Below are positions 1 through 64,000 of a stretch of 64,000 nucleotides of DNA, one piece after another. The DNA is taken from positions 310,001 through 374,000 of the forward strand of contig NZ_JACIJO010000001.1 of the NCBI RefSeq assembly GCF_014206875.1, in the 5' to 3' direction. Each line of letters opens with the position of its first letter. The first letter of the stretch is position 1. A model generated the notes under the pieces. That model was given only the letters and a program-made list of their open reading frames with translations. It was not told where the DNA came from and searched no databases. Source of the stretch: Algoriphagus iocasae (GTDB taxonomy: Bacteria; Bacteroidota; Bacteroidia; Cytophagales; Cyclobacteriaceae). Both the position numbers and the translations under genes were made by a program.

Positions 1-372
1 GATGAGGTGTATTTCCAGTCTTTCCATATGGATCTCACGAAAGCAACCACCAATTCTTTGCCTGTAGCCAATGCGACGGGTAGAATTGCTTTTGGAAATG
101 ATAATCTATATTATTTAATCACTAGTACTGGTTGGCCGGAATATCAAGATGGGGTATCCAGAGTTTCTGTATTAGGTTCAGAGCTTGATTTGGATTGGAT
201 TACCGGTTCAGGTTTTTATGGAATAGGTTATGACAAAGCCAGAAATGAACTTTACTTGGCAAATTCGAATGGTTTCCAGGGGAACGGAACTGTCACAGTT
301 TATGATGCGGATGGTACCGAGAAAAGAGATTTTGAAGTTGGAAGAGGTCCTTCAGGGTTTCTATTTTATTAA
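1..372 (+). CDS. C-terminal part of a YncE/DUF5074-like beta-propeller protein (partial at window edge)
   Basis: The reading frame is open from the first base and ends at TAA 370-372, so only about the last 123 codons are present. The visible part has propeller-blade features: a segment that reads as a displayed value (NLYYLITSTGW), then GFYGIGYDKARNELYLANS, then VTVYDADGTEKRDFEVGRGP. This resembles the C-terminal blades of YncE/DUF5074-type surface propellers common in Bacteroidetes. The internal GTG at position 7 is unlikely to be the start. Function and substrate cannot be told from this fragment. A 125-bp repeat element begins 15 nt after the stop codon. Confidence 0.6.
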   Translation, partial: DEVYFQSFHMDLTKATTNSLPVANATGRIAFGNDNLYYLITSTGWPEYQDGVSRVSVLGSELDLDWITGSGFYGIGYDKARNELYLANSNGFQGNGTVTVYDADGTEKRDFEVGRGPSGFLFY

Positions 373-387
373 TAAATGAGAATTGAT

Positions 388-512
388 AAAGAGGCATTTT
401 CTAAAGTCTAAAATTTGTCAGCCTGAGCGGAGTCGAAGGCCTAATGAAGTGAGATAACTGACATTTCGACTTCGCTCAATGTGACAAAAACCAATTTTGA
501 GAAAGCCACTTT
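388..512 (+). repeat. 125-bp REPIN/MITE-like element, copy 1
   Basis: The element starts with AAAGAGGC and ends with AGCCACTTT, degenerate versions of the 15-bp terminal inverted repeat of copy 2 (25021-25145). Inside are two head-to-head REP arms, TGAGCGGAGTCGAA (424-437) and TTCGACTTCGCTCA (465-478), flanked by TTTGTCAGCC and ATGTGACAAAAACC. Copy 2, reverse-complemented, has the same 125-nt length and is nearly identical outside the central 18 nt. The element lies between the stop of the upstream propeller gene and the stop (518) of the convergent HepT-like gene, so it may also end transcription. Confidence 0.85.
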
Positions 513-517
513 CAATT

Positions 518-934
518 TTAAGCATCTAATTTTTTGCTCATTGAATCTTCAAATTTTTCCAGTAAATGAATATATCGATGCTGAATATTATATAAGAACT
601 TATCCTCTGTATCGATCGAATAAACAGGATTGTATTGAATTCTATCGATCACCATGTCGAGCCAATCTTTTCCATCATCTATCAAATCTGCGTGAAACGC
701 CTCGGCGGTCAAATCCCTGGAACCTGAAAAAGGGCCTTTCCCTTGCTTAAGAAAATATTTAGTCATGACTTTCAAAGCCAGTTCATGGGCCACTTCAAAG
801 TTAGTGATCATCTCTCTCGCCTGAGATTCTTTAAAGCCATGTTTATTAGCACGCTGAACATAGGATCTTAAATCTTCCAGCGCAGTGCTGAATTCCTCAA
901 AGCATTGTTCACAGGTCTGGGGTAAGGTCTTCAT
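518..934 (-). CDS. HI0074/HepT-like nucleotidyltransferase substrate-binding protein, orphan
   Basis: The 138-residue, all-helical-looking protein matches the nucleotidyltransferase-substrate-binding (HI0074, HepT-like) family: FEVAHELALKVMTKYFLKQG in the first half, then SRDLTAEAFHADLIDDGKDW and LDMVIDR. In that family the last segment is followed by an R-x4-H-x-Y type motif; here it reads RIQYNPVY (Arg98 to Tyr105), with Pro103 where His is usual. Family members are normally encoded next to a small MntA-like nucleotidyltransferase, and none is adjacent here: upstream is htrA on the same strand (94 nt gap), downstream a repeat element. It may be a decayed toxin-antitoxin remnant or a domesticated protein. 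Two N-terminal cysteines (C8, C11) are visible. Confidence 0.75.
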   Translation of the reverse strand: MKTLPQTCEQCFEEFSTALEDLRSYVQRANKHGFKESQAREMITNFEVAHELALKVMTKYFLKQGKGPFSGSRDLTAEAFHADLIDDGKDWLDMVIDRIQYNPVYSIDTEDKFLYNIQHRYIHLLEKFEDSMSKKLDA

Positions 935-1028
935 GGGTTTTTCTTTTAATTAAGGTACTAATTTTTAGGAATTGCTTCCTAAAGCTCACGGGGAATTTTG
1001 GAGGGACTTCTTCAATTTCCCCTTCAGA

Positions 1029-2489
1029 TTATCGGATGGTGTAGCTTTGCATAAAAGGCTGTCCACTAGTTGCAACCCCTTCTAGTAGAAGTTTTCCGCT
1101 ATAATCTTCCAAAAACTTACCTACTGCTTTTGGATCCCGTGCCGGTTCTCTGTTTATCTGAGTAATGATAAAACCCTCTCTCAAACCCAAATCTCTTAAA
1201 TAACCTCTGGTTAATCCAGTCAATTTTACCCCGTATTCAATTCCCATTTTATCTTTTTCAATGGTGTTGACTGCTTCTAGTTTTGCTCCCAAAAGGTTGG
1301 AGCTGTAATATTCCCGCTTCAATATTCCATCACCACCTTCCAGATTCTGAAGCTTCAGTTGAGCAGTGTTTTTAGATCCATTTCTTATATAAGTAACCGG
1401 CAAATCCTGACCTGGGTAATAATAAGAAAGTGCCTCTTCAAAACTTCCCATTCCTGTGATTTCCTGATTTCCAAGTTGAGTGATAACATCATTTCTTTGA
1501 AGACCTGCAGATTCGGCAGCTCCATCTCGAATGACGTGAGTGACGATAACGCCATTCAATGTTTTGATATTCATTTCTTCAGCTAGCTCAGGAGTAATTT
1601 CCACTGCTTCAATGCCCGGAATTGCCTTTTGAACCTCACCATATTGGATCAAATCATTAGAAACTTTCATCGCTATATCCACTGGGACTGCAAATCCATA
1701 ACCTGTATAAGAACCTGTTCTGGAAAGAATGGCAGTGTTTATTCCCACCAATTCACCATTGACATTGACCAAAGCTCCACCAGAGTTTCCTGGGTTAATT
1801 GGTGCATCGGTCTGAATGAAGCTTTCCAAAGGGAAATCTCCTCCTAGAATATTAATCTGACGCTCTTTTGCAGAGACGATTCCTGCAGTTACAGTCGAGG
1901 TTAAATTGAAAGGATTACCAACTGCAAGCACCCATTCTCCAATTCGCAAATCACGGCTGCTGCCTCTTTTGATAGCTGGAAGGCCGTCGGCATCGATTTT
2001 CAAAACGGCGATATCAGTATTTTTATCTGTTCCGACCAGCCTTGCTTTATAAGTTTTCTTTTGATGAATCACCTCGATTGTTTCCGCTCTATCAATCACA
2101 TGGTTGTTTGTCACGATATATCCATCTTCGGAAATAATCACTCCCGATCCTGAGCTCACTTGCTGGGACGGACCGGAACCAAAGAAGTAATCAAACATAC
2201 TATAACGTCTTGGGTCTGTTCCTGAGAAGTTCTTGATAAACACCACCGATTGTGTGCTGTTTTCCGAAGCGTCTACAAAAGAAGCTGGCGGATAATCCGG
2301 AATTGATCTAGTAGGTGTGAATTCCGATGCCAGGCTAATTGACTGTTCGTTATTTTCAGAAAAATCATTGGCTTGATTTTGTGAATCTGAAACACTCACT
2401 TGGGTCCAAAGTGCCGCACCTGCCAATCCTGATAAGAAAGAAATTCCAGTAGTTTTTATGAGACTTTTCATAGATTTCAATTTAATCAT
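1029..2489 (-). CDS. htrA: HtrA/DegP-family periplasmic serine protease (first copy)
   Basis: S1C trypsin-like protease of 486 residues, expected to degrade or refold misfolded envelope proteins. An N-terminal hydrophobic segment (about residues 12-30) serves as membrane anchor or signal. The catalytic triad is visible as His130 (TNNHV), Asp159 (NTDIAVLKI) and Ser236 (NPGNSGGAL). A PDZ domain follows at about 290-380 (GVIVTHVIRDGAAESAGL), and the C-terminal region around 415-475 looks like a second, diverged PDZ. An alternative start is Met7 (MKSLIK). It is divergent from dxr-rseP, and the latter operon also acts in envelope stress. A second htrA lies at 20400-21902, so the organism has at least two. 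Confidence 0.93.
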   Translation of the reverse strand: MIKLKSMKSLIKTTGISFLSGLAGAALWTQVSVSDSQNQANDFSENNEQSISLASEFTPTRSIPDYPPASFVDASENSTQSVVFIKNFSGTDPRRYSMFDYFFGSGPSQQVSSGSGVIISEDGYIVTNNHVIDRAETIEVIHQKKTYKARLVGTDKNTDIAVLKIDADGLPAIKRGSSRDLRIGEWVLAVGNPFNLTSTVTAGIVSAKERQINILGGDFPLESFIQTDAPINPGNSGGALVNVNGELVGINTAILSRTGSYTGYGFAVPVDIAMKVSNDLIQYGEVQKAIPGIEAVEITPELAEEMNIKTLNGVIVTHVIRDGAAESAGLQRNDVITQLGNQEITGMGSFEEALSYYYPGQDLPVTYIRNGSKNTAQLKLQNLEGGDGILKREYYSSNLLGAKLEAVNTIEKDKMGIEYGVKLTGLTRGYLRDLGLREGFIITQINREPARDPKAVGKFLEDYSGKLLLEGVATSGQPFMQSYTIR

Positions 2490-2627
2490 TTGACGTTTTG
2501 ACTAAAAATCGGTTAGCCGCCTTCACATTTTTTAAGAAAAGGCAAAAGAGTTGTACCAAAATCGAGCAAAAATTAGCCCATCAAGTAAAAACTGACGAGT
2601 TGTACAAGGAAAAGTGGAGGCATCTTG

Positions 2628-2635
2628 TAATTTTG
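2628..2635 (+). promoter_or_regulatory. Candidate -7 element of the dxr promoter
   Basis: TAATTTTG matches the Bacteroidetes -7 consensus TAnnTTTG exactly and lies about 60 nt before the dxr start. No well-spaced TTTG -33 element is visible; the nearest TTG is about 25 nt upstream. The call is weak. Confidence 0.3.
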
Positions 2636-2696
2636 TCAGCTAATTGAGAAAACCATCTAGACTTTTTGAAAGTTTATTGCTCAAAATCCAAACTGA

Positions 2697-3863
2697 ATGA
2701 CAGAACAAAAGCGCGTAGCCATCCTGGGTAGCACCGGAAGTATCGGTACCCAAACACTGGAGGTAATCCGCCAACATTCTTCGGAATTTCAAGTCGAAGT
2801 TCTTACAGCCCAAAACAACGCAGATTTATTGATTCAGCAGGCTTTGGAGTTTAATCCAAACGCTGTAGTGATCGGGAATGAAGCCTTATACCCAGCGGTC
2901 AGAGATGCCCTAATTGACCAAGATATCAAGGTTTTTGCAGGTCAAAAGGCGATAGCTCAGGTAGTGGAAATGGAAACCATCGATGTGGTTTTGACTGCGC
3001 TGGTGGGGTATTCAGGTTTGATCCCTACGATTCATGCGATTAAGGCCGGGAAGCAAATTGCTTTGGCCAACAAAGAAACCATGGTAGTAGCAGGGGAAAT
3101 CATTACTGCTTTGGCAAAGGAAAACAGAGTTAACATTTACCCGGTTGATTCGGAACACTCGGCAATTTTTCAATGTCTGGTGGGAGAATTTCACAATCCT
3201 ATAGAAAAAATCATTCTTACAGCTTCTGGAGGGCCATTCAGAGGAAAAGACAGAGCTTTTTTGGAGAATGTAACCAAAGCTCAGGCTTTGAAGCATCCCA
3301 ATTGGGAAATGGGAGCGAAAATCACGATTGATTCGGCTTCTTTGATGAACAAAGGCCTGGAAGTGATAGAAGCAAAATGGCTTTTTGGATTGCAAACTGA
3401 TCAAATTGATGTGGTCGTACATCCACAGAGTATTATCCATTCTTTGGTACAGTTTGAAGACGGATCTTTAAAAGCGCAACTCGGATTACCGGATATGCGT
3501 ATTCCCATTCAGTTTGCACTCAGTTTTCCTGATCGATTAAAAAGCGATTTTGAGCGGTTTGACTTTATGAATTACCCTCAGCTGACCTTTGAGCAACCAG
3601 ATTTGGAGACTTTCCAAAATCTTCAACTAGCGTATGATGCCCTGGCAAAAGGAGGGAATGCTCCTTGTACCCTGAATGCTGCTAATGAAGTGGCAGTCGC
3701 GGCTTTTCTAAAAGAAGAAGTAGGGTTTTTAGAAATGTCTGATCTAATCGGTGAGACACTTTCGAAAACAGAGTTTATCTTACACCCAAATCTTGATGAT
3801 TATGTGGAAACTGATCGAAGGGCAAGAGAAATTACAGAACAACTAATTAAGCGTAAAGTATAA
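2697..3863 (+). CDS. dxr: 1-deoxy-D-xylulose-5-phosphate reductoisomerase (DXR)
   Basis: Second enzyme of the MEP isoprenoid pathway: NADPH-dependent isomerisation and reduction of DXP to 2-C-methyl-D-erythritol 4-phosphate in the cytoplasm. The 388-residue length is typical. The N-terminal NADPH-binding motif GSTGSIG sits at residues 11-17. The family signatures LANKETMV, PVDSEHSAIFQ (metal and substrate binding), LTASGGPF, NWEMGAKITIDSASLMNKGLEVIEA (positions 3301-3374) and HPQSIIHSLV are all intact. The stop codon overlaps the rseP start by one base (TAATG), so the two genes are translationally coupled. dxr-rseP adjacency is common in Bacteroidetes. Confidence 0.98.
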   Translation: MTEQKRVAILGSTGSIGTQTLEVIRQHSSEFQVEVLTAQNNADLLIQQALEFNPNAVVIGNEALYPAVRDALIDQDIKVFAGQKAIAQVVEMETIDVVLTALVGYSGLIPTIHAIKAGKQIALANKETMVVAGEIITALAKENRVNIYPVDSEHSAIFQCLVGEFHNPIEKIILTASGGPFRGKDRAFLENVTKAQALKHPNWEMGAKITIDSASLMNKGLEVIEAKWLFGLQTDQIDVVVHPQSIIHSLVQFEDGSLKAQLGLPDMRIPIQFALSFPDRLKSDFERFDFMNYPQLTFEQPDLETFQNLQLAYDALAKGGNAPCTLNAANEVAVAAFLKEEVGFLEMSDLIGETLSKTEFILHPNLDDYVETDRRAREITEQLIKRKV

Positions 3864-5182
3864 TGGATACATTAATAATGGTGGGTCAACTGGTACTGGG
3901 ATTATCCATCCTGGTAGGTTTGCATGAATTGGGCCACTTGCTCACAGCCAAGATGTTTGGTATGAGAGTAGAGAAATTTTCAATCGGTTTTCCTCCTAAA
4001 ATCGCCGGATTCCAGTGGGGAGAGACAGAATATTCCATCGGAGCAATTCCTTTGGGAGGTTTTGTGAAAATTTCAGGGATGGTTGATGAATCCATGGATA
4101 CAGAGCAAATGGCTGAGGAACCACAACCTTGGGAATTCAGATCCAAGCCAGCCTGGCAGCGATTGATTGTGATGCTTGGAGGTATTATTGTGAATGTGAT
4201 TACCGGAGTTTTGATCTTCTGGGTGATGGTTTACAATAATGGAGAAACCTATTATTCTCGAGACCAAGTTGTAGAAAATGGAATTGAGGCTTTAGAAATC
4301 GGCCAGTCTATTGGTCTGAAAACCGGAGATAAAATTCTCGACATCAATGGAGAACCTTATGTAAGCATCAATGATTTGAGCAGTGGTTCTGCTTTGCTTA
4401 GTGAAAATGGGTATTACACAGTTGATAGAAACGGTGAAATTTTGAAAGTTGAAATCCCTAGAGGCTTCATCAACTCATTTAGCAAAAAGGAGGCTCTTGA
4501 CAATTTTGTGGAAATGAGATATCCATTCCAACTGTCGGTGATAGATAAAGGTGGAGCTGCTGAGAAAGCTGGAATTACCACAGAAGATAAAATACTTGCA
4601 GTCAATGGAACAGAGGTTCATTATTTTGATGAATTGCAAGCTGCTTTGGCGGACTCCAAAAGCGCAAATGCCGACATTACTCTTTTGAGAAATGGAGATA
4701 CTACTCATACTTCGGTAGCTGTTTCAGAGAGAGGCACAATTGATATTGCGGTTACATCAGTCTTGGAGCCCGTAAGAAGAGAATATGGTATCGGAGAAGC
4801 ATTTGTGAAAGGATCTGAAAGAGCATTTACCATCGTGGTAGTCAATGCAAAAGCATTGGGCAAAATGTTTACCGGAGAAGTTTCTACAAAAAATGTGAGT
4901 GGGCCAATCGGAATGGCGAAAATCTATGGAGATACTTGGGATTGGGGTAAATTCTGGACTATTACAGGTTTGATTTCAATGCTTTTGGCATTTATGAATT
5001 TGCTGCCTATTCCTGCTTTGGATGGAGGGCATGTGATGTTTTTACTATATGAAATGATTTCAGGTAGAGCTCCTTCTGATAAGTTTTTGGAGAACGCCCA
5101 GAAAGTGGGAATGGTTATTCTACTGGCTTTGATGGTTTTTGCAATTGGCAATGATGTGTTGAAGCTATTTACAGGAGATTAA
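3863..5182 (+). CDS. rseP: RseP-family intramembrane zinc metalloprotease (site-2 protease)
   Basis: Membrane-embedded protease of 439 residues expected to cleave transmembrane segments of anti-sigma factors or leftover signal peptides. The zinc motif HELGH is at residues 21-25 in the first membrane helix. The second zinc-site motif, MNLLPIPALDGGH, is near residue 385. One clear PDZ domain lies between (QLSVIDKGGAAEKAGITTEDKI), with a less clear one before it (about 140-170, LKTGDKILDINGEPY). The C-terminal membrane helix VGMVILLALMVFAIG follows. The start overlaps the end of dxr by one base. A strong hairpin terminator follows the stop by about 20 nt. Confidence 0.95.
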   Translation: MDTLIMVGQLVLGLSILVGLHELGHLLTAKMFGMRVEKFSIGFPPKIAGFQWGETEYSIGAIPLGGFVKISGMVDESMDTEQMAEEPQPWEFRSKPAWQRLIVMLGGIIVNVITGVLIFWVMVYNNGETYYSRDQVVENGIEALEIGQSIGLKTGDKILDINGEPYVSINDLSSGSALLSENGYYTVDRNGEILKVEIPRGFINSFSKKEALDNFVEMRYPFQLSVIDKGGAAEKAGITTEDKILAVNGTEVHYFDELQAALADSKSANADITLLRNGDTTHTSVAVSERGTIDIAVTSVLEPVRREYGIGEAFVKGSERAFTIVVVNAKALGKMFTGEVSTKNVSGPIGMAKIYGDTWDWGKFWTITGLISMLLAFMNLLPIPALDGGHVMFLLYEMISGRAPSDKFLENAQKVGMVILLALMVFAIGNDVLKLFTGD

Positions 5183-5202
5183 TCCTATCAATAAATCTTT
5201 AA

Positions 5203-5230
5203 AAACCGGGTTGAGAAGCCCGGTTTTTTT
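5203..5230 (+). terminator. Rho-independent terminator of dxr-rseP
   Basis: Stem AAACCGGG / CCCGGTTT with loop TTGAGAAG, followed by a run of T. Stem and loop sequences are identical to those of the terminator at 6559-6587. Confidence 0.9.
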
Positions 5231-5302
5231 TGTTACTAAATAATTCGTGAAAGTTTTGTTTTTAAAGATTTAGTGCCCTTTTTTTGCCAAAAAAATATTT
5301 TC

Positions 5303-6529
5303 ATGAAATTTATAGTTTGTAAGTGTGCATTTCTTTTTTTGATGAATCTTCTGGCACTTTCAGTTTTTGCGCAGCAAAGCACTCCCAAAAAATCAATCAT
5401 TACCTTAAAAAACGGTACTGAAATCCAAGGGCAATTAGTAAGTGAGTTTGATCTGGAAGACTACACAGTGATTGAATTCATTTCTGAATCGGGAGATAAA
5501 TCAATTTTTAAACCTGAAGACATTTCCAGTTTTAAATTAGCCAATGGTAGAGAGTTTAGATCGGAATCAATTCCTGGATTGGAGAATCAAGTATTCGTTC
5601 AAGTATTAGTTTCTGGCTCCCTGGAATTATTGAAATGGGAAAGAAATTATTTTGTGAACAGGGGAGATGAAATGAGAGAGCTCAAGGTTATCAGCACTAC
5701 CAAAGAAGTGGAGGGGAAAACAATGACTGGAAGTAGTAATCAATACATTGGTATTCTTAAAATTGCGATGAATGATGAATGTGGGGCAGGATTAGCAAAG
5801 AAAATAGAATCTACTAAACTGACTGATTCTAGTTTAATTGATCTTTTTGATACCTATTACGATTGTTCTGGTAAACAGTATCAAATCAATGTTTCTCAGG
5901 TTCCATTTTCAAAATTGTCTTGGAGGGTTCAAGGTGGAGTTGGATTTTTATCGATCCCTGAATATCAAACTAATAAAGATGTGAATTATGCTCTTGATAA
6001 AACCATTGTTCCTTATTTCGAACTAGGTGTAAGGTTAAGAGAATTTAGGACAGCACCTCGCTTACAAGTGGATCTTGGGGTGGGATACATGCAGGAGTCC
6101 AATACTATTCATTTGGACTCCGAGTTGATATCATTTGATCTTACAGGAAGCCAGGAATATAATTCCTACTCCATCTTAGTGCCATTGCAAGTGAGTTATG
6201 TTCTATTTAAAAAGGACAAAAATGAGATTTATGCTGGGACTGGCCTCACATTTTGGTTTACCAATTTTGAAAGAGGATATGGCGAGCTTCTAGTTGATAA
6301 TGGCGAACAAAATAACTCACTTGAGAGGTCGGATTTTGTCGATCGAAAAGAAAAAGGGATTAGCCCAAACCTCAAAATTGGATATAGAAAAAAAGTCTCA
6401 GCAAAGACAAGTTTATTCATGGAAGTGAAGGGAGATTACCTTATCAAAAACATGTTCTTTTACCCTCTTACCTATCAGGCCATACACAATTATGCTACTG
6501 GGAGTTTAACTGTAGGTCTTGAATTTTAG
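5303..6529 (+). CDS. Exported protein of unknown function, paralog 1 of 3 (predicted outer-membrane beta-barrel)
   Basis: A 408-residue protein if started at ATG 5303, which gives a proper signal peptide (MKFIVCKCAFLFLMNLLALSVFA-QQ). An in-frame ATG at 5273 would add 10 residues and spoil it. The N-terminal part (about 30-110) reads ITLKNGTEIQGQL...DYTVIEF...PEDISSFKLANGREF, a pattern shared with the two following genes. A middle segment has two conserved cysteines about 30 residues apart (NDEC...YYDC), probably a disulfide. The C-terminal half has alternating beta-strand character (GGVGFLSIPEY, LQVDLGVGYM, IYAGTGLTFWF, NLKIGYRKKV) and ends in GLEF with a terminal Phe, as outer-membrane barrels do. 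I do not recognise a named family. Confidence 0.75.
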   Translation: MKFIVCKCAFLFLMNLLALSVFAQQSTPKKSIITLKNGTEIQGQLVSEFDLEDYTVIEFISESGDKSIFKPEDISSFKLANGREFRSESIPGLENQVFVQVLVSGSLELLKWERNYFVNRGDEMRELKVISTTKEVEGKTMTGSSNQYIGILKIAMNDECGAGLAKKIESTKLTDSSLIDLFDTYYDCSGKQYQINVSQVPFSKLSWRVQGGVGFLSIPEYQTNKDVNYALDKTIVPYFELGVRLREFRTAPRLQVDLGVGYMQESNTIHLDSELISFDLTGSQEYNSYSILVPLQVSYVLFKKDKNEIYAGTGLTFWFTNFERGYGELLVDNGEQNNSLERSDFVDRKEKGISPNLKIGYRKKVSAKTSLFMEVKGDYLIKNMFFYPLTYQAIHNYATGSLTVGLEF

Positions 6530-6558
6530 GTTTATCGGTTTAAGATAATGAGCTAAGA

Positions 6559-6587
6559 AAACCGGGTTGAGAAGCCCGGTTTTTTTG
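6559..6587 (+). terminator. Rho-independent terminator after paralog 1
   Basis: Stem AAACCGGG / CCCGGTTT, loop TTGAGAAG, then seven T. The hairpin core is identical to the terminator behind rseP, so paralog 1 is bracketed by two copies of the same terminator. Confidence 0.9.
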
Positions 6588-6613
6588 TTTGAAATTCAAT
6601 GAAAATTTTCAGA

Positions 6614-6643
6614 TTGAAAATCAATTAGTTGCAACTATTTTTA
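6614..6643 (+). promoter_or_regulatory. Candidate promoter of paralog 2
   Basis: A TTG at 6614-6616 is followed after exactly 19 nt by TATTTTTA (6636-6643), 7 of 8 matches to TAnnTTTG. It lies about 75 nt before the start codon and just behind the preceding terminator, where a promoter is needed. Confidence 0.4.
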
Positions 6644-6717
6644 GGTTAAAGTTAGGCAATTTAAAAAAATGTGATTTCCGATTCATAATTTAACATCCTG
6701 AAAATGAGTGGAAAAAC

Positions 6718-7929
6718 ATGAGAAAAAATGTGCCTGCAATAGTTTTGCTTTTAACTATTCTTATACAACCATTGCGGGCTCAAAATGCCTCCAAGGTTTT
6801 TGTTATCAAACAAGGTCAGTCTATTGAGATGACATTAGAAGGTGAGTCAGATTTTTCTTTTTTCGATCAGCTCCATGTGGTCGAAAATGGAAAGAAAACA
6901 AGTTATGATCCTAGCCAAATTGATGGATTCAGATTTGAAAATGGAAGGTATTTCCTCTCTAAAAAAGTCAGAGGAACAGAAGAAAGATACTTTTTCCAAA
7001 TCCCATTTGAAGGAGAAAAGTCGTTGGGTGTCTTTAGGTCTGGTTATTATTTGATTTTGGGAGATGAAGCTATAATTCTTTCTGTGGAAAGCAGAGAGCA
7101 CACCAACATGGTCAGCCGGGAACAAAAACGGAAAACTTACCTCGGAGTATTGCATTATGCAATGGATGACTGCAATCCGGAGATTACAGAAATGATCAAT
7201 GATGTCAACCTTTCTTACCCATCATTGGAAAAACTTTTTATTGCCTATCATTCCTGTAAAAATCTGCCTTACCAAGTCCATGCCGAGACTATTCCATTTT
7301 TTAAATTGGGAGTTTCTGCGTCGGTAGGATTAGGTATTCTAAACCAAAGAATGAGTTCCCTGGTATTCGAAAACCAAAGTGGTGTCCCTACATTTGAAAT
7401 ATTGGCAGATTTGATTTTTCAGAAATTTTCTCCCCGTACCAAAGTTCAGCTGGGTGTTTCCTCCTTATCGTTTGAAGATGCTTGGAGTGTTGAAGATGTC
7501 AATTTTAATCCTGGAGATGAGCGATTATGGTACCAAGAAGAGTTTAAGCTCAATATCATCAAACTACCTGCAATCATTAATTACAATTTTCTCCACAAGG
7601 AAACCCAAAGTCTCTATGGAGGAGTTGGCTTGACTTACTCCCTAGTAAAAAAGGAGAGTATTTCTGAAGTTTCTCAATGGGAGTATTATTCTCCATATAG
7701 TACCGATCAAATCATTACCAGACCACGCGATCCGGTTTTATTGGATCCGAGCAATACATTTGGATTTATCTTGAAGGCGGGATACAAAAAGAAATTTAAT
7801 TCTATATGGGCATTTGCCGAAGTCCAGTTCGATAATTTCTCAAACCTTGGTTATGCTGTTTTGAATAGTTCTAATCCTTCTAAATACTCTATGTCAATGA
7901 ACAGTTTTAAAATTGGGTTAGGGTTTTGA
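6718..7929 (+). CDS. Exported protein of unknown function, paralog 2 of 3 (predicted outer-membrane beta-barrel)
   Basis: A 403-residue protein with a signal peptide (MRKNVPAIVLLLTILIQPLRA-QN). It shares the layout of its neighbours: an N-terminal region with YDPSQIDGFRFENGRYFLSKK, a middle segment with two cysteines (DDC...YHSC followed by KNLPYQVHAETIPFFKLG), and a C-terminal barrel-like half ending in IGLGF. Equivalent strands include VQLGVSS, LYGGVGLTYSL and FILKAGYKKKF. Sequence identity to paralogs 1 and 3 is modest, so the duplications are old. It is followed by paralog 3 with a 92-nt gap and no obvious terminator, and may be co-transcribed with it. Confidence 0.75.
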   Translation: MRKNVPAIVLLLTILIQPLRAQNASKVFVIKQGQSIEMTLEGESDFSFFDQLHVVENGKKTSYDPSQIDGFRFENGRYFLSKKVRGTEERYFFQIPFEGEKSLGVFRSGYYLILGDEAIILSVESREHTNMVSREQKRKTYLGVLHYAMDDCNPEITEMINDVNLSYPSLEKLFIAYHSCKNLPYQVHAETIPFFKLGVSASVGLGILNQRMSSLVFENQSGVPTFEILADLIFQKFSPRTKVQLGVSSLSFEDAWSVEDVNFNPGDERLWYQEEFKLNIIKLPAIINYNFLHKETQSLYGGVGLTYSLVKKESISEVSQWEYYSPYSTDQIITRPRDPVLLDPSNTFGFILKAGYKKKFNSIWAFAEVQFDNFSNLGYAVLNSSNPSKYSMSMNSFKIGLGF

Positions 7930-8021
7930 AAAATCACCAATAAATAAACTTTAAGGTGTCAGTCTTAAATCTTTGGTTTTCTCATTTCAACTAATTATCT
8001 AGCACTCTATTTAATCAATAT

Positions 8022-9287
8022 ATGGTTGGCAAATATTACCGGGTAGCTTTACTGTCTTTTCTCTTTATTCTACCCAATTTTTTGGCCTTTGGCCAAAAGG
8101 ACTTTACCGAGAAAAATCTATTGGAAAACACCCCGTCAAAATCAGGAATCCCAAGCGATTTTATCCTCGACTCCAGTGGTAATAAAGTCTTTGGTAGAGT
8201 TATCCGGTCTTTTGATTTTTCAGATTATGAGGTTATAGAGTTTGAAAAAGACGGAAAAATTACCACTTACGCCCCAGACCAAATTCAAGGTTTTGGATTA
8301 GACAATGGGAGATTTTTCCTCTCTAAATTGCTGCCTGATTCAGATGATTTTCAATTTGCTCAGATTTTGTTTTCAGGTAAATACCAGCTTCTGGAGCGAA
8401 AGAATAAATTTTTTGTGGATTCAGGGTTGGAGATCATTGAGCTGAAAATTATTCCAAGGGAAAACTATACAGGTAAAAAGAAATTTGTAAAGCTCTATAT
8501 CAGTACTTTGAAATTTTTAATGACTGGACGTTGTGGGCTTGAATTGGCGCCTAAGATAGAACGAGCCGATTTGGAAGAGCAGGATTTAATTCAGATTTTT
8601 ATTGAATTCCACGAGTGCGAAGATTATCCCTATGTGGTTCATGTAGATAAAATCCCTTTGGTGAAGGTATCCCCAACTATTGGGATTGGCGGAGGAATGG
8701 TTTCTCCAAAAGCACTAGAGGCAATAGAAGGTAGAGCCGTGGATATACAGTCTCCCTATTTTGTTCAGGCGATGATCGGTGGGCAGCTACATGATTTTAG
8801 AAAAGCACCACGGTTAAGTTTTGATTTCAAAGTGGGATATAGATTGATGTCAAGCTCATGGTTAGTGAGCCAGATTAGTGGCTCGTATTTATATATCGGA
8901 TCCCAGGATATTAGACAAGGGAGTTTATTAATCCCTTTAAGTTTAAATTATACATTTTATAAAAAGGAGGCCATGGATTTATATCTAGGGCTTGGTGGAG
9001 GTTTTGTTTTTAGCAAACTCAAAAATGAGGAGGGCTTGGTAGATTTAACCAATCTTACCATAAAAGAAACAGTATTGACCTATGAGGATTTAGTCGATGT
9101 AAGACCTAAACTTTTCAGTCCTGCAATCAAATTAGGAAGCAATATTTATTCTGGTTCGAATAAAAGCATCTATACCGAGGTCTTGGCAGAATATGCCAAA
9201 GCGATGTACATCAGTTATTTGCCAAACTACCACGGAAAGGAATATAATTCATTTTCTGTTTCACTAAGCTTAGGGATTAAATTTTAA
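8022..9287 (+). CDS. Exported protein of unknown function, paralog 3 of 3 (predicted outer-membrane beta-barrel)
   Basis: A 421-residue protein with a signal peptide (YYRVALLSFLFILPNFLAFG-QKD). N-terminal domain: FILDSSGNKVFGRVIRSFDFSDYEVIEF, then YAPDQIQGFGLDNGRFFLSK, closely parallel to paralogs 1 and 2. The conserved cysteine pair appears as GRCGLELAPKIERADL...FHECEDYPY. The C-terminal half is barrel-like (LSFDFKVGYR, LYLGLGGGFVFS, PAIKLGSNIYS) and ends in SLGIKF. Only 2 nt separate its stop from the start of the kelch-like lipoprotein gene, so the two are almost certainly one transcript and their products may work together at the cell surface. Confidence 0.75.
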   Translation: MVGKYYRVALLSFLFILPNFLAFGQKDFTEKNLLENTPSKSGIPSDFILDSSGNKVFGRVIRSFDFSDYEVIEFEKDGKITTYAPDQIQGFGLDNGRFFLSKLLPDSDDFQFAQILFSGKYQLLERKNKFFVDSGLEIIELKIIPRENYTGKKKFVKLYISTLKFLMTGRCGLELAPKIERADLEEQDLIQIFIEFHECEDYPYVVHVDKIPLVKVSPTIGIGGGMVSPKALEAIEGRAVDIQSPYFVQAMIGGQLHDFRKAPRLSFDFKVGYRLMSSSWLVSQISGSYLYIGSQDIRQGSLLIPLSLNYTFYKKEAMDLYLGLGGGFVFSKLKNEEGLVDLTNLTIKETVLTYEDLVDVRPKLFSPAIKLGSNIYSGSNKSIYTEVLAEYAKAMYISYLPNYHGKEYNSFSVSLSLGIKF

Positions 9288-9289
9288 AA

Positions 9290-11338
9290 ATGGTCATGAG
9301 ACGTCAATTATTGGCTTTTTTCCTTTTAATAGGACTTATTTCTTCCTGTAACAAAGAAGAGGTAATACCCAGGACAAATCCCCGGTTTTCTGTCACGATG
9401 GTTCAGGATATTTCTGAAGGTGGTGCGGAATTCCGTGCTCAAATGATTGATTATGGAAGTGATGAAATTTTAGAATATGGGTTTGTCTATTCAGAAGGAG
9501 AAAATCCGAAAATCGGATATGGGGACTTTGTGAGCGAGCAAGGAAGACCGAATGAGTTTTTTACCTTAAAAGCCATAACCGGACTTATAAAAGGCAAAAC
9601 GTATTTTGTCGCTGCCTATTTGAAAACAAATGCTGGAATTATTTATTCTGAACCAAGCTCATTTTTAGCCCAAGGAAGTGAGGGATTTGTGTTAAATAGA
9701 ATTGAATTAAAGCAACCAGTATATTTTGGAGATACAATTTTAGTCTTTGGGGAAAAGCTGAGTTCAAACCCTGCATATTATGATGTAACAGTCAATGGAA
9801 TACCAGCTTTAGTTTCAAATTTGAGCAATACCGGATTTAAAATTAAAATTCCAAGTTGGTTTGAGACAGAAAGAGTGGATGACGAACATGTCGTGTTGAC
9901 GATAAACTTAAAAGTGGTTGGGAAGACCTTAGATTTGAGGGAAAGTGTCAGGTTTAAAGAACCAGAATTTATTCCTCAGCCTGTCCAAGAAGTATTTTAC
10001 AAAGAAAAGGTCGTTGTAAAAGGTAATTACCTTCTTTCTGACGAAGTCAAAGTAATCATGAAAAATGATACCGGTGGAGGATGGGAATTGCCTTTGGTCT
10101 CATTTGAGGAAAATGAAGTTGGGTTTTTGGCTGAAATAAACAACTACATTTATAAAAATGGAAGTCTGTTTCTGAGGATACGAGGAAAAGATTATCCGAT
10201 GGAAGATGTTTTCAAGATGAAAGGGTCTGAGCTAGAGCCAGGTCAATTGATCAGGGGTTCTTCAAGAGAATATTTTGTAGTAAAGGGGTCGAATTTTATC
10301 GAGCAATATCAGTCAAATGAATTTTCAACCAATATTCCCGGAATAAATGCCTATTCCGAATATTCATCGGAAAATGAAGTGGTGATGTATTTCAATGGAG
10401 AAATTGTGACTCGGGAGTTAAAACTTTTCGCCAACAATTTCGGTCAAAAATCTCAAAACTTTGCAGAGATACATTTCACAGACCCGTATTTGAATTATCT
10501 AAAAATGCCATCAGAATTCAGGGATTACAGGTTTATCCAGGAATCAGGTGTTACGGTCGGCGATATTGGCTATTTTTTCCTAGAAAGAAATGTGTATCGG
10601 ATTGATCCTAAAACGAGAGGAGTAAGCATTGTTGCCAAAGCTCCCGAAAGTGTTTTTCATCTAGCTGGAGGGTTTTCTTATGCGGCCATCAACGGCAAGA
10701 TTTATTTGGGAGCTGTCAGCAGTTCTGAAAGTCAGGGTTCTTTTTGGGAGTTTGATCCCAAAACAAATGGCTTGAGAAGATTAGCAGATATACCTTCCAA
10801 AGCCAAAAAACCAAAATTGGTCTATGCTACCCAAACGCACCTTTATTACGAGGGAGGATATACCCAAGGAGCTGGCGGATATACATGGGATCCGGGAGTT
10901 TTTAAATATTCATTTGCATCCAACTCTTGGGAAAAGCTGAACCGCGAGTTTGATAATGATGATTATCTTATCTTATTCAGAACATTCCGATATAATGGAA
11001 GTATCTACACGATCCGGGATGAAACTCAATCCATTTACCCGGTTATCAGGAAGTTTAATGAATCCACAGAAGATTGGGAGTTTGTAAGGGATTTAGGGTA
11101 TTATGAGCGTGTTACTACAGCAAATGAGCTTTTCGTAATTGGGGATTGGGTATACAGCTTTAACCATCAATCATGGGCTGCTTTCAATATGAAAACCTTT
11201 GAAAATAAAATTTGGGAAAGAAGCTATGAGTCTTCAAGTTTTGCTATGAACTATTCATTTCAGGCAAATGGGAAGATATATGCTTATGATGGGAATAATT
11301 ACCTTGTGGAAATAGATCCAGCATATTTTTCTGATTAA
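9290..11338 (+). CDS. Surface lipoprotein with TIG-like and kelch-like repeats, unknown function
   Basis: A 682-residue protein with a lipoprotein signal: MRRQLLAFFLLIGLISSC, predicted lipidated Cys20. Residues about 35-125 resemble a fibronectin-like domain (GGAEFRAQMIDYGSDEILEYGFVYSE...GLIKGKTYFVAAYLKTNAG), as in many Bacteroidetes surface proteins. Residues about 130-400 contain IPT/TIG-like segments (GDTILVFGEKL...VTVNGIPALVS; VVVKGNYLLSDEVKVIM). The C-terminal 250 residues have kelch-type blades (SFWEFDPKTNGLRRLADIPS, VFKYSFASNSWEKLN, IRKFNESTEDWEFV). No enzymatic motif is visible; binding or adhesion is an inference from the repeats. Met3 (9296) is an alternative start. Confidence 0.75.
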   Translation: MVMRRQLLAFFLLIGLISSCNKEEVIPRTNPRFSVTMVQDISEGGAEFRAQMIDYGSDEILEYGFVYSEGENPKIGYGDFVSEQGRPNEFFTLKAITGLIKGKTYFVAAYLKTNAGIIYSEPSSFLAQGSEGFVLNRIELKQPVYFGDTILVFGEKLSSNPAYYDVTVNGIPALVSNLSNTGFKIKIPSWFETERVDDEHVVLTINLKVVGKTLDLRESVRFKEPEFIPQPVQEVFYKEKVVVKGNYLLSDEVKVIMKNDTGGGWELPLVSFEENEVGFLAEINNYIYKNGSLFLRIRGKDYPMEDVFKMKGSELEPGQLIRGSSREYFVVKGSNFIEQYQSNEFSTNIPGINAYSEYSSENEVVMYFNGEIVTRELKLFANNFGQKSQNFAEIHFTDPYLNYLKMPSEFRDYRFIQESGVTVGDIGYFFLERNVYRIDPKTRGVSIVAKAPESVFHLAGGFSYAAINGKIYLGAVSSSESQGSFWEFDPKTNGLRRLADIPSKAKKPKLVYATQTHLYYEGGYTQGAGGYTWDPGVFKYSFASNSWEKLNREFDNDDYLILFRTFRYNGSIYTIRDETQSIYPVIRKFNESTEDWEFVRDLGYYERVTTANELFVIGDWVYSFNHQSWAAFNMKTFENKIWERSYESSSFAMNYSFQANGKIYAYDGNNYLVEIDPAYFSD

Positions 11339-11343
11339 TTCCC

Positions 11344-11384
11344 TGCCAATCTGGCAATATCCCCTTTTGGCATAACCCTTGACA
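11344..11384 (+). promoter_or_regulatory. Palindrome plus sigma-54-like motif upstream of lon
   Basis: TGCCA-ATC-TGGCA (11344-11356) is followed by TTGGCAT (11367-11373) and TTGACA (11379-11384). The GG and GA dinucleotides are 10 nt apart, the spacing of a -24/-12 promoter, but GA stands where the consensus has GC. The role is inferred, not shown. Confidence 0.3.
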
Positions 11385-11390
11385 TTTTAG

Positions 11391-11426
11391 GAAGAACCTT
11401 CGCTATTTGAAGGTTCTTCTTTTAAT
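11391..11426 (+). terminator. Hairpin terminator between the kelch-like gene and lon
   Basis: Perfect 10-bp stem GAAGAACCTT / AAGGTTCTTC with a 9-nt loop, followed by TTTTAATTT. It could end the upstream transcript or attenuate a lon transcript starting further upstream. Confidence 0.8.
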
Positions 11427-11438
11427 TTAGCTAAATCC

Positions 11439-11455
11439 TGACAGCCCATCTGTCA
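11439..11455. promoter_or_regulatory. Inverted repeat TGACAG-N5-CTGTCA in the lon leader
   Basis: Perfect 6-bp arms around CCCAT, 10 nt before the lon start codon. It is followed by AATAT, the same pentamer that follows the TGCCA/TGGCA palindrome at 11344-11356. It is a possible operator or leader hairpin. Confidence 0.4.
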
Positions 11456-11465
11456 ATATGTCTAT

Positions 11466-13940
11466 ATGAGTCAATTCGAAAATTCCATGTTCCAAAATTT
11501 GATGACCGGTGAATTTGCAGGGGAGGGTGACCTAATCCAGCTGATTACCGAAGATGAAAACGAGGAGCAGGGAAATGAATCTTATGGGGAAGAACTTCCG
11601 ATTCTTTCTGTTAGAAATACCGTACTGTTTCCTGGAGTCGTAATTCCAATTACTGTGGGCAGACAGCGTTCGATCCGTTTGGTGAAGAAAGCCCAAAAAG
11701 GAGATAAATTGATTGGAGTCTGCGCGCAGATCAATCCAAACAATGATGATCCGGCATGGGAAGATATTTACCAAGTGGGGACTCTCGCGAAAATCATCAA
11801 AATGATTGTTCTGCCTGATGGCAATACGACAATCATTATTCAGGGGAAAAAGCGATTTAAAATTCGTGAACAGGTGACTGATGATCCATATTTCATGGCG
11901 AAAGTGGATTATTTGGAAGAGAATTTCCCAAAGAGTTCCAAGAAGATCAAAGCTCTTGAAGAGTCCTTGAAAGATGCTGCAACACGCATTCTTCATCTCA
12001 ATCCAGAGATTCCAAGAGAAGCTCAGGTAGCTTTGGACAATATCGACAATACACCTTTCCTAACTCATTTTCTGTCTTCCAACATCAATGCTCCAGTTGA
12101 GTCAAAGCAGCGTTTGTTGGAAATCAATGATGGAGTAGATCGGGCTACATTGCTTTTGGAATTTATGATGAAAGACATCCAGATGCTGGAGTTGAAATCC
12201 GAGATTCAGAAAAAAGTACATACAGATATCGATCAGCAGCAGAGGGATTATTTCCTTCGCCAGCAGATGAAAGTCCTTCAAACCGAACTTGGAGAAGAAG
12301 GTCCTGAAAAGGAAGTAGAAGATTTAAGAGCAAGAGGTGCTTTGAAGAATTGGCCTGAAGAGGTGAAGAAGCACTTCGAAAAAGAGCTTGATAAAATATT
12401 AAGAATTAACCCTTCTGCAGCAGAGTATCCAATCGCGCTTAACTATGCTGAAACCATGGTGGAATTGCCATGGAATGAGTTTACTCAGGATAATTTTGAC
12501 CTTAAGAATGCCAAAGCGATTTTGGATAATGATCACTTTGGACTGGAAAAAGTCAAAGAAAGAATCATTGAATATTTGGCAGTTTTAAAGCTGAAAAATG
12601 ATCTAAAGGGTCCGATTTTATGCCTTTATGGCCCTCCTGGAGTTGGTAAAACTTCATTGGGTAAATCGATCGCTGCAGCGTTGGGTAGAAAATACATTCG
12701 AATGTCTCTTGGAGGTCTTCATGATGAAGCAGAAATCCGTGGACATAGAAAAACCTATGTAGGTGCCATGCCTGGGAAAATCATCCAGAACATGAAAAAG
12801 GTGAAGATTTCTAATCCTGTCTATGTTTTGGATGAGATTGATAAGCTTTCTTCTGATTTCAGAGGAGATCCTTCTTCTGCCTTTTTGGAAGTTTTGGATC
12901 CCGAGCAAAACAGTACTTTCCTTGATAACTATCTGGAAGTAGAATATGATCTGAGCAAGGTCCTTTTCATTGCTACAGCTAACTCTTTGGAGAGTATTCA
13001 ACCGGCTTTGAGAGATAGGATGGAGATCATCGAAGTGACGGGCTATACCCAAGAGGAAAAAGTGGAGATAGCGAAGCGTCACTTGGTGCCAAAGCAAAGA
13101 AAAGAGCATGGTTTGAAAGCCAAAGAAATCACCTTTGAGAAGGCTGCTTTGGTGAAAATCATCGAGGATTACACGAGAGAATCTGGTGTCAGAGGACTGG
13201 AAAGAGCGATTGGAAAGGTGGTTAGAAATATTGCCAAATCCATCGCAATGGAAGAGGAGTATGATACCAAAATCACCAAAGAGGCAGTAAGAAAAATCTT
13301 GGGTTCAGAGATTTTCGATAAAGAAATTTATCAGGACAACTCTGTGGCTGGGGTGGTAACTGGTCTTGCTTGGACCAGTGTAGGTGGAGAGATTTTATTT
13401 ATCGAATCCAGCTTGAGTAAAGGAAGAGGAAAGTTGACGCTTTCTGGTCAGTTGGGTGATGTGATGAAAGAGTCTGCAATGACTGCATTGTCCTATCTGA
13501 AATCGCAAGCAGATAGTTTAGGTATAGATCATCGAGTTTTTGATCAGTATGACCTACACATTCACGTGCCTGCTGGAGCAGTACCAAAAGATGGACCTTC
13601 AGCTGGTATTACGATGCTTACGGCGATGGCCTCCGTTTATACTCAGCGAAAGGTGAAAGCAAAAGTTGCAATGACAGGAGAGATTAGCTTGATCGGAAAA
13701 GTCATGCCTGTTGGAGGGATTAAAGAAAAAATCCTGGCTGCAAAAAGAGCTGGAATCAAAGAGATTATCCTTTGTAAAAAGAATAAGAGGGATATCGAGG
13801 AGATCGATCCACAATACGTAAAAGGTATTGAATTTCACTTTGTTGACAGAGTGGATGAAGTCTTGGATATAGCACTTCTCAAGACCAAAGTGGATCGAGC
13901 AATTAAGTTCGATTTGAAGTCCGATAAAAAAGATTCATAA
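11466..13940 (+). CDS. lon: ATP-dependent protease Lon (LonA)
   Basis: Cytoplasmic AAA+ protease of 824 residues that degrades misfolded and short-lived regulatory proteins. The N-terminal substrate-recognition domain starts at about residue 42 (LPILSVRNTVLFPGVVIPI). The Walker A motif GPPGVGKTS is at about 387-395, with a Walker B region YVLDEIDKL and sensor residues after it. The C-terminal protease domain carries the Ser-Lys dyad, Ser712 in PKDGPSAG and Lys755 in GGIKEK, 43 residues apart as in E. coli Lon. All domains are intact. The leader contains two palindromes and a hairpin, suggesting stress regulation. It starts a quality-control block with hslU, hsp20 and htrA. Confidence 0.97.
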   Translation: MSQFENSMFQNLMTGEFAGEGDLIQLITEDENEEQGNESYGEELPILSVRNTVLFPGVVIPITVGRQRSIRLVKKAQKGDKLIGVCAQINPNNDDPAWEDIYQVGTLAKIIKMIVLPDGNTTIIIQGKKRFKIREQVTDDPYFMAKVDYLEENFPKSSKKIKALEESLKDAATRILHLNPEIPREAQVALDNIDNTPFLTHFLSSNINAPVESKQRLLEINDGVDRATLLLEFMMKDIQMLELKSEIQKKVHTDIDQQQRDYFLRQQMKVLQTELGEEGPEKEVEDLRARGALKNWPEEVKKHFEKELDKILRINPSAAEYPIALNYAETMVELPWNEFTQDNFDLKNAKAILDNDHFGLEKVKERIIEYLAVLKLKNDLKGPILCLYGPPGVGKTSLGKSIAAALGRKYIRMSLGGLHDEAEIRGHRKTYVGAMPGKIIQNMKKVKISNPVYVLDEIDKLSSDFRGDPSSAFLEVLDPEQNSTFLDNYLEVEYDLSKVLFIATANSLESIQPALRDRMEIIEVTGYTQEEKVEIAKRHLVPKQRKEHGLKAKEITFEKAALVKIIEDYTRESGVRGLERAIGKVVRNIAKSIAMEEEYDTKITKEAVRKILGSEIFDKEIYQDNSVAGVVTGLAWTSVGGEILFIESSLSKGRGKLTLSGQLGDVMKESAMTALSYLKSQADSLGIDHRVFDQYDLHIHVPAGAVPKDGPSAGITMLTAMASVYTQRKVKAKVAMTGEISLIGKVMPVGGIKEKILAAKRAGIKEIILCKKNKRDIEEIDPQYVKGIEFHFVDRVDEVLDIALLKTKVDRAIKFDLKSDKKDS

Positions 13941-13943
13941 GAT

Positions 13944-13982
13944 TGAAAAAGCAATGCCTAACTCAGGACTTGCTTTTTTTAT
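13944..13982 (+). terminator. Hairpin terminator after lon
   Basis: Stem AAAAAGCAA / TTGCTTTTT separated by about 15 nt and ending in a T run. The stem is AT-rich, so strength is uncertain. Confidence 0.55.
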
Positions 13983-14070
13983 CTCAAAAAAATAGATCTA
14001 TAACCATATGTTCCGCGTAGGAAAAATCGAGGCAGTTGAAGTGAAAGAGGGAACAAACTAACAAACTAAC

Positions 14071-15465
14071 ATGGAGAATATCATCTCACTAACTCCAAGG
14101 CAAATAGTTGCGGAGTTGGATAAATATATCATTGGCCAGCATGACGCAAAGCGAAATGTTGCCATTGCACTAAGAAATAGGATTCGACGCTTGATGGTGA
14201 AAACCGAGATTCAAAAAGATATTGTACCTAATAATATCTTGATGATTGGATCTACAGGTGTCGGTAAAACAGAAATAGCCAGAAGATTGGCAAAAGTTGC
14301 AAATGCGCCTTTTACCAAAGTTGAAGCTTCCAAATTTACAGAAGTTGGATATGTGGGAAGAGATGTAGAGAGTATGGTTCGTGACCTTGTGGAGCAGTCC
14401 GTAGCTTTGGTAAGAGAGGAAAAAAATGAGGCAGTCAAACTTAAGGCTGCAGAAGCAGTGGAAGAATTGATTTTGGATATCTTGATTCCTCCAGTAAAAA
14501 GTGCTGGTTTTACCAGAAATGCTGTACCTGCTGATACCGATTCTGAACCAAGCAATGATGCTGAATTAAACGAGAGAACCCGCGAGAGATTCCGAGAGAA
14601 ATTAAGGAATGGCGAACTTGATGATCGTAAGATTGAAATCAATGTCAAAGCCTCTTCTCCGGTAGGAATTGGGATGATCGGAAACGGAATGATGGACGAT
14701 GCCAGTATGGCGGGACTCCAGGATATGATTTCCGGAATGATGCCTAAGAAGACCAAAAAGAGAAAACTGAGTATTTCAGAAGCTAGAAAAGTCTTGTTGG
14801 AAGAGGAAGCATCAAAGTTGATTGATTTTGATGAGGTGAAAGAGGAAGCGATCAAATTGGCAGAAAATAACGGGATTATTTTTATAGACGAAATTGATAA
14901 AATCGCTTCTAAGTCTGGCAAAAATGGAGGAGGACCTGATGTAAGCCGGGAAGGTGTGCAGCGGGATTTACTTCCAATTGTTGAAGGTTCTTCTGTCAAT
15001 ACTAAATATGGTGTTATCAATACCGATCACATTTTGTTTATTGCTGCAGGTGCTTTTCACGTGGCCAAACCTTCAGATTTGATCCCTGAACTTCAAGGTA
15101 GATTCCCGATCAGAGTTGAATTGCAAAGTTTAACACAAGAGGATTTTTCAAGAATTCTTAGAGAACCAAAAAATGCTTTGACCAAGCAATACCAAGCTTT
15201 GTTTGAGGCAGAAGAAGTGTTTTTGGATTTTAATGAGGAGGCAATTGAGGAAATAGCCAGGCTGGCATTTTTGATTAACCAAGAAGTGGAAAACATCGGT
15301 GCTAGAAGACTTCACACTGTAATGAGTCATTTATTAAATGATTTTCTGTTTGATGTGCCAGATACCATTAAGGCAAATTCCAAGATAATGGTGACTAGGG
15401 AAATGGTTCAAGAGCGTCTTGCCACCTTAGTAAAAAACAGAGATTTATCTCAATACATACTCTAA
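14071..15465 (+). CDS. hslU: ATP-dependent protease ATPase subunit HslU (ClpY)
   Basis: AAA+ unfoldase of 464 residues that feeds the HslV peptidase. The N-terminal signature [17 protein letters not shown] is followed by Walker [10 protein letters not shown] at about residue 60 and [15 protein letters not shown] (pore-loop region). A middle I-domain rich in charged residues spans about 110-250. Walker B is [11 protein letters not shown], and the sensor region [10 protein letters not shown] and C-terminal [12 protein letters not shown] are typical. hslV is not adjacent: upstream is lon, downstream an SDR. A 17-codon ORF (14008-14061) ends 9 nt before the start codon. Confidence is high for HslU rather than ClpX because no zinc-binding N-domain is present. 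Confidence 0.96.
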
Positions 15466-15469
15466 AATT

Positions 15470-15500
15470 AAAAAAGGCATCATTTTGGTGTCTTTTTCTT
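15470..15500 (+). terminator. Hairpin terminator after hslU
   Basis: AAAAGGCATC and GGTGTCTTTT can pair with two G-T wobbles, followed by TCTTT. It sits directly before the next start codon. Confidence 0.5.
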
Positions 15501-15501
15501 T

Positions 15502-16236
15502 ATGCCCCAATCACTCCTAATTATTACTGGTCACAGCCAGGGACTTGGTCGTGCCGTTTTAGATTTATTTCTGTCCAAAGAATCGTTTCAAGTGTTAGCC
15601 ATTTCAAGAACCAAACTTGAGCTGGAATCACCACGATTGACACAGATTAGCCTAGACCTTTCTGAGCTTTCAGTCTTAGAGAATAAATTATCCAGCCTTT
15701 TCCCAGAAGGTGATTTTGACCAGATTGTACTTTTAAATAATGCTGGCTGGATCGGTCAGGTAAAACCAATAGGTCAACTTGGGCCTAAAGAAATGAGAGA
15801 GCAGGTAAATTTGAATTTATTGGCTCCTATGTATCTCACCAACGCTTTTCTAGCAAATTATCAAAGCGATACCACCAAGAAAATTGTGTGTAACATCAGC
15901 TCAGGAGCTGCTTCCCGTCCAGTAGAAGGATGGGGTGGATATTGCAGTACCAAAGCTGCTTTGGCCATGTTTACTTTGGTTGCGGCCAAGGAGAAAAAAT
16001 CACTTAATACGCATTTTTATAGCGTTGCGCCGGGAATCATCGATACCAAAATGCAGGAAGAAATTAGAAAATCTAACGATGCTGATTTTCCTGATTTGGA
16101 TAAGTTTATCGACTACAAAGAAGGTGGTAAGTTGGTGAGTCCAGAAGAAGTTGCTAAGAAAATTGCTTATCTGATCTTGAATCCAGAAAAGTTTACTGAG
16201 GTGATTCAGGATGTCAGAAATTTTGAGCTTACCTAG
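15502..16236 (+). CDS. Short-chain dehydrogenase/reductase, sepiapterin/benzil reductase type
   Basis: A 244-residue SDR. The cofactor loop is TGHSQGLG (residues about 9-16), NNAG is at about 79-82, and the catalytic Ser-Tyr-Lys set reads ISSGA...GGYCSTKAAL. VAPGIIDTKMQ follows as in classical SDRs. The overall pattern, short with an N-terminal LIITGHSQGLG, resembles bacterial sepiapterin or benzil reductases. The true substrate cannot be told. The 3' end overlaps the convergent SixA-like gene by 8 nt. Confidence 0.85.
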   Translation: MPQSLLIITGHSQGLGRAVLDLFLSKESFQVLAISRTKLELESPRLTQISLDLSELSVLENKLSSLFPEGDFDQIVLLNNAGWIGQVKPIGQLGPKEMREQVNLNLLAPMYLTNAFLANYQSDTTKKIVCNISSGAASRPVEGWGGYCSTKAALAMFTLVAAKEKKSLNTHFYSVAPGIIDTKMQEEIRKSNDADFPDLDKFIDYKEGGKLVSPEEVAKKIAYLILNPEKFTEVIQDVRNFELT

Positions 16237-16723
16237 TTTTCTTTTTTGGATAGTCTATAAACCAAAAGCTAGCGTTATTGGGAGAGATTTCAGACCAGTG
16301 ATCTGTATCAAATTTAAACCCACATTGACCCGAAGTAGGAAGGTTGTCAATTGGTTTTCCTAGGTATTCAATGAGGTCGTTAAATCCTGGGTTATGGCCA
16401 AAAACCAAAATTGTATCGTACTTATCTTTCTGCATCCTTAAATATTTTAGGATTATTTCTGGATGAGAATGATAAAGGTTTTTTTCAATTTGGATTTCTT
16501 CCAAAGGATACTGAAAATGGTTGGCTAATATTTCAGCTGTCTGAACTGCTCGAGTGGCAGAAGAAGATAAAAACAGGCTTGGTTTAACCATACGAGCTAC
16601 TAGACGATCTGCCATCAATGGAAGATCCCGAAGCCCACGTTCAGCTAGTGGTCTATCGTGATCAGCCAAAAATGGCCTATCCCATGCTGATTTTCCGTGT
16701 CTGACCAAAATTATTTTCTTCAT
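16229..16723 (-). CDS. sixA: SixA-like histidine phosphatase
   Basis: A 164-residue member of the histidine phosphatase (phosphoglycerate mutase-like) superfamily. The catalytic RHG motif is at the N-terminus (IILVRHGKSAW, His9). The second conserved His lies in LVFGHNPGF. The short length and RHGKSAW variant fit the SixA branch, whose E. coli member dephosphorylates phosphohistidine in phosphorelays; the substrate here is unknown. It is convergent with the SDR gene, sharing 8 nt. Confidence 0.85.
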   Translation of the reverse strand: MKKIILVRHGKSAWDRPFLADHDRPLAERGLRDLPLMADRLVARMVKPSLFLSSSATRAVQTAEILANHFQYPLEEIQIEKNLYHSHPEIILKYLRMQKDKYDTILVFGHNPGFNDLIEYLGKPIDNLPTSGQCGFKFDTDHWSEISPNNASFWFIDYPKKKTR

Positions 16724-16746
16724 TTGCTCAAATAAAAAATGATTGT

Positions 16747-16777
16747 TTTGTTTTTTTTCAGGTAATATTTACATTTA
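16747..16777 (+). promoter_or_regulatory. Promoter of the cold-shock gene
   Basis: TTTG at 16747-16750, a 19-nt spacer, then TACATTTA (16770-16777). The -33 element and spacing match the Bacteroidetes housekeeping promoter exactly and the -7 element matches 7 of 8. The predicted 5' leader is about 30 nt. Confidence 0.6.
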
Positions 16778-16811
16778 GCGTACTTTCAATTACAATTTAT
16801 CACAATTTATT

Positions 16812-17003
16812 ATGTTTACCGGAACAGTAAAATTTTACAACGAAGCCAAGGGTTTCGGATTTATCGTTGATGACGAAACTCAAAGCGAAATCTTCGTTCA
16901 TGCAACCGGGCTAATCGACAAAGTCGCTCAAAATGACAAAGTGACTTACGACGTCAAGGAAGGCAAAAAAGGACCGAACGCAATTAATGTAAAAATCGCT
17001 TAA
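16812..17003 (+). CDS. Cold-shock domain protein (CspA family)
   Basis: A 63-residue single cold-shock domain that binds single-stranded RNA or DNA and acts as an RNA chaperone. RNP1 reads KGFGFI (residues about 14-19) and RNP2 reads IFVHAT (about 28-33). The rest follows the family pattern (GTVKFYNEAKGFGF...VTYDVKEGKKGPNAINV). The length is normal. The gene has its own promoter and a strong terminator, so it is monocistronic. Confidence 0.97.
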   Translation: MFTGTVKFYNEAKGFGFIVDDETQSEIFVHATGLIDKVAQNDKVTYDVKEGKKGPNAINVKIA

Positions 17004-17034
17004 TCAGTGATTTTAGGATTATAGTGTTAAGAAA

Positions 17035-17065
17035 CCCCTGAGAACCAACTCAGGGGATTTTTTTT
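17035..17065 (+). terminator. Terminator of the cold-shock gene
   Basis: Perfect 8-bp stem CCCCTGAG / CTCAGGGG with loop AACCAA, followed by ATTTTTTTT. The T run extends into the stop codon of the convergent mechanosensitive channel gene. Confidence 0.93.
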
Positions 17066-19604
17066 AACTGTTTTGTTCCGTTGGGGGAGGCGGAGTCGGA
17101 TCCTGATTAGGTCCGGAAATCTTTTCTTCCCATGGATCAGGAATACTTTTGATATATAGATCTCTCTTAGGGAATGGAATTTCTACGCCGTTTTCGGAGA
17201 AGGCATCAAAGATGGCAGCCATCACTTCTGCTCTCATTTCAATCCAGATTTCCATGGTTTCAACCCAAAATAGCAACCTGAAATCCACAGAGCTTTCGCC
17301 AAAGTTTTGCATATAAACCTTCGGCCCAGGGTTTTTCATGATTCGGTTCCTGGTTAGGATATCCATTAAAATAGTTTGGACTACTTTCATGTCAGAGGAA
17401 TAACCCACACCAATTATCAGTTCGATTCGTCGCTTTTTGTCTGATAAAGTCCAATTGATAAGACTTTGCGACAGCAAATCTCCATTTGGGATAACGATTT
17501 CTGATCCATCGTAAGCCTGAATTTTGCTGGCTCTGATACCTACATCCTTTACAGTTCCAGAATTAGGGCCTACAACAATCTCATCACCAATTTGAATCGG
17601 TCTCTCAAAGGCAAGGATGATTCCAGAAACCAAGTTGTTGATGATCGTTTGTAAACCAAAACCAATACCTACAGACAAGGCACCCAGAACGATAGTGATT
17701 TTATCCAATGGGATTTTAGCGGCTGTAGCTCCAATAAAAAAACCAATTATCAATACACCGAGTCGGATTAAAAGCACAGAACTACCGAGTCTTTGTTTTC
17801 GCGTCAAAGCTGTTTTCTGATCCTGCATAGTGGCGAAATATGCAATGTTGTTTGCCAAAAAGGTAGAAATCAAAAGGATGATAAGGAATAGGAAAATACT
17901 TCCGAATTCAAAAGCAGTATTTCCTAATACCCGCTCTTGAAATAAGAATTCACTTATAAAGCGATAAACTTTATCAAAATATCCCAAATGCCAAATAAGT
18001 CCGTAGAGCCAGATAGCAGCGGAGAAAAAGATCAAGAATCCTCTCATTCTTTTTTGTAAATCCTGAAAATCAAAAAATGAGGTAAAACCATCGGCACCTT
18101 TTTTACTGTATTCTACCAAAAGATAAATAGCCTCCATGGTGACCATGACGAAAAGGAAAAGTCCAACTGCCCGGTAGAAGTTGATGGCACCTGCTACAGC
18201 ATAGGTTTTTGATAAATTATATCTACCTAAAATATTCATGACCAAGCTAAAAAACTCAATTGCAATTAGGAAGACTGAAGCAATCTTTAGGAAGGTAGAA
18301 CCTAGGAAATTCTTCATTCTTAGGTCTTTCAAGGTCAATAGCCCCATCACTATAAATAAAACCGATGCAACCATTAAGAACCATCTTTCATCATAAGCCA
18401 CTTTCCATTGTAAACCAGTTAAAGCAACTAATAAATAGGGTGTCAGAAATAAAACCCAATAGGTAAAGAATTTTTTTCCGAATTGTTCCTTGACCAGAAA
18501 AGTTGCCGCGATTACCATTAGTAACGATAAGATGGAAACAAACATCAGTGGTGGCCTATGGAATATTATCAGGTAAAAAGGAGTAGAAAATATCGCTGTT
18601 GCAGCAAGAGTATGTTTTCTGAAATATTTTACCCTGTCTAATATTAGTGATGCGAATTCCTTTTCATTAGAAATTGACTTGACAATTGATTTTAGTTTTA
18701 GGTAGATGACGAAAAAGAGCAAAGTGATCCCAATGATCGTAACAAGATTTCTTTTAAAATAGAGAAAAAGAATCAGCAAGTTTACCATGGTAGATTCCAC
18801 GGTAATTTCAGAAAATGTCTGCTCTTTTTTAAAATCTGAAGGCTCCCAAGGATAATGGATTTCTTTTTCCCAGTATTTACTTTCTAATTTATTTTGATTG
18901 ATGGATAAAAATTGGCGAAGATCCATCAGGAGGATAGCATTTTCGCTAATCCTAGCTTGAAATTTTGCTAATGTAATTTCCTGATTAAAAAATACGCTGT
19001 CGACATTTCGTAGGGTGTTTTTTAGGGTTTTTAATTCATTATTTAATACAGGCACTAGCGTGGTGTCTCTTAATGAAAGATTAAACAAACTATCATTTTT
19101 AATAGCTGTGATAGTGTTGCCAACCTCTGTTAAATCAACTACTCGATCATTTATGATTTTAGCGAACTTATTATTTTCCTCATTTACAGCTACAATTAGG
19201 TTGTCTATTCCTTTTAGGTATCTCAGATTAAGATTTTCTTGGTCTTCGATTGCATTTTCTTTAATACTGCCGATAAAATCCCGAATAGTAGGAATGTCTT
19301 CAGCCATCTTGACGGTGTCAAGATCTTCAGAAAGTTTCAATTTGATATTCCCTAACTCGATGGCATGTTGCTGTGCTTTGTTGATTAGTCGGTTTAATAA
19401 AGAACCTATTGTTCTGGTGTCTTTATTTACACTTAGAATAGTATCTGTAGATAGAAAAAGGCTATCGAATATCTGGTTTCCAGACGAAATTGGTTTTGGG
19501 ATGCTATCAACTTTTAAAGTGTCTTCTTGGGCTATCAGATTTATGGATAAAAAGAATGATAGCAAGAAGAAAATTATCGATCTATACATACAGAGGAATT
19601 TCAC
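17064..19604 (-). CDS. Large MscS-family mechanosensitive ion channel
   Basis: An 846-residue membrane protein with a signal peptide (YRSIIFFLLSFFLSINLIA-Q), a periplasmic, partly coiled-coil region (about 25-260), then roughly ten membrane helices (about 275-640). The MscS pore helix and beta domain follow: GALSVGIGFGLQTIINNLVSG and FERPIQIGDEIVV, then the upper beta barrel (GTVKDVGIRASKIQAYDGSEIVIPNG) and alpha/beta domain. This layout resembles the MscK/YbdG-type large channels that release solutes on hypo-osmotic shock. The C-terminal tail is proline-rich (PNQDPTPPPPTEQ). It is encoded alone, convergent with csp. Confidence 0.92.
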   Translation of the reverse strand: MKFLCMYRSIIFFLLSFFLSINLIAQEDTLKVDSIPKPISSGNQIFDSLFLSTDTILSVNKDTRTIGSLLNRLINKAQQHAIELGNIKLKLSEDLDTVKMAEDIPTIRDFIGSIKENAIEDQENLNLRYLKGIDNLIVAVNEENNKFAKIINDRVVDLTEVGNTITAIKNDSLFNLSLRDTTLVPVLNNELKTLKNTLRNVDSVFFNQEITLAKFQARISENAILLMDLRQFLSINQNKLESKYWEKEIHYPWEPSDFKKEQTFSEITVESTMVNLLILFLYFKRNLVTIIGITLLFFVIYLKLKSIVKSISNEKEFASLILDRVKYFRKHTLAATAIFSTPFYLIIFHRPPLMFVSILSLLMVIAATFLVKEQFGKKFFTYWVLFLTPYLLVALTGLQWKVAYDERWFLMVASVLFIVMGLLTLKDLRMKNFLGSTFLKIASVFLIAIEFFSLVMNILGRYNLSKTYAVAGAINFYRAVGLFLFVMVTMEAIYLLVEYSKKGADGFTSFFDFQDLQKRMRGFLIFFSAAIWLYGLIWHLGYFDKVYRFISEFLFQERVLGNTAFEFGSIFLFLIILLISTFLANNIAYFATMQDQKTALTRKQRLGSSVLLIRLGVLIIGFFIGATAAKIPLDKITIVLGALSVGIGFGLQTIINNLVSGIILAFERPIQIGDEIVVGPNSGTVKDVGIRASKIQAYDGSEIVIPNGDLLSQSLINWTLSDKKRRIELIIGVGYSSDMKVVQTILMDILTRNRIMKNPGPKVYMQNFGESSVDFRLLFWVETMEIWIEMRAEVMAAIFDAFSENGVEIPFPKRDLYIKSIPDPWEEKISGPNQDPTPPPPTEQNS

Positions 19605-19806
19605 ATGAATATATAAAAAATTAAGTATCCATAGTTTGAGAGGATTCTATTCTTCTAAAGGGATATACTTAAATCAAGTCAAATTGACAGTTTTTGATCT
19701 AATATTTCAATAAATCAAGACTAAATGGCGGTAAAAATGGGTTGGAATGGATTTTTCTATTAACAGAGCAAAACTTAAAATCACTAAAATCTAAACCAAT
19801 ATTAAA

Positions 19807-20235
19807 ATGAAACTAGTAAGATTTAACCAGCCCGATCCCTATTTCCCAAACACTTTCAGCGGTATGCTAGATAAGTTCTTTAATGAAAATATGGGGTCAA
19901 CTTTGAATCAATTTAATCCTGCTGTGGATATTTCAGAAGATGATTCTTCTTATGAAATTCAGCTGGCAGTTCCGGGAATCCAAAAGAAGGATTTTAAAGT
20001 AGAATTGGTCGATGGAAAACTGACTATTTCCGGAGAGAGAAAAATGGAAGAGAAAAAAGAAGGTAAAAACTATCATAGTGTGGAAACTCAGTATGGAAGT
20101 TTCAGCAAATCCTTCTTTGTGCCGGATGATATTAAAGTAGAAGAAGTAGGAGCTACTTATGAAGATGGCTTGCTGAAAGTACATCTTCCAAAAAGTGAAA
20201 AGAAAGTTGTAAAAGCAGCTATTGAGGTAAAATAA
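19807..20235 (+). CDS. Small heat-shock protein (Hsp20/alpha-crystallin family)
   Basis: A 142-residue ATP-independent holdase. The alpha-crystallin domain runs from about residue 38 to 130: FNPAVDISEDDSSYEIQLAVPGI, then DFKVELVDGKLTISGERK and the typical ATYEDGLLKVHLPKSE near the end. The N-terminal FNQPDPYFPNTFSGMLDKFF is the variable oligomerisation arm. It has its own strong terminator and lies directly upstream of a second htrA gene, in the stress-related block. Confidence 0.95.
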   Translation: MKLVRFNQPDPYFPNTFSGMLDKFFNENMGSTLNQFNPAVDISEDDSSYEIQLAVPGIQKKDFKVELVDGKLTISGERKMEEKKEGKNYHSVETQYGSFSKSFFVPDDIKVEEVGATYEDGLLKVHLPKSEKKVVKAAIEVK

Positions 20236-20239
20236 TTGA

Positions 20240-20268
20240 TGAGCAGGGAAACCCTGCTCATTTTTTTT
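20240..20268 (+). terminator. Terminator of hsp20
   Basis: Perfect 9-bp stem TGAGCAGGG / CCCTGCTCA with loop AAA and an eight-T tail. Confidence 0.93.
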
Positions 20269-20399
20269 AGTTAATTTAAGAAAGCACCTCGATGCGGTTA
20301 ATTCTTGTTAATTTGGCTTGAAAACTTTAGATGTAGGATTAATATTTGGATCGATTTTCAGCTTAAAACGTTGAGGAATTATAATAAAAAACAAACAAC

Positions 20400-21902
20400 A
20401 TGAGCAAAAAGCAATTCTTTATAGGAATTATACTTGCCTCCCTCATTGGAGGTATAGTTGCCTTGGCAGGCGTGGGCTTTTTGATGCAGCCCCAAAGTGC
20501 CAATAATTTTGATGAAAAACAGAAAGCAAGTTTTGTAAGCTTGTTATCTGGTGAAGATTTTACTATCCCTGATGGGATTAATTTTGTGGCCTCCGCAGAG
20601 GTGGTTACGCCAGCGGTAGTCCATATTACCAGTGAAATATCCTACACGCAGTCTCCAAATAGAGGACAAAGAGATCCACTTCAGGAGTTTTTCGGACTAC
20701 CTAGTCCGGAAGGAAGACAGCCGAGATCACCACAAGGAATGAGTTCCGGATCTGGTGTGATAATTTCTTCAGATGGTTACATTGTTACCAACAATCACGT
20801 GGTGGAGAATGCAACCAAAGTTGATATTACATTAGAAAATAATAAGAGGTATGTAGCCAAAGTAATCGGAACAGATCCTACTACTGACCTTGCCTTACTG
20901 AAAATTGAAGATACTAACCTTCCATTTGTGAAGTTTGGGGATTCAGATCAGACTAAAATCGGTGAATGGGTTTTGGCAGTAGGCAATCCTTTTAACTTGA
21001 ATTCTACTGTTACTGCAGGTATTATTTCAGCGAAAGCGAGAAATATAAACATCCTTAAGGATGAAAATAAAATGCAGATTGAGTCATTCTTGCAGACTGA
21101 CGCTGTTGTAAATCCAGGAAACTCTGGAGGTGCATTGGTGAATTTGGCTGGAGAACTGATCGGTATTAATACTGCAATTGCCACTCAAACAGGAACATTC
21201 AGTGGTTATTCTTTCGCAGTGCCAAGTACATTGGTGAAGAAAGTGATGGATGACTTGATGAAGTATGGAACTGTTCAAAGAGGTTTGCTTGGAGTAACTA
21301 TTCAAAGTGTAAGTCCAGAACTAGCTGATTATTTAGATAAGGATTTTGGTGTCGACCAAGGTGTTTATGTAAGTGGTGTGAATGAGAATAGTGGTGGAAT
21401 GGAAGCTGGACTGAAAGAAGGAGATATCATTATTGGAGTGGATGGTAAGCCAACTAACAATGTGTCTAATCTTCAGGAATTAGTAGCCAGAAAACGACCT
21501 GGTGATCAAGTGGAAGTTGAATATTTAAGAGATGGTAAGACCTATAAGGCTAAAGCTACTTTGAAGAATTTTGACGGTGATACTAAAATCATCAAAAAGG
21601 AAATCCCGAAAACATATGAGTTTGGAGGAATGGTTTTCGAAGAGTTGAAAAGTCAGGTAAAAGAAGGGTTGAGATTAAATGGCGGTGCCATGATCAGTGT
21701 AGTTGGAGAGTCCGAGTGGAGAGAAGCTGGCGCAAGACCTGGATTTATTATTACCTCAATCATCAGTGATGAAGGAAGAACTAGAATTAAATCTGTAGAA
21801 CATCTGCTAGAAGTTTTAAATGAAAAATCTGGAGAAGATGTGGTAGTTCTTGGAATGTTCCAAGATGGTACAGAGTATTATTTTGAAGTGGAGTTAGATT
21901 AA
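20400..21902 (+). CDS. htrA: HtrA/DegP-family periplasmic serine protease (second copy)
   Basis: A 500-residue S1C protease anchored by an N-terminal hydrophobic helix (FFIGIILASLIGGIVALAGVG). Triad: His133 (TNNHVV), Asp163 (TTDLALLKI) and Ser242 (NPGNSGGAL). The first PDZ domain is at about 290-385 (GVYVSGVNENSGGMEAGL), and a second, weaker PDZ is at about 410-500 (AGARPGFIITSIISDE). The protease domain is very close in motif layout to the copy at 1029-2489, but the regions before it differ, so the two are old paralogs, not a recent duplication. It sits behind hsp20 with its own terminator and is likely part of the envelope stress response. Confidence 0.95.
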   Translation: MSKKQFFIGIILASLIGGIVALAGVGFLMQPQSANNFDEKQKASFVSLLSGEDFTIPDGINFVASAEVVTPAVVHITSEISYTQSPNRGQRDPLQEFFGLPSPEGRQPRSPQGMSSGSGVIISSDGYIVTNNHVVENATKVDITLENNKRYVAKVIGTDPTTDLALLKIEDTNLPFVKFGDSDQTKIGEWVLAVGNPFNLNSTVTAGIISAKARNINILKDENKMQIESFLQTDAVVNPGNSGGALVNLAGELIGINTAIATQTGTFSGYSFAVPSTLVKKVMDDLMKYGTVQRGLLGVTIQSVSPELADYLDKDFGVDQGVYVSGVNENSGGMEAGLKEGDIIIGVDGKPTNNVSNLQELVARKRPGDQVEVEYLRDGKTYKAKATLKNFDGDTKIIKKEIPKTYEFGGMVFEELKSQVKEGLRLNGGAMISVVGESEWREAGARPGFIITSIISDEGRTRIKSVEHLLEVLNEKSGEDVVVLGMFQDGTEYYFEVELD

Positions 21903-21924
21903 TTGTGATTGATTGATTGTTAAG

Positions 21925-21957
21925 ACAGGCCGGTAATTTTATCGGCCTGTTTTTTTA
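21925..21957 (+). terminator. Terminator of the second htrA
   Basis: Stem ACAGGCCG / CGGCCTGT with a 10-nt loop and a seven-T tail. Confidence 0.92.
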
Positions 21958-22033
21958 TGCCCAAACTCAGCTGACTTAATGATGGTTTGTAAGTATTTGA
22001 CTATTTTGAAGGGTTAAATAAAACCATAAACCT

Positions 22034-23323
22034 ATGAAAATAGCCTTCACCTTTTTTGGGAGAATTTTGATTTTGGCCTTATTGTCTTTTCAGGCATTTG
22101 GTCAGGTCGCAACCAATATTACCCCAATCGGAAAGCAGCCTTTACCTGGTATTTCTCAGGAAAGAATAGACCTGATCGATCAGATGCTTGAGGAAACAGT
22201 CAGTTCCAATCAAGTTCCCGGTTTAGTCGCAATGATTGTCAAAGATGGTAAAATCGTTTACCATGATGCAAAAGGACTTGCTGATGTGCCTTCAGGAACT
22301 GCTATGGCGGAAGATCAGATCTTTCGAATTGCTTCTCAAAGTAAAGCCATCACATCAACAGCTGTCATGATGCTTTGGGAAGAAGGAAAGATTGGACTGG
22401 ATGATCCTATTTCCAGGTATATTCCTGAATTCAAAAACCCTCAAGTCCTGACAGGTTTTCGATATGGAGATACAACCTATTCCACCAGACCTGCCAGCCG
22501 TGAAATAAGAATTCGAGACTTGTTGACGCATACTTCTGGCTTGGGTTACGGGGTAATTGATGGCAATGAGCAAATGAAAATGATTTATCATAAAGCCGGA
22601 ATAGTGGATTTGTTTACCACAGAGCCAGTGAAAATCTCTGATAATATCAAAAAGTTAGCAGCACTTCCTCTGCATCATGATCCAGGATCAAAATACACTT
22701 ACAGTGAAGGATTGGATGTGATGGGGTATTTGATTGAAATCGTATCAGGAATGCCATTTGACCAATTCCTGAAAACCAGAATATTTGATCCACTGGGAAT
22801 GAAAGACACCGGGTTTTATCTGAATGATGCTCAAGGTGAGCGCCTTGTTACTGTTCATAGAAAAGTAAATGGATCCTGGGAATCCTATCCAGTAACTTTT
22901 TACGATCCCAATTATCCTAAAACAGGTGCCAAAACATTCTTCTCTGGTGGAGCAGGCTTATCATCTACGGCTTTGGATTATGCTAAATTTCTACAGATGT
23001 ATCTAAATGGAGGGACTTATAATGGCGTGAAGATTTTGAGTTCTACTACCATCAAAACAATCATGTCAAACCAAGTGGGTGATTTATTGGGAGATGGAGG
23101 AAAAGATTATGGTCTTGCATTTGGTCTGGTGGATGAGAATGGTGTTGCAAAAGGAGGAATTGGGAGTTTGGGAACCTTCGATTGGGGAGGTTATTTCAAT
23201 ACCCAATATTTTGCAGATCCAGTGACGAAGACCATCGGAATTTTGATGAAACAAACCCAGGGTGGAACAGGAGATCAGTCCAGCTGGAAATTTAGACAAA
23301 TGGTTTTTTCAGCAATTGATTAA
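22034..23323 (+). CDS. Serine hydrolase of the class C beta-lactamase family, exported
   Basis: A 429-residue protein with signal peptide (ILILALLSFQAFG-QV). The beta-lactamase/transpeptidase fold motifs are visible: the nucleophile SxxK as SQSK in RIASQSKAITS, and the second motif Tyr as YTYSEG in GSKYTYSEGLDVMGYLIE. GGAGLSSTALDYAKFLQMYL is typical of the EstB/penicillin-binding-protein-4* branch. Such proteins are often esterases or D-aminopeptidases rather than true beta-lactamases, so antibiotic resistance should not be assumed. It is convergent with the SulP gene, with a shared perfect palindrome terminator between them. Confidence 0.88.
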   Translation: MKIAFTFFGRILILALLSFQAFGQVATNITPIGKQPLPGISQERIDLIDQMLEETVSSNQVPGLVAMIVKDGKIVYHDAKGLADVPSGTAMAEDQIFRIASQSKAITSTAVMMLWEEGKIGLDDPISRYIPEFKNPQVLTGFRYGDTTYSTRPASREIRIRDLLTHTSGLGYGVIDGNEQMKMIYHKAGIVDLFTTEPVKISDNIKKLAALPLHHDPGSKYTYSEGLDVMGYLIEIVSGMPFDQFLKTRIFDPLGMKDTGFYLNDAQGERLVTVHRKVNGSWESYPVTFYDPNYPKTGAKTFFSGGAGLSSTALDYAKFLQMYLNGGTYNGVKILSSTTIKTIMSNQVGDLLGDGGKDYGLAFGLVDENGVAKGGIGSLGTFDWGGYFNTQYFADPVTKTIGILMKQTQGGTGDQSSWKFRQMVFSAID

Positions 23324-23359
23324 AAAAAATGGGTAACGAATTCGTTACCCATTTTTTTT
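23322..23359. terminator. Bidirectional terminator between the serine hydrolase and SulP genes
   Basis: A near-perfect palindrome centred on GAATTC with GGGTAACGAA / TTCGTTACCC arms, flanked by A8 and T8. It can end both converging transcripts. Confidence 0.93.
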
Positions 23360-24887
23360 AGATTTTATCCACTGCAAGTTTGTAGTTAGGATCCTCAATC
23401 ACGTTGATGTCTATCAAAGTATCAGCGTTTTCAAGAAGCTTTCGACAGTCAGGACTAAGGTGTTTCAAGTGGATTTTTTTTCCGGCTTTCTGATATCTTT
23501 CTGTTATTTTATTTAACGCTTCGATCGCCGACATGTCCACGACTCTACTTTCAGCAAAATCCAAGATCACTTCTTCCGGATCATTTGCGACATCAAATTT
23601 TTCTGCGAATGCAGTAGTGGAAGCAAAGAAAAGAGGACCGAACATTTCGTAATGTTTGACACCATTTTCATCCACATATTTTCTTGCTCGGATTCTTTTG
23701 GCATTATCCCATGCAAAAAACAAAGCTGCTAAGATTACTCCCACTAAAACAGCCAATGCCAGATTATGAAGGAATGCCGTCACCAGAGTGACCAACACCA
23801 TCAAAAACACATCCGATTTAGGCATTTTATTCCAAGTCTTTAAGCTCGCCCACTCAAAAGTACCGATGGAAACCATGATCATAAGACCTGTCAAAGCTGC
23901 CATTGGAACTTGCTCTATCAGACTTGAGCCAAACATGATGAAAACCAAAAGCATAACAGAGGCAACAATTCCTGAAAGTCTTGCTCTTGCCCCAGAGGAG
24001 ATGTTAATCAAACTTTGACCGATCATCGCACAACCACCCATTCCTGAAAATACACCGGAAAGCATGTTTGCAATCCCCTGCGCAACAGCCTCTTTGTTAC
24101 CTCTTCCTCTGGTTTCAGTGATTTCGTCAATGATATTTAAAGTCAATAAGCTTTCAATCAACCCCACGCCAGCTACAATCGCTGCATATGGGAAAATAAT
24201 CTGTAAGGTCTCGAAGGTTAATGGAACTGCTGGCAAATGAAAAGGAGGGAAGCCTCCTTTGATGGCTGCCATATCGCCTACGGTTTTGGTGTCAATGTTT
24301 AGAAAAGTCACCAATCCGAAAACCACCAAAATGGCTGTTAAGGAAGCCGGTACGACTTTGGTGAGTTTAGGTAAGCCCCAGATGATCAACATTGTTAATC
24401 CTACTAGTGCCAATAGAATATACATGGTAGAACCAGTCAGCCAATTCCCCGAATTGTCTTTAAACTGGTCCAATTGTGACATGAAAATGATGATTGCCAA
24501 TCCATTCACAAAACCAAAAATCACAGGGTGAGGAACCAATCTCATTAATTTTCCTAACCTCAAGGTTCCTGCGGCCACCTGAAGAATTCCTGCTAAAACC
24601 ACAGCGGCAAATACATATTCTACCCCATGCGTTGCGGCTAATGTTACAATTACCACTGCCACAGCTCCAGTTGCACCAGAGATCATTCCCGGTCTACCTC
24701 CTAAAATCGAGGTGACTAATCCCATCATAAAGGCGGCATACAATCCTGTCAAAGGAGATAATCCCGCAATAAATGCGAAAGCAACCGCTTCAGGAATCAA
24801 GGCCATGGCCACAGTCAATCCAGAAAGGATTTCAGTTTTGTAATCAACGAGTTGACGGAAGTCAAATAAATTGAGATACTTTTTCAT
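23358..24887 (-). CDS. SulP-family anion permease with STAS domain
   Basis: A 509-residue SLC26/SulP transporter: about ten or more membrane helices from residue 15 to 405, starting with the signature TVAMALIPEAVAFAFIAGLSPLTGLYAAF (24826-24740, minus strand). A C-terminal cytoplasmic STAS domain is at about 415-509 (EEVILDFAESRVVDMSAIEALNKI). SulP proteins carry sulfate, bicarbonate or dicarboxylates; the substrate here is not told by sequence. The gene stands alone. A perfect TATCTTTG -7 element lies about 64 nt upstream. Confidence 0.93.
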   Translation of the reverse strand: MKKYLNLFDFRQLVDYKTEILSGLTVAMALIPEAVAFAFIAGLSPLTGLYAAFMMGLVTSILGGRPGMISGATGAVAVVIVTLAATHGVEYVFAAVVLAGILQVAAGTLRLGKLMRLVPHPVIFGFVNGLAIIIFMSQLDQFKDNSGNWLTGSTMYILLALVGLTMLIIWGLPKLTKVVPASLTAILVVFGLVTFLNIDTKTVGDMAAIKGGFPPFHLPAVPLTFETLQIIFPYAAIVAGVGLIESLLTLNIIDEITETRGRGNKEAVAQGIANMLSGVFSGMGGCAMIGQSLINISSGARARLSGIVASVMLLVFIMFGSSLIEQVPMAALTGLMIMVSIGTFEWASLKTWNKMPKSDVFLMVLVTLVTAFLHNLALAVLVGVILAALFFAWDNAKRIRARKYVDENGVKHYEMFGPLFFASTTAFAEKFDVANDPEEVILDFAESRVVDMSAIEALNKITERYQKAGKKIHLKHLSPDCRKLLENADTLIDINVIEDPNYKLAVDKI

Positions 24888-24950
24888 TGGATAGGTTTGA
24901 GGAACTCTTTAAAATACTTTTTAAAGAAGTTGGTGTTTTTTAGAGAGCCG

Positions 24951-24958
24951 CAAAGATA
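24951..24958 (-). promoter_or_regulatory. -7 element of the SulP promoter
   Basis: CAAAGATA on the plus strand reads TATCTTTG on the minus strand and is followed by GC, a perfect Bacteroidetes -7 box. The -33 position has only a partial match. Confidence 0.45.
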
Positions 24959-25020
24959 GATAAAAATGAACAAACCGAATTTTATTTGGTAATTGTGGCC
25001 AAAATTCTCTTAAAAAAACA

Positions 25021-25145
25021 AAAGAGGCTGTCTCATAATTGGTTTTTGTCACATTGAGCGAAGTCGAAATGTCGGTTATTCCCTTTCAAAAAGCCTTCGA
25101 CTCCGCTCAGGCTGACAAATTTTAGACTTTTGAGACAGCCTCTTT
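25021..25145 (-). repeat. 125-bp REPIN/MITE-like element, copy 2 (inverted)
   Basis: Perfect 15-bp terminal inverted repeats, AAAGAGGCTGTCTCA (25021-25035) and TGAGACAGCCTCTTT (25131-25145), enclose two head-to-head REP arms (TTGAGCGAAGTCGAAA and CTTCGACTCCGCTCAG). Read on the minus strand it begins 17 nt after the stop codon of the sortilin-like gene and ends in TGTTTTTTTAAG, so the outer stem has terminator character. It equals copy 1 (388-512) in length and is nearly identical except for the central 18 nt and part of the terminal arms. Confidence 0.9.
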
Positions 25146-25162
25146 TATTGAATGCAAATAGC

Positions 25163-28100
25163 TTACTTCACAAACAGAATTCCGATTCCAGCCTCTTGAA
25201 CCAATTTATTGAATTTTGGGATTTCTTCTTGAATTAACCGATCTCCCTCTTCTTTCAATTTGTCCCATTCTTTTTCAAGTTCTGCTCTTCTCATTTTTGA
25301 TCCTTCGTTGATCTTTGGGATAGAACTATTCGATTGATTGATCACATAGAAATAATTTGCCGTGAATTTGTTCGGGAAATTTTCCACATCATCATAGGCT
25401 TTTGATTTTCGCTGGATCATCGATTCATCCCATTCTTTTAGTGCTTTCATCAATTTTTGACCGGCTTCCTCGATGGTTGAGTAATCCGTTTTTCCTTTTA
25501 TTTTTTTGAGGAAAGCGGCTAATTGATCTTGGTATTCTTTCTCTTTGTTGACCATGTCATGCATCAATGTGAGCTCTTGCTCCATGCTACCCATGAACTC
25601 ATGGTATTCCTGATATTGTGAGTCACTGATTTCATACAAAGGGTTTTCTAAAATTACTCCTGTCGTTTCTGCGTTACCATTTTCAGTGGTCAGTAAGATC
25701 TTGTATTCACCAGGAATTGCAGAATGCCCGCTATAACTAGCTTCTATGTAGGCACCATCTACCCCAGGCAAGGTTGGGTATTTTAAATTCCATACAAATC
25801 GGTTGATCCCTTTCTTCTTTGGAAGCACCGGTTCAGGTGATGGTCCACCATCATAGGATTTAAAGTTTTCATCCTTTTTAGAAGTAAATGACCTGACAAA
25901 TTCTCCTTTAGAATCTCGTATTTCCAAAGTCAGATCAGTAGAATCAGAAAAATCCTCGGGTAAATGGTAGTAGATGACCATGCCACTGGCCGGATTGACG
26001 CCTGCAAAATCATCAGTGCCATCAAAATTCTCAATATTGCCATTCATTCTACTGTACCAATTTCCCAAAATCACCTCATCAGGCTGATAAATTTGTGCTG
26101 CCTCTACTTCTTTTTGGGCTTCTCTCACCAAGTTTAAATCATCTAAAATCCAGAAGGATCTTCCAGCAGTGGCTACAATTAAATCGCCATGAGCTTGGAT
26201 CAAATCAGTGATTGGGGTGATTGGAAGGTTCAACTGAAAGCTTTCCCAATTGGCGCCACCATCTCTGGATAGATACATGCCGGTCTCTGTTCCTGCATAT
26301 AGCAAATCTTTTACTTTGGTATCTTCCCGGACCACTCTCGTGAAAGCTCCATAAGGAATGTTTGAGCTGATATTAGTCCAGGATTTTCCATAATTGGTTG
26401 TCTTATAGAGCCCAGGCGTTTTGTCATCAAACTTATACCGAGTGGTAGCAATATAAGCGGTTGCAGGATCATGCGGGGAAACTTCAATCGCATTGATCAG
26501 GCATTCTTCCAGACCTTTTGGAGTAACGTTTTCCCAATTTTCGCCCCCGTCTTTGGTTAGGTAAACGAAGCCATCGTCGGAACCAGTCCAGATATATCCT
26601 TTTTCGTGTGGGGATTCCTTGACATAGGCAAGTGTGCCGTAGTTTTCTGCTCCCACGGCCTCATTGGTGTATGGGCCGCCTCCATTTCCTTGTTTTTCAT
26701 CTATATTTCTGGTCAAATCAGGAGAGATAACCTCCCAACTTGTTCCCATATCCTCAGTTTTGAGGAGGTATTGTGCGCCATGATAAAATGTGTTTTCTTC
26801 ATGGACTGACCGGATAATTGGGGCGTTCCAGTTGAAAAGGTATTTCATGTCCCTTGCTTCTCTACCGAGATATTGAATGGGCTCAATCATGATATTGGTG
26901 CTCCCATTGGATTTCATGTCCAGAACTTCAATTGTTCCTAGATAACTTCCTCCTAAAACATAGCGTGGATCATCTGGGTCAAAGGCCAAAAATGCGCTTT
27001 CGCCTCCAGCGGCATAATTCCAATGTTCAGTAGTGATACTGCCTCTTCCTAATGCGAGACTATTGATGACAACAGAAGTATTGTCTTGCTGTCCACCGTA
27101 AATTCTATAAGGGAATTGATTGTCCACATTGACCCGGTAAAACTGGGCTGTTGGCATGTTTTCTTGTGTGGACCAGGTTTGAGCTCCATCAAATGAAATC
27201 GCTGCTCCACCATCATCGGCCAAAACCATGTTATTAGAATTTTTTGGATTGATCTAAAGGTCATGATAATCCCCATGAGCACTAGGAAGATTTTCCCAGG
27301 TTTTGCCACCGTCAATGGAGCGCAAAGCAGGCGCGCTCATGACATAGACGGTGTGCTCGTCATTAGGATCCGCGAAAACTTCAATGTAATACCAAGCTCT
27401 CTGTACCAGTCTGTTGTCGCCGCTAACCATTGACCAACTTTCGCCGGCATTATCAGAGACAAAAAGCCCGCCTTGGTCTTTGTTGGTATCTGATTCTATC
27501 AAAGCATAAACTTTGTTTGAGTTAGCTCTGGAGACAGAAATCGCCATTTTTCCTTTTTCCTCAGGAAGTCCTTTGTGAATTTTCTTCCAGGTTTTCCCTG
27601 AGTCGGTTGACTTATACAGCCCACTTCCTGGTCCGCCGCTAATCACTTTCCAAGGAACCCGCTGATGTTCCCACATGGCTGCATAAAGTATTTCCGGATA
27701 ATTCATGTCCATGGACAATTCCACAGCTCCGGTCTTTTCATCTACAAATAATACCTGCTCCCAAGTTTTTCCCCCATCTATGGACTTGTAAATTCCTCTT
27801 TCCGGGTTTGGAGCATGGAGGGCACCTTGTGCGGCAACATAAACAATGTCTGGGTTGGTCGGATGAATCTGAATTCTGGAGATATGCTGGGTTTTTTCAA
27901 GTCCTAGCTTTTTCCATGTCTTTCCTGCGTCAGTAGATTTGTAAACCCCGTCTCCATGGGAGGTCATTACCCCTCTTGGCGCATGTTCACCCATTCCGAC
28001 ATAGACAATATTTGGGTTGCTTTCAGAAACTGCAATGGCTCCCACAGAAGAAGTGGTGAAAAATCCATCTGAGATATTTTTCCATCTCTGACCTGCATCG

Positions 28101-28300
28101 GTGGTCTTCCAGATTCCTCCTCCGGTATTTCCCATGAAATAGGTGAGTGGATCGCTAACAACTCCAGTTGCTGTTACTGATCTGCCTCCTCGAAAAGGAC
28201 CGATGTTTCTGTATTTGATGGGGAGATCGGCTTTTTGGACTTCTTGTCCTAAGCAGATAAATCCTGTGAAAGCCAGGAAAAAGGTGAGTAAAAATTTCAT
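25163..28300 (-). pseudogene. Sortilin/VPS10-like BNR repeat protein, interrupted by an in-frame TAG
   Basis: One reading frame of 1046 codons is split by a single stop (TAG at 27254-27256). The upstream part (27254-28300; an in-frame ATG at 28354 is less likely) has a signal peptide ([19 protein letters not shown]) and BNR/Asp-box repeats: [40 protein letters not shown] and [10 protein letters not shown]. It ends in HGDYHDL. The downstream part (to 25163) goes on with [20 protein letters not shown] in the same frame and has further Asp-boxes ([20 protein letters not shown]), then a C-terminal domain ending in helices. In the family this junction normally reads HDLW, so TGG to TAG is the simplest explanation. 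The family is annotated as glycosyl hydrolase or sortilin-like; its activity is unknown. Translation could restart at the ATG at 27229, giving a 688-residue fragment without a signal peptide. Confidence 0.88.
27254..27256 (-). other. Premature amber codon in the sortilin-like gene
   Basis: CTA on the plus strand is TAG on the minus strand, in the same frame as both flanking ORFs (28354 and 27229 have the same remainder modulo 3). No insertion or deletion is needed to join them. Confidence 0.9.
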
Positions 28301-28369
28301 GATTTGCTTGGTGGTTGAAGAGACAAAATACTTAAAAAGATTCAATTCATCCACCGAGTTGGGAAGCCA

Positions 28370-28403
28370 AAAAAAAAAGCAGCAAGGAGGGACCTTGCTG
28401 CTC
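28370..28403 (-). terminator. Terminator of the Trp/Tyr-rich protein gene
   Basis: Stem AGCAGCAAGG / CCTTGCTGCT with a 5-nt loop; on the minus strand it is followed by about ten T. Confidence 0.9.
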
Positions 28404-28420
28404 TAAGTTGGTTTAGTTTA

Positions 28421-29836
28421 TTAATTGTTTCCTCTTCGAGAGCTGCTACTTTGTGTAGAGGCAGAGGAAGTTGATTTTTTTGTAGGACTTGTTCTGCTAT
28501 TTGTTCTTGGTGTAGAACTTGAAGTTCTAGAAGAACTGGAACCAGAAGATCTTACTGTTGGGCTGGACTGTCTGCTTTTTGTAGGCTGAGAAACTCTTCC
28601 TTGGCTACTTCCTTGAGATTGTTTTACAGAAGGTGAAGATTGAGTTCTTGACCCACCCTGAGGCCTTGCTTGTTGAGTTCTGGTATTTGGTTGAGAAACT
28701 TTACCAGAACTTTCTCTTCCAGTTGAAGATCTACTTGGAGAAGTCTGAGTCCTAGAGCTTGGTGCTTGTGTTTTTGGACTTTGGCTTCTAGTAGCAGGGC
28801 TGGTAGTTTTGGTTCTACCTTGCTCATAAGGTTTCGCTTCAAAACTTCCTCCGCTTCTAGATGGAGTGGCTTGTCTAGTGCCGCTATTTGATCTGCTTGG
28901 TGATGCCGATTCAGTTCTGGTGCTTGGTCTAGAAGCCGGATTGGCAGATCTAGAAGAAGGAGAAGAGGAAACGGTACCTCTGGCGTTTCTAGAAGGTGAA
29001 GTTGAATAGCTGTTTCTTGATTGAGCACGATTTGATTTCACTTGGTCGGCACTAGCTACTCTACTTGGTCTTGCTTCTACAGTTCTTCCTCTTGAAGCTG
29101 ATAAATCAGGTCTGTATATTTCTACGCTATTTCTGGAAACAGAAGCTCTGCCAGGTGATTGGCTTCCTCTTACAGAATAAACTGGTACGGCACGCCTAGT
29201 CACTCTTTCCACTTCTCTTCTATTTGGTCCTGAGACGTAGCGGTTATTGTTGTAGACCACTGTGTTATTGATAACAGTCGTATTGTTGTAAATCCTCACC
29301 TTGGTTTTTCGCGGTGCGTAATAATTATAGGCATGGTGATGATAGATTCTATGTGATGGTATAAATACCCAGTGGAAGCTAGGGATATTTACTCGTACAC
29401 TGATCGAAACACCAGGGCCAAGCGGAGCCCATCCGTAATAACCTCCACCAGTTCTCCAATTTACCCAAGCTGGTCCCCAGTCATAACCAGGTATCCAAGC
29501 CCAACTTTGGTAGTAATCGTCAAAGTACCAACGGCCGTAGTGAAATGGTGCCCATCCCCAATCGTAATAAGATACCCAAGTGTTTCCGTAATCAGTCATC
29601 ATCCAATGACCATTAGATCCATAAGGGTGGAAATCGGCGCCTACAGCAGGTAGCCAGATGTATCCGTAATTCACGTCTTTTACCCAATCTCCATAAGGCA
29701 TTAACTCATCGTAAAAAACCTGAAATGATACACCATAAGGGGTTTCGGCTTTTGATTGCGTAGGAGCAAACAAGCCGATGCCAAGCAAGAGGAATAAGAT
29801 CCCCGCCATTCCTGTTTTTAAGTTTTTCTGTTTCAT
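28421..29836 (-). CDS. DUF6600-like Trp/Tyr-rich exported protein with a Ser/Arg/Thr/Pro-rich tail
   Basis: A 471-residue protein with a signal peptide (GILFLLLGIGLFAPTQSKA). Residues about 33-165 are extremely rich in Trp, Tyr and Gly in repeating patterns such as PYGDWV, YDWGWAPFHYGRW, SWAWIPGYDWGPAW and YYGWAPLGPG, as in DUF6600/YXWGXW-type proteins. Residues about 210-471 are low-complexity, dominated by Ser, Arg, Thr, Gln and Pro (SRSNSGTRQATPSRSGGS), strongly basic and probably disordered. The function is unknown; a wall- or surface-associated role is a guess. The long antisense frames opposite the tail are by-products of its repetitive codons. Confidence 0.75.
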   Translation of the reverse strand: MKQKNLKTGMAGILFLLLGIGLFAPTQSKAETPYGVSFQVFYDELMPYGDWVKDVNYGYIWLPAVGADFHPYGSNGHWMMTDYGNTWVSYYDWGWAPFHYGRWYFDDYYQSWAWIPGYDWGPAWVNWRTGGGYYGWAPLGPGVSISVRVNIPSFHWVFIPSHRIYHHHAYNYYAPRKTKVRIYNNTTVINNTVVYNNNRYVSGPNRREVERVTRRAVPVYSVRGSQSPGRASVSRNSVEIYRPDLSASRGRTVEARPSRVASADQVKSNRAQSRNSYSTSPSRNARGTVSSSPSSRSANPASRPSTRTESASPSRSNSGTRQATPSRSGGSFEAKPYEQGRTKTTSPATRSQSPKTQAPSSRTQTSPSRSSTGRESSGKVSQPNTRTQQARPQGGSRTQSSPSVKQSQGSSQGRVSQPTKSRQSSPTVRSSGSSSSRTSSSTPRTNSRTSPTKKSTSSASTQSSSSRRGNN

Positions 29837-30240
29837 CGCTTTTGTGGTTTAGTTTGTTAAATGGTGTTGGAGGTTTTGGTGCTAGACGTTTTATCAATTT
29901 CATCAGTCACTGATAAGTAGATGCGATTTTTAATAAAAAGGCTGCATGCATACTAAAACCAAAATCATTCCAAGTTTTACTCTTTTATAAAATAAAATCA
30001 TTTAAGGTTAAGTAACGGAGTGAATTATCAAAAAGTTAGGCATTAATTCTTAAGGTTATCTTAAATATAGAGATGGAAAAATCGTAATTAATTAAAAAAA
30101 TTAATTAAGTATAAATTATCCCTACCATTTTTTTAAATAAAGTGGGGAGGCTAATCGACATTATTTTAAAGAAGTGCTTGTTTTAAAAACTATAAAAAGT
30201 AGAAATCAGTATGAAGAAGCCCGAAAAAAATAAATAAAAA
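29837..30240. other. AT-rich intergenic region without a recognised gene
   Basis: About 400 bp separate the Trp/Tyr-rich gene from the haem-binding gene, both on the minus strand. I see no ORF, RNA gene or good promoter here, only AT-rich sequence including a short AATTAATT palindromic stretch near 30087-30105. Confidence 0.6.
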
Positions 30241-30268
30241 AAAGCCATAAACTTTTGTCTATGGCTTT
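30234..30268 (-). terminator. Terminator of the haem-binding protein gene
   Basis: Stem AAAGCCATA / TATGGCTTT (30241-30249 and 30260-30268), followed on the minus strand by a long T-rich run. Confidence 0.8.
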
Positions 30269-30285
30269 GATAAAACTCCAATTTC

Positions 30286-30795
30286 TTATTCAGAAGGCGG
30301 AGGAGATCTCCTTTTCATTACCAAACTATCAGCAGGGTAAGTGGCTTTTAGCATTGCCATTTGTTCTTTAGCCCAGTCGATTAGAATTTGCCTTTCCTCA
30401 TCCGTCATTTTTGCTTCTGAATGTAGACCAAAATAGGTGTAAGAAGGTAGGGGCATTTCCTTTTCCTCCACCATTTCAATGGTTTCTTCCAACTTATGAT
30501 TTTGGTAGGCCAAAGAGCGATTGATAAATTCAGAATAGTTTAAGTGTCCTTTCCCTTCTTTAATATGATCGTTTAGAAACAAACCGATTGGCTCAATATT
30601 GCTGTACCAAGGATATCTCGTAAGGTTCGAATGACAGTCGTTACAAGCATTTTTTAGGATCATATTGACATTGTCGGGAATGTTATAGGACTTCGAAATA
30701 TGGTATGTGTCATCATTGCTGAGGTTTTTCTCGTAGGGGATAAATTGGATGGCAATTAAAATCACGAGAATGCCGATGGAGATTTTCTTTATCAT
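30286..30795 (-). CDS. Haem-binding domain protein (Haem_bd type) with one CxxCH
   Basis: A 169-residue protein with an N-terminal membrane anchor (ISIGILVILIAIQFIPYE). It has one haem c attachment motif, Cys51-Asn-Asp-Cys54-His55, followed by the family pattern SNLTRYPWYSNIEPIGLFLNDHIKEGK (30624-30544). The remainder, LNYSEF...KLEETIEMVEEKEMPLPSYTYFGLH, is also typical of this Bacteroidetes domain. It is probably a small periplasmic cytochrome-like protein in electron transfer or peroxide handling; the partner is unknown. It has no close operon neighbour. Confidence 0.85.
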   Translation of the reverse strand: MIKKISIGILVILIAIQFIPYEKNLSNDDTYHISKSYNIPDNVNMILKNACNDCHSNLTRYPWYSNIEPIGLFLNDHIKEGKGHLNYSEFINRSLAYQNHKLEETIEMVEEKEMPLPSYTYFGLHSEAKMTDEERQILIDWAKEQMAMLKATYPADSLVMKRRSPPPSE

Positions 30796-30940
30796 AAGGC
30801 TGGGATTTAAAATATCTGATCAATATAAAATAAAATTACCTCTACTTTTCTTAAAAAACTCTTAAGACGATTTGTCCTGTTTGACTGATTTTTAGGCTTT
30901 TGGTTTAATTCTTGTCCTTAAATTCCCCAAAGATGTCGGC

Positions 30941-31327
30941 ATGTTATTAGTTTTTACATCAAAAGAGTTAGAAAGAATCGTTGAGGAATTTTCTAAGAAA
31001 AGTCCCAAAATCGAATTTTTAGGGGGTAACCGTGTCAAAATCAAACAATCTGGAATCAGTATTTCTCTTTTTTTAACTGAAGTTCGGCCTAGGCAACTGA
31101 CCTTTCTTTATAAAATGAGCTCTGTAGTCCACTTCTTTGTAGGGAAGTTTGTTGAATTGGACCGTCCAGGGATCATTTGGAATAAAGAGGAAAACAAAAT
31201 CAGTTTAGATCTTGACCAATTGGTTCAAGATAAAAAGCTGGAAAATTTCTATATCCGACAGCTGCTATTCGATACAGAAAAGATGGTGGTTGATTTTGAC
31301 CTCAAAGAAAAGTCTGTCGAGGTATGA
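30941..31327 (+). CDS. Hypothetical protein, 128 residues
   Basis: A small, soluble-looking protein with no signal peptide or membrane helix. It is predicted alpha/beta: a helix (SKELERIVEEFSKKS), then beta strands (KIEFLGGNRVKIKQSGISISLFLTEVR, 31001-31081), and a charged C-terminus (LLFDTEKMVVDFDLKEKSVEV). I do not recognise a family. ATG 30941 is the natural start, 145 nt downstream of the divergent haem-binding gene. It converges with the oxidoreductase gene with one base between stop codons. Codon use resembles its neighbours, so it is likely a real gene. Confidence 0.65.
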   Translation: MLLVFTSKELERIVEEFSKKSPKIEFLGGNRVKIKQSGISISLFLTEVRPRQLTFLYKMSSVVHFFVGKFVELDRPGIIWNKEENKISLDLDQLVQDKKLENFYIRQLLFDTEKMVVDFDLKEKSVEV

Positions 31328-31328
31328 A

Positions 31329-32333
31329 CTAGCCAATTCTCTTTATTGTCATCATGTCCATAGCCCAGTTGGTTCTAGCCGCTGAAGTCCCCAAACTTGG
31401 ACAAGTATCAGTTCCTAATAAATCTCCGACAATACTATCAATCAAAGGTTCTTGAATATGTGGAGGCAGTTCAAAATGAAATTTCTCAGCAGGTTTTCCA
31501 TCAAGTTCCAAAGTGAATTCTCCTTTGCCAAATGTTTCAAATCGGATCATTCCTTTATTTCCATAAATAGTGACCTCGTCGATTTCAGCATTTTCTGAAC
31601 TTGTAAAACACCAATTTCCGGTTCCCAGGACACCGCTTTCAAAGGCAAAACTTCCAACAACGATATCCTCAGCCTCATAAGCCTGGGCTTGATTGGATGA
31701 AAATCCGTCTGCATGTGTAATCGCTCCGAAGAAGAAATCCAAGAGATCCAATTGATGTGAGGCCAAATCGAAAAAATAACCACCACCCGCAATTTCAGGA
31801 TCCACTCGCCAGTTATTGTCTAGATTTGCCACAATGGTTGGCTTCAAAACTTGTTTTAGGTTAATGTGAACAGTCCTGATTTCTCCCAAAATTCCCTGAT
31901 CTATAATTTCTTTGATTTTGACAAAATGAGGAAGCGCTCTACGGTAATAGGCTACATAAAGAGGGACTTCAGCATCCCGACATGTTTGGATCATCCTCAA
32001 GCATTCTTCATGAGTCCTCGCCATCGGTTTTTCCACATAAACAGGTTTCCCAGCTGCAGCAGCTAATTTTGTTAATTCAAAATGCGCATAGGGTGGGGTA
32101 GCAATGTATATCGCATTTACTTCTGGGTCATTGATTAATTTTTCGGGATCAGTGTACCATTTGGAAACGCCATGCCTCGTTGCATAATCTTTTACTTTTT
32201 CCTCATCTCTCCGCATCACAGCAACTAGTTTGCTGTTTGGGACGATTTTCATAGCTGGAGCCGACTTTACTTCACAGACATTTCCTACGCCGACTACTCC
32301 CCAGTGAACTTCAGAATCTTTGATTTTCTTCAT
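31329..32333 (-). CDS. Gfo/Idh/MocA-family NAD(P)-dependent oxidoreductase (cytoplasmic)
   Basis: A 334-residue sugar- or inositol-type dehydrogenase. N-terminal Rossmann motif: WGVVGVGNVCEVKSAPA (residues about 12-28), where the usual GxGxxA is slightly altered. Then AIYIATPPYAHFELTKLAAAAGKPVYVEKPMA (about 72-103, minus strand 32120-32027) gives the EKP motif with the conserved Lys. The C-terminal domain includes GGGYFFDLASHQLDLL with the conserved Asp/His pair. No export signal. It is the last gene of a minus-strand group with the DUF1501 and DUF1549 proteins, 37 nt behind DUF1501. The substrate is unknown. Confidence 0.9.
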   Translation of the reverse strand: MKKIKDSEVHWGVVGVGNVCEVKSAPAMKIVPNSKLVAVMRRDEEKVKDYATRHGVSKWYTDPEKLINDPEVNAIYIATPPYAHFELTKLAAAAGKPVYVEKPMARTHEECLRMIQTCRDAEVPLYVAYYRRALPHFVKIKEIIDQGILGEIRTVHINLKQVLKPTIVANLDNNWRVDPEIAGGGYFFDLASHQLDLLDFFFGAITHADGFSSNQAQAYEAEDIVVGSFAFESGVLGTGNWCFTSSENAEIDEVTIYGNKGMIRFETFGKGEFTLELDGKPAEKFHFELPPHIQEPLIDSIVGDLLGTDTCPSLGTSAARTNWAMDMMTIKRIG

Positions 32334-32370
32334 GATTTAAATTTAAACAATAGGCGATTAATAGGCAGGT

Positions 32371-33810
32371 TTAGACCTTTTTTGTTTCTTTTAGGAGGTC
32401 GAATTCCACTTTACCATGCCCATCCGGAGTGGTGTAAAATGGACGTCTTTCAATTTCATAATTCGTATCTGGAGCAATCCCCAAAGCATGGTAGATGGTC
32501 TGATGAATGCTGTCAATCTTGATTGGATTTTCAATGGTTTTACAAGGCCTTTCATCTGCTGTCTTTCCGAAAACATGGCCTCGTTTAACTCCTCCTCCAA
32601 AAAGCAACATAGAGCAACCATCTGTGAAATGGCGGTGCATTCCATAGTTTTTCATGTCATCGATAATGTCTGGTACTTCCACTTGATCTTTTACTTTGAG
32701 ACCGGGTCGACCTTCTGTCAGCATATCACGGCTAAATTCACTTGCCACTATTACCAAAGTCCGATCAAGCTTTCCGCTTTCATCCAAGTCGGTAATCAAC
32801 TGAGCAATGGGCGAGTCTATCATCTTTTTCATGTCCTTCAAGCGGGTATGACCATTGTCATGGGTATCCCATCCAAAGAATGGTTCGTATTCTGTGGTCA
32901 CAGTGATATATCTAGCACCTTGATCGACAAGCCTTTTTGCTAAAAGACAGCCCAGTCCAAACTTGCTTGTGTTGTATTTTTCGTAACTCTGAGCTGGCTC
33001 TAGACTAAGATCAAAAGCTTTCGCCTCTGGAGAATTCAATAAGATATAGGCTTGCTCCATTGATCGTTTCAGCGATTCTTTTTGGTAATCACTTCCAAAT
33101 TCGCCCATCGGTCCAGCAGCAATCAAATCCTCGTACAATTTATTTCTGGATTCAAATCTTTTGGTAGTCATTCCCACAGGTGGTCTTACACTGTCCAAAC
33201 CGGCAGTCGGGTCAGGGATTAAAAAGGGTCCATATTCACTTCCCAAAAATCCTGCACTATGAAATGCTTTTAATTCTTCGCCTTCACCTACCGTGAACCG
33301 CTGACCAATATTGATAAAAGAAGGTATAACTGGGTTAAGAGGACCTTTTTCTTTAGAAATCCAAGATCCCAAATGTGGTACAACGACAGATTGTGGAGGT
33401 TCGTAGCAGGTATGAAAATGATATTGATGGCGAGTATGTAAAATATGTCCGAGATCAGCAGCAACATAGGATCTGATCAAAGTGCCTTTGTCCATGATTT
33501 TACCGATCGATTCCAGTCCTTCAGAAAAGTGAATTCCATCTAACACAGTCGGTACGCTTGGGAAAGTGCTCAATACTTCTTTTGATTCCATTCCTTTTCG
33601 AAATGGGGTATATTTTTTGGGGTCAAAAGTCTCTGTATGCGCCATTCCTCCAGCCATAAATAATAGAATGACCGAGTCGGCTGTGGAGGAAATTCCATTG
33701 CTTTTGCAAGAGCTCAATAAACTGGCAATAGGGGCCGCACCTGCCATGGTGGCGATCGCTGCTCCGCTGGTTCGCTTTAAAAACTCTCTTCTGTTAAATC
33801 CTTTCTTCAT
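32371..33810 (-). CDS. DUF1501 family protein with Tat signal
   Basis: A 479-residue protein with a twin-arginine signal (NRREFLKRTSGAAIATMAGAAP) and a Cys at the end of the hydrophobic stretch (LLSSC), so it may be a lipoprotein exported folded. DUF1501 belongs to the alkaline-phosphatase/sulfatase-like superfamily: LFMAGGMAHTETFDPK near the N-terminus, HHYHFHTC-like region (TRHQYHFHTCYEPPQS), FGWDTHDNGH, VIVASEFSRD, and HRHFTDGCSMLLFGGGVKRG. Only 3 nt separate it from the upstream cytochrome/DUF1549 gene. This pairing is well known in Planctomycetes and some Bacteroidetes; the biochemical role is not established. Confidence 0.88.
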   Translation of the reverse strand: MKKGFNRREFLKRTSGAAIATMAGAAPIASLLSSCKSNGISSTADSVILLFMAGGMAHTETFDPKKYTPFRKGMESKEVLSTFPSVPTVLDGIHFSEGLESIGKIMDKGTLIRSYVAADLGHILHTRHQYHFHTCYEPPQSVVVPHLGSWISKEKGPLNPVIPSFINIGQRFTVGEGEELKAFHSAGFLGSEYGPFLIPDPTAGLDSVRPPVGMTTKRFESRNKLYEDLIAAGPMGEFGSDYQKESLKRSMEQAYILLNSPEAKAFDLSLEPAQSYEKYNTSKFGLGCLLAKRLVDQGARYITVTTEYEPFFGWDTHDNGHTRLKDMKKMIDSPIAQLITDLDESGKLDRTLVIVASEFSRDMLTEGRPGLKVKDQVEVPDIIDDMKNYGMHRHFTDGCSMLLFGGGVKRGHVFGKTADERPCKTIENPIKIDSIHQTIYHALGIAPDTNYEIERRPFYTTPDGHGKVEFDLLKETKKV

Positions 33811-33813
33811 GAA

Positions 33814-36285
33814 TTAATAGATAAGTTGGAATTCCGGAAGGAGCAAGACTGCCCACAGAAAATCCTGGATTTGTTCTTCTTCAGCTTTTGCTCCCAAGGC
33901 CTTTTTTGCCACTTCTTTTTCCTTTGGAGAAGGTTTTCTATTCAAAGCTTTCAAAAAGATCTCATCAGTCAAAGTATCAGTATTATCATAACTCTGTTTC
34001 CATCGCTTGGATCCAAGGATCAAAGCCGAGTCCAACTGAGTTCCATTGGTCAGTTCCAAAGCCTGCAAAAGGCTGGCTTGCGTGTCTCTACTAGTGGAAA
34101 CGATTTCTCGATTCGGTCTCCCCAATGATTTCAGAAATGTGTTATTGGCGACAAAAGCAGCACGTACATAATTTTCTGGAGTTTCAGTTTCAGTACTCAA
34201 TTCATCCGGTTTGTATTTTTGATCCTCTGGACCAAAAAGCGGATAAACAATGCCGCTTACCGCATCAGAAAATTGCTCGGCAGTCAATCTTCTTCTTACC
34301 ATGCCTGTAAACTGGAAATCCTCAGCGATTAATTTGTCTCGGGAATCAACACTGATAGATTCTGATTGGTAAATCTTTGAAGTAGCGATCAACTGGATCA
34401 ATCGCTTGATGTCATAACCATTCTCGACAAAATCTGAGGCAAGCCAATCCAGTAAATCCTGACTCCAAGGTTCGTTGTCCATTTCATCAACTGGCTCCAC
34501 AATTCCTCTGCCCATCATCTGCTTCCAGATTCGATTCACCAGAGTTCGGTACATTCTACCATTCGCTGGCTGCACCAGATTTTCAGCCAATTGCTTTAGT
34601 TTTTCTGATCGATTGGCAGCTGAGTCAATCTCACCCAGTTCTTCCCAAAGGATTCTGGTTTTGGCCATTTTACCAGTTGGTTGCTCACATCGACTGATTT
34701 CTAAAGTGGAGTCTGCGAAAATATTTGCAAAAGCATAGGATTGCTCGAGTTTCCAGTCCGAGATAAACGAGTCATGACAGGAAGCACATTTTAGGTTCAA
34801 ACCTAAAATAACCTGTCCCACATTTTGAGCGGCTTGCATTTCTGTTCGCTGACTGGCATTGACAGTTCCTCTCCAGCGAATGCCTTCGATAAATCCCTTC
34901 GATTTTTCTGTAGGGTTCAAAAGCTCTTTTACAAATTGGTCATATGGCTTGTTTGCTTCGATTGATTTATATAGCCAATCCGTGATGTTGAAGCGGCCAT
35001 TTGTAATGTAGCCTGTACCGGTATAATCATTTCTTAGCGCATCATTCCAGAAAGTCAACCAATGAGCGGCATATTCTTTATTTTTAGAAAGCAATCTCTC
35101 AACCCAAATCTCCCTTTTTTTAGGGTTTTGATCTGCTAAAAATGCAGCTTGTTGCTCAGGACTTGGGATTAAGCCTATGATATCCAAATAGATTCTTCTT
35201 AAGTAAGTTGGATCGTCGACGATGCCTTTCCATTCAAGGCCATTTTCCGCAAAATACTGGTCTACCCAAAGGTCAATTGGATTGCTAAGATTGTTCTTTT
35301 CTGAAGGTAATTGAGGGTTTCTAGGTGCGAGTTCAGCAACTCGAAACATACTTGGATTTGCGGCTCCATCCGGCCAAGGAGCTCCTTTTTCGATCCAAAG
35401 TGCCAGTAATTCCTTCTCCTGATTACTTAGAAGTTCTCCTTTGGAAGGCATGACATCTTTGTGTCCCTTTTTTAAATTAATCCTCCGGATAAGCTCACTT
35501 CCAGAAGGATTTCCAGGGGTTAGAACTTCGCCATTTTCGCCTCCGGCAAAAACAAATTCTTTTTCATCCAATCTTAATTCCCCTTCAATTTTGGCTCCGC
35601 TATGGCATTTGTAGCAGTTATGTGCCAAAACCATCCGAACTTCTCCGATCAGTTTCATTTCCTTTTCCGGGGAAAGTTCAGATTGATAAGAAGCTAAGTC
35701 AATCTCCATTTTTTCTATGGATGAATCCTCAGAATTGAAGGGTAAAACTTCCGTTAAGAAATCCTCTCCGTGCGTCAAAGAGCCGCCATAATGGCCAGTA
35801 AGCCCAACTGCAAAAGCAGTGAAAAACAAAGAGATTCTGTAAATGGAGATCAATTTTTTTGAAGCAGACTTATCTGCTTTCAAAAGAAGAAAGAGTAGTA
35901 AGGCACTTAAAATCGATGTGCCAATTCCCAATTGTTTATGTAAATCCAGGATACTTCCTGTTGTTCCTTCGGATTCTGCCAATAGCCAGCCGAAAATCGC
36001 AGAAAGAATAGCGCTGACAGTGCCTATAAGTATTAGAAAATGGATTCCTGCTCTGAATTTCGATTTGAAGTTCCGTAATGAAAAAAGCTCCAATACCGCG
36101 GCAACGATAATAAGAGCAATCGGGAAATGGACAATAAGAGGATGTAGCCTTCCCAAAAAAGACCATAGCCAAAATTGACTCTCCTCTGAGGTAGCTAATT
36201 CTTGACTGAATCCAGAATTGGACAGAAAGAAAAGAGTCACCAAAAGGAATGATTTAAGAAAGGATTTTATGAGGTTAGAAGGCAT
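33814..36285 (-). CDS. Membrane-anchored cytochrome c/DUF1549/DUF1553 protein (planctomycete-type)
   Basis: An 823-residue multi-domain protein. Signal peptide about 8-27. A DUF2231-like membrane part (about 45-165) has four helices, starting LHPLIVHFPIALIIVAAVLELF. A planctomycete-type cytochrome c domain carries Cys224-Tyr-Lys-Cys227-His228, followed by DVMPSKGELL with a likely Met ligand. DUF1549 (about 335-545) contains a second CxxCH, Cys500-Ala-Ser-Cys503-His504, and DUF1553 (about 570-815) reads RTLVNRIWKQMMGRGIVEPVDEMD. It is co-transcribed with DUF1501 (3-nt gap). Likely an envelope redox or polymer-degradation pair; no substrate is known. Confidence 0.9.
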   Translation of the reverse strand: MPSNLIKSFLKSFLLVTLFFLSNSGFSQELATSEESQFWLWSFLGRLHPLIVHFPIALIIVAAVLELFSLRNFKSKFRAGIHFLILIGTVSAILSAIFGWLLAESEGTTGSILDLHKQLGIGTSILSALLLFLLLKADKSASKKLISIYRISLFFTAFAVGLTGHYGGSLTHGEDFLTEVLPFNSEDSSIEKMEIDLASYQSELSPEKEMKLIGEVRMVLAHNCYKCHSGAKIEGELRLDEKEFVFAGGENGEVLTPGNPSGSELIRRINLKKGHKDVMPSKGELLSNQEKELLALWIEKGAPWPDGAANPSMFRVAELAPRNPQLPSEKNNLSNPIDLWVDQYFAENGLEWKGIVDDPTYLRRIYLDIIGLIPSPEQQAAFLADQNPKKREIWVERLLSKNKEYAAHWLTFWNDALRNDYTGTGYITNGRFNITDWLYKSIEANKPYDQFVKELLNPTEKSKGFIEGIRWRGTVNASQRTEMQAAQNVGQVILGLNLKCASCHDSFISDWKLEQSYAFANIFADSTLEISRCEQPTGKMAKTRILWEELGEIDSAANRSEKLKQLAENLVQPANGRMYRTLVNRIWKQMMGRGIVEPVDEMDNEPWSQDLLDWLASDFVENGYDIKRLIQLIATSKIYQSESISVDSRDKLIAEDFQFTGMVRRRLTAEQFSDAVSGIVYPLFGPEDQKYKPDELSTETETPENYVRAAFVANNTFLKSLGRPNREIVSTSRDTQASLLQALELTNGTQLDSALILGSKRWKQSYDNTDTLTDEIFLKALNRKPSPKEKEVAKKALGAKAEEEQIQDFLWAVLLLPEFQLIY

Positions 36286-36451
36286 TCTTAATTCAATTCA
36301 CCTGTTTTTAATTGTCAGGGTGAATGTCCAGAATTATCATCCTATTTGATAAGAGATTAATTTCCTTGGACATTTCAACCAAAAAATAAGGGTTTTAATG
36401 GATTAAGCTATCCTGATGAAGGAGTCTTTTGATAAATGGGTGAAAAAAGAA

Positions 36452-36483
36452 AACCGGGATTGAGGTCGATTTCAATCCCGGTT
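36452..36483 (-). terminator. Terminator of the SDR gene at 36.5 kb
   Basis: Twelve-bp stem AACCGGGATTGA / TCAATCCCGGTT with an 8-nt loop; on the minus strand it is followed by TTCTTTTTTC. Confidence 0.88.
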
Positions 36484-36512
36484 GGTAAAATTTGATTCGC
36501 TGTAAAGGCGAT

Positions 36513-37307
36513 TTATAAAATGGATCGAACCAAGCCACCTTCTACTCGAATGGCCGCTCCATTAGTGGCCGATGCCAAAGGACTTGAGAAATATACCACT
36601 GTGTCCGCTACTTCTTCTACCGCCGCAAAACGCTGAATTAAAGAAGTAGGTCTCATGTTTTTGAAGAAATCTGTTTCTACTTCTTTAGTAGAAATGTTTC
36701 CTGATTTTGCCAGATCTTCTATAAATGCCCCAACTCCTTTAGATTTTGTTGGGCCTGGAAGAATAGAATTGACAGTGACATCTGTCCCTTTGGTAAGTTC
36801 GGCTAAGCCTCGGCTTACGGCAATCTGAGCTGTTTTGGTCATTCCGTAATGAATCATCTCATCTGGAATGAATACTCCGGATTCACTGGAAATAAAGATG
36901 ATTCTCCCCCAGTTTTTAGAAAGCATTTTTGGGAAATAATGCCTTGCTAAACGGATTCCGCTCATGACATTTATTTCAAAGAATCTGAACCAATCTTCGT
37001 CCGGAATTTCTTCAAAAGCTTTAGGTTCAAAAATCCCTGTGTTGTTAATCAAAATATCCACTTCTGGGAGAGCTTCCAAAAGACGGTTGACTTCCTCAAC
37101 TTTTCCAAAATCCGCCGCGATACCACTTACTTTATTGCTACCGGTAGCTTTTTTTAATGCTTCGACTGCCTGATCGACAGTTTCTTGACTTCTTCCATTG
37201 AGGATTACTTCTGCTCCCTCTTTCAAAAATCTCTCTGCAATTGCATAGCCGATACCTGCAGTAGATCCACTGATAAAGGCTTTTTTGTCTGCTAATTTTA
37301 AATCCAT
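36513..37307 (-). CDS. Short-chain dehydrogenase/reductase (classical SDR)
   Basis: A 264-residue classical SDR: cofactor motif SGSTAGIG (about 13-20), NNTG in the NNAG position (about 88-91), catalytic ISSESG and YGMTK (Tyr-x-x-x-Lys). SILPGPTKSKG follows. The C-terminus, SSPLASATNGAAIRVEGGLVRSIL, is typical of the FabG-like group in which the last strands bind the cofactor partner. The substrate is unknown. It stands alone with its own terminator. Confidence 0.9.
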   Translation of the reverse strand: MDLKLADKKAFISGSTAGIGYAIAERFLKEGAEVILNGRSQETVDQAVEALKKATGSNKVSGIAADFGKVEEVNRLLEALPEVDILINNTGIFEPKAFEEIPDEDWFRFFEINVMSGIRLARHYFPKMLSKNWGRIIFISSESGVFIPDEMIHYGMTKTAQIAVSRGLAELTKGTDVTVNSILPGPTKSKGVGAFIEDLAKSGNISTKEVETDFFKNMRPTSLIQRFAAVEEVADTVVYFSSPLASATNGAAIRVEGGLVRSIL

Positions 37308-37424
37308 GTGTTTGTAAAATAATAGGTTTTAGAAAAATGGTGCCTTTTTTTCACCTGTTGAGTTAACCCATACGAACCCGATATAATTCGGGAAATATCA
37401 TTTTTTTCTTATTAGGCTATTCTA

Positions 37425-37928
37425 TTATCTCCACCATCCCTGTTGCTTTCTGATATAAACAATCTGGCCTGTATGATAGGCATTATGAGATGCGATGTTT
37501 GCCAAAGTTTCGCTCCAACCTTCTAGCTGTTTGCCTTCCATTTTTCTACTTTCTGTTTCGATTTCTGTCAGGATTTGATCTAGCTTTTTCACCATTTCTA
37601 TCCATTCTTCTTCAGAGATTTCGCTGAAAGTTGCGTCATTGTCACCGCTAAAATCAGTTACTGTCTCACCCTTGATGCCTTTTAATAATCGTTCATTCCA
37701 AAAGACTAAATGGGAAACCAGTTGTGCTATGGAGTGATTTCCGGAATCATCATGCCAGTTTGCCTTTTCAGCAGTGAGTCCTTCTGTGGCCACATTGACG
37801 GGAGCAAACCAATTTTCTACCGAATGGGAATACTGAAGTTGTTTTACCAAGAATTCATTGGTCGTTTGCGCAGAAAGCGTCATCACTTGAGCCAGTGAGA
37901 ATAGGAGGGTTGCCAGGAAGAATTTCAT
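37425..37928 (-). CDS. Exported DinB/YfiT-like putative metal-dependent protein
   Basis: A 167-residue protein when started at ATG 37928, giving a signal peptide (MKFFLATLLFSLAQVMTLSA-QT). A longer in-frame start at 38033 would add 35 unlikely residues. The DinB four-helix fold is recognisable: VENWFAPVNVATEGL, then NHSIAQLVSHLVFWNERLLKGIKG with a His ligand, and the C-terminal SHNAYHTGQIVYIRKQQGWW with the His pair that coordinates a metal in this superfamily. The usual cytosolic DinB lacks a signal peptide; here it is predicted periplasmic. Function unknown. Confidence 0.82.
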   Translation of the reverse strand: MKFFLATLLFSLAQVMTLSAQTTNEFLVKQLQYSHSVENWFAPVNVATEGLTAEKANWHDDSGNHSIAQLVSHLVFWNERLLKGIKGETVTDFSGDNDATFSEISEEEWIEMVKKLDQILTEIETESRKMEGKQLEGWSETLANIASHNAYHTGQIVYIRKQQGWWR

Positions 37929-37977
37929 AGAGGGTATATTTTTCTGTGGAATTGAAAATTGCTTTTCCAAAGTACAA

Positions 37978-38017
37978 AAAATAAACCCTTCCAAAACGAG
38001 TTTGAAAGGGTTTAGTG
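37978..38017 (-). terminator. Terminator of the Tat-exported oxidoreductase gene
   Basis: Stem AAACCCTT / AAGGGTTT with extra weak pairs inside the loop; on the minus strand it is followed by ATTTTTTG. Confidence 0.75.
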
Positions 38018-38036
38018 AATTAAGAATTTGCATTCA

Positions 38037-39503
38037 TTACATTTCCCAGCCCGGTCTGTAGGTTCTGGTTACGAATTGATTAGCATCTTCAAAATTGGTG
38101 ATTCTCAAGTTGTCACCATCCCAAAGAAGCTTCTTACGACCGTAGAATTCCATCTGGCCTTTTGCATTTTCTTTTCTAAGCATATAGCTTCTGATTGCAA
38201 GATTACCCATCAAAACAGTTTCGGTCATTGGTCCTGCATAGTCAAAAGAAGAAGTCAAACCTTTGTGTTCTGTACTTCCATATCCAGCTTTACAAGCATC
38301 CACCCAAAGTCTTTGGTGTCCATATTCTGGCTCATCATTTGGCTCGGTTTGAGGACCAAATTCTTGTGTACCATCATTTAGGTAAAGCTTTGGCATCAAA
38401 GGAGAAGAGTCATTGATGTTTGTAGAAATGATTCCTTTTTCTCCGATAATCAAAACACCATTGGCAGAATTTGCGCCACCGATATCATGATCAGCAGGGA
38501 TAATGTCAGGGTGAGCAGGGCGGATGCCTCCGTCACTCCATGTCATATTAATAGGAGATTTACTTTTTGGAGTAGCTGCAAAATTCAAAGAAATGAAGGA
38601 AGAAGCTGGGCAACCATCTGGGTGGTAATCTGGAGTCCACATTTGGCTATAAACAGATCCCACAGAACATTCTGCATCGGTAGGATAATGAAGTCCCAAG
38701 GTTCTGAAAGGAATATCAATCAAATGGCATCCTACATCACCCAAAGCGCCGGTACCATAATTCCACCAACCTCTCCAGCTGAATGGAGCTAATCCTGGAG
38801 TATATGGGATTTCTGGAGCTGGGCCTAACCACAGATCCCAATCCAAAGCACTTGGTTTAGCACTTGGTTCTGGTTTTGGGAAAGGTCCTCCTTGTGGCCA
38901 TACTGGACGGTTAGTCCAAACTTCTACTTTGGATATTTTACCGATTCGATCTTTATCGATCCATTCTTGAACCAAGTTAAGAAGCGGGTTAGATCCACCT
39001 TGGTTACCCATTTGGGTAACTACTTTTTGTGTTCTTGCCATCTCAGTAAGCATTCTTGCTTCTTTGATGTTGTGAGTCATTGGCTTTTGCACATAGACAT
39101 GCTTGCCTCTTTCCATGGCATATTTAGCCGCAGGGCCATGCACGTGATCTGGAGTCGAGATAGTTACTGCGTCAATGTCTTTTTCAGTGTCAAGCATTTT
39201 GCGGAAGTCCGCATAAAGTTTTGCGTCAGGGAATCTCTCTACAGAAGCTTTAGCAGATCCGGAAAAATCCACATCACATAGAGCGACTACTCTTTCTCTG
39301 CCATTGACAGATGCATTTCTGATATCACTGGCTCCTTTTCCTCCTGCTCCAATGGCTGCGAGGTTTAGTTGATCAGAAGGCGAAGTAAAGCCAACGCCCC
39401 CTAGAACATGTCTTGGTACAATAAAAAATGAGGAGGCAATCGCAGCATTCTTTATAAAATCCCGGCGGGTTTGACCTTCAGAATTTTTCTTGGGGTTTTT
39501 CAT
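38037..39503 (-). CDS. Tat-exported Gfo/Idh/MocA-family oxidoreductase
   Basis: A 488-residue protein from ATG 39503 (an upstream in-frame ATG at 39545 is possible but adds only an extra 14 residues before the signal). Tat signal: TRRDFIKNAAIASSFFIVPRHVLGG. Rossmann motif AAIGAGGKGA, then TPDHVHGPAAKYAMERGKHVYVQKP (39159-39085, minus strand) with the conserved Lys-Pro. LWLGPAPEIPYTPGLAPFSWRGWWNYGTG is typical of the large periplasmic members. Exported members with tightly bound NAD include GH109-type glycosidases, so it could be a glycoside-processing enzyme rather than a simple dehydrogenase. It stands alone. Confidence 0.88.
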   Translation of the reverse strand: MKNPKKNSEGQTRRDFIKNAAIASSFFIVPRHVLGGVGFTSPSDQLNLAAIGAGGKGASDIRNASVNGRERVVALCDVDFSGSAKASVERFPDAKLYADFRKMLDTEKDIDAVTISTPDHVHGPAAKYAMERGKHVYVQKPMTHNIKEARMLTEMARTQKVVTQMGNQGGSNPLLNLVQEWIDKDRIGKISKVEVWTNRPVWPQGGPFPKPEPSAKPSALDWDLWLGPAPEIPYTPGLAPFSWRGWWNYGTGALGDVGCHLIDIPFRTLGLHYPTDAECSVGSVYSQMWTPDYHPDGCPASSFISLNFAATPKSKSPINMTWSDGGIRPAHPDIIPADHDIGGANSANGVLIIGEKGIISTNINDSSPLMPKLYLNDGTQEFGPQTEPNDEPEYGHQRLWVDACKAGYGSTEHKGLTSSFDYAGPMTETVLMGNLAIRSYMLRKENAKGQMEFYGRKKLLWDGDNLRITNFEDANQFVTRTYRPGWEM

Positions 39504-39545
39504 GTGAGTATTATAGTTTTTCAGTGGGTTCATGTGATCTCGCAT

Positions 39546-40000
39546 TTAAAAACATCCCAATAAGTGATGATTTTCATAATGCTCAATTTCATGGGTTTTG
39601 AATTAGGTTAAATAAGTGAATGTAAAATAGGAATTTATCTTTTTGATTGAATCCTGTTTGTCTTTAAAGTGGTATTCTTTGATGATTAACGGTATAAGGA
39701 GTTTTTTTATTCTTTTGAGCTGTTTTGCGTAAGTAGGGTAAAAATCTCTGTCTTTTCTTACATCTTTTTGTAGATGAGTAAAATCCTGGTTTTGATTTAG
39801 GTTGTTCGAGTTCTATTTTTTGATGAATGGGCAAAAATCGGTTTAATATGACAAATAATTGATTTGTGTGAATTCAGAATAAAATATCAAGAAAGAGGAA
39901 GAAATCAGGATAATGCAGGTGGGCAAAGCGTATTTTTCAGACTTTCTTTGAATATATTGAAGGAAGTAAGCGAATAATTTAAAGTTTCAACCAGCCAGAA
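39546..40000. other. Intergenic region upstream of the pnt operon
   Basis: 455 bp between the divergent oxidoreductase gene and pntAA. It holds the promoter candidate at 39791-39822 but no ORF or RNA gene that I can recognise. Confidence 0.6.
39791..39822 (+). promoter_or_regulatory. Candidate promoter of the pnt operon
   Basis: TTTG (39791-39794), exactly 19 nt, then TATTTTTTG (39814-39822). It matches the Bacteroidetes consensus in -33 element and spacing, with one extra T in the -7 box. It would give a leader of about 170 nt before pntAA. Confidence 0.5.
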
Positions 40001-41128
40001 ATGAAAATTGGAGTTTTAAAAGAGACAAAAGAGCATGAAAAAAGGGTGGCTCTGAGTCCAGATGTAATCAAACTTTTAGTCAAAAAAGAATTTGAAGTAC
40101 TTGTAGAAACTGGAGCTGGAGAAAGCTCATATTTTTCCGATAAAGACTATCAAGAAGTAGGTGCAACTATAGCTTCTAAGGATCAGGTTTTTGAGGCAGA
40201 CGTACTTTTAAAGGTGAATATTTTCACTCTTGAAGAAGTTGGAAAGATGAAATCTGGTGGTGCATGCATTTCCCTGATGTATGCATACAATCATCCGGAA
40301 GTCCTTGATGCGATGAATCAAAAATCCATTATGTCTTTCTCAATGGATGCTGTGCCGAGGATTTCCCGTGCTCAGAAAATGGATGCTTTGAGTTCCCAAG
40401 CGAATCTCGCAGGATATAAATCTGTGATCTTGGGATCGAATTATTTGGGTAAGATATTCCCTTTGATGATGACCGCTTCCGGTACGATCACCCCTGCCAA
40501 AGTTTTGATTTTTGGTGCTGGGGTTGCTGGCTTGCAGGCGATTGCAACAGCGAAAAGACTAGGAGCAATTGTGGAGGTTAGTGATGTGAGGCCTGAAACC
40601 AAAGAGCAGGTAGAATCCCTTGGAGGTAGATTTCTGATCGTGGAAGGAGCAGAAACTGTGAAAGTGGAAGGTGGCTATGCTGCGGAAGTTTCTGAAGAGT
40701 TTCTGCGAAAGCAAAAGGAGTTAATCCAAAGTAAAATCAAAGAAACTGATTTGGTAATAACCACTGCTTTGGTAATGGGTAAAAAGTCGCCGATTCTAGT
40801 GACTGAAGAAATGGTGAAAACGATGAAGCAAGGAGCGGTAATCGTGGATATGGCTGTGGAGTCAGGAGGAAATTGTGAGATTTCCGAAAAGGATAAAATC
40901 GTGGTAAAACACGGTGTTACCATCATCGGCGAATCTAATTTACCCGCTTTGCTTCCAACCAATGCAAGTCAGCTGTATGCGACAAACATCAGCACCTTGT
41001 TATTGCATCTTGCTTCTAAAGATGGCTTTAACCTAGACCGTGAAGAAGAAATCACAAAAGGTGTTTTGATCACATATGAGGGTAAAACAGTGCATGAATT
41101 CACCAAGAAAATTTTAAATAACCAGTAA
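40001..41128 (+). CDS. pntAA: NAD(P) transhydrogenase alpha-1 subunit PntAA
   Basis: Soluble NAD(H)-binding domain I (375 residues) of the proton-translocating transhydrogenase. N-terminal signature KETKEHEKRVALSPD. The Rossmann part reads KVLIFGAGVAGLQAIATAKRLGAIVEVSDVRPETKEQVESLGG (40500-40628). Further motif: IVDMAVESGGNCE. The membrane helices present in single-chain PntA are absent; they are encoded by the next small gene, the split arrangement of many bacteria. The operon pntAA-pntAB-pntB makes NADPH from NADH using the proton gradient. Confidence 0.95.
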   Translation: MKIGVLKETKEHEKRVALSPDVIKLLVKKEFEVLVETGAGESSYFSDKDYQEVGATIASKDQVFEADVLLKVNIFTLEEVGKMKSGGACISLMYAYNHPEVLDAMNQKSIMSFSMDAVPRISRAQKMDALSSQANLAGYKSVILGSNYLGKIFPLMMTASGTITPAKVLIFGAGVAGLQAIATAKRLGAIVEVSDVRPETKEQVESLGGRFLIVEGAETVKVEGGYAAEVSEEFLRKQKELIQSKIKETDLVITTALVMGKKSPILVTEEMVKTMKQGAVIVDMAVESGGNCEISEKDKIVVKHGVTIIGESNLPALLPTNASQLYATNISTLLLHLASKDGFNLDREEEITKGVLITYEGKTVHEFTKKILNNQ

Positions 41129-41141
41129 AACCTTTTCAATT

Positions 41142-41429
41142 ATGAGCTCAGAAGCATTAATAATTCTGATTTATATACTTGTTCTGGCAAGTTTCTTAGG
41201 GTTTGAACTCATCGCCAAAGTTCCTCCCACCTTACATACACCTTTGATGTCAGGTTCGAATGCGATTTCGGGAATTACCATCGTAGGAGCACTTTTGGCC
41301 TGCAACGAAATGGGATATACCACCCTCAGTAAATGGTTAGGAATGGTCGCCTTGGTTTTAGCCACAATCAATGTGGTAGGCGGATACACTGTGACCGATC
41401 GTATGCTTAAAATGTTTAAGAAGAAATGA
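41142..41429 (+). CDS. pntAB: NAD(P) transhydrogenase alpha-2 subunit PntAB
   Basis: A 95-residue membrane protein with three helices: LIILIYILVLASFLGFELI, the conserved segment PPTLHTPLMSGSNAISGITIVGALLA (41226-41300), and WLGMVALVLATINVVGGYTV. It supplies the membrane part of the alpha chain. It begins 13 nt after pntAA, and its last 4 nt overlap the pntB start (ATGA). Confidence 0.95.
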   Translation: MSSEALIILIYILVLASFLGFELIAKVPPTLHTPLMSGSNAISGITIVGALLACNEMGYTTLSKWLGMVALVLATINVVGGYTVTDRMLKMFKKK

Positions 41430-42811
41430 GTATTTCAATACAAATAGCCTATTTGATAGCCTCGATCTTATTTGTATTGGGGATCAAAATGATGAATAAA
41501 ACCAAGTCAGCAAGACAAGGAAACCGTCTTTCTGCATTGGGGATGTTTATTGCCATCGTAGCAACTTTGCTACAGATTGAAGTGATTTCTTTGGTTGAGA
41601 TTTTTGGATGTATAGTCCTTGGATCTGCCATTGGCCTCTATTATGCCAACAAAGTAGAAATGACCAAAATGCCTGAAATGGTTGCGCTGTTCAACGGATT
41701 CGGTGGTTTGGCCTCTTTTTCTGTTGCCTTGTCTGATTATTTCCTGCGCACTGAAGTCAATATGGAATCCATTGAGTTGGTAACGGTCATCAGTATCATC
41801 GTTTCAGTTTTTATCGGTGGTGTGACCTTTACTGGTTCTATTATAGCATTCTTGAAACTAAACGGTAATATTTCTGGATCGCCAATTACTTTCAAAGGCC
41901 AGCATCCTTTGAACTTGGTTCTTTTTCTAAGTTTTCTTGCTGCTGCAACTTACACCGTAATTGATCAATCTGATCCGATTTTAATCATTGCTCTGATCGT
42001 TATTTCTTTGATTTTGGGAGTTCTTACAGTGATTCCAATCGGTGGGGCAGATATGCCTGTTGTGATTTCTTTGTTGAATTCCTATTCTGGAATGGCTGCC
42101 TGCGCCACAGGTTTTATTCTGAACAATAATGTACTGATCGTAGCAGGTTCGCTGGTAGGAGCTTCGGGGATAATTCTGACGCAGATCATGTGTAAAGCAA
42201 TGAATAGATCTCTGGTCAATGTATTGCTGGGAGGTTTTGGTCAGACGGTTTCTGCTGGTGCAGAAGATGGACCAGCGATTACTGTAAAAGAAATCGGAGT
42301 GGAAGAAACTGCCATGTTATTTGATTCTGTTTCCTCTGTGATTGTTGTTCCAGGTTATGGAATGGCCGTGGCTCAGGCGCAACACGTAATTCGAGAACTG
42401 ATGGAGCAATGCGAAAAACGAAATATCGATTTCAAATTTGCGATCCATCCAGTTGCAGGAAGAATGCCAGGACACATGAATGTGCTTTTGGCGGAAGCCA
42501 ACATCTCTTACGATAAGCTGATAGAGATGGAATCTATCAATGATGATTTTCCAAATACCGATTTGGTATTGATCGTGGGAGCTAATGATGTGGTCAATCC
42601 AGCAGCCAGAAACAACCCACAAAGCCCGATTTATGGAATGCCAATCTTGAATGCCGACAAAGCCAGAACGGTAATAGTCAGCAAGAGAAGCATGGGTAAA
42701 GGCTATGCCGGTGTCGAAAATGAGCTCTTTGGCTATCCAAATTGTCTGATGCTATTCGGTGATGCTAAGCAGACCATCACTAAAGTAGTTTCAGAAATGA
42801 AAGAAATGTAA
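41426..42811 (+). CDS. pntB: NAD(P) transhydrogenase beta subunit PntB
   Basis: A 461-residue subunit with about eight or nine membrane helices (about 5-270) containing GNRLSALGMFIAI, PEMVALFNGFGGLAS and the loop VVISLLNSYSGMAACATGFIL. The NADP(H)-binding domain III (about 290-461) follows: VIVVPGYGMAVAQAQHVIREL, FAIHPVAGRMPGHMNVLLAEA, GANDVVNPAA and the C-terminal KRSMGKGYAGVEN. All segments are intact. It ends the operon, followed by a strong terminator shared with the converging symporter gene. Confidence 0.96.
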   Translation: MSISIQIAYLIASILFVLGIKMMNKTKSARQGNRLSALGMFIAIVATLLQIEVISLVEIFGCIVLGSAIGLYYANKVEMTKMPEMVALFNGFGGLASFSVALSDYFLRTEVNMESIELVTVISIIVSVFIGGVTFTGSIIAFLKLNGNISGSPITFKGQHPLNLVLFLSFLAAATYTVIDQSDPILIIALIVISLILGVLTVIPIGGADMPVVISLLNSYSGMAACATGFILNNNVLIVAGSLVGASGIILTQIMCKAMNRSLVNVLLGGFGQTVSAGAEDGPAITVKEIGVEETAMLFDSVSSVIVVPGYGMAVAQAQHVIRELMEQCEKRNIDFKFAIHPVAGRMPGHMNVLLAEANISYDKLIEMESINDDFPNTDLVLIVGANDVVNPAARNNPQSPIYGMPILNADKARTVIVSKRSMGKGYAGVENELFGYPNCLMLFGDAKQTITKVVSEMKEM

Positions 42812-42837
42812 TTATCTATCTCAAACCTATATACCTG

Positions 42838-42867
42838 GGCTACCTGATTTTCGGGTAGCCTTTTTTT
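42838..42867. terminator. Terminator of the pnt operon, facing the symporter gene
   Basis: Stem GGCTACC / GGTAGCC with a 9-nt loop and seven T on the plus strand. It lies between two converging transcription units. Confidence 0.9.
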
Positions 42868-42900
42868 GTGAGGTATTTTTTCTTTTAATCGAATGAATGG

Positions 42901-44388
42901 TCAAGCTTTCTTCTTATTTCCGATTGCTCCTAAAACAAAGCCAAGGATAAAAATTGTGACCGTGCCCATCACAATGGTCATATTGCTATGTAATGGATTT
43001 TGAAAAGGTTCTAATTCACCTGTGAAAATCAAAGCCGATAAACTCATCCAGATGATGACCAAAACTCCGGCTAAAACTGCAATAGCAGCTTGTTTGCTAG
43101 TGGTGTTTTGGACGATCAGTCCAAGAAGGAATAAACCCAAAATTCCTCCGCTAAAAATTGACGCCAATGCCCACCATGCATCCAATGCGCTTGCAACGCC
43201 ATTAAATGCCAAACCCACTAAAATGCTTGCGATACCCATTGCCAAGGAGGAAATCCATAATACCCGCATGGATGTTTTTTCGGAAGGATTAGGTTGAATG
43301 TATTTTTTGAAATGATCCGATAAAATCACCGTTGCCGAACTGTTGACAGAAGTAGAAACTGAACTCATGCCTGCGGCAAAAATGGATGCGATAAGCAATC
43401 CAGTGATGCCTGTTGGAAGCTGTGAAACAATAAAATAGGGAAATACTTTATCGGCATTTTCCATTCCAGATAGAGATTCCGGCAATAGATCTGGCTGCGC
43501 TTGGTAAAAGGCAAATAATGCTGTCCCGATAAAGAAGAAAATCAGTGATACCGGTACATAAAGTAAACTTCCCAGCCAAGTAGATTTAATGGCTTCTTTT
43601 TCAGTTTTGGCTGAAATGTAGCGCTGCACGTAATTCTGGTCGATTCCGAAATTCTGCAAATTGATGAAAAGGCCATAGATCAAAATCATCCAGAAAGTGG
43701 AGGTGGTGAAATCCAATTCAAAGCTTCCCAAACTGAATTTGTCGCTACTTTCGGCGATCATAAAAACCTCTGATGGTCCACCTGGGATCTCAATAAAAAT
43801 CACCAAGAGACAGGCCAAAGCTCCTGCGATTAAGACAATTCCCTGAATGGCATCGGTCCAGATTACCGCCTCGATTCCTCCCATCATGGAATAAATAATG
43901 ACTGAAATACCGGTGATAATGATGATCATCGGGATGCTCCAGCCAAAAAGAGCATTCATGGGCAAAGCAAGTAAATACAGAATTGTGCCCATTCGTGCCA
44001 ACTGAGTCAATAAATAGCAGATGGAAGCATAGATTCTTGCCCAAAGCCCAAATCGTTGTTCCAAGTAGAAATAGGCAGATTCGCTATTGAGTTTCCGATA
44101 GAGTGGAACAAAGTATTTTACTGCAATCAAGGCTGCCAAAGGAATCGAAAGGCTAAACACAAACCCATTCCAATTGCTTAAATAGGCATTTCCTGGAAGT
44201 GCCAAAAAGCTGATGCTGCTGACGAAAGTGGCAAATATTGACATCCCAATTGCCCAGGAAGGAAGTCTGCCTCCTCCGGTGGTGAAATCATTGGAATTTC
44301 TCTTTCTGAAAGAAAATGAAATCCCAAAACCAACGATCGCCAACATGTAAATCAAAAAAATCGCGAGATCAATAATTGGCAGATTCAT
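42901..44388 (-). CDS. Sodium:solute symporter (SSS/SGLT family)
   Basis: A 495-residue transporter with about 13 membrane helices, beginning PIIDLAIFLIYMLAIVGFGISF. SSS signatures: DFTTGGGRLPSWAIGMSIFATFVSSISFLALPG and GGIEAVIWTDAIQGIVLIAG, and NFGIDQNYVQRYISAKTEKEA. It is the last gene of a five-gene minus-strand set with a DHDPS/NanA-family lyase 28 nt upstream and a sialidase-like protein before that. In Bacteroidetes SSS members with such neighbours often carry sialic acid or other acidic sugars. That is inference from context; the sequence alone does not give the substrate. Confidence 0.9.
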   Translation of the reverse strand: MNLPIIDLAIFLIYMLAIVGFGISFSFRKRNSNDFTTGGGRLPSWAIGMSIFATFVSSISFLALPGNAYLSNWNGFVFSLSIPLAALIAVKYFVPLYRKLNSESAYFYLEQRFGLWARIYASICYLLTQLARMGTILYLLALPMNALFGWSIPMIIIITGISVIIYSMMGGIEAVIWTDAIQGIVLIAGALACLLVIFIEIPGGPSEVFMIAESSDKFSLGSFELDFTTSTFWMILIYGLFINLQNFGIDQNYVQRYISAKTEKEAIKSTWLGSLLYVPVSLIFFFIGTALFAFYQAQPDLLPESLSGMENADKVFPYFIVSQLPTGITGLLIASIFAAGMSSVSTSVNSSATVILSDHFKKYIQPNPSEKTSMRVLWISSLAMGIASILVGLAFNGVASALDAWWALASIFSGGILGLFLLGLIVQNTTSKQAAIAVLAGVLVIIWMSLSALIFTGELEPFQNPLHSNMTIVMGTVTIFILGFVLGAIGNKKKA

Positions 44389-44416
44389 AGGTCCAAGAGA
44401 TTCTTAATGAATGGGT

Positions 44417-45349
44417 TTAAGAGGAAAGGGCGGAAGATATTGCAACTTTCACTTCATCAAATTTCAATTTCAAACTCGCTTTTTCAGCTTCATTGAAAGA
44501 GCATATCGGTAGAGCCAAATTTCCTTGGCATAAGCCTTCAAATGACATAGAAGCCTTTAAACCTTTTAAATAATTGGATTGGTAGGTGCCGTGACTATAA
44601 AGGTTTTTGCTTAAAAATTGCACCGCATCATTTAAGCGTTGCATCTTTTCTTTGTCCTGATATTCTATCGCTTCAAAAAGCTTGACATATAATTCAGGGA
44701 ATAAATTTGCACCTCCAGTGACTCCGCCATGACCTCCCATATTCATGGTTTCCACCAAAATTTCTTCAGGACCCACCAAAACGGTGAATTCAGGATCTTC
44801 TCTAAATCGGTCACATAGGCTTTCGAAGTAAACTTGATCTCCAGAGCTGTCCTTTATACCAATGATGTTTGGATGCTCTGCCAAAGCTGCAACAGATTCC
44901 AATTCAAGAGTGATGCCTGTATGAGAAGGCATGTTGTACAAGTACAAAGGAAGGTCGACATCATCAGCAAGTTTGGAGAAATAGTTCACCAGCTCGTCTT
45001 GTCCCACATTCATATAAAATGGAGTGGTGGCAACTACAATGTCAGCTCCTGATTTTGTTGCGATAGAAGCTAAATTTAGACTTTCCTGAAAAGAACAATC
45101 TGTTATTCCTACCAATACAGGGATCCGATTGGATACAATTTCACAGGTTTTTTGAATCAGGTTTTCCTTTACAGCATAGCTCAAGCTTGCAAATTCGCCA
45201 GTAGTTCCTAAAATGAAAATCCCGTGTACTCCACCTGAAATCATGTGCTCGATCACCAAAGGCAAGCTCTTTTCATCCAGACTAAAGTCTGGCAAAAGAG
45301 GAGTGATCATAGGAGGAATAATCCCCCGAAATGGTTTTGGAAATGACAT
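44417..45349 (-). CDS. DHDPS/N-acetylneuraminate lyase-family aldolase
   Basis: A 310-residue TIM-barrel class I aldolase. The carboxylate-binding GTTGE motif is in FILGTTGEFASLS (about 48-55). The conserved Tyr lies in LYLYNMPSHTGI and the Schiff-base Lys in NIIGIKDSSGD. These residues are common to DapA, NanA and keto-deoxy-sugar aldolases. The true dapA would normally not sit between a symporter and a BNR protein, so a catabolic role (acidic-sugar lyase, maybe NanA) is more likely. Neighbours: SSS symporter 28 nt downstream, sialidase-like gene 21 nt upstream. Confidence 0.88.
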   Translation of the reverse strand: MSFPKPFRGIIPPMITPLLPDFSLDEKSLPLVIEHMISGGVHGIFILGTTGEFASLSYAVKENLIQKTCEIVSNRIPVLVGITDCSFQESLNLASIATKSGADIVVATTPFYMNVGQDELVNYFSKLADDVDLPLYLYNMPSHTGITLELESVAALAEHPNIIGIKDSSGDQVYFESLCDRFREDPEFTVLVGPEEILVETMNMGGHGGVTGGANLFPELYVKLFEAIEYQDKEKMQRLNDAVQFLSKNLYSHGTYQSNYLKGLKASMSFEGLCQGNLALPICSFNEAEKASLKLKFDEVKVAISSALSS

Positions 45350-45370
45350 AAAATAGGTTGGTGAGATGTT

Positions 45371-46384
45371 TTATTTCAAGGTCAATGCCACGTGCTTGAT
45401 CTTCTCCCGATTATAGGTATAAGTCAAATGAACTGTTCCGTCTTTCGCTTGAATGATGGCCGGATAGCTAAATTCTCCTTTTGGCTGATCCTCCAAGACA
45501 TAGATTTCATTCCAGTTGACACCGTCCATAGACATGAAAAGAGATAATTTATTTCTTCCATCTTTGATCGGGTTGCAAAGCAGTAATTGGATGCCACTTT
45601 TAAGCGTTACCGCATCAATTCCAGAGTTATTGTGTACCAATCCTGTGGATTCTACAGTTGACCAGGTTTTCCCTCCATCCATTGACCAGGTGGTTCCGAT
45701 GACATCTTCCTGTGTTCTTGCAAGCATCTGCAATTTGCCATTTGGATAGAATAAAACAGTGGGTTGGATCGCATGAAAGTTTCCGTTATCAATTTCTGTT
45801 TTCTTCCAGTTTTTGATATCTGAAGTAGTGGATTCCACGTGCATGCTCCAAACGCCATTGGTTTCGAAACTACTTGGATGGAGCAAAGTTCCATCCGCTA
45901 AAGTCACGGATTTGTTCTTTACAGGGCCAAGCATTCCTGGTGGAATTTGGATGGCTTTTGACCAGGTTTTTCCTCCATCCTCTGAAGTCTTATATAGTCC
46001 CCACCATTCTCTTGGGTTGGGGCCTTCCTTGTAAAAAAGAACAATTTGTCCGGTGTCAGCATTTCTATACAATACCGGATTCCATGTAGGATTTCGAAAG
46101 TCTTTGTTCTCGACCCCATCTGCCACCATTACCGGACTGCTCCATTTTCCGTCTTTTAGCAAAGAAGTATAAATGCTGACATCGGGGTGTCTTTCGTAAG
46201 AGCCACCAAACCAGGAAGCCAAGATTCCTTCTGGAGTTTCTACCAAAGTAGAAGCATGACAGGAAGGGAATGGAGCTGTTTCGTAAATAAATTCGGAATC
46301 AAGTATTTCGACTGTTGGCAGTTTTTGAGCATATCCCATTGTGCAAAAAATCAGAAATAGGGAGAGGCAGCACAGGTGCTTCAT
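45371..46384 (-). CDS. Exported BNR sialidase-like protein
   Basis: A 337-residue protein with signal peptide (HLCCLSLFLIFCTMGYA-QK). BNR_2-type six-bladed propeller: FPSCHASTLVETPEGILASWFGG (46270-46202, minus strand), then Asp-boxes SEDGGKTWSK and SMDGGKTWST, and the C-terminal FSYPAIIQAKDGTVHLTYTYNREKIKHV. It lacks the N-terminal YRIP motif found in the GH33-type protein at 52779-53951, so it may not be a true sialidase. The short spacing to the lyase and symporter genes suggests it makes the sugar that they import and split. Confidence 0.85.
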   Translation of the reverse strand: MKHLCCLSLFLIFCTMGYAQKLPTVEILDSEFIYETAPFPSCHASTLVETPEGILASWFGGSYERHPDVSIYTSLLKDGKWSSPVMVADGVENKDFRNPTWNPVLYRNADTGQIVLFYKEGPNPREWWGLYKTSEDGGKTWSKAIQIPPGMLGPVKNKSVTLADGTLLHPSSFETNGVWSMHVESTTSDIKNWKKTEIDNGNFHAIQPTVLFYPNGKLQMLARTQEDVIGTTWSMDGGKTWSTVESTGLVHNNSGIDAVTLKSGIQLLLCNPIKDGRNKLSLFMSMDGVNWNEIYVLEDQPKGEFSYPAIIQAKDGTVHLTYTYNREKIKHVALTLK

Positions 46385-46483
46385 AATTTATCTTGATTAG
46401 GAGGTGTATTTCAGGTTTAAACTAACAAAAAGCGACGAATTCTTTAGATTACTGTCTTGTACTCTCCTGAAATTTTAATGGGA

Positions 46484-47674
46484 TTACTTAAAGTTGAGAT
46501 TCATGAAATCCATGAAATGATTCCAATCTTCCAAGGTGAGATCATGCTTTCCTTCCCGAATATGATAGCCTGCATGTTCTTGAATAATAGGAGATTTGAG
46601 TTGCTCAAATGGAGTCGGAAAAGAGACTGACATGTTATAGATATCGGTGTAAATGCGGCTTCCCAACTGCATCGATAAATATTCACCTTTTGGATCTGCC
46701 CATAAATCTTCTCTGGCGCTGGAAAAGTATACTGCTCGAGGAGCCATCATCATTGCCAGCATATGCTGGTCAATTGGCAAGGAATCCTCCTGATCGTTAT
46801 AATTTTTGAAGTTGTCATTAAACCAATGAGGAAAAGAAGTATTGATGATTTTGACTGTTTCTCCAAACTTGCGACGGGAGAGTGCTGCACCACCACAGCC
46901 AGACTCATTAGAAATCACTACTGCCCATCTTGGGTCTGTTGCTCCGGTCCATAAGGCAGTTTTTCCTGATCTGGAATGACCGACAATTGCCGATTTCTTT
47001 TCATCGATCAGAGGTTCTTGCTCGAAATAATCCATGGCTCTCATTGCTGCCCAGCCCCAAGCTCCAAAGGTTCTCATGCCTTCAGGTTTTGTTAATTCCT
47101 CCGGATAAAGATTGGAAATGACTCCTTCTGAGAAAGTATCTGCATCATCCGGTGCCACCGTTTCCCCATGGAAAGATGCTGTCGCAAAACCTCTTTTTAA
47201 GATAGCTTCTACCGGCCAATATCCTTCTTCAGCAATTTCCTCATCAGGTTCTAAAGGCCGATGGTCTACCAATAAAGTGATAGGGGATGGACCGGACTGT
47301 TGTTTTGGTAAAAACACATAAAGTCTCATAGTGTGGGTATTCCCTTTTCTCGAAACCTGAATGTCTATTTCCTTAAAATTAGCCAGATCTGGAAATGGAT
47401 TGGGATTTTCTGAAACTTCTGTAAAAGTTATTTCCTCAAAATCACTTGGTATGGGCCCGTAAACTTCGTTTTTGAATAAGTCCATGAGTTCTGGCCTGCG
47501 GATATTTTCCCAATCAGAAATGGAGTGGATTACTAGGCCTGACTTACTGACAAAAGGGTCAGGAAGAACTAAATCTGGAACTTTACTTTCATCTTGATTC
47601 ACTACTCGCTGTGCCATAAGAAATGAATTTACAAAAAGGATTAGAATCGAGTTGAAAAACAGAGTTTTGAGCAT
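46484..47674 (-). CDS. CE15-like glucuronoyl esterase / alpha-beta hydrolase, exported
   Basis: A 396-residue protein with signal peptide (FFNSILILFVNSFLMA-QR). The nucleophile is Ser234 in VGHSRSGKTALW, followed by DPRWAVVISNESGCGGAAL, where the Glu near 257 and Cys are typical of CE15 glucuronoyl esterases (motif G-x-S-R-x-G). A His near the C-terminus (GKHDLT) completes a likely triad. CE15 enzymes split ester bonds between glucuronic acid and lignin or other alcohols; in marine bacteria the substrate may be different. It starts 3 nt after the PqaA-like gene, so both are co-transcribed. Confidence 0.82.
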   Translation of the reverse strand: MLKTLFFNSILILFVNSFLMAQRVVNQDESKVPDLVLPDPFVSKSGLVIHSISDWENIRRPELMDLFKNEVYGPIPSDFEEITFTEVSENPNPFPDLANFKEIDIQVSRKGNTHTMRLYVFLPKQQSGPSPITLLVDHRPLEPDEEIAEEGYWPVEAILKRGFATASFHGETVAPDDADTFSEGVISNLYPEELTKPEGMRTFGAWGWAAMRAMDYFEQEPLIDEKKSAIVGHSRSGKTALWTGATDPRWAVVISNESGCGGAALSRRKFGETVKIINTSFPHWFNDNFKNYNDQEDSLPIDQHMLAMMMAPRAVYFSSAREDLWADPKGEYLSMQLGSRIYTDIYNMSVSFPTPFEQLKSPIIQEHAGYHIREGKHDLTLEDWNHFMDFMNLNFK

Positions 47675-47677
47675 TCT

Positions 47678-49132
47678 TTAATTGGAATTGGTGCTGGCTA
47701 CATGTTCAGGAATAAAATCCTCGAATGGGTACGTTCGTGGTAGAACTTCCACGCCACTGGTTACTTTTAATGGCGTTTGACCTGCAAAAGTCACCTCCAT
47801 AAAATAGGCTTGATATCCATTTTCCGGTTGCTTCATCTGATAGGAATATTGTCCATTCGCTGCCGATTCTAATTCAGTAGATTTCCAATTCGGACCAAAA
47901 ACATCCACTCTGAAATCTCTGGTTTTCTCGTTAGTTGCAGTCCATATTTTAACTGAGATCGGCAGATTTTCTGGATCTGCCTGAAATGAAATCAAGTCGT
48001 CTTCGATAGTCCATTCATAGCTAGGCCTTTCCTGATTATTGATGACTGAGGAATAGAAAGAAATCATATTTGGCAAAGCATCTGACTTGCTCAGATCATG
48101 TCCAAAATTCGGGACGTACTGGATGTGTTTTTCGCCTTTCAGATCATTCCAATAAAACTCCCAACTGTCAGGTTGGAAAAATTGATCTCCAGCAGCATTA
48201 ATTAATAGCTTTGGTAGATTCAAATCCTCAACAAAAGAATAAGGTTCTGTGATTTCCAGCAATCTGTCAAATTCAGGAGTGCCCATCCATTCCATGACCC
48301 CTTCGCGCACGTAATCGTCCACAGCAGGCGCCCAGAAACCATAATTTCTCCAATGGTGCTCAAAGGATGGAACAAGATTTAGCATGTCGATCACAATGGG
48401 AATTATCGCAACCACCCGATCATCCACAGCAGCTGTGGTCCAAGTGGTCCAGCCTCTTTTGGAAGCACCAGCCACCACATAATTTGTCAGGTTTATATCG
48501 TAGTAAGTTTGAACCAATTCGGAAGTCGCATCCATAGCTAATTTGACTGCTTTGGTCATGGGAAGTCGAGCAAGCCAGATGGCGTCTTCATCTTTGGCTC
48601 CGCCTTCTAAAAATTTTCTCCAGCCATAAGAAATGATCGCATCCTCATAGCGCTCACCAAAGGTGTCATTGGCAAAAGTCAACGGTTGGAACGGAATGTT
48701 ATGGACTTGAGCAACGATGGAATTGGTCTGAGTAGCAGCAGCAAGAATCAATTCATCAGGGTTTTCAGGCATTTTGGTGTTGGTGCTTCCTCCTCCAATC
48801 CACATCAATCCAGTGTCAAAAGGAGTATCTCTTGGTACCACAATGGACACCCAATGCCACCACTCAGTCTTGTCTACCAAATCAGGAGTCAACCATTGTT
48901 GGGAAGTCATTTTTAAGACATGATAATCATAATCTGGCCCGGTGACAGTATGAACGACCTCAAAATGGAAATTCGTGTCAGGAGCCATGACATAGTCTTT
49001 CAAAATACTCTCTGATTTTTCAGGGATGACTTCTTCTTTTTCCGGTTCTTTATTACAGGCTTGAAAAAGTGTAGTAAGAGTCAAGATTCTTACAATGAAA
49101 TAGAAACGATTTGAAAAATTGATGTTCATCAA
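47678..49132 (-). CDS. PqaA-like (PhoPQ-activated pathogenicity-related family) lipoprotein
   Basis: A 484-residue alpha/beta hydrolase-like protein with lipoprotein signal (ILTLTTLFQAC, Cys26). Family patterns: MTSQQWLTPDLVDKTEWWHW, VQTYYDINLTNYVVAGASKRGWTTW (nucleophile-elbow Ser224), AIIPIVIDMLN and LLINAAGDQFFQPDS. The His in VPNFGHDL may complete a triad. The name comes from Salmonella PqaA; the biochemical function of the family is unclear. It heads the five-gene minus-strand set and is followed at 3 nt by the CE15-like gene. A promoter candidate lies 25-57 nt upstream. Confidence 0.85.
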   Translation of the reverse strand: MMNINFSNRFYFIVRILTLTTLFQACNKEPEKEEVIPEKSESILKDYVMAPDTNFHFEVVHTVTGPDYDYHVLKMTSQQWLTPDLVDKTEWWHWVSIVVPRDTPFDTGLMWIGGGSTNTKMPENPDELILAAATQTNSIVAQVHNIPFQPLTFANDTFGERYEDAIISYGWRKFLEGGAKDEDAIWLARLPMTKAVKLAMDATSELVQTYYDINLTNYVVAGASKRGWTTWTTAAVDDRVVAIIPIVIDMLNLVPSFEHHWRNYGFWAPAVDDYVREGVMEWMGTPEFDRLLEITEPYSFVEDLNLPKLLINAAGDQFFQPDSWEFYWNDLKGEKHIQYVPNFGHDLSKSDALPNMISFYSSVINNQERPSYEWTIEDDLISFQADPENLPISVKIWTATNEKTRDFRVDVFGPNWKSTELESAANGQYSYQMKQPENGYQAYFMEVTFAGQTPLKVTSGVEVLPRTYPFEDFIPEHVASTNSN

Positions 49133-49156
49133 AGAATGGTGTTAGGTTATTTATTT

Positions 49157-49189
49157 CAAAAAGCTAAGGATTTAAACTAAAAGGAACAA
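49157..49189 (-). promoter_or_regulatory. Candidate promoter of the acidic-sugar gene set
   Basis: On the minus strand a TTG (49187-49189) is followed after 20 nt by TAGCTTTTTG (49157-49166), close to the TTTG-N19-TAnnTTTG consensus. It is the only such match in front of the PqaA-like gene. Confidence 0.35.
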
Positions 49190-49402
49190 TTTAGAGAAAT
49201 CGATTTTTGCTTTCTTCAGGCAATTGAAATCCAGATTTTTCGGTCGATTAGAAAAAATAGCCTAATTTCTGCCCTCTTTTTGAATAATGTGTCCCCTGAA
49301 TCTTTATGTGAGAATGGAGATATTGGATCACATTTAATTAGTGGGATTTTTTAATTCCAGTAATCAATTAGCAAAAATTAAATTCAGATTACCAGTATCA
49401 AT

Positions 49403-52006
49403 ATGAAAAGAAGATCCGCCGTCAAGGCTATGGCCCTCAGTTCCGTTTCACCTTTCTTTTTCCCGCAGGGATTTACAGGAATAAAAAAACTTTTTGGAGA
49501 AGCAGAAACTGCTTTCAAAAGCAATTGGGAAAACTGGCCAAATATGAAATGGGTAGGGCCTGAGTTTTGGGCTAATAGACTTCAAGACTGGGAAATTGTT
49601 GACGGAAAAGCCTGCTGCGTGATTGCTGCTCCTAACCGTACACTTCATGTTTTGACACATCAATTGGGTGATTCCAATGGCTCATTCCAAGAATCAGTAA
49701 CGATTCACTGGGATCAAGAAAATCAAAAAGGAGGTGCTGAAGTTTATGCCGGTTTTAGACTTGGTGCCAAAGGAAGGTTTGAAGACTATCGCTCTGCCGC
49801 AGTTTTTGGTGAGGGATTGGATGTGGGAATCAATGGTTTGGGACAAATAAAACTAGGTGAGAAGTTGAGCGATTCCACAGTGGATCTTTCCAAACCGATT
49901 TACCTGTCTCTTAAGGCCGAACCTAAGCAAGAGTCTTACGCTCTAAAAGTAAAGGCTAGCAATTCATCTGATTCTGGGGAAGGAGTGGAACTGGAACTGA
50001 GCGGAATTGAAACAGAGCAATTGAGAGGGAATATTGCTTTGGTCTCCCATGCGGGAAAAGGTTTCCAGAAAGATGCCCCATTGGTTTCATTTTCTGATTG
50101 GGTATTTAGGGGAGAAAAAATCACCGAAAATGGCGATCAGCTTTTTGGGCCAATTTGCTTTGCGCAATACACTCTTCATGATCAACTCTTAAAAATGACT
50201 GCCCAATTGGCCCCAGTCGAGGAAATCAAGGGTTTGCAAATTGCTTTACAGATTAAAGAAGGGTCGGATTGGAAAACGATTCAAACTTCAGATATCGATC
50301 CATTGGGCAGAATAGCCCAATTTAGAATCCCAGATTGGCAGTCAACTGAGGCAGTTCCATACCGGGTTTTTCTTGAAATTCATTTGAAAAACAAGAAGCA
50401 AGAATTCGCTTATTATGGTGAAATCGCTGCTGAACCAAAATCCCTGGAAGATTTGAAAGTTGCGGTTTTTAGTTGCAATGCAGACCATGGTTTTCCTGAT
50501 GAAGAAGTTAGCATTCATGTCAATAAACATCAGCCAGACATGGCCTTATTTCTTGGAGATCAGTTTTATGAGGGTACCGGAGGATTTGGTATACAGACTG
50601 ACCGAATTGAGAAATCAAGTCTTGATTACCTTCGAAAATGGTATATGTTCGGCTGGTCTTATCGAGACATTTTCAGAAGTATTCCTGCGGCATTTATTCC
50701 AGATGACCATGATGTCTATCATGGAAATGTTTGGGGAGCTGGCGGTGAGCATGCGCCAACTGATAAGGGTTGGGGATATATCGCCCAAGATGAAGGAGGG
50801 TATAAAATGGCAGCGCAATGGGTAAACATGGTTCAGGCTACGCAGACCAGCCATTTGCCTGATCCTTATGATCCGCGACCTGTCAAACAAGGAATCAATG
50901 TTTATTATACCGATTGGAATTACGGTGGGGTAAGTTTTGCGATTTTAGAAGATAGAAAGTTTAAATCAGCACCTAAAAAAGTGTTGCCTAAAGAAGCTCA
51001 GGTTCAAAATGGGTTTATTCAAAATAGGGACTTCGATATCAAGAAGCACTATGATATTGACGCAGAGCTTTTGGGAGAAAGACAGATGGAATTTCTCGAA
51101 AAATGGGCTGCCGATTGGGGTACAGATATCCAAATGAAAGCGGTTTGCTCACAAACCAATTTCTGTACAGTGGCTACACTTCCCGTAGGAAGCATTATCG
51201 ATGAAATTGTACCTAGTTTGGCAATTCCTGAAAAAGGTGAATATGTAGATGGGGATGCACCTACTTCTGATATGGATTCAAATGGCTGGCCGCAAAAAGG
51301 AAGAGATGAGGCATTGCGTGCAATTCGTAAATCTTTTGCCCTTCATATAGCGGGTGACCAGCATTTGGCAAGTACCGTGCATTATGGTGTGGATGAATTT
51401 AGAGACTCAGGATTTGCTTTCGCTGGACCGGCTTTAAACAATCTTTGGCCGAGAAGATGGTGGCCTCAGGTTCCAGCTGGCCATCAGCCGATTCCGGGCA
51501 AAGCCAAGAATACTGGTGATTTCATAGATGGTTTTGGAAATAAAATGACGATTCATGCTGTGGCAAATCCTTATAAAACGGGCTTCGAACCTTCAAGAAT
51601 TTATGACCGAGGAACGGGATATGGAATCATTACTTTTGAGATGGCGTCTCGAAAAATGAAAATCGAATGCTGGCCAAGAAATGTCGACCCGATTTCAAAG
51701 CCAGATGGTCAGTATGATGGCTGGCCGATAGAAATATCGCAAGAGGAAAATTACGCCAGAAAAGCAGTTGGTTATTTACCGGAGATTGTGGTCAAGGGTG
51801 CAACTCAGCCAGTAATCGAAGTTTGGAATGAAAAAACTGGCGAATTGGAATATGCATTCCGAATGAAAGAAGACAGGTTTACTCCAAAAGTCTTTTCAAA
51901 GGATACTTATCGAGTGGATTTGATTGATTCAGTATCAGGCAGAAAGCTCTCAAAGAAACAGCTGGAAATTTCTCAAGGAAGTGCGATAGAGGTTGATTTT
52001 AGTTAA
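49403..52006 (+). CDS. PhoD-like phosphatase (alkaline phosphatase D family), exported
   Basis: An 867-residue protein. The N-terminus MKRRSAVKAMALSSVSPFF looks like a Tat or Sec signal with basic start. A non-catalytic domain (about 30-320) precedes the metallophosphatase part: VFSCNADHG, LFLGDQFYEGTGGFG, IPDDHDVYHGNVWGAGG and LHIAGDQHLASTVHYG, which supply the metal ligands of PhoD-type enzymes. The C-terminal about 130 residues form a beta-rich domain. PhoD enzymes are Ca/Fe-dependent phosphomonoesterases or diesterases with broad range. It is alone, divergent from the PqaA-like gene. A REP-like repeat lies 104 nt after its stop. Confidence 0.9.
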   Translation: MKRRSAVKAMALSSVSPFFFPQGFTGIKKLFGEAETAFKSNWENWPNMKWVGPEFWANRLQDWEIVDGKACCVIAAPNRTLHVLTHQLGDSNGSFQESVTIHWDQENQKGGAEVYAGFRLGAKGRFEDYRSAAVFGEGLDVGINGLGQIKLGEKLSDSTVDLSKPIYLSLKAEPKQESYALKVKASNSSDSGEGVELELSGIETEQLRGNIALVSHAGKGFQKDAPLVSFSDWVFRGEKITENGDQLFGPICFAQYTLHDQLLKMTAQLAPVEEIKGLQIALQIKEGSDWKTIQTSDIDPLGRIAQFRIPDWQSTEAVPYRVFLEIHLKNKKQEFAYYGEIAAEPKSLEDLKVAVFSCNADHGFPDEEVSIHVNKHQPDMALFLGDQFYEGTGGFGIQTDRIEKSSLDYLRKWYMFGWSYRDIFRSIPAAFIPDDHDVYHGNVWGAGGEHAPTDKGWGYIAQDEGGYKMAAQWVNMVQATQTSHLPDPYDPRPVKQGINVYYTDWNYGGVSFAILEDRKFKSAPKKVLPKEAQVQNGFIQNRDFDIKKHYDIDAELLGERQMEFLEKWAADWGTDIQMKAVCSQTNFCTVATLPVGSIIDEIVPSLAIPEKGEYVDGDAPTSDMDSNGWPQKGRDEALRAIRKSFALHIAGDQHLASTVHYGVDEFRDSGFAFAGPALNNLWPRRWWPQVPAGHQPIPGKAKNTGDFIDGFGNKMTIHAVANPYKTGFEPSRIYDRGTGYGIITFEMASRKMKIECWPRNVDPISKPDGQYDGWPIEISQEENYARKAVGYLPEIVVKGATQPVIEVWNEKTGELEYAFRMKEDRFTPKVFSKDTYRVDLIDSVSGRKLSKKQLEISQGSAIEVDFS

Positions 52007-52109
52007 AGCGACGCTGTCACTTAGGCTTTTCATTTGTCAGTCTGGGACTTAAATATTCTTCGAACCTACAAAATGGAAATGATAGGAATTCGTCTTAAAA
52101 ACGGGGTTT

Positions 52110-52181
52110 GGGTCACCCTGAGCGGAGTCGAAGGGTCCTCGATTTCGAGACTCTCGACTCTCAAGTGCTCAATGTGACAAA
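52110..52181 (+). repeat. Diverged, partial copy of the REP doublet
   Basis: CCTGAGCGGAGTCGAAGG (52117-52134) is the same left arm as in the 125-bp element. The right arm is decayed but still ends in GCTCAATGTGACAAA. The outer terminal repeats are absent. It is located between the convergent PhoD-like and DoxX-like genes, again in the 3' region of a gene. Confidence 0.7.
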
Positions 52182-52214
52182 CAGCATAATTATGCCAGCC
52201 TCGTCTTTGGTTTT

Positions 52215-52679
52215 TTACGAAACCAGCTTTCCTGTAAATCCTTCAAATTTCATAAGAGATTTAGTTTCTCTTTCCAGTTCCAATTGCTCCTGTTCGTAGC
52301 TTTTTGAAATAAACATTGCCAGCGAAATCAACGCAAGATTCTTGATGATGTATTGACCTACCAAGGTAGGGGTGAACCAGGTTTGCCAAATTTCTTCTGT
52401 TAAAACCAAAACTGGAAGAAAAGTGGTAACCATGTGAGCAATGAGTATGTAAAGAGAGATTTTGCTCAGTTTTGGAAAAAGCCAAAGGATGCCTAATGCA
52501 CATTCAAAAAGGCCAAACCCTCTGCAGAAAAGATTGAAATCAATCCAAAAACCAATGGTTTCATTGAAAAGATTTTGCACTAATGCTTCCGCTGGGGAAA
52601 ACCCCAACACCTTTAATATACCAAACCAGAAATAGATTACGAATAAAGAGAAGCGGCCAAGTAAAGCGGAGGTTTTCAT
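52215..52679 (-). CDS. DoxX-like membrane protein
   Basis: A 154-residue protein with four membrane helices: LGRFSLFVIYFWFGILKVLGF, LFECALGILWLFPKL, ISLYILIAHMVTTFLPVLVL and YIIKNLALISLAMFIS. The early WFGILKVLGFSPAE segment is typical of DoxX/DUF417-like proteins. The molecular role is unknown. The C-terminal tail is charged and cytoplasmic. It is convergent with the PhoD-like gene and has no operon partner. Confidence 0.78.
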   Translation of the reverse strand: MKTSALLGRFSLFVIYFWFGILKVLGFSPAEALVQNLFNETIGFWIDFNLFCRGFGLFECALGILWLFPKLSKISLYILIAHMVTTFLPVLVLTEEIWQTWFTPTLVGQYIIKNLALISLAMFISKSYEQEQLELERETKSLMKFEGFTGKLVS

Positions 52680-52778
52680 AGGGTTATTGTTTAGATCTTC
52701 GAAACCTAAACTATCCCCGAAACTCTTCCAATGACAAAAATCAGGTTTTGAGAATTTTGCCGTAATTGAAGTGATTTT

Positions 52779-53951
52779 TTAATACACCCACTTTATCCAT
52801 TTATAGACGATTTCTGTGTAATTATTCTTTTCGTAAATAATCCCAATCATGTTTTCTTTGGGAGCAACCAAATCACTGTAAGCTGTGTATGCCGATTTTC
52901 CAGGGTCTTCAACTCCATCGATCAATATGGATTTTGGCCAGGTTTTTCCTTCGTCATAGCTGAATTTGACTGTTAAATTATTCCTATTTGCAGTGTCAGC
53001 ATTATTTGCATGGACTAAAGTAAATCGACCATTAGAATCGGTTAGTGAATTAATAGACCCTTGGCAAACTGGATCTGGAAGTTCATCCTCAAATTCTTCA
53101 GAATCCCAGGTTTCTCCACCATCAGAAGAAAAAGCCAGAATCCTTTGACGAACATCTCCTTTTTGGTTTCGGATACTCATGATCATCCGATTATTTGGAA
53201 GCTCAGCAGCAATGGATTCATTTGATCCAGGATATGAAATGGATTCGGAAATTCCATAAGTTTTTCCGTGGTCATCGGTAAAGAAACCATGAGCTTGGTA
53301 TTCACTGAAGTTATCCTTAGGATCACCTTTTGAATGATTGGCAGCGACAAAAATTCTTCCTTTATACTTGCCTTCTTGAAACTGAAAAGCATGTCCAGGA
53401 GTGTTGGCGTAATGCCTCCAATCTTCTTGAGAAGTATAAGCCGGATTGAAAGCTGGGTTATTAGGATGATGTGTTTGTTCGGTAATGTTTTCGGGTTCTT
53501 CCCAAGTTTCACCCAAATCAAATGATTTCATCACCCAGACTTCTCTTACTCCGCGATTCATCCGGATATCGTATTCATGATTATTTCCAGTATTGAAAAA
53601 CAGATAAATCACACCCTCAGGATAATCGGGGTCAAACATGTCTACCACCGGAGCAGGATTTCCCGCCTGAAGCGAATCATAATCCACCAGCATTTTCAGC
53701 TCAGACCAAGTAAAACCAAAATCCTTGCTTCGTTTCATCACGAGATTTACATCCCCATAATCATCACTTCCATTGACGCGACCTTCGGCAAAAGCTATTA
53801 GATCTTCGTTTGGCAGGGAAATAATTGCAGGGATTCTATAAATCTTATGGCCTTCCTGTCCCCCTTTAAAAACTATGACATCTTGAGAATAAACATTCGG
53901 AAAAATCAGGAAGAGAGCCAATGCCAATGCAATGGTTGGTAATCTTTTCAT
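52779..53951 (-). CDS. Exported GH33-type sialidase (exo-alpha-sialidase)
   Basis: A 390-residue protein with signal peptide (ALALALFLIFPNVYS-QD). The sialidase RIP motif is YRIPAII (Arg39) and is followed by AEGR (Glu56-Arg58) and DDYGDVNLVMKRS, the region of the acid/base Asp. Asp-boxes: SKDFGFTWSE, SFDLGETWEE, SSDGGETWDS and SYDEGKTWPK. Near the C-terminus the nucleophile region reads AYSDL (Tyr358) and IGIIYEK (Glu374). All points fit a catalytic GH33 sialidase that releases terminal sialic acids. It is divergent from the SusC/SusD pair across a 685-bp AT-rich region, consistent with a glycan utilisation locus. Confidence 0.88.
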   Translation of the reverse strand: MKRLPTIALALALFLIFPNVYSQDVIVFKGGQEGHKIYRIPAIISLPNEDLIAFAEGRVNGSDDYGDVNLVMKRSKDFGFTWSELKMLVDYDSLQAGNPAPVVDMFDPDYPEGVIYLFFNTGNNHEYDIRMNRGVREVWVMKSFDLGETWEEPENITEQTHHPNNPAFNPAYTSQEDWRHYANTPGHAFQFQEGKYKGRIFVAANHSKGDPKDNFSEYQAHGFFTDDHGKTYGISESISYPGSNESIAAELPNNRMIMSIRNQKGDVRQRILAFSSDGGETWDSEEFEDELPDPVCQGSINSLTDSNGRFTLVHANNADTANRNNLTVKFSYDEGKTWPKSILIDGVEDPGKSAYTAYSDLVAPKENMIGIIYEKNNYTEIVYKWIKWVY

Positions 53952-54636
53952 GTGGTTTTGGGTTTTGACGAAATTAAGAGTTTCTTTTTTAAAGAGAGAA
54001 GGCAGAGGATGAATCTTTGGAGGTTGATTTTAAAGAATGGCACTTGGGACTATTACCAAAATCAAAAGAAATCTAAAAAATGAAAACATTTCAGAAACGA
54101 AAAATTAATCATAATATAACATTTGAAAAATTTATTTTATCATGATTAAATTATTGTTATATAATTTTAATGATATAGGATTTTAATTGATGATTTTTAT
54201 TTATAACAAGATTTTTATTTAATGTTGGTTACGTTGATTGATTCAAAATTTATTTTATATAAAGTAATAATTATAAATTATACTTTTTCCGAATTTCTTC
54301 GAATAGAGATTTACACTGCTAAATGAAAAGGAATGAGACAGTAATGTGCCTAGGATAGTCAAAAAATGATTTTTAGACCATTTTTTTGGCTTTGTTTGTT
54401 TTAATTAAATTTTTCTGAATCTAGTTTATTTTGTGTTTTTCCATGTTCTTTTATGATATGATTTGAGTGTTAATTTTTTGTAACAAATTTCATTTTACAA
54501 TTAATATAATGCTAAAGTGTCCTTAACAGGCTAGCGTTATTGAAACCCTACATTTGTGCGATAATTATTAATTACCTGAATAAACAGGATTAATAAAAAG
54601 TATTGTGCTGTTTTTATTTATCCAATAATAAATTTT
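53952..54636. other. Long AT-rich regulatory region between sialidase and susC genes
   Basis: 685 bp without a gene. The part 54060-54500 is strongly AT-rich with many short runs of A and T. It must hold the control signals of both divergent units. A candidate -7 element is listed separately. Confidence 0.6.
54549..54556 (+). promoter_or_regulatory. Candidate -7 element of the susC promoter
   Basis: TACATTTG, a perfect TAnnTTTG match, 81 nt before the start codon. No TTTG stands at the -33 position. TGAAACCC immediately upstream resembles an ECF-sigma -35 box, which cannot be decided from one sequence. Confidence 0.3.
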
Positions 54637-57600
54637 ATGAATACAAATTTACGATTGTCTAAAATCATCTATGCATCAGCGTTTTTGATTATTGGAGCTG
54701 GGATTACCTCCAGTCCATCGCGCTTGTTCGCAAAAGGGTTGGGTACTTCGGGAAACTTGTCCTCCAGTTTATCTCTTGCAGATAATTTGCTGGCCAAAGA
54801 ATCAATTTCCGGTAAGGTTACCGACGAGCTAGGAGAGCCACTTCCAGGAGCAACTGTTTTGGTTAAAGGCACCATGAATGGAACCGTGACTGATCTTGAC
54901 GGGAACTTCTCAATCGACGCTGCATCCGGAGCTGTTCTTCAGGTTTCCTATGTAGGGTATGTCATGCAGGAAATTTCTGTTAATGGCCAATCCATTATCA
55001 ATGTTCAACTAGAGCCAGATGCGACTCAATTGGATGAATTGGTGGTAATCGGATACGGAACTCAAAAGAGATCTGATGTGACCGGAGCTATTGGTTCGGT
55101 AAAAACTGAAGATTTCAATAAAGGTGTCATTTCAAACCCTGTGGATCTTTTGCAAGGTAAAGTATCTGGTGTCAATATTACCTCTACCAGTGGTGAGCCT
55201 GGCGCAAATCAAAATGTGATCATTAGAGGGATTGGTAGTTTAAGATCAGGAACTCAGCCATTGTATGTTTTAGATGGCTTTTTACTTGACAATTCGGATA
55301 CTGGGATCGCTTCTAATCCGCTAAACTTTTTGAATCCTGGCGATATCGAGAGCATCGATGTCCTTAAGGATGCTAGTGCAACGGCCTTGTATGGTTCCAG
55401 AGCTTCCAATGGGGTTGTGGTAATTACTACTAAAAAAGGTAAAAAGGGAACTTCACAGATGAATTTCTCAGCATCAACGGCATGGTCTTCCATGGCCAAG
55501 AAGATTGATGTTTTCAGTGCTGATGAATTCAGAAATGAAGTGGTAGCTGCTGGTGGAGCCTTGGAAGATTTTGGTGGAAATACAGACTGGCAAGATGAAT
55601 TAACTCAGACCGGACTTTCCCAGAATTACAATTTCTCCATGAGTGGAGCCAATACTGAGAAGTTTTCATATTTCACTTCTTTGGGATATCAAGATCAGGA
55701 AGGTATTCTGAAAAACTCTGAGTTGAAGCGCTATTCTGGAAAGTTGAATATGAATCAGAAAGCCTTTGAAGGGCGATTGATTGTAGACTATAACTTGACT
55801 GCTTCTTATACTGAGAATTTAAGACCAAGCATTACTTCCAGCATCAGCGATATGCTGAGTTTAAATCCAACAATCCCTGCTTACACAGATGGTGAGCCAA
55901 CCATGTTGAATACTAATGCATTGAATCCTTTAAAACGATATGAGCTTTATACGGATAATGCTGCCAATAACAGGATTTTAGGTACGATTTCACCTTCATT
56001 TGAGATTTTCGAAGGCCTTGTTTACAAATTAAATCTGGGCGTGGATTACTCTACTACCAATAGATATCAGCAGTATAAGCCATACTCTGGTGTAATCAAT
56101 GAATCCAATATTTCTGATGGTTCTTTGGATGAATATGTCAATTCCAATATCAATAAGTTGATTGAAAACACCCTGACCTATAACTGGAACACGGATGTTC
56201 ACCATGTGACTGTTTTGGCTGGACATTCCTACCAAACATTTTTGGATGAGTTCAGATTGACTTCTGCGAGAGGTTTTGCTGATAATAATATTGAACCGAG
56301 ATATCAGGATCACAACAGTACCAGTGAGTACCCTACGACGGTTACCTCTTCGGCTGTTAGAAATGAACTTCAATCCTTTTTCGGAAGACTTAATTATACC
56401 TATTCAGACAAGTATTTATTCACGGCTACTTTCCGTGCAGACGGATCTTCCAAATTTGGTGACAATAACAAATACGGGTACTTCCCATCATTTGCATTGG
56501 GTTGGAATATCAGCAATGAAGAGTTCATGGCAAATTCGGTTTTTAACAACTTGAAACTGCGAACCAGCTGGGGTAAAACCGGTAACCAGGAGATTCCTTC
56601 TAAAATCACCAAAGCAAGTTATGCAGAGGATAGATTGTCTTCAGGTTCAGGAAGTTTGAATACTTATCCTATCGATACTGATGGCAATACTTTGGATAGC
56701 TATCCATATGGAATTGTGTTTACTCGATTGGCAAATCCTGACTTGCAGTGGGAAGTTTCCACTCAGTTTGATGTCGGAGTTGATTTCGCTTTCCTTAACA
56801 ACAGATTGACAGGTACTTTGGATTACTTCAAAAAAGTGTCTTCCAATATCTTGCTTGAAATTGTCCCTGCAGATCCGGTTCAGCCTACTTCTACTTATTG
56901 GGATAATATCAAGGATATGGAAATCCATAACAGCGGTATTGAAATCGCTTTGGATTATGCAGGCAATGCGGATAGAGCATTTACTTACAACATCGGAGGT
57001 AATGTTACTTTCATCCAAAATGAGGTAAAAGATTCCCCTTACTCAGTTTTGACCACAGGTGCTGCTCAGGGTGCTGGTCAAACAGGTGCCACAATTAACG
57101 GGTATATCAATAACCAGCCGATTGGAGCTTTCTACATGCTTCAATTTGATGGAATCACTGAAGATGGAGTCAATAAATTCAAAGATATCAACGGCGATGG
57201 TGAAATCTTGGATAATGACAGAAGCGTAGTCGGAAGTGCTATTCCAAAAGTGATCTACGGTTTTCATACCAATTTTAAATACAAAGCTTTTGACTTGGGC
57301 TTGAACTTTAACGGAACTGCTGGAAGTAAAATTTACAACCACACAGCGATGTCATTATTTACCAAAGCCCAATTATCCAGATCAAATAACACCACTGATT
57401 TCGCGAACGAATTCCCGGAAGAGTCTTTCAATAACTCCAATACTGTTTCGACAAGATTCTTAGAAAGTGGCTCTTTCTTCAGATTGAACAATGCTACTTT
57501 AGGATATAATCTGAATATGGATGCGGTTGGGTTACGTGATGTTTTCCAAAATATCCGCCTTTCTGTAACCGGCCAAAATTTATTTGTGATCACAGATTAT

Positions 57601-57723
57601 TCAGGATTTGATCCTGAGGTAAATACTGGTTCTACTGCCGGTGGAATCCAGACCTTCGGAATTGATCGATTTACCTATCCAAGAGCGAGAACCTTCTCGA
57701 TCAACCTGAATTTAACTTTCTAA
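54637..57723 (+). CDS. SusC/RagA-family TonB-dependent outer-membrane transporter
   Basis: A 1028-residue protein. N-terminal signal region about 1-32, then a carboxypeptidase-regulatory-like domain (ISGKVTDELGEPLPGATVLVKG, about 56-125). The SusC marker LDELVVIGYGTQKRSDVTGA precedes the plug domain (GKVSGVNITSTSGEPGANQNVIIRGIGSL and IDVLKDASATALYGSRASNGVVVITTKKGK, 55333-55446). The 22-strand barrel fills the rest and ends in Phe (INLNLTF). There is no N-terminal STN domain, so regulation by transmembrane anti-sigma signalling is not expected. It works with the SusD-like lipoprotein encoded 40 nt downstream to import a glycan fragment. Confidence 0.95.
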   Translation: MNTNLRLSKIIYASAFLIIGAGITSSPSRLFAKGLGTSGNLSSSLSLADNLLAKESISGKVTDELGEPLPGATVLVKGTMNGTVTDLDGNFSIDAASGAVLQVSYVGYVMQEISVNGQSIINVQLEPDATQLDELVVIGYGTQKRSDVTGAIGSVKTEDFNKGVISNPVDLLQGKVSGVNITSTSGEPGANQNVIIRGIGSLRSGTQPLYVLDGFLLDNSDTGIASNPLNFLNPGDIESIDVLKDASATALYGSRASNGVVVITTKKGKKGTSQMNFSASTAWSSMAKKIDVFSADEFRNEVVAAGGALEDFGGNTDWQDELTQTGLSQNYNFSMSGANTEKFSYFTSLGYQDQEGILKNSELKRYSGKLNMNQKAFEGRLIVDYNLTASYTENLRPSITSSISDMLSLNPTIPAYTDGEPTMLNTNALNPLKRYELYTDNAANNRILGTISPSFEIFEGLVYKLNLGVDYSTTNRYQQYKPYSGVINESNISDGSLDEYVNSNINKLIENTLTYNWNTDVHHVTVLAGHSYQTFLDEFRLTSARGFADNNIEPRYQDHNSTSEYPTTVTSSAVRNELQSFFGRLNYTYSDKYLFTATFRADGSSKFGDNNKYGYFPSFALGWNISNEEFMANSVFNNLKLRTSWGKTGNQEIPSKITKASYAEDRLSSGSGSLNTYPIDTDGNTLDSYPYGIVFTRLANPDLQWEVSTQFDVGVDFAFLNNRLTGTLDYFKKVSSNILLEIVPADPVQPTSTYWDNIKDMEIHNSGIEIALDYAGNADRAFTYNIGGNVTFIQNEVKDSPYSVLTTGAAQGAGQTGATINGYINNQPIGAFYMLQFDGITEDGVNKFKDINGDGEILDNDRSVVGSAIPKVIYGFHTNFKYKAFDLGLNFNGTAGSKIYNHTAMSLFTKAQLSRSNNTTDFANEFPEESFNNSNTVSTRFLESGSFFRLNNATLGYNLNMDAVGLRDVFQNIRLSVTGQNLFVITDYSGFDPEVNTGSTAGGIQTFGIDRFTYPRARTFSINLNLTF

Positions 57724-57763
57724 AAAAAGAATGATCAGTAAATCATTTAGAAATCATAGACAC

Positions 57764-59509
57764 ATGAAAAATCATAGATTTTACAAAATACTACCTATTG
57801 CTGCTTTCTTAATCTCATTCTTGGGCTGTACCGATTTGGATGAGGAAGTACTCGATGAGTCACTTACAGGCACGGGTCAAGCAGAAGTAATCAGCGGTTC
57901 AATTGCTCCAGTTTATGGAATGCTTCGTCAAGTTTGGATGCACACAGTCAATTTTGGACTTCAGGAAGTAGCATCTGATGAAGGAATTCTACCTTACCGT
58001 GGAGGAACAGACTGGTTTGATGGCGGTAAATTTATTGCTGTTCACCAACACTTGATGACACCTACCAATGGTTTGGTGGGGGATGCCTGGACTTATATTA
58101 CTTTGACTTTGTCCAGAGCAGTTTTGGCAGAGGAAAGAATGAGACTGGAAGTGGAAAATGGAAATTCCAGTGCTCAGGATGCGATGTATGAGATGACTGC
58201 AATGAAAGCTTATCTCAATATGCTTGCATTGGATAATTGGGGTTTGGTTTTCAAAAAGGATGCTTCCAATGAGCTTTCAGAAATCCTTCGAGGACAAGAT
58301 GCCATTGATTATTTGGAAAGCGAATTACTTTCTGTAGTTGATGTGATTAACAGCAACAAAGGACCTGGAAGGATGAACAAATTTGCTGTAAATGCATTGC
58401 TAGCTCGACTTTATCTGAATGCGGCTGTGTACCGTGATCCTTACGGAATGCCTGATTTCAGAGACGCTGACTTGGATAAAGTAATCCAATACACCAATAA
58501 TATCATCGAGGGACCTTTTGCTCTTTCTCCGGAATATTTTGAATTGTTCAACGATGATAACAACACCAATCCTGAAATCATCTTCTCTCTAGACCAAAGA
58601 GGTGTGCTTCAGACAGAGCATAGCAGATGGCAATATTGGTCAATTTCTGGTGATCAAGTTCCAAGACCTGAGTTTCCAAGCACCAGAGGAACTGATGCGG
58701 TAGCTGTCACTCCAAGTTTTTATCAGACATGGGTAGATGCTTATGGTGAGGTGGATCCAGCTGATGCGGACGCAAGATTCTTCCAAGAGAATACTGTGAT
58801 TCCTGATGAATTGAAAGATTTAACCGGAGTGAATCCAACTAATGATGAGGATCATTTCTACACTGTTGAAGCCACAGATTTTGAGATTGATAGAGGGATC
58901 CTTCGCAATATCATCTGGGGTCCAAGAAAAGATGGAAGCGGAAATATCATGACTGACGAAAATGGCAAGGTGAAAATCTATCCAGTGATCAACAGAAGAA
59001 GCAGTGGAGCAAATATCCGCTACGTAGACCATACGCTCAAAGTGGATTTTACCACAGAGGGTAGCCTTCATAATGCTGGATACAGATTTTCAAAATATCA
59101 GTTCAGCCATACTGCAACGAACTGTTGTAGCAACAGCAGCGTGGATATTGTTTTGATCCGTTTGGGAGAAATTTATCTGATGCGTGCTGAAGCAAAACTT
59201 AGAAAAGGAGATACTGCTGGTGCATTGGCGGATATCAATACTTTGAGAACATCAAGAAATGCCCGTCCGGCACAGACTCCAGCTCCGCTTAACTCCATCG
59301 ATTTGGATATATTATTCCGTGAGTCAGGATTTGAATTGTATTGGGAAGGTCATAGAAGAGTTTACCAGATCAGATATGGCAAATACGAGGATAGTTGGAC
59401 TGAGAAAACCAATTCGGATGTCAACAAAAGGTTATTCCCGATTCCTCAAAAAGCAATGGATGGAGCATCCAGTGAAGCAGGATTTTTGGTTCAGAACCCT
59501 GGTTATTAA
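57764..59509 (+). CDS. SusD/RagB-family nutrient-binding surface lipoprotein
   Basis: A 581-residue protein from ATG 57764, which gives a lipoprotein signal (FYKILPIAAFLISFLGC). An in-frame ATG at 57731 would add 11 residues before it. TPR-like helices and the SusD C-terminal region are recognisable: FAVNALLARLYLNAAVY, EIIFSLDQRG, then VLIRLGEIYLMRAEAKLRKGDTAGALADINTLRTSR (59149-59256) and FELYWEGHRRVYQIRYGKY. It caps the SusC barrel. The probable substrate is a sialylated or related glycan, judged only from the divergent sialidase gene. Confidence 0.95.
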   Translation: MKNHRFYKILPIAAFLISFLGCTDLDEEVLDESLTGTGQAEVISGSIAPVYGMLRQVWMHTVNFGLQEVASDEGILPYRGGTDWFDGGKFIAVHQHLMTPTNGLVGDAWTYITLTLSRAVLAEERMRLEVENGNSSAQDAMYEMTAMKAYLNMLALDNWGLVFKKDASNELSEILRGQDAIDYLESELLSVVDVINSNKGPGRMNKFAVNALLARLYLNAAVYRDPYGMPDFRDADLDKVIQYTNNIIEGPFALSPEYFELFNDDNNTNPEIIFSLDQRGVLQTEHSRWQYWSISGDQVPRPEFPSTRGTDAVAVTPSFYQTWVDAYGEVDPADADARFFQENTVIPDELKDLTGVNPTNDEDHFYTVEATDFEIDRGILRNIIWGPRKDGSGNIMTDENGKVKIYPVINRRSSGANIRYVDHTLKVDFTTEGSLHNAGYRFSKYQFSHTATNCCSNSSVDIVLIRLGEIYLMRAEAKLRKGDTAGALADINTLRTSRNARPAQTPAPLNSIDLDILFRESGFELYWEGHRRVYQIRYGKYEDSWTEKTNSDVNKRLFPIPQKAMDGASSEAGFLVQNPGY

Positions 59510-59533
59510 AACCTATTAAACTTTAAAAGAATA

Positions 59534-59561
59534 AAAGCCGATGAGATTTCTCATCGGCTTT
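59534..59561 (+). terminator. Terminator of the susC-susD pair
   Basis: Perfect 13-bp stem AAAGCCGATGAGA / TCTCATCGGCTTT with loop TT, followed by ATTGTTTTT. Confidence 0.9.
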
Positions 59562-59602
59562 ATTGTTTTTCATTTGCAGTTCGTGGTGACTGGATCGGGG
59601 GG

Positions 59603-59704
59603 ACTGATCGTGCCTTTGGCACTCTTGGGTTCTTTTTCGCTCCTATTCCCCGAATTTCGCTTCGCTGTATTCGGGGTTGATACTGAAAATGCCTATGGCA
59701 TTTA
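59603..59704 (+). repeat. RAYT-flanking repeat A, left copy
   Basis: It holds GTGCC-TTT-GGCAC, then CCCCGAAT...ATTCGGGG and GCC-TAT-GGCA hairpins. About 100 bp, nearly identical to the right copy at 60317-60419 in the same orientation. Confidence 0.85.
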
Positions 59705-59740
59705 GGTTTGTTCCTTAAGTAGGGTTTTGTTTTGAATCCT

Positions 59741-59832
59741 TGCCAACGGCAAGTTAGGTAACTGCCCAGAATGTAATTCTGGGTTATAAAAAGTTTATAT
59801 TTAAATGAAGTGCCAAAGGCACGATCGGTATT
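59741..59832 (+). repeat. RAYT-flanking repeat B, left copy
   Basis: It contains GCC-AAC-GGC, CCCAGAAT-GTA-ATTCTGGG and GTGCC-AAA-GGCAC followed by GATCGGTAT. The last hairpin with its flank is the reverse complement of the first hairpin of repeat A (ATCGTGCCTTTGGCACT). The right copy is at 60565-60653. Confidence 0.85.
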
Positions 59833-59854
59833 GTAAACTTAATTTTTCTTATTT

Positions 59855-60301
59855 ATGCCGCAGTCCTTATCCAAAGTTTATCTGCATATTATTTTTTCTA
59901 CCAAAGAAAGAAAACCACTTATCACTACTGAAATAAAGCCGATTTTGCAGGCCTATGTTATTAAGCTCGGAGCCAATCTTGCAGTTTTTACAGAGGAGAT
60001 ATATGCCAATCCTGACCACATTCATTGGCTATGTACTTTGCCAAGAACTCTTTCAATTGCTGATTTAGTGCAAAAAGTCAAGATATCCAGTTCTAATAAA
60101 ATTACCTCTCTTGGATTAAATAATTTTCATTGGCAAAAAGGCTATGCAGCTTTTTCCGTGAGTCAATCGAAGTTGAGAATTGTGAAGAAATATATTCAGA
60201 ATCAAGAAGAACACCACCGCAAACAAACATTTAAAGAGGAGTATGTTCGATTTTTGGAAGAGTATAAAATGGACTATGACCCAAAATATGTGTGGGATTG
60301 A
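59855..60301 (+). CDS. REP-associated tyrosine transposase (RAYT; Y1/IS200-like)
   Basis: A 148-residue single-domain Y1 transposase. The metal-binding HUH motif is His55-Ile-His57 in ANPDHIHWL, the N-terminal pattern KVYLHIIFSTKERKPLI is typical, and the catalytic tyrosine is probably Tyr113 in RIVKKYIQNQEEHH. It is not part of an IS200 element with simple ends; instead duplicated hairpin blocks lie on both sides, the hallmark of RAYT genes that act on REP sequences. All motifs are intact. A start at ATG 59855 begins 22 nt after repeat B. Confidence 0.92.
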   Translation: MPQSLSKVYLHIIFSTKERKPLITTEIKPILQAYVIKLGANLAVFTEEIYANPDHIHWLCTLPRTLSIADLVQKVKISSSNKITSLGLNNFHWQKGYAAFSVSQSKLRIVKKYIQNQEEHHRKQTFKEEYVRFLEEYKMDYDPKYVWD

Positions 60302-60316
60302 TTTTAATAAATCTTT

Positions 60317-60419
60317 ACTGATCGTGCCTTTGGCACTCTTGGGTTCATATTCGCTCCTAATCCCCGAATTTCGCTTCGCTGTATTCGGGGTTGATACTGA
60401 AAGTGCCTTTGGCATTTTA
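60317..60419 (+). repeat. RAYT-flanking repeat A, right copy
   Basis: Begins 15 nt after the transposase stop codon with ACTGATCGTGCC and repeats the hairpins of the left copy (59603-59704) with only a few differences. Same orientation. Confidence 0.85.
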
Positions 60420-60564
60420 GCGCAGAATTCTAAAAAGTAAATTAGGATAAAATTATCAGTCTTATTTTGGTTGAAATTAGACTTAGTATTGCCATTCTTT
60501 TCCTCTTAGAAGAGATTTTGAAAAGGTTAAATTCATTTTAGACAGTTGGAGCAGGGGTAACATT

Positions 60565-60653
60565 TGCCAAAGGCAAAACCAGTAATTGCCCAGAATGCAA
60601 TTCTGGGTTTTAAAAGATTTATTTTAATAAGAGTGCCAAAGGCACGATCGGTA
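60565..60653 (+). repeat. RAYT-flanking repeat B, right copy
   Basis: TGCC-AAA-GGCA, CCCAGAAT-GCA-ATTCTGGG and GTGCC-AAA-GGCAC hairpins, matching the left copy at 59741-59832. About 145 bp of unrelated sequence separate it from the right copy of repeat A, against about 36 bp on the left side. Confidence 0.82.
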
Positions 60654-60667
60654 TTTTTTAATAGAAG

Positions 60668-60697
60668 GAAAAAGCCATTCCAAAGACCTGAATGGCT
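60668..60697 (-). terminator. Terminator of the phosphoesterase gene pair
   Basis: Stem AGCCATTC / GAATGGCT with a 9-nt loop; on the minus strand it is followed by TTTTTCC. Confidence 0.82.
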
Positions 60698-60729
60698 AAA
60701 TGAAGACAAAGCAAAAGGGAAATATTAAC

Positions 60730-62559
60730 TCAATCCTCGATTTTTTTGATGGTATTATTCTTCAAGTCTATAGAAAAATGATCCGAAGGATTAGAATGAT
60801 AAAGCTTTTCGAAAATCCCGAAAAACTGAATGAATTCACGAGTGAGTTTCTGGTCTGGAGAGTAGCTTTTTTGGTTTACTTTCGGCATCAACTCTTCATA
60901 GAAAGCAGTTCTACTCTCTGGAATAAGCTTTTTGCCTAACTCATCCCCATTTTTGAGCAAATAAAAATCGTCAATAATATTCGGCCTGGCTCCAGTTTGG
61001 TTTTTACTGATTTGAAGTTTTTTCAGTTTTTTCTGAAGAAAATCTTCACTCTCATTTTCATTCATTTCGCTCCATTCCAACAATTCTTTTTGATTCAGAT
61101 TCTGTAAAAGCAGGGCAAGATTTTGTGGCCAGTCAGATGGGATAAATCGGGATTTTGTAAGCTCCAAAAGGTGATTTCTAGTGTAGTCCAAATAGTCTTT
61201 GGATTCTAGTATACTGCTTTCCCAAATGCCCGGGTCTTTCTTTTCCAGTAGCCATCTGTGCTCCATTCTATATAGATCAAAAAACTCATTCATGTGATCA
61301 ACTTCTGTGAGTGGGATGGTTTCGATTTCCAGGGTGGAGGAATTCGAGGTTTTTAGAGTTTTATAAGCCGCGGGAAAAGCTGCTAGTGAAGGGACTTGAA
61401 CATTATACATGGTATGGGTGGTTGTTTGGTCTTTATAAATTCCTGTGTCATTGAAATGCATATGACCGGCAAAGTGGACTCTTATACCGGCTTTTGCATA
61501 CTGTTTACTCGTCTCAGAAGTGGGTACTCTTTCTAGCTGTAACTTCTGGGGTCCAAATAAGGATTTCATTTCTTCGGAAGCTCCTTCAAGAAATTCGACT
61601 AGAGGATAGTGGCTAAATGAAATGAGAATTTTTCCTCTTTTCTCAGCTTCAGCAGACACTTTTCTGATCCAGTCTAGTTGGTGATTTTTGTGGAAAGCAG
61701 CTTGGTTAAAGCCTTGGGATGATCCTTTCCATTCACTTCCACTATAAGTATAAACATTTCCATCCAAAGCTAAAAGCCAAATGCCATCAATTGGCTCAAC
61801 TACATAGCTGACATCAGGAAGAAATAATCCGGAATTGTCCAATTCGTATACTCGATTCTCAAGTGTTGCCTCATTGGTTGCTTTTTTAAATTTGTAATTA
61901 TCGACATCCAATTCCTGAAATGGATGAGCCCAAAAGAGATCTTTTTCATTGGGAAAAAATCCGAAATTCTTCAAAGCTCCGGTGATTTCTGAATATCCCC
62001 AATAATTGATCTGATCCGAAATGGCGACTTGATCCGAAGGAAACAACTCTTTTGCGCCAGCTATTGCCTGTTCAGATCCATCTGTTCCAAGAAAGTCTTT
62101 TTTTCCTGCCAAGCCTCCAAAAGGATTGACCGGATCATGGTTTCCTGTGGTCAGAAAAAAACGCATTCCACTTTCTGCAGAATATCGATCCAAAATCTTT
62201 TTCAAAGCCAAAACATTCATGGGCTGCCCATCATCGGTAAAATCTCCCGGAAGGACGACCAGCTGAATTCCTTTGTCTTTCAAATCCTCCAGAGCGCTGA
62301 GGAAAGCAAAGTAATTTTCATTGAAAAGACGGGTAGAATTGACCTGGCTTTTCATCGTGCGGATGGTCGCAAATTTGCCGGAAATGGGATTAAAAACTCC
62401 CTTAAATTCCTCTGAGCCCAGATTTGCATAAACATCCTGAAGATGAATATCAGAAAGAAAAGCAATTTTACTTTCCTGATCTTGACCTTGGGCTAATTGA
62501 GGAAAAGCGAGTTGAAAAGCTGTTCCAAAGAGTAAAGGGAATAAGGTTTTTTTATTCAA
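60730..62559 (-). CDS. Exported calcineurin-like metallophosphoesterase
   Basis: A 609-residue protein with signal peptide (LFPLLFGTAFQLAFPQLAQG-QD). The two-metal phosphoesterase motifs are present in order: AFLSDIHLQDV (DxH), VVLPGDFTDDG (GDxxDD-like), TTGNHDPVNP (GNHD), ISFSHYPLVEF and HFAGHMHFND (GHxH). The C-terminal about 200 residues are helical and family-specific. The substrate is unknown; a phosphomono- or diester outside the cytoplasm is likely. It lies 16 nt downstream of a PI-PLC-like gene, so both are probably co-transcribed and act on related substrates. Confidence 0.88.
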   Translation of the reverse strand: MNKKTLFPLLFGTAFQLAFPQLAQGQDQESKIAFLSDIHLQDVYANLGSEEFKGVFNPISGKFATIRTMKSQVNSTRLFNENYFAFLSALEDLKDKGIQLVVLPGDFTDDGQPMNVLALKKILDRYSAESGMRFFLTTGNHDPVNPFGGLAGKKDFLGTDGSEQAIAGAKELFPSDQVAISDQINYWGYSEITGALKNFGFFPNEKDLFWAHPFQELDVDNYKFKKATNEATLENRVYELDNSGLFLPDVSYVVEPIDGIWLLALDGNVYTYSGSEWKGSSQGFNQAAFHKNHQLDWIRKVSAEAEKRGKILISFSHYPLVEFLEGASEEMKSLFGPQKLQLERVPTSETSKQYAKAGIRVHFAGHMHFNDTGIYKDQTTTHTMYNVQVPSLAAFPAAYKTLKTSNSSTLEIETIPLTEVDHMNEFFDLYRMEHRWLLEKKDPGIWESSILESKDYLDYTRNHLLELTKSRFIPSDWPQNLALLLQNLNQKELLEWSEMNENESEDFLQKKLKKLQISKNQTGARPNIIDDFYLLKNGDELGKKLIPESRTAFYEELMPKVNQKSYSPDQKLTREFIQFFGIFEKLYHSNPSDHFSIDLKNNTIKKIED

Positions 62560-62575
62560 AATAGGTAGAGCTCAA

Positions 62576-63649
62576 TTAGTTTTTGACCAAAACAGGATTT
62601 GGTCTTTCATAGACATTTCCATCGAAATTAACTTTGTAATCTGATTTGAAAAAGGAGGAAGGCTGATAATAATCTGTAGAAATCACCTGTGCTCCCGATG
62701 CTTTTGCTTTTTCAAAAGTGCTATAATCGTTTGTTCTGGCTTGTTTGGTGTCAGAATCTGCCCGAGTCCGGATTATATAACCCTTTTTCACCAAGTCTCT
62801 GATATAGGCTTCATCTTTCTCGGCATTATTGATGATTCTAAATCCTGCAGTTGGATTTCCTTCTTTTTTTTTGACAAAAAGCACCGCGTTTTCAAGTCCA
62901 GGTTTTGCGCTGAGATATCGGTCGATTTTCTCTTCATTCTCATCTAAAACAAAAAGAAATTTACCTCTTACATCCTCTAATAATGGCCAGTTCCCTGCTA
63001 AAACAGCAGATTCTAGATCCTTATAGTTTCCTCTGATATCATCAGGTGTGATCAAATGCTCCATCCCAAGGTGGGTTCTGATTTCGAGGTCAATGCTATC
63101 AAGGGCAGCAGCGGTAAAAGGTAAAACGGGTCTGGTTCCCGGGATATTTCCATCTTTTGCATTGATGAGGATAAAAACCGGACTGTGATCTGGGTTTGAT
63201 TCACTCCAGGATCTCAAAGCTTTCAAGGCATCTGCAAAAAGTAAATAATGCGATTGAAAATCCAGATCTTGGATATGGAAGAGTTTGAGTCCTGGTTTGG
63301 AGAGTGCATCTGTTGGATCATAATTTGGGATTTTACCGCCTGCGCTTTGAATGATTTCCAGACCTTTTGGATTGGAATACCTTCCTCCTTGAGGATCATG
63401 GAAAACGTCCAATTCCAAGTTTCTTAATCCTAAATCCAATTGGGACTCCATAGGGATATGAGCATATTCCAAACTTTGTGATGCGGAGGGATTTACCTTG
63501 GATAAATATTCCAAAAGCTCAGGAGCCATCTGGCTTTTGTAACTGTTATGACTGCCAATCACCTGGATTTCGTTGAGTTTCTGAGCGGAAACCTGAAGAG
63601 ATAGAAATAAGCAGAGAAAAGATAAATTGTAGAAAAATAGATTTTTCAT
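62576..63649 (-). CDS. Exported calcium-dependent phosphoinositide phospholipase C-like protein
   Basis: A 357-residue TIM-barrel protein with signal peptide (FFYNLSFLCLFLSLQVSA-QK). The catalytic first His lies in IQVIGSHNSYKSQM and the second in LELDVFHDPQGG, where the Glu and Asp are probable Ca ligands, as in the bacterial PI-PLC-C1 family. LFHIQDLDFQSHYLLFADAL and PVFILINAKDG follow. The actual substrate could be a glycerophosphodiester rather than phosphoinositide, because this family is widespread in bacteria without inositol lipids. First gene of a two-gene set with the metallophosphoesterase. Confidence 0.85.
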   Translation of the reverse strand: MKNLFFYNLSFLCLFLSLQVSAQKLNEIQVIGSHNSYKSQMAPELLEYLSKVNPSASQSLEYAHIPMESQLDLGLRNLELDVFHDPQGGRYSNPKGLEIIQSAGGKIPNYDPTDALSKPGLKLFHIQDLDFQSHYLLFADALKALRSWSESNPDHSPVFILINAKDGNIPGTRPVLPFTAAALDSIDLEIRTHLGMEHLITPDDIRGNYKDLESAVLAGNWPLLEDVRGKFLFVLDENEEKIDRYLSAKPGLENAVLFVKKKEGNPTAGFRIINNAEKDEAYIRDLVKKGYIIRTRADSDTKQARTNDYSTFEKAKASGAQVISTDYYQPSSFFKSDYKVNFDGNVYERPNPVLVKN

Positions 63650-64000
63650 GAGGTTTAAATTGATTTGAAATTACCGAATTGAGCAGGAAGAAATAGCGCA
63701 ATGATTTTGAATTCGCTGCTTTAAAGTATTCTTCAAGCAAATTGATTCAATTGGCAAGTTTCAAGCTTTTTGAGCTTAAATCCACCTATTCCACTTCACC
63801 ATTTTGTTATGAAATTCCCTGTTGGTGCGAAGTGATTAAAGACAGCAAATTGCTTATTATGAAGTTGATATGCCGTAAGGTGTTAAGCAAACCCAAAAAA
63901 GGATCATTCTAATTTTATCAATCTGTTAAGCATGACGTAAATCGGGTATTTAAAGCCTGATTTTCCTCTGAAAGCCTTATTTTTGAAGATGCAAAAATTC
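63650..64000. other. Right-end region without a supported gene
   Basis: 351 bp upstream of the PI-PLC-like gene. An ATG at 63989 opens a frame (MQKF) that runs off the window, but 12 nt cannot support a call. No RNA gene or clear promoter is seen. Confidence 0.5.

Follow-up and report, generated by a model that had tools for sequence, protein, structure and literature searches.

A 125-nt REP-bearing element behind stop codons in Algoriphagus iocasae is very probably an IS1182-family miniature transposon placed in terminator hairpins

Results

Two copies of a 125-nt element and a degenerate third

The window analysed here, a 64,000-nt stretch of the Algoriphagus iocasae genome (contig NZ_JACIJO010000001.1, positions 310,001 to 374,000), contains two sequences, at 388-512 and 25021-25145, that are reverse complements and represent one 125-nt element. 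BLAST aligns them at 88% identity over 125 nt, and a second comparison at 86% over 132 nt, in agreement with a first-pass annotation of this DNA that had described two inverted, nearly identical copies of equal length. The annotation had also proposed terminal repeats and inverted REP arms around a spacer, and the parts are as it described them: a terminal arm, AAAGTCTAAAATTTGTCAG, a REP arm, a variable centre, an inverted REP arm, ATGTGACAAAAACCAATT and a second terminal arm, the outermost part of the element being the inverted repeat AGAGGCTGTCTCA. The features are as follows.

370-372, + strand: stop codon of the upstream gene, 15 nt ahead of copy 1
388-512, + strand: copy 1 of the probable IS1182-type MITE, REP1 side first, between convergent genes
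388-402, + strand: left terminal inverted repeat arm of copy 1, diverged (AAAGAGGCATTTTCT)
416-440, + strand: TGTC-tagged REP hairpin 1 of copy 1
461-486, - strand: inverted TGTC-tagged REP hairpin 2 of copy 1
498-512, + strand: right terminal inverted repeat arm of copy 1
518-934, - strand: convergent gene, its stop codon 5 nt from the far end of copy 1
25021-25145, - strand: copy 2 of the probable IS1182-type MITE, terminal repeats perfect
25021-25035, - strand: far terminal arm of copy 2, followed on the - strand by the T-rich tract TGTTTTTTT
25047-25072, + strand: TGTC-tagged REP hairpin 2 of copy 2
25093-25117, - strand: TGTC-tagged REP hairpin 1 of copy 2
25131-25145, - strand: terminal arm of copy 2 on the stop-codon side
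25163-27229, - strand: gene with its stop codon 17 nt from copy 2
52010-52202, no strand assigned: third copy, degenerate and longer (193 nt), with weak terminal arms and a REP doublet

The annotation placed the start of the element 15-17 nt after a stop codon, which is what we measured (15 nt from the stop codon at 370-372, and 17 nt from the gene end at 25163). The third copy is flanked by two stop codons, one that ends at 52006, 3 nt ahead of it, and a convergent one at 52215, at a distance of 12 nt. The orientation of the copy at 388-512 relative to "the gene" is ambiguous, since the genes on both sides converge. No Rfam family was matched in the window at gathering thresholds. A further module (TCTTAAA...TTAAAAACGGGGTTT) splits the REP inside longer copies (window positions 52040-52112, L010 and L016), which suggests a nested insertion.

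Distribution of the element and of its ends

The A. iocasae genome (5.43 Mb, 11 contigs) contains at least 29 BLAST matches to the element at E<=0.001, with 40 of 61 first-look candidates scored. At least 5 of these matches span at least 119 of the 125 nt, and partial and expanded copies are present as well. Within the genus the element was found in 12 of 35 other genomes at E<=1e-12 (at most 15 candidates scored per genome), and at the same threshold in 0 of 22 genomes from other genera of the same order. Given the multiple matches in its own genome and those in 12 of the 35 genus genomes, the element is not a chance arrangement. Its relatives remain ~121-125 nt long despite 14-26% divergence, a few being longer through inserts. 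One genus copy (L073, genome G010) is letter-identical to a copy in Algoriphagus mannitolivorans (L159), and the same REP core within the same ends also occurs in Pedobacter glucosidilyticus (L140 and L144).

We also searched with the ends themselves. The terminal-repeat core, with one mismatch allowed, has 77 matches in the A. iocasae genome; 8 of the 30 inspected have a partner arm, and these represent 6 distinct elements, each of which encloses REP-type sequence by eye. A GTDB scan for paired ends 80-110 nt apart returned at least 117 stretches, and the titles of 80 of these 117 name Bacteroidota and Ignavibacteria/Chlorobi, and also Bacillus methanolicus and Anoxybacillus. The sample used below consists of 104 distinct elements among the matches listed, in a length window of 106-136. 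The ends are conserved across phyla and the interiors vary by lineage: the REP doublets within the same ends differ among Bacteroidota, Ignavibacteria/Chlorobi and Bacillaceae, and many are CGTC-REPs of the textbook type. A terminal-repeat variant, GGCTGTCCCA, was found in 1 of 395 genomes as a single 121-nt element, a number too small to test the length grid described below again.

The ends are those of IS1182-family transposase genes

The inverted ends AGAGGCTGTCTCA also flank intact transposase genes, in L211 (genome G019, same genus) and L186 (genome G667), within elements of ~1.8 kb. Both proteins belong to the IS1182 family, scoring 431 and 435 bits with NCBIfam NF033551 against a cut-off of 270, and the insertion sequence of L211 begins 17 nt behind a stop codon. 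Because the same ends bound IS1182 transposase genes, the 125-nt element is best filed as an IS1182-family MITE; as in other MITEs, it is short (125 nt), has no coding capacity and occurs in multiple copies. We consider it very probable that the element is a non-autonomous IS1182-family transposon that is put by a transposase acting in trans into terminator hairpins, with the REP doublet as its cargo.

A match to the L211 protein at E<=1e-20, a threshold that would miss more distant IS1182 genes, was present in 8 of 35 element-bearing genomes, several of these matches being fragmentary. In 6 of the 8 the same end sequence lies beside the transposase match, once with one mismatch. A search of the A. 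iocasae genome with PF05598 and the L211 protein found no partner transposase; the copies there are therefore probably relics, unless a transposase acts on them in trans. Mobilisation would require an IS1182 transposase that, acting in trans, recognises the inverted ends. In the autonomous IS1182 elements the end sequence is repeated internally, immediately ahead of the right end (L211:3000-3150 and L186:6370-6415), so that their right ends resemble intrinsic terminators for the transposase gene.

IS1182-type MITEs are already known from an archaeon. According to the accessible text of that report, ISMac2 derivatives of 160 and 169 bp occur in Methanosarcina acetivorans, and they are alike to the present element in being non-autonomous derivatives of the same IS family; the same portion of the report mentions neither a length grid, nor REP cargo, nor terminator replacement (PMC3852290).

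Copies lie behind stop codons, at sites where relatives mostly have terminator-like hairpins

The nearest gene end was a stop codon on at least one side for all of the 28 genus copies considered (28 of 32, the 4 partial copies being dropped), and a stop codon lay within 40 nt in 22 of the 28; for the exceptions L066, L072 and L089 the nearest one was 224-481 nt away. The first-pass annotation had claimed the same orientation relative to the gene for each copy. With 9 of these 28 copies in one orientation, 5 in the other and 14 at convergent sites, a fixed orientation is not supported. Of the 104 GTDB copies, 83 have 600 nt or more of sequence on each side, and these were considered as well. 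None of the 83 lay inside a gene, and 57 were located within 40 nt of a stop codon, compared to 65 of 245 random intergenic points. Likewise, 45 copies but only 39 of the 245 random points fell between convergent genes, while a single copy, against 55 random points, fell between divergent genes.

Orthologous sites were sought in 58 genomes using the C-terminal ends of nine A. iocasae proteins that precede an element. Forty stretches, hand-picked among the matches listed, represent eight of the nine loci (none for L010). One was too short, and one of the 39 scored has an element of its own and was scored as having no hairpin, leaving 38 that are element-free. In 25 of the 38, compared to 100 of 780 shuffles, a simple detector placed a terminator-like hairpin no more than 90 nt from the stop codon, and 7 of the 8 loci had at least one element-free orthologue with such a hairpin; none was detected in the other 13 of the 38, including five of five at L013. 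The existence of orthologous sites without the element supports the mobility that the first-pass annotation had supposed, and its proposed preference for the 3' side of genes and for terminators is borne out by the placement counts and by the hairpins at empty sites. It had named random placement, or a lack of empty sites, as outcomes contrary to its main idea, and the outcome on both favours that idea.

The clearest pair of occupied and empty sites is that of L005 and its relative L334. The occupied site reads TAA, AATAT, the element (ending GCCTC) and TTTTATTTAGAATCAT, and the empty one TAA, AATTAAGAGCCGGTACATTACCGGCTC and TTTTATTTAGAATCAT, where a plain terminator, AAGAGCCGGTACATTACCGGCTCTTTTATTTAGAATCAT, is present. 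In L005 the stem-loop is lost, the U-tract abuts the right end of the element and no duplication is visible, the exact joint being ambiguous within the shared CTC. The orthologue of the L004 locus in genome G021 (L331) has an element in the opposite orientation that lies ahead of an intact terminator and does not replace it.

A choice of terminators and other hairpins as targets is already published for an IS1182-family element, IS1272. In the accessible text of Furi et al. 2016, IS1272 inserts in hairpins, several of them confirmed terminators, and its insertion is blunt, deletes part of the stem-loop and leaves no target duplication (PMC4923244). IS1272/TnSha1 thus share with the present element the transposase family, the hairpin target, the partial loss of the hairpin and the absence of a duplication. 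In contrast to that IS and the 3-kb element built on it, both described there from staphylococci (PMC4923244), the element studied here is 125 nt long, non-coding and found in Bacteroidota, and its own ends could re-form a terminator. In the reading favoured here, the transposase would put the element into the intrinsic-terminator hairpin just behind a gene, and insertion would remove the stem-loop and leave the U-tract next to the new right end.

Around four of the elements (L122, L143, L147 and L209, the first three titled Ignavibacteria MAG_28) the flanking sequences are inverted relative to each other, for example CCCCGACCTAA/TTAGGTCGGGG, as would fit insertion inside a hairpin.

The element itself folds into a hairpin

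Folded as RNA, the element forms one long hairpin with the paired ends at its base (-43 and -59 kcal/mol for the two copies, z -6.4 and -9.5). T-rich sequence follows the hairpin in copy 2, and in 66 of the 83 GTDB copies the 6 nt ahead of the element include four or more A, or the 6 nt behind it four or more T. A built-in terminator scan of 24900-25300, which permits only loops of 3-8 nt, returned no terminator. Compensatory change in the outer stem is modest (both sides altered in 6 of 15 pairs, with 87% of cells paired), so that selection for terminator function after insertion is at most weakly indicated.

After insertion, the element's own ends would form a replacement hairpin ahead of the kept U-tract. 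The gene would then probably keep a working terminator, which would explain why insertions at such positions are tolerated. A mobile element could in this way settle in a gene-dense genome with little harm, replacing a terminator and offering its own hairpin instead.

Element lengths are quantised

Measured from AGAGG to CCTCT, element lengths cluster near 100, 111, 121, 132 and 142 bp, with steps of roughly one helical turn. Among the 104 distinct listed GTDB elements (length window 106-136), 25 are 110-111 long, 30 are 120-123, 39 are 130-134 and 10 lie elsewhere. With one entry per 80% cluster (56 entries), the Rayleigh R was 0.66 at 10.5 bp and 0.70 at the best period, 11.2. Uniform simulations, 3000 in each case, attained the best-period value 0, 0 and 20 times for 56, 35 and 19 clusters (80%, 70% and 65%, respectively); clustering was by average linkage, single linkage at 65% having chained nearly all elements into five groups.

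Two wider scans of 395 genomes each, of which 11 and 7 had a match, add peaks at 100-101 and 142. In these scans the first places per genome were listed. Because some of their genomes are also in the first sample (L186 comes from G667, and L115 from G766), the two sets are only partly independent. Counted once per genome and length, the 18 values have a best period of 10.7 bp at nearly the same phase, a result matched by 3 of 4000 simulations. On a grid of 100/110.5/121/132/142.5, chosen post hoc, the distance to the nearest grid point is no more than 2.5 nt for 16 of the 18 values and for 49 of the 56 cluster values. The 19 values between 140 and 200 nt exhibit no periodicity, and the claim is therefore limited to short elements.

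Easy closure of a DNA below its stiffness length requires that its ends point in the same direction. The element falls below this length, and only those lengths that place both ends on one face of the helix would be mobilised; we infer that helical phasing is the cause of the quantised lengths, which suggests that the two ends of a DNA so short and stiff have to lie on the same side of it. The alternative that the lengths were inherited by common descent from a few founder elements is unlikely, albeit far from negligible. Most of the 111-nt class does belong to a single homologous family (25 sequences in one cluster), and lengths are heritable. Yet the peaks survive the reduction to one entry per 80%, 70% or 65% cluster, and the additional peaks at 100-101 and 142 fall outside the range of the first scan. 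Moreover, different REP families with different tag offsets have one common total length, which speaks against simple descent, and the gaps in the Algoriphagus alignment, their placement being that of the aligner, suggest compensating indels.

Helical phasing has a precedent in the IESs of Paramecium, transposon-derived elements that likewise include sizes below 150 bp with a helical period. In the accessible part of that study, some 45,000 elements have a 10.2-bp size period equal to the DNA helical repeat, which is attributed to looping, and helical-twist experiments with bacterial transposons are also described (PMC3464196). The IESs are excised in a eukaryote by a domesticated piggyBac transposase (PMC3464196), whereas the elements considered here are far fewer and are bacterial MITEs. 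No report of helical size classes in bacterial MITEs was found among the open-access titles and abstracts listed, and the words 'IS1182' and 'helical' are both absent from the main text of a 2024 review of prokaryotic MITEs (PMC10969869). As data from nature and from several phyla, the lengths suggest that a bacterial transposase can use a short element only with its two ends in helical register.

REP doublets as cargo

Hairpins tagged CGTC or TGTC were present on both sides in 7 of 30 elements of the 121 class, 14 of 42 of the 132 class and 0 of 27 of the 111 class, and one side or both carried such a hairpin in 14 of 30 elements of the 121 class and 29 of 42 of the 132 class; the frequencies in shuffled interiors were 0.000 and 0.020-0.027. 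In the 132 class, 11 of the 14 two-sided elements have stems starting with AT and scoring at least 7 on both sides, a close match to the CGTC-REP definition in the accessible text of Di Nocera et al. 2013 (PMC3733652). There, CGTC-REPs have a [C/T]GTC tag, an 8-9 bp stem starting AT and a 4-5 nt loop, occur in inverted pairs mostly 3' of genes and, in one species, sit as pairs within 41-bp palindromes; no transposase was found there for the superfamily (PMC3733652). The tag, the inverted pairs and the position 3' of genes are common to those dimers and to the present doublets. The REPs described here differ in lying inside IS1182 ends, and the window copies, which have the TGTC tag, differ in their weaker and shorter stem (4-6 bp, beginning GC or CA) from the textbook type.

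The A. iocasae genome contains 41 REP matches, compared to 0 with a reversed-pattern control. Thirty of these were fetched. Eleven matches, representing ten distinct elements, are bounded by IS1182-like ends that exceed the shuffled level, which is not the case for the others. Since some REPs are outside IS ends, either the ends decay or REPs also move otherwise. A literature search returned no match to the REP string itself, and no link between CGTC-REPs and IS1182 was found among the open-access titles and abstracts listed.

An inverted pair of TGTC/CGTC-tagged REP hairpins would thus ride between the ends as cargo, and the IS1182-type MITE is proposed as a carrier for CGTC-REPs, the mobiliser of which was left open in 2013. 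More speculatively, CGTC-type REP doublets may have spread across phyla as cargo of terminator-seeking IS1182 MITEs, with lone REPs as remnants of MITEs whose ends have decayed, a transposition efficiency dependent on helical phase and a length spectrum that records the geometry of the transpososome; we hold this wider scheme to be possible but doubtful.

Alternative origins of the element

The interior of the element is an inverted REP doublet, as in REPINs, which Bertels and Rainey (2011) reportedly described as inverted REP pairs forming miniature mobile DNA that is moved by RAYTs (REP-associated tyrosine transposases). REPINs are not known to carry IS1182-type terminal repeats. If the element were a REPIN moved by a RAYT, its outer arms would merely be conserved flanks. 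The A. iocasae genome does have six Y1 transposase genes, one of them in the window at 59855-60301, but none of the six has this REP core within ~1.5 kb (the best match having 3 mismatches in 13), and they adjoin other repeats. We rejected a RAYT-mobilised REPIN on finding no cognate Y1 gene flanked by the same REP among these six, and a TGTC tag in place of the GTAG type. Furthermore, the ends match IS1182, and conservation across phyla extends to the ends but not to the REPs. In the accessible text of the CGTC-REP study, GTAG-type REPs are those linked to tyrosine transposases, and CGTC-type REPs are reported not to flank such genes (PMC3733652). Mobilisation by a RAYT is accordingly very improbable.

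Two further explanations dispense with transposon ends or with a choice of target. The arms could belong to a pre-existing terminator family into whose loops REP doublets were inserted; they do form a hairpin beside T-rich sequence, behind stop codons. The terminator stems at orthologous sites are nevertheless unrelated, and the same arms recur in far-removed phyla and also bound IS1182 genes. A plain terminator family was set aside after inspection of 30 of the 77 arm matches, the partnered ones (8 of the 30, or 6 elements) all enclosing REP-type sequence by eye, and we regard this origin as extremely improbable. Alternatively, selection may have retained a random intergenic repeat, one without any insertion preference, for a role in termination or mRNA stabilisation. 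The great stability of the hairpin and the A- or T-rich flanks of 66 of 83 copies would agree with this, but a terminator-like hairpin is already present at 25 of 38 empty sites, so that the element would bring little gain at most of them, and an IS1182-family element is known to target hairpins, as far as the accessible report of it goes (PMC4923244). Selection alone is highly improbable.

Other repeats and hairpins

Five single REPs form a tandem array with a period of ~205-209 nt elsewhere in the A. iocasae genome (C2:780856-781710; L017 and L021-L024), and IS1182-like ends are absent around the four of these that were checked. Two identical 29-nt terminator-like hairpins lie behind neighbouring genes in the window, at 5202-5230 and 6558-6586. 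The Y1 gene in the window (59855-60301, IS200-like/RAYT-type) is flanked, within 59603-60655, by a different REP family, AGTGCCAAAGGCACGATCGGTA, together with a 101-nt direct repeat. The other five Y1 genes of the genome are also near repeats, and two of them, L031 and L032, which are 96% identical, have a common repeat type.
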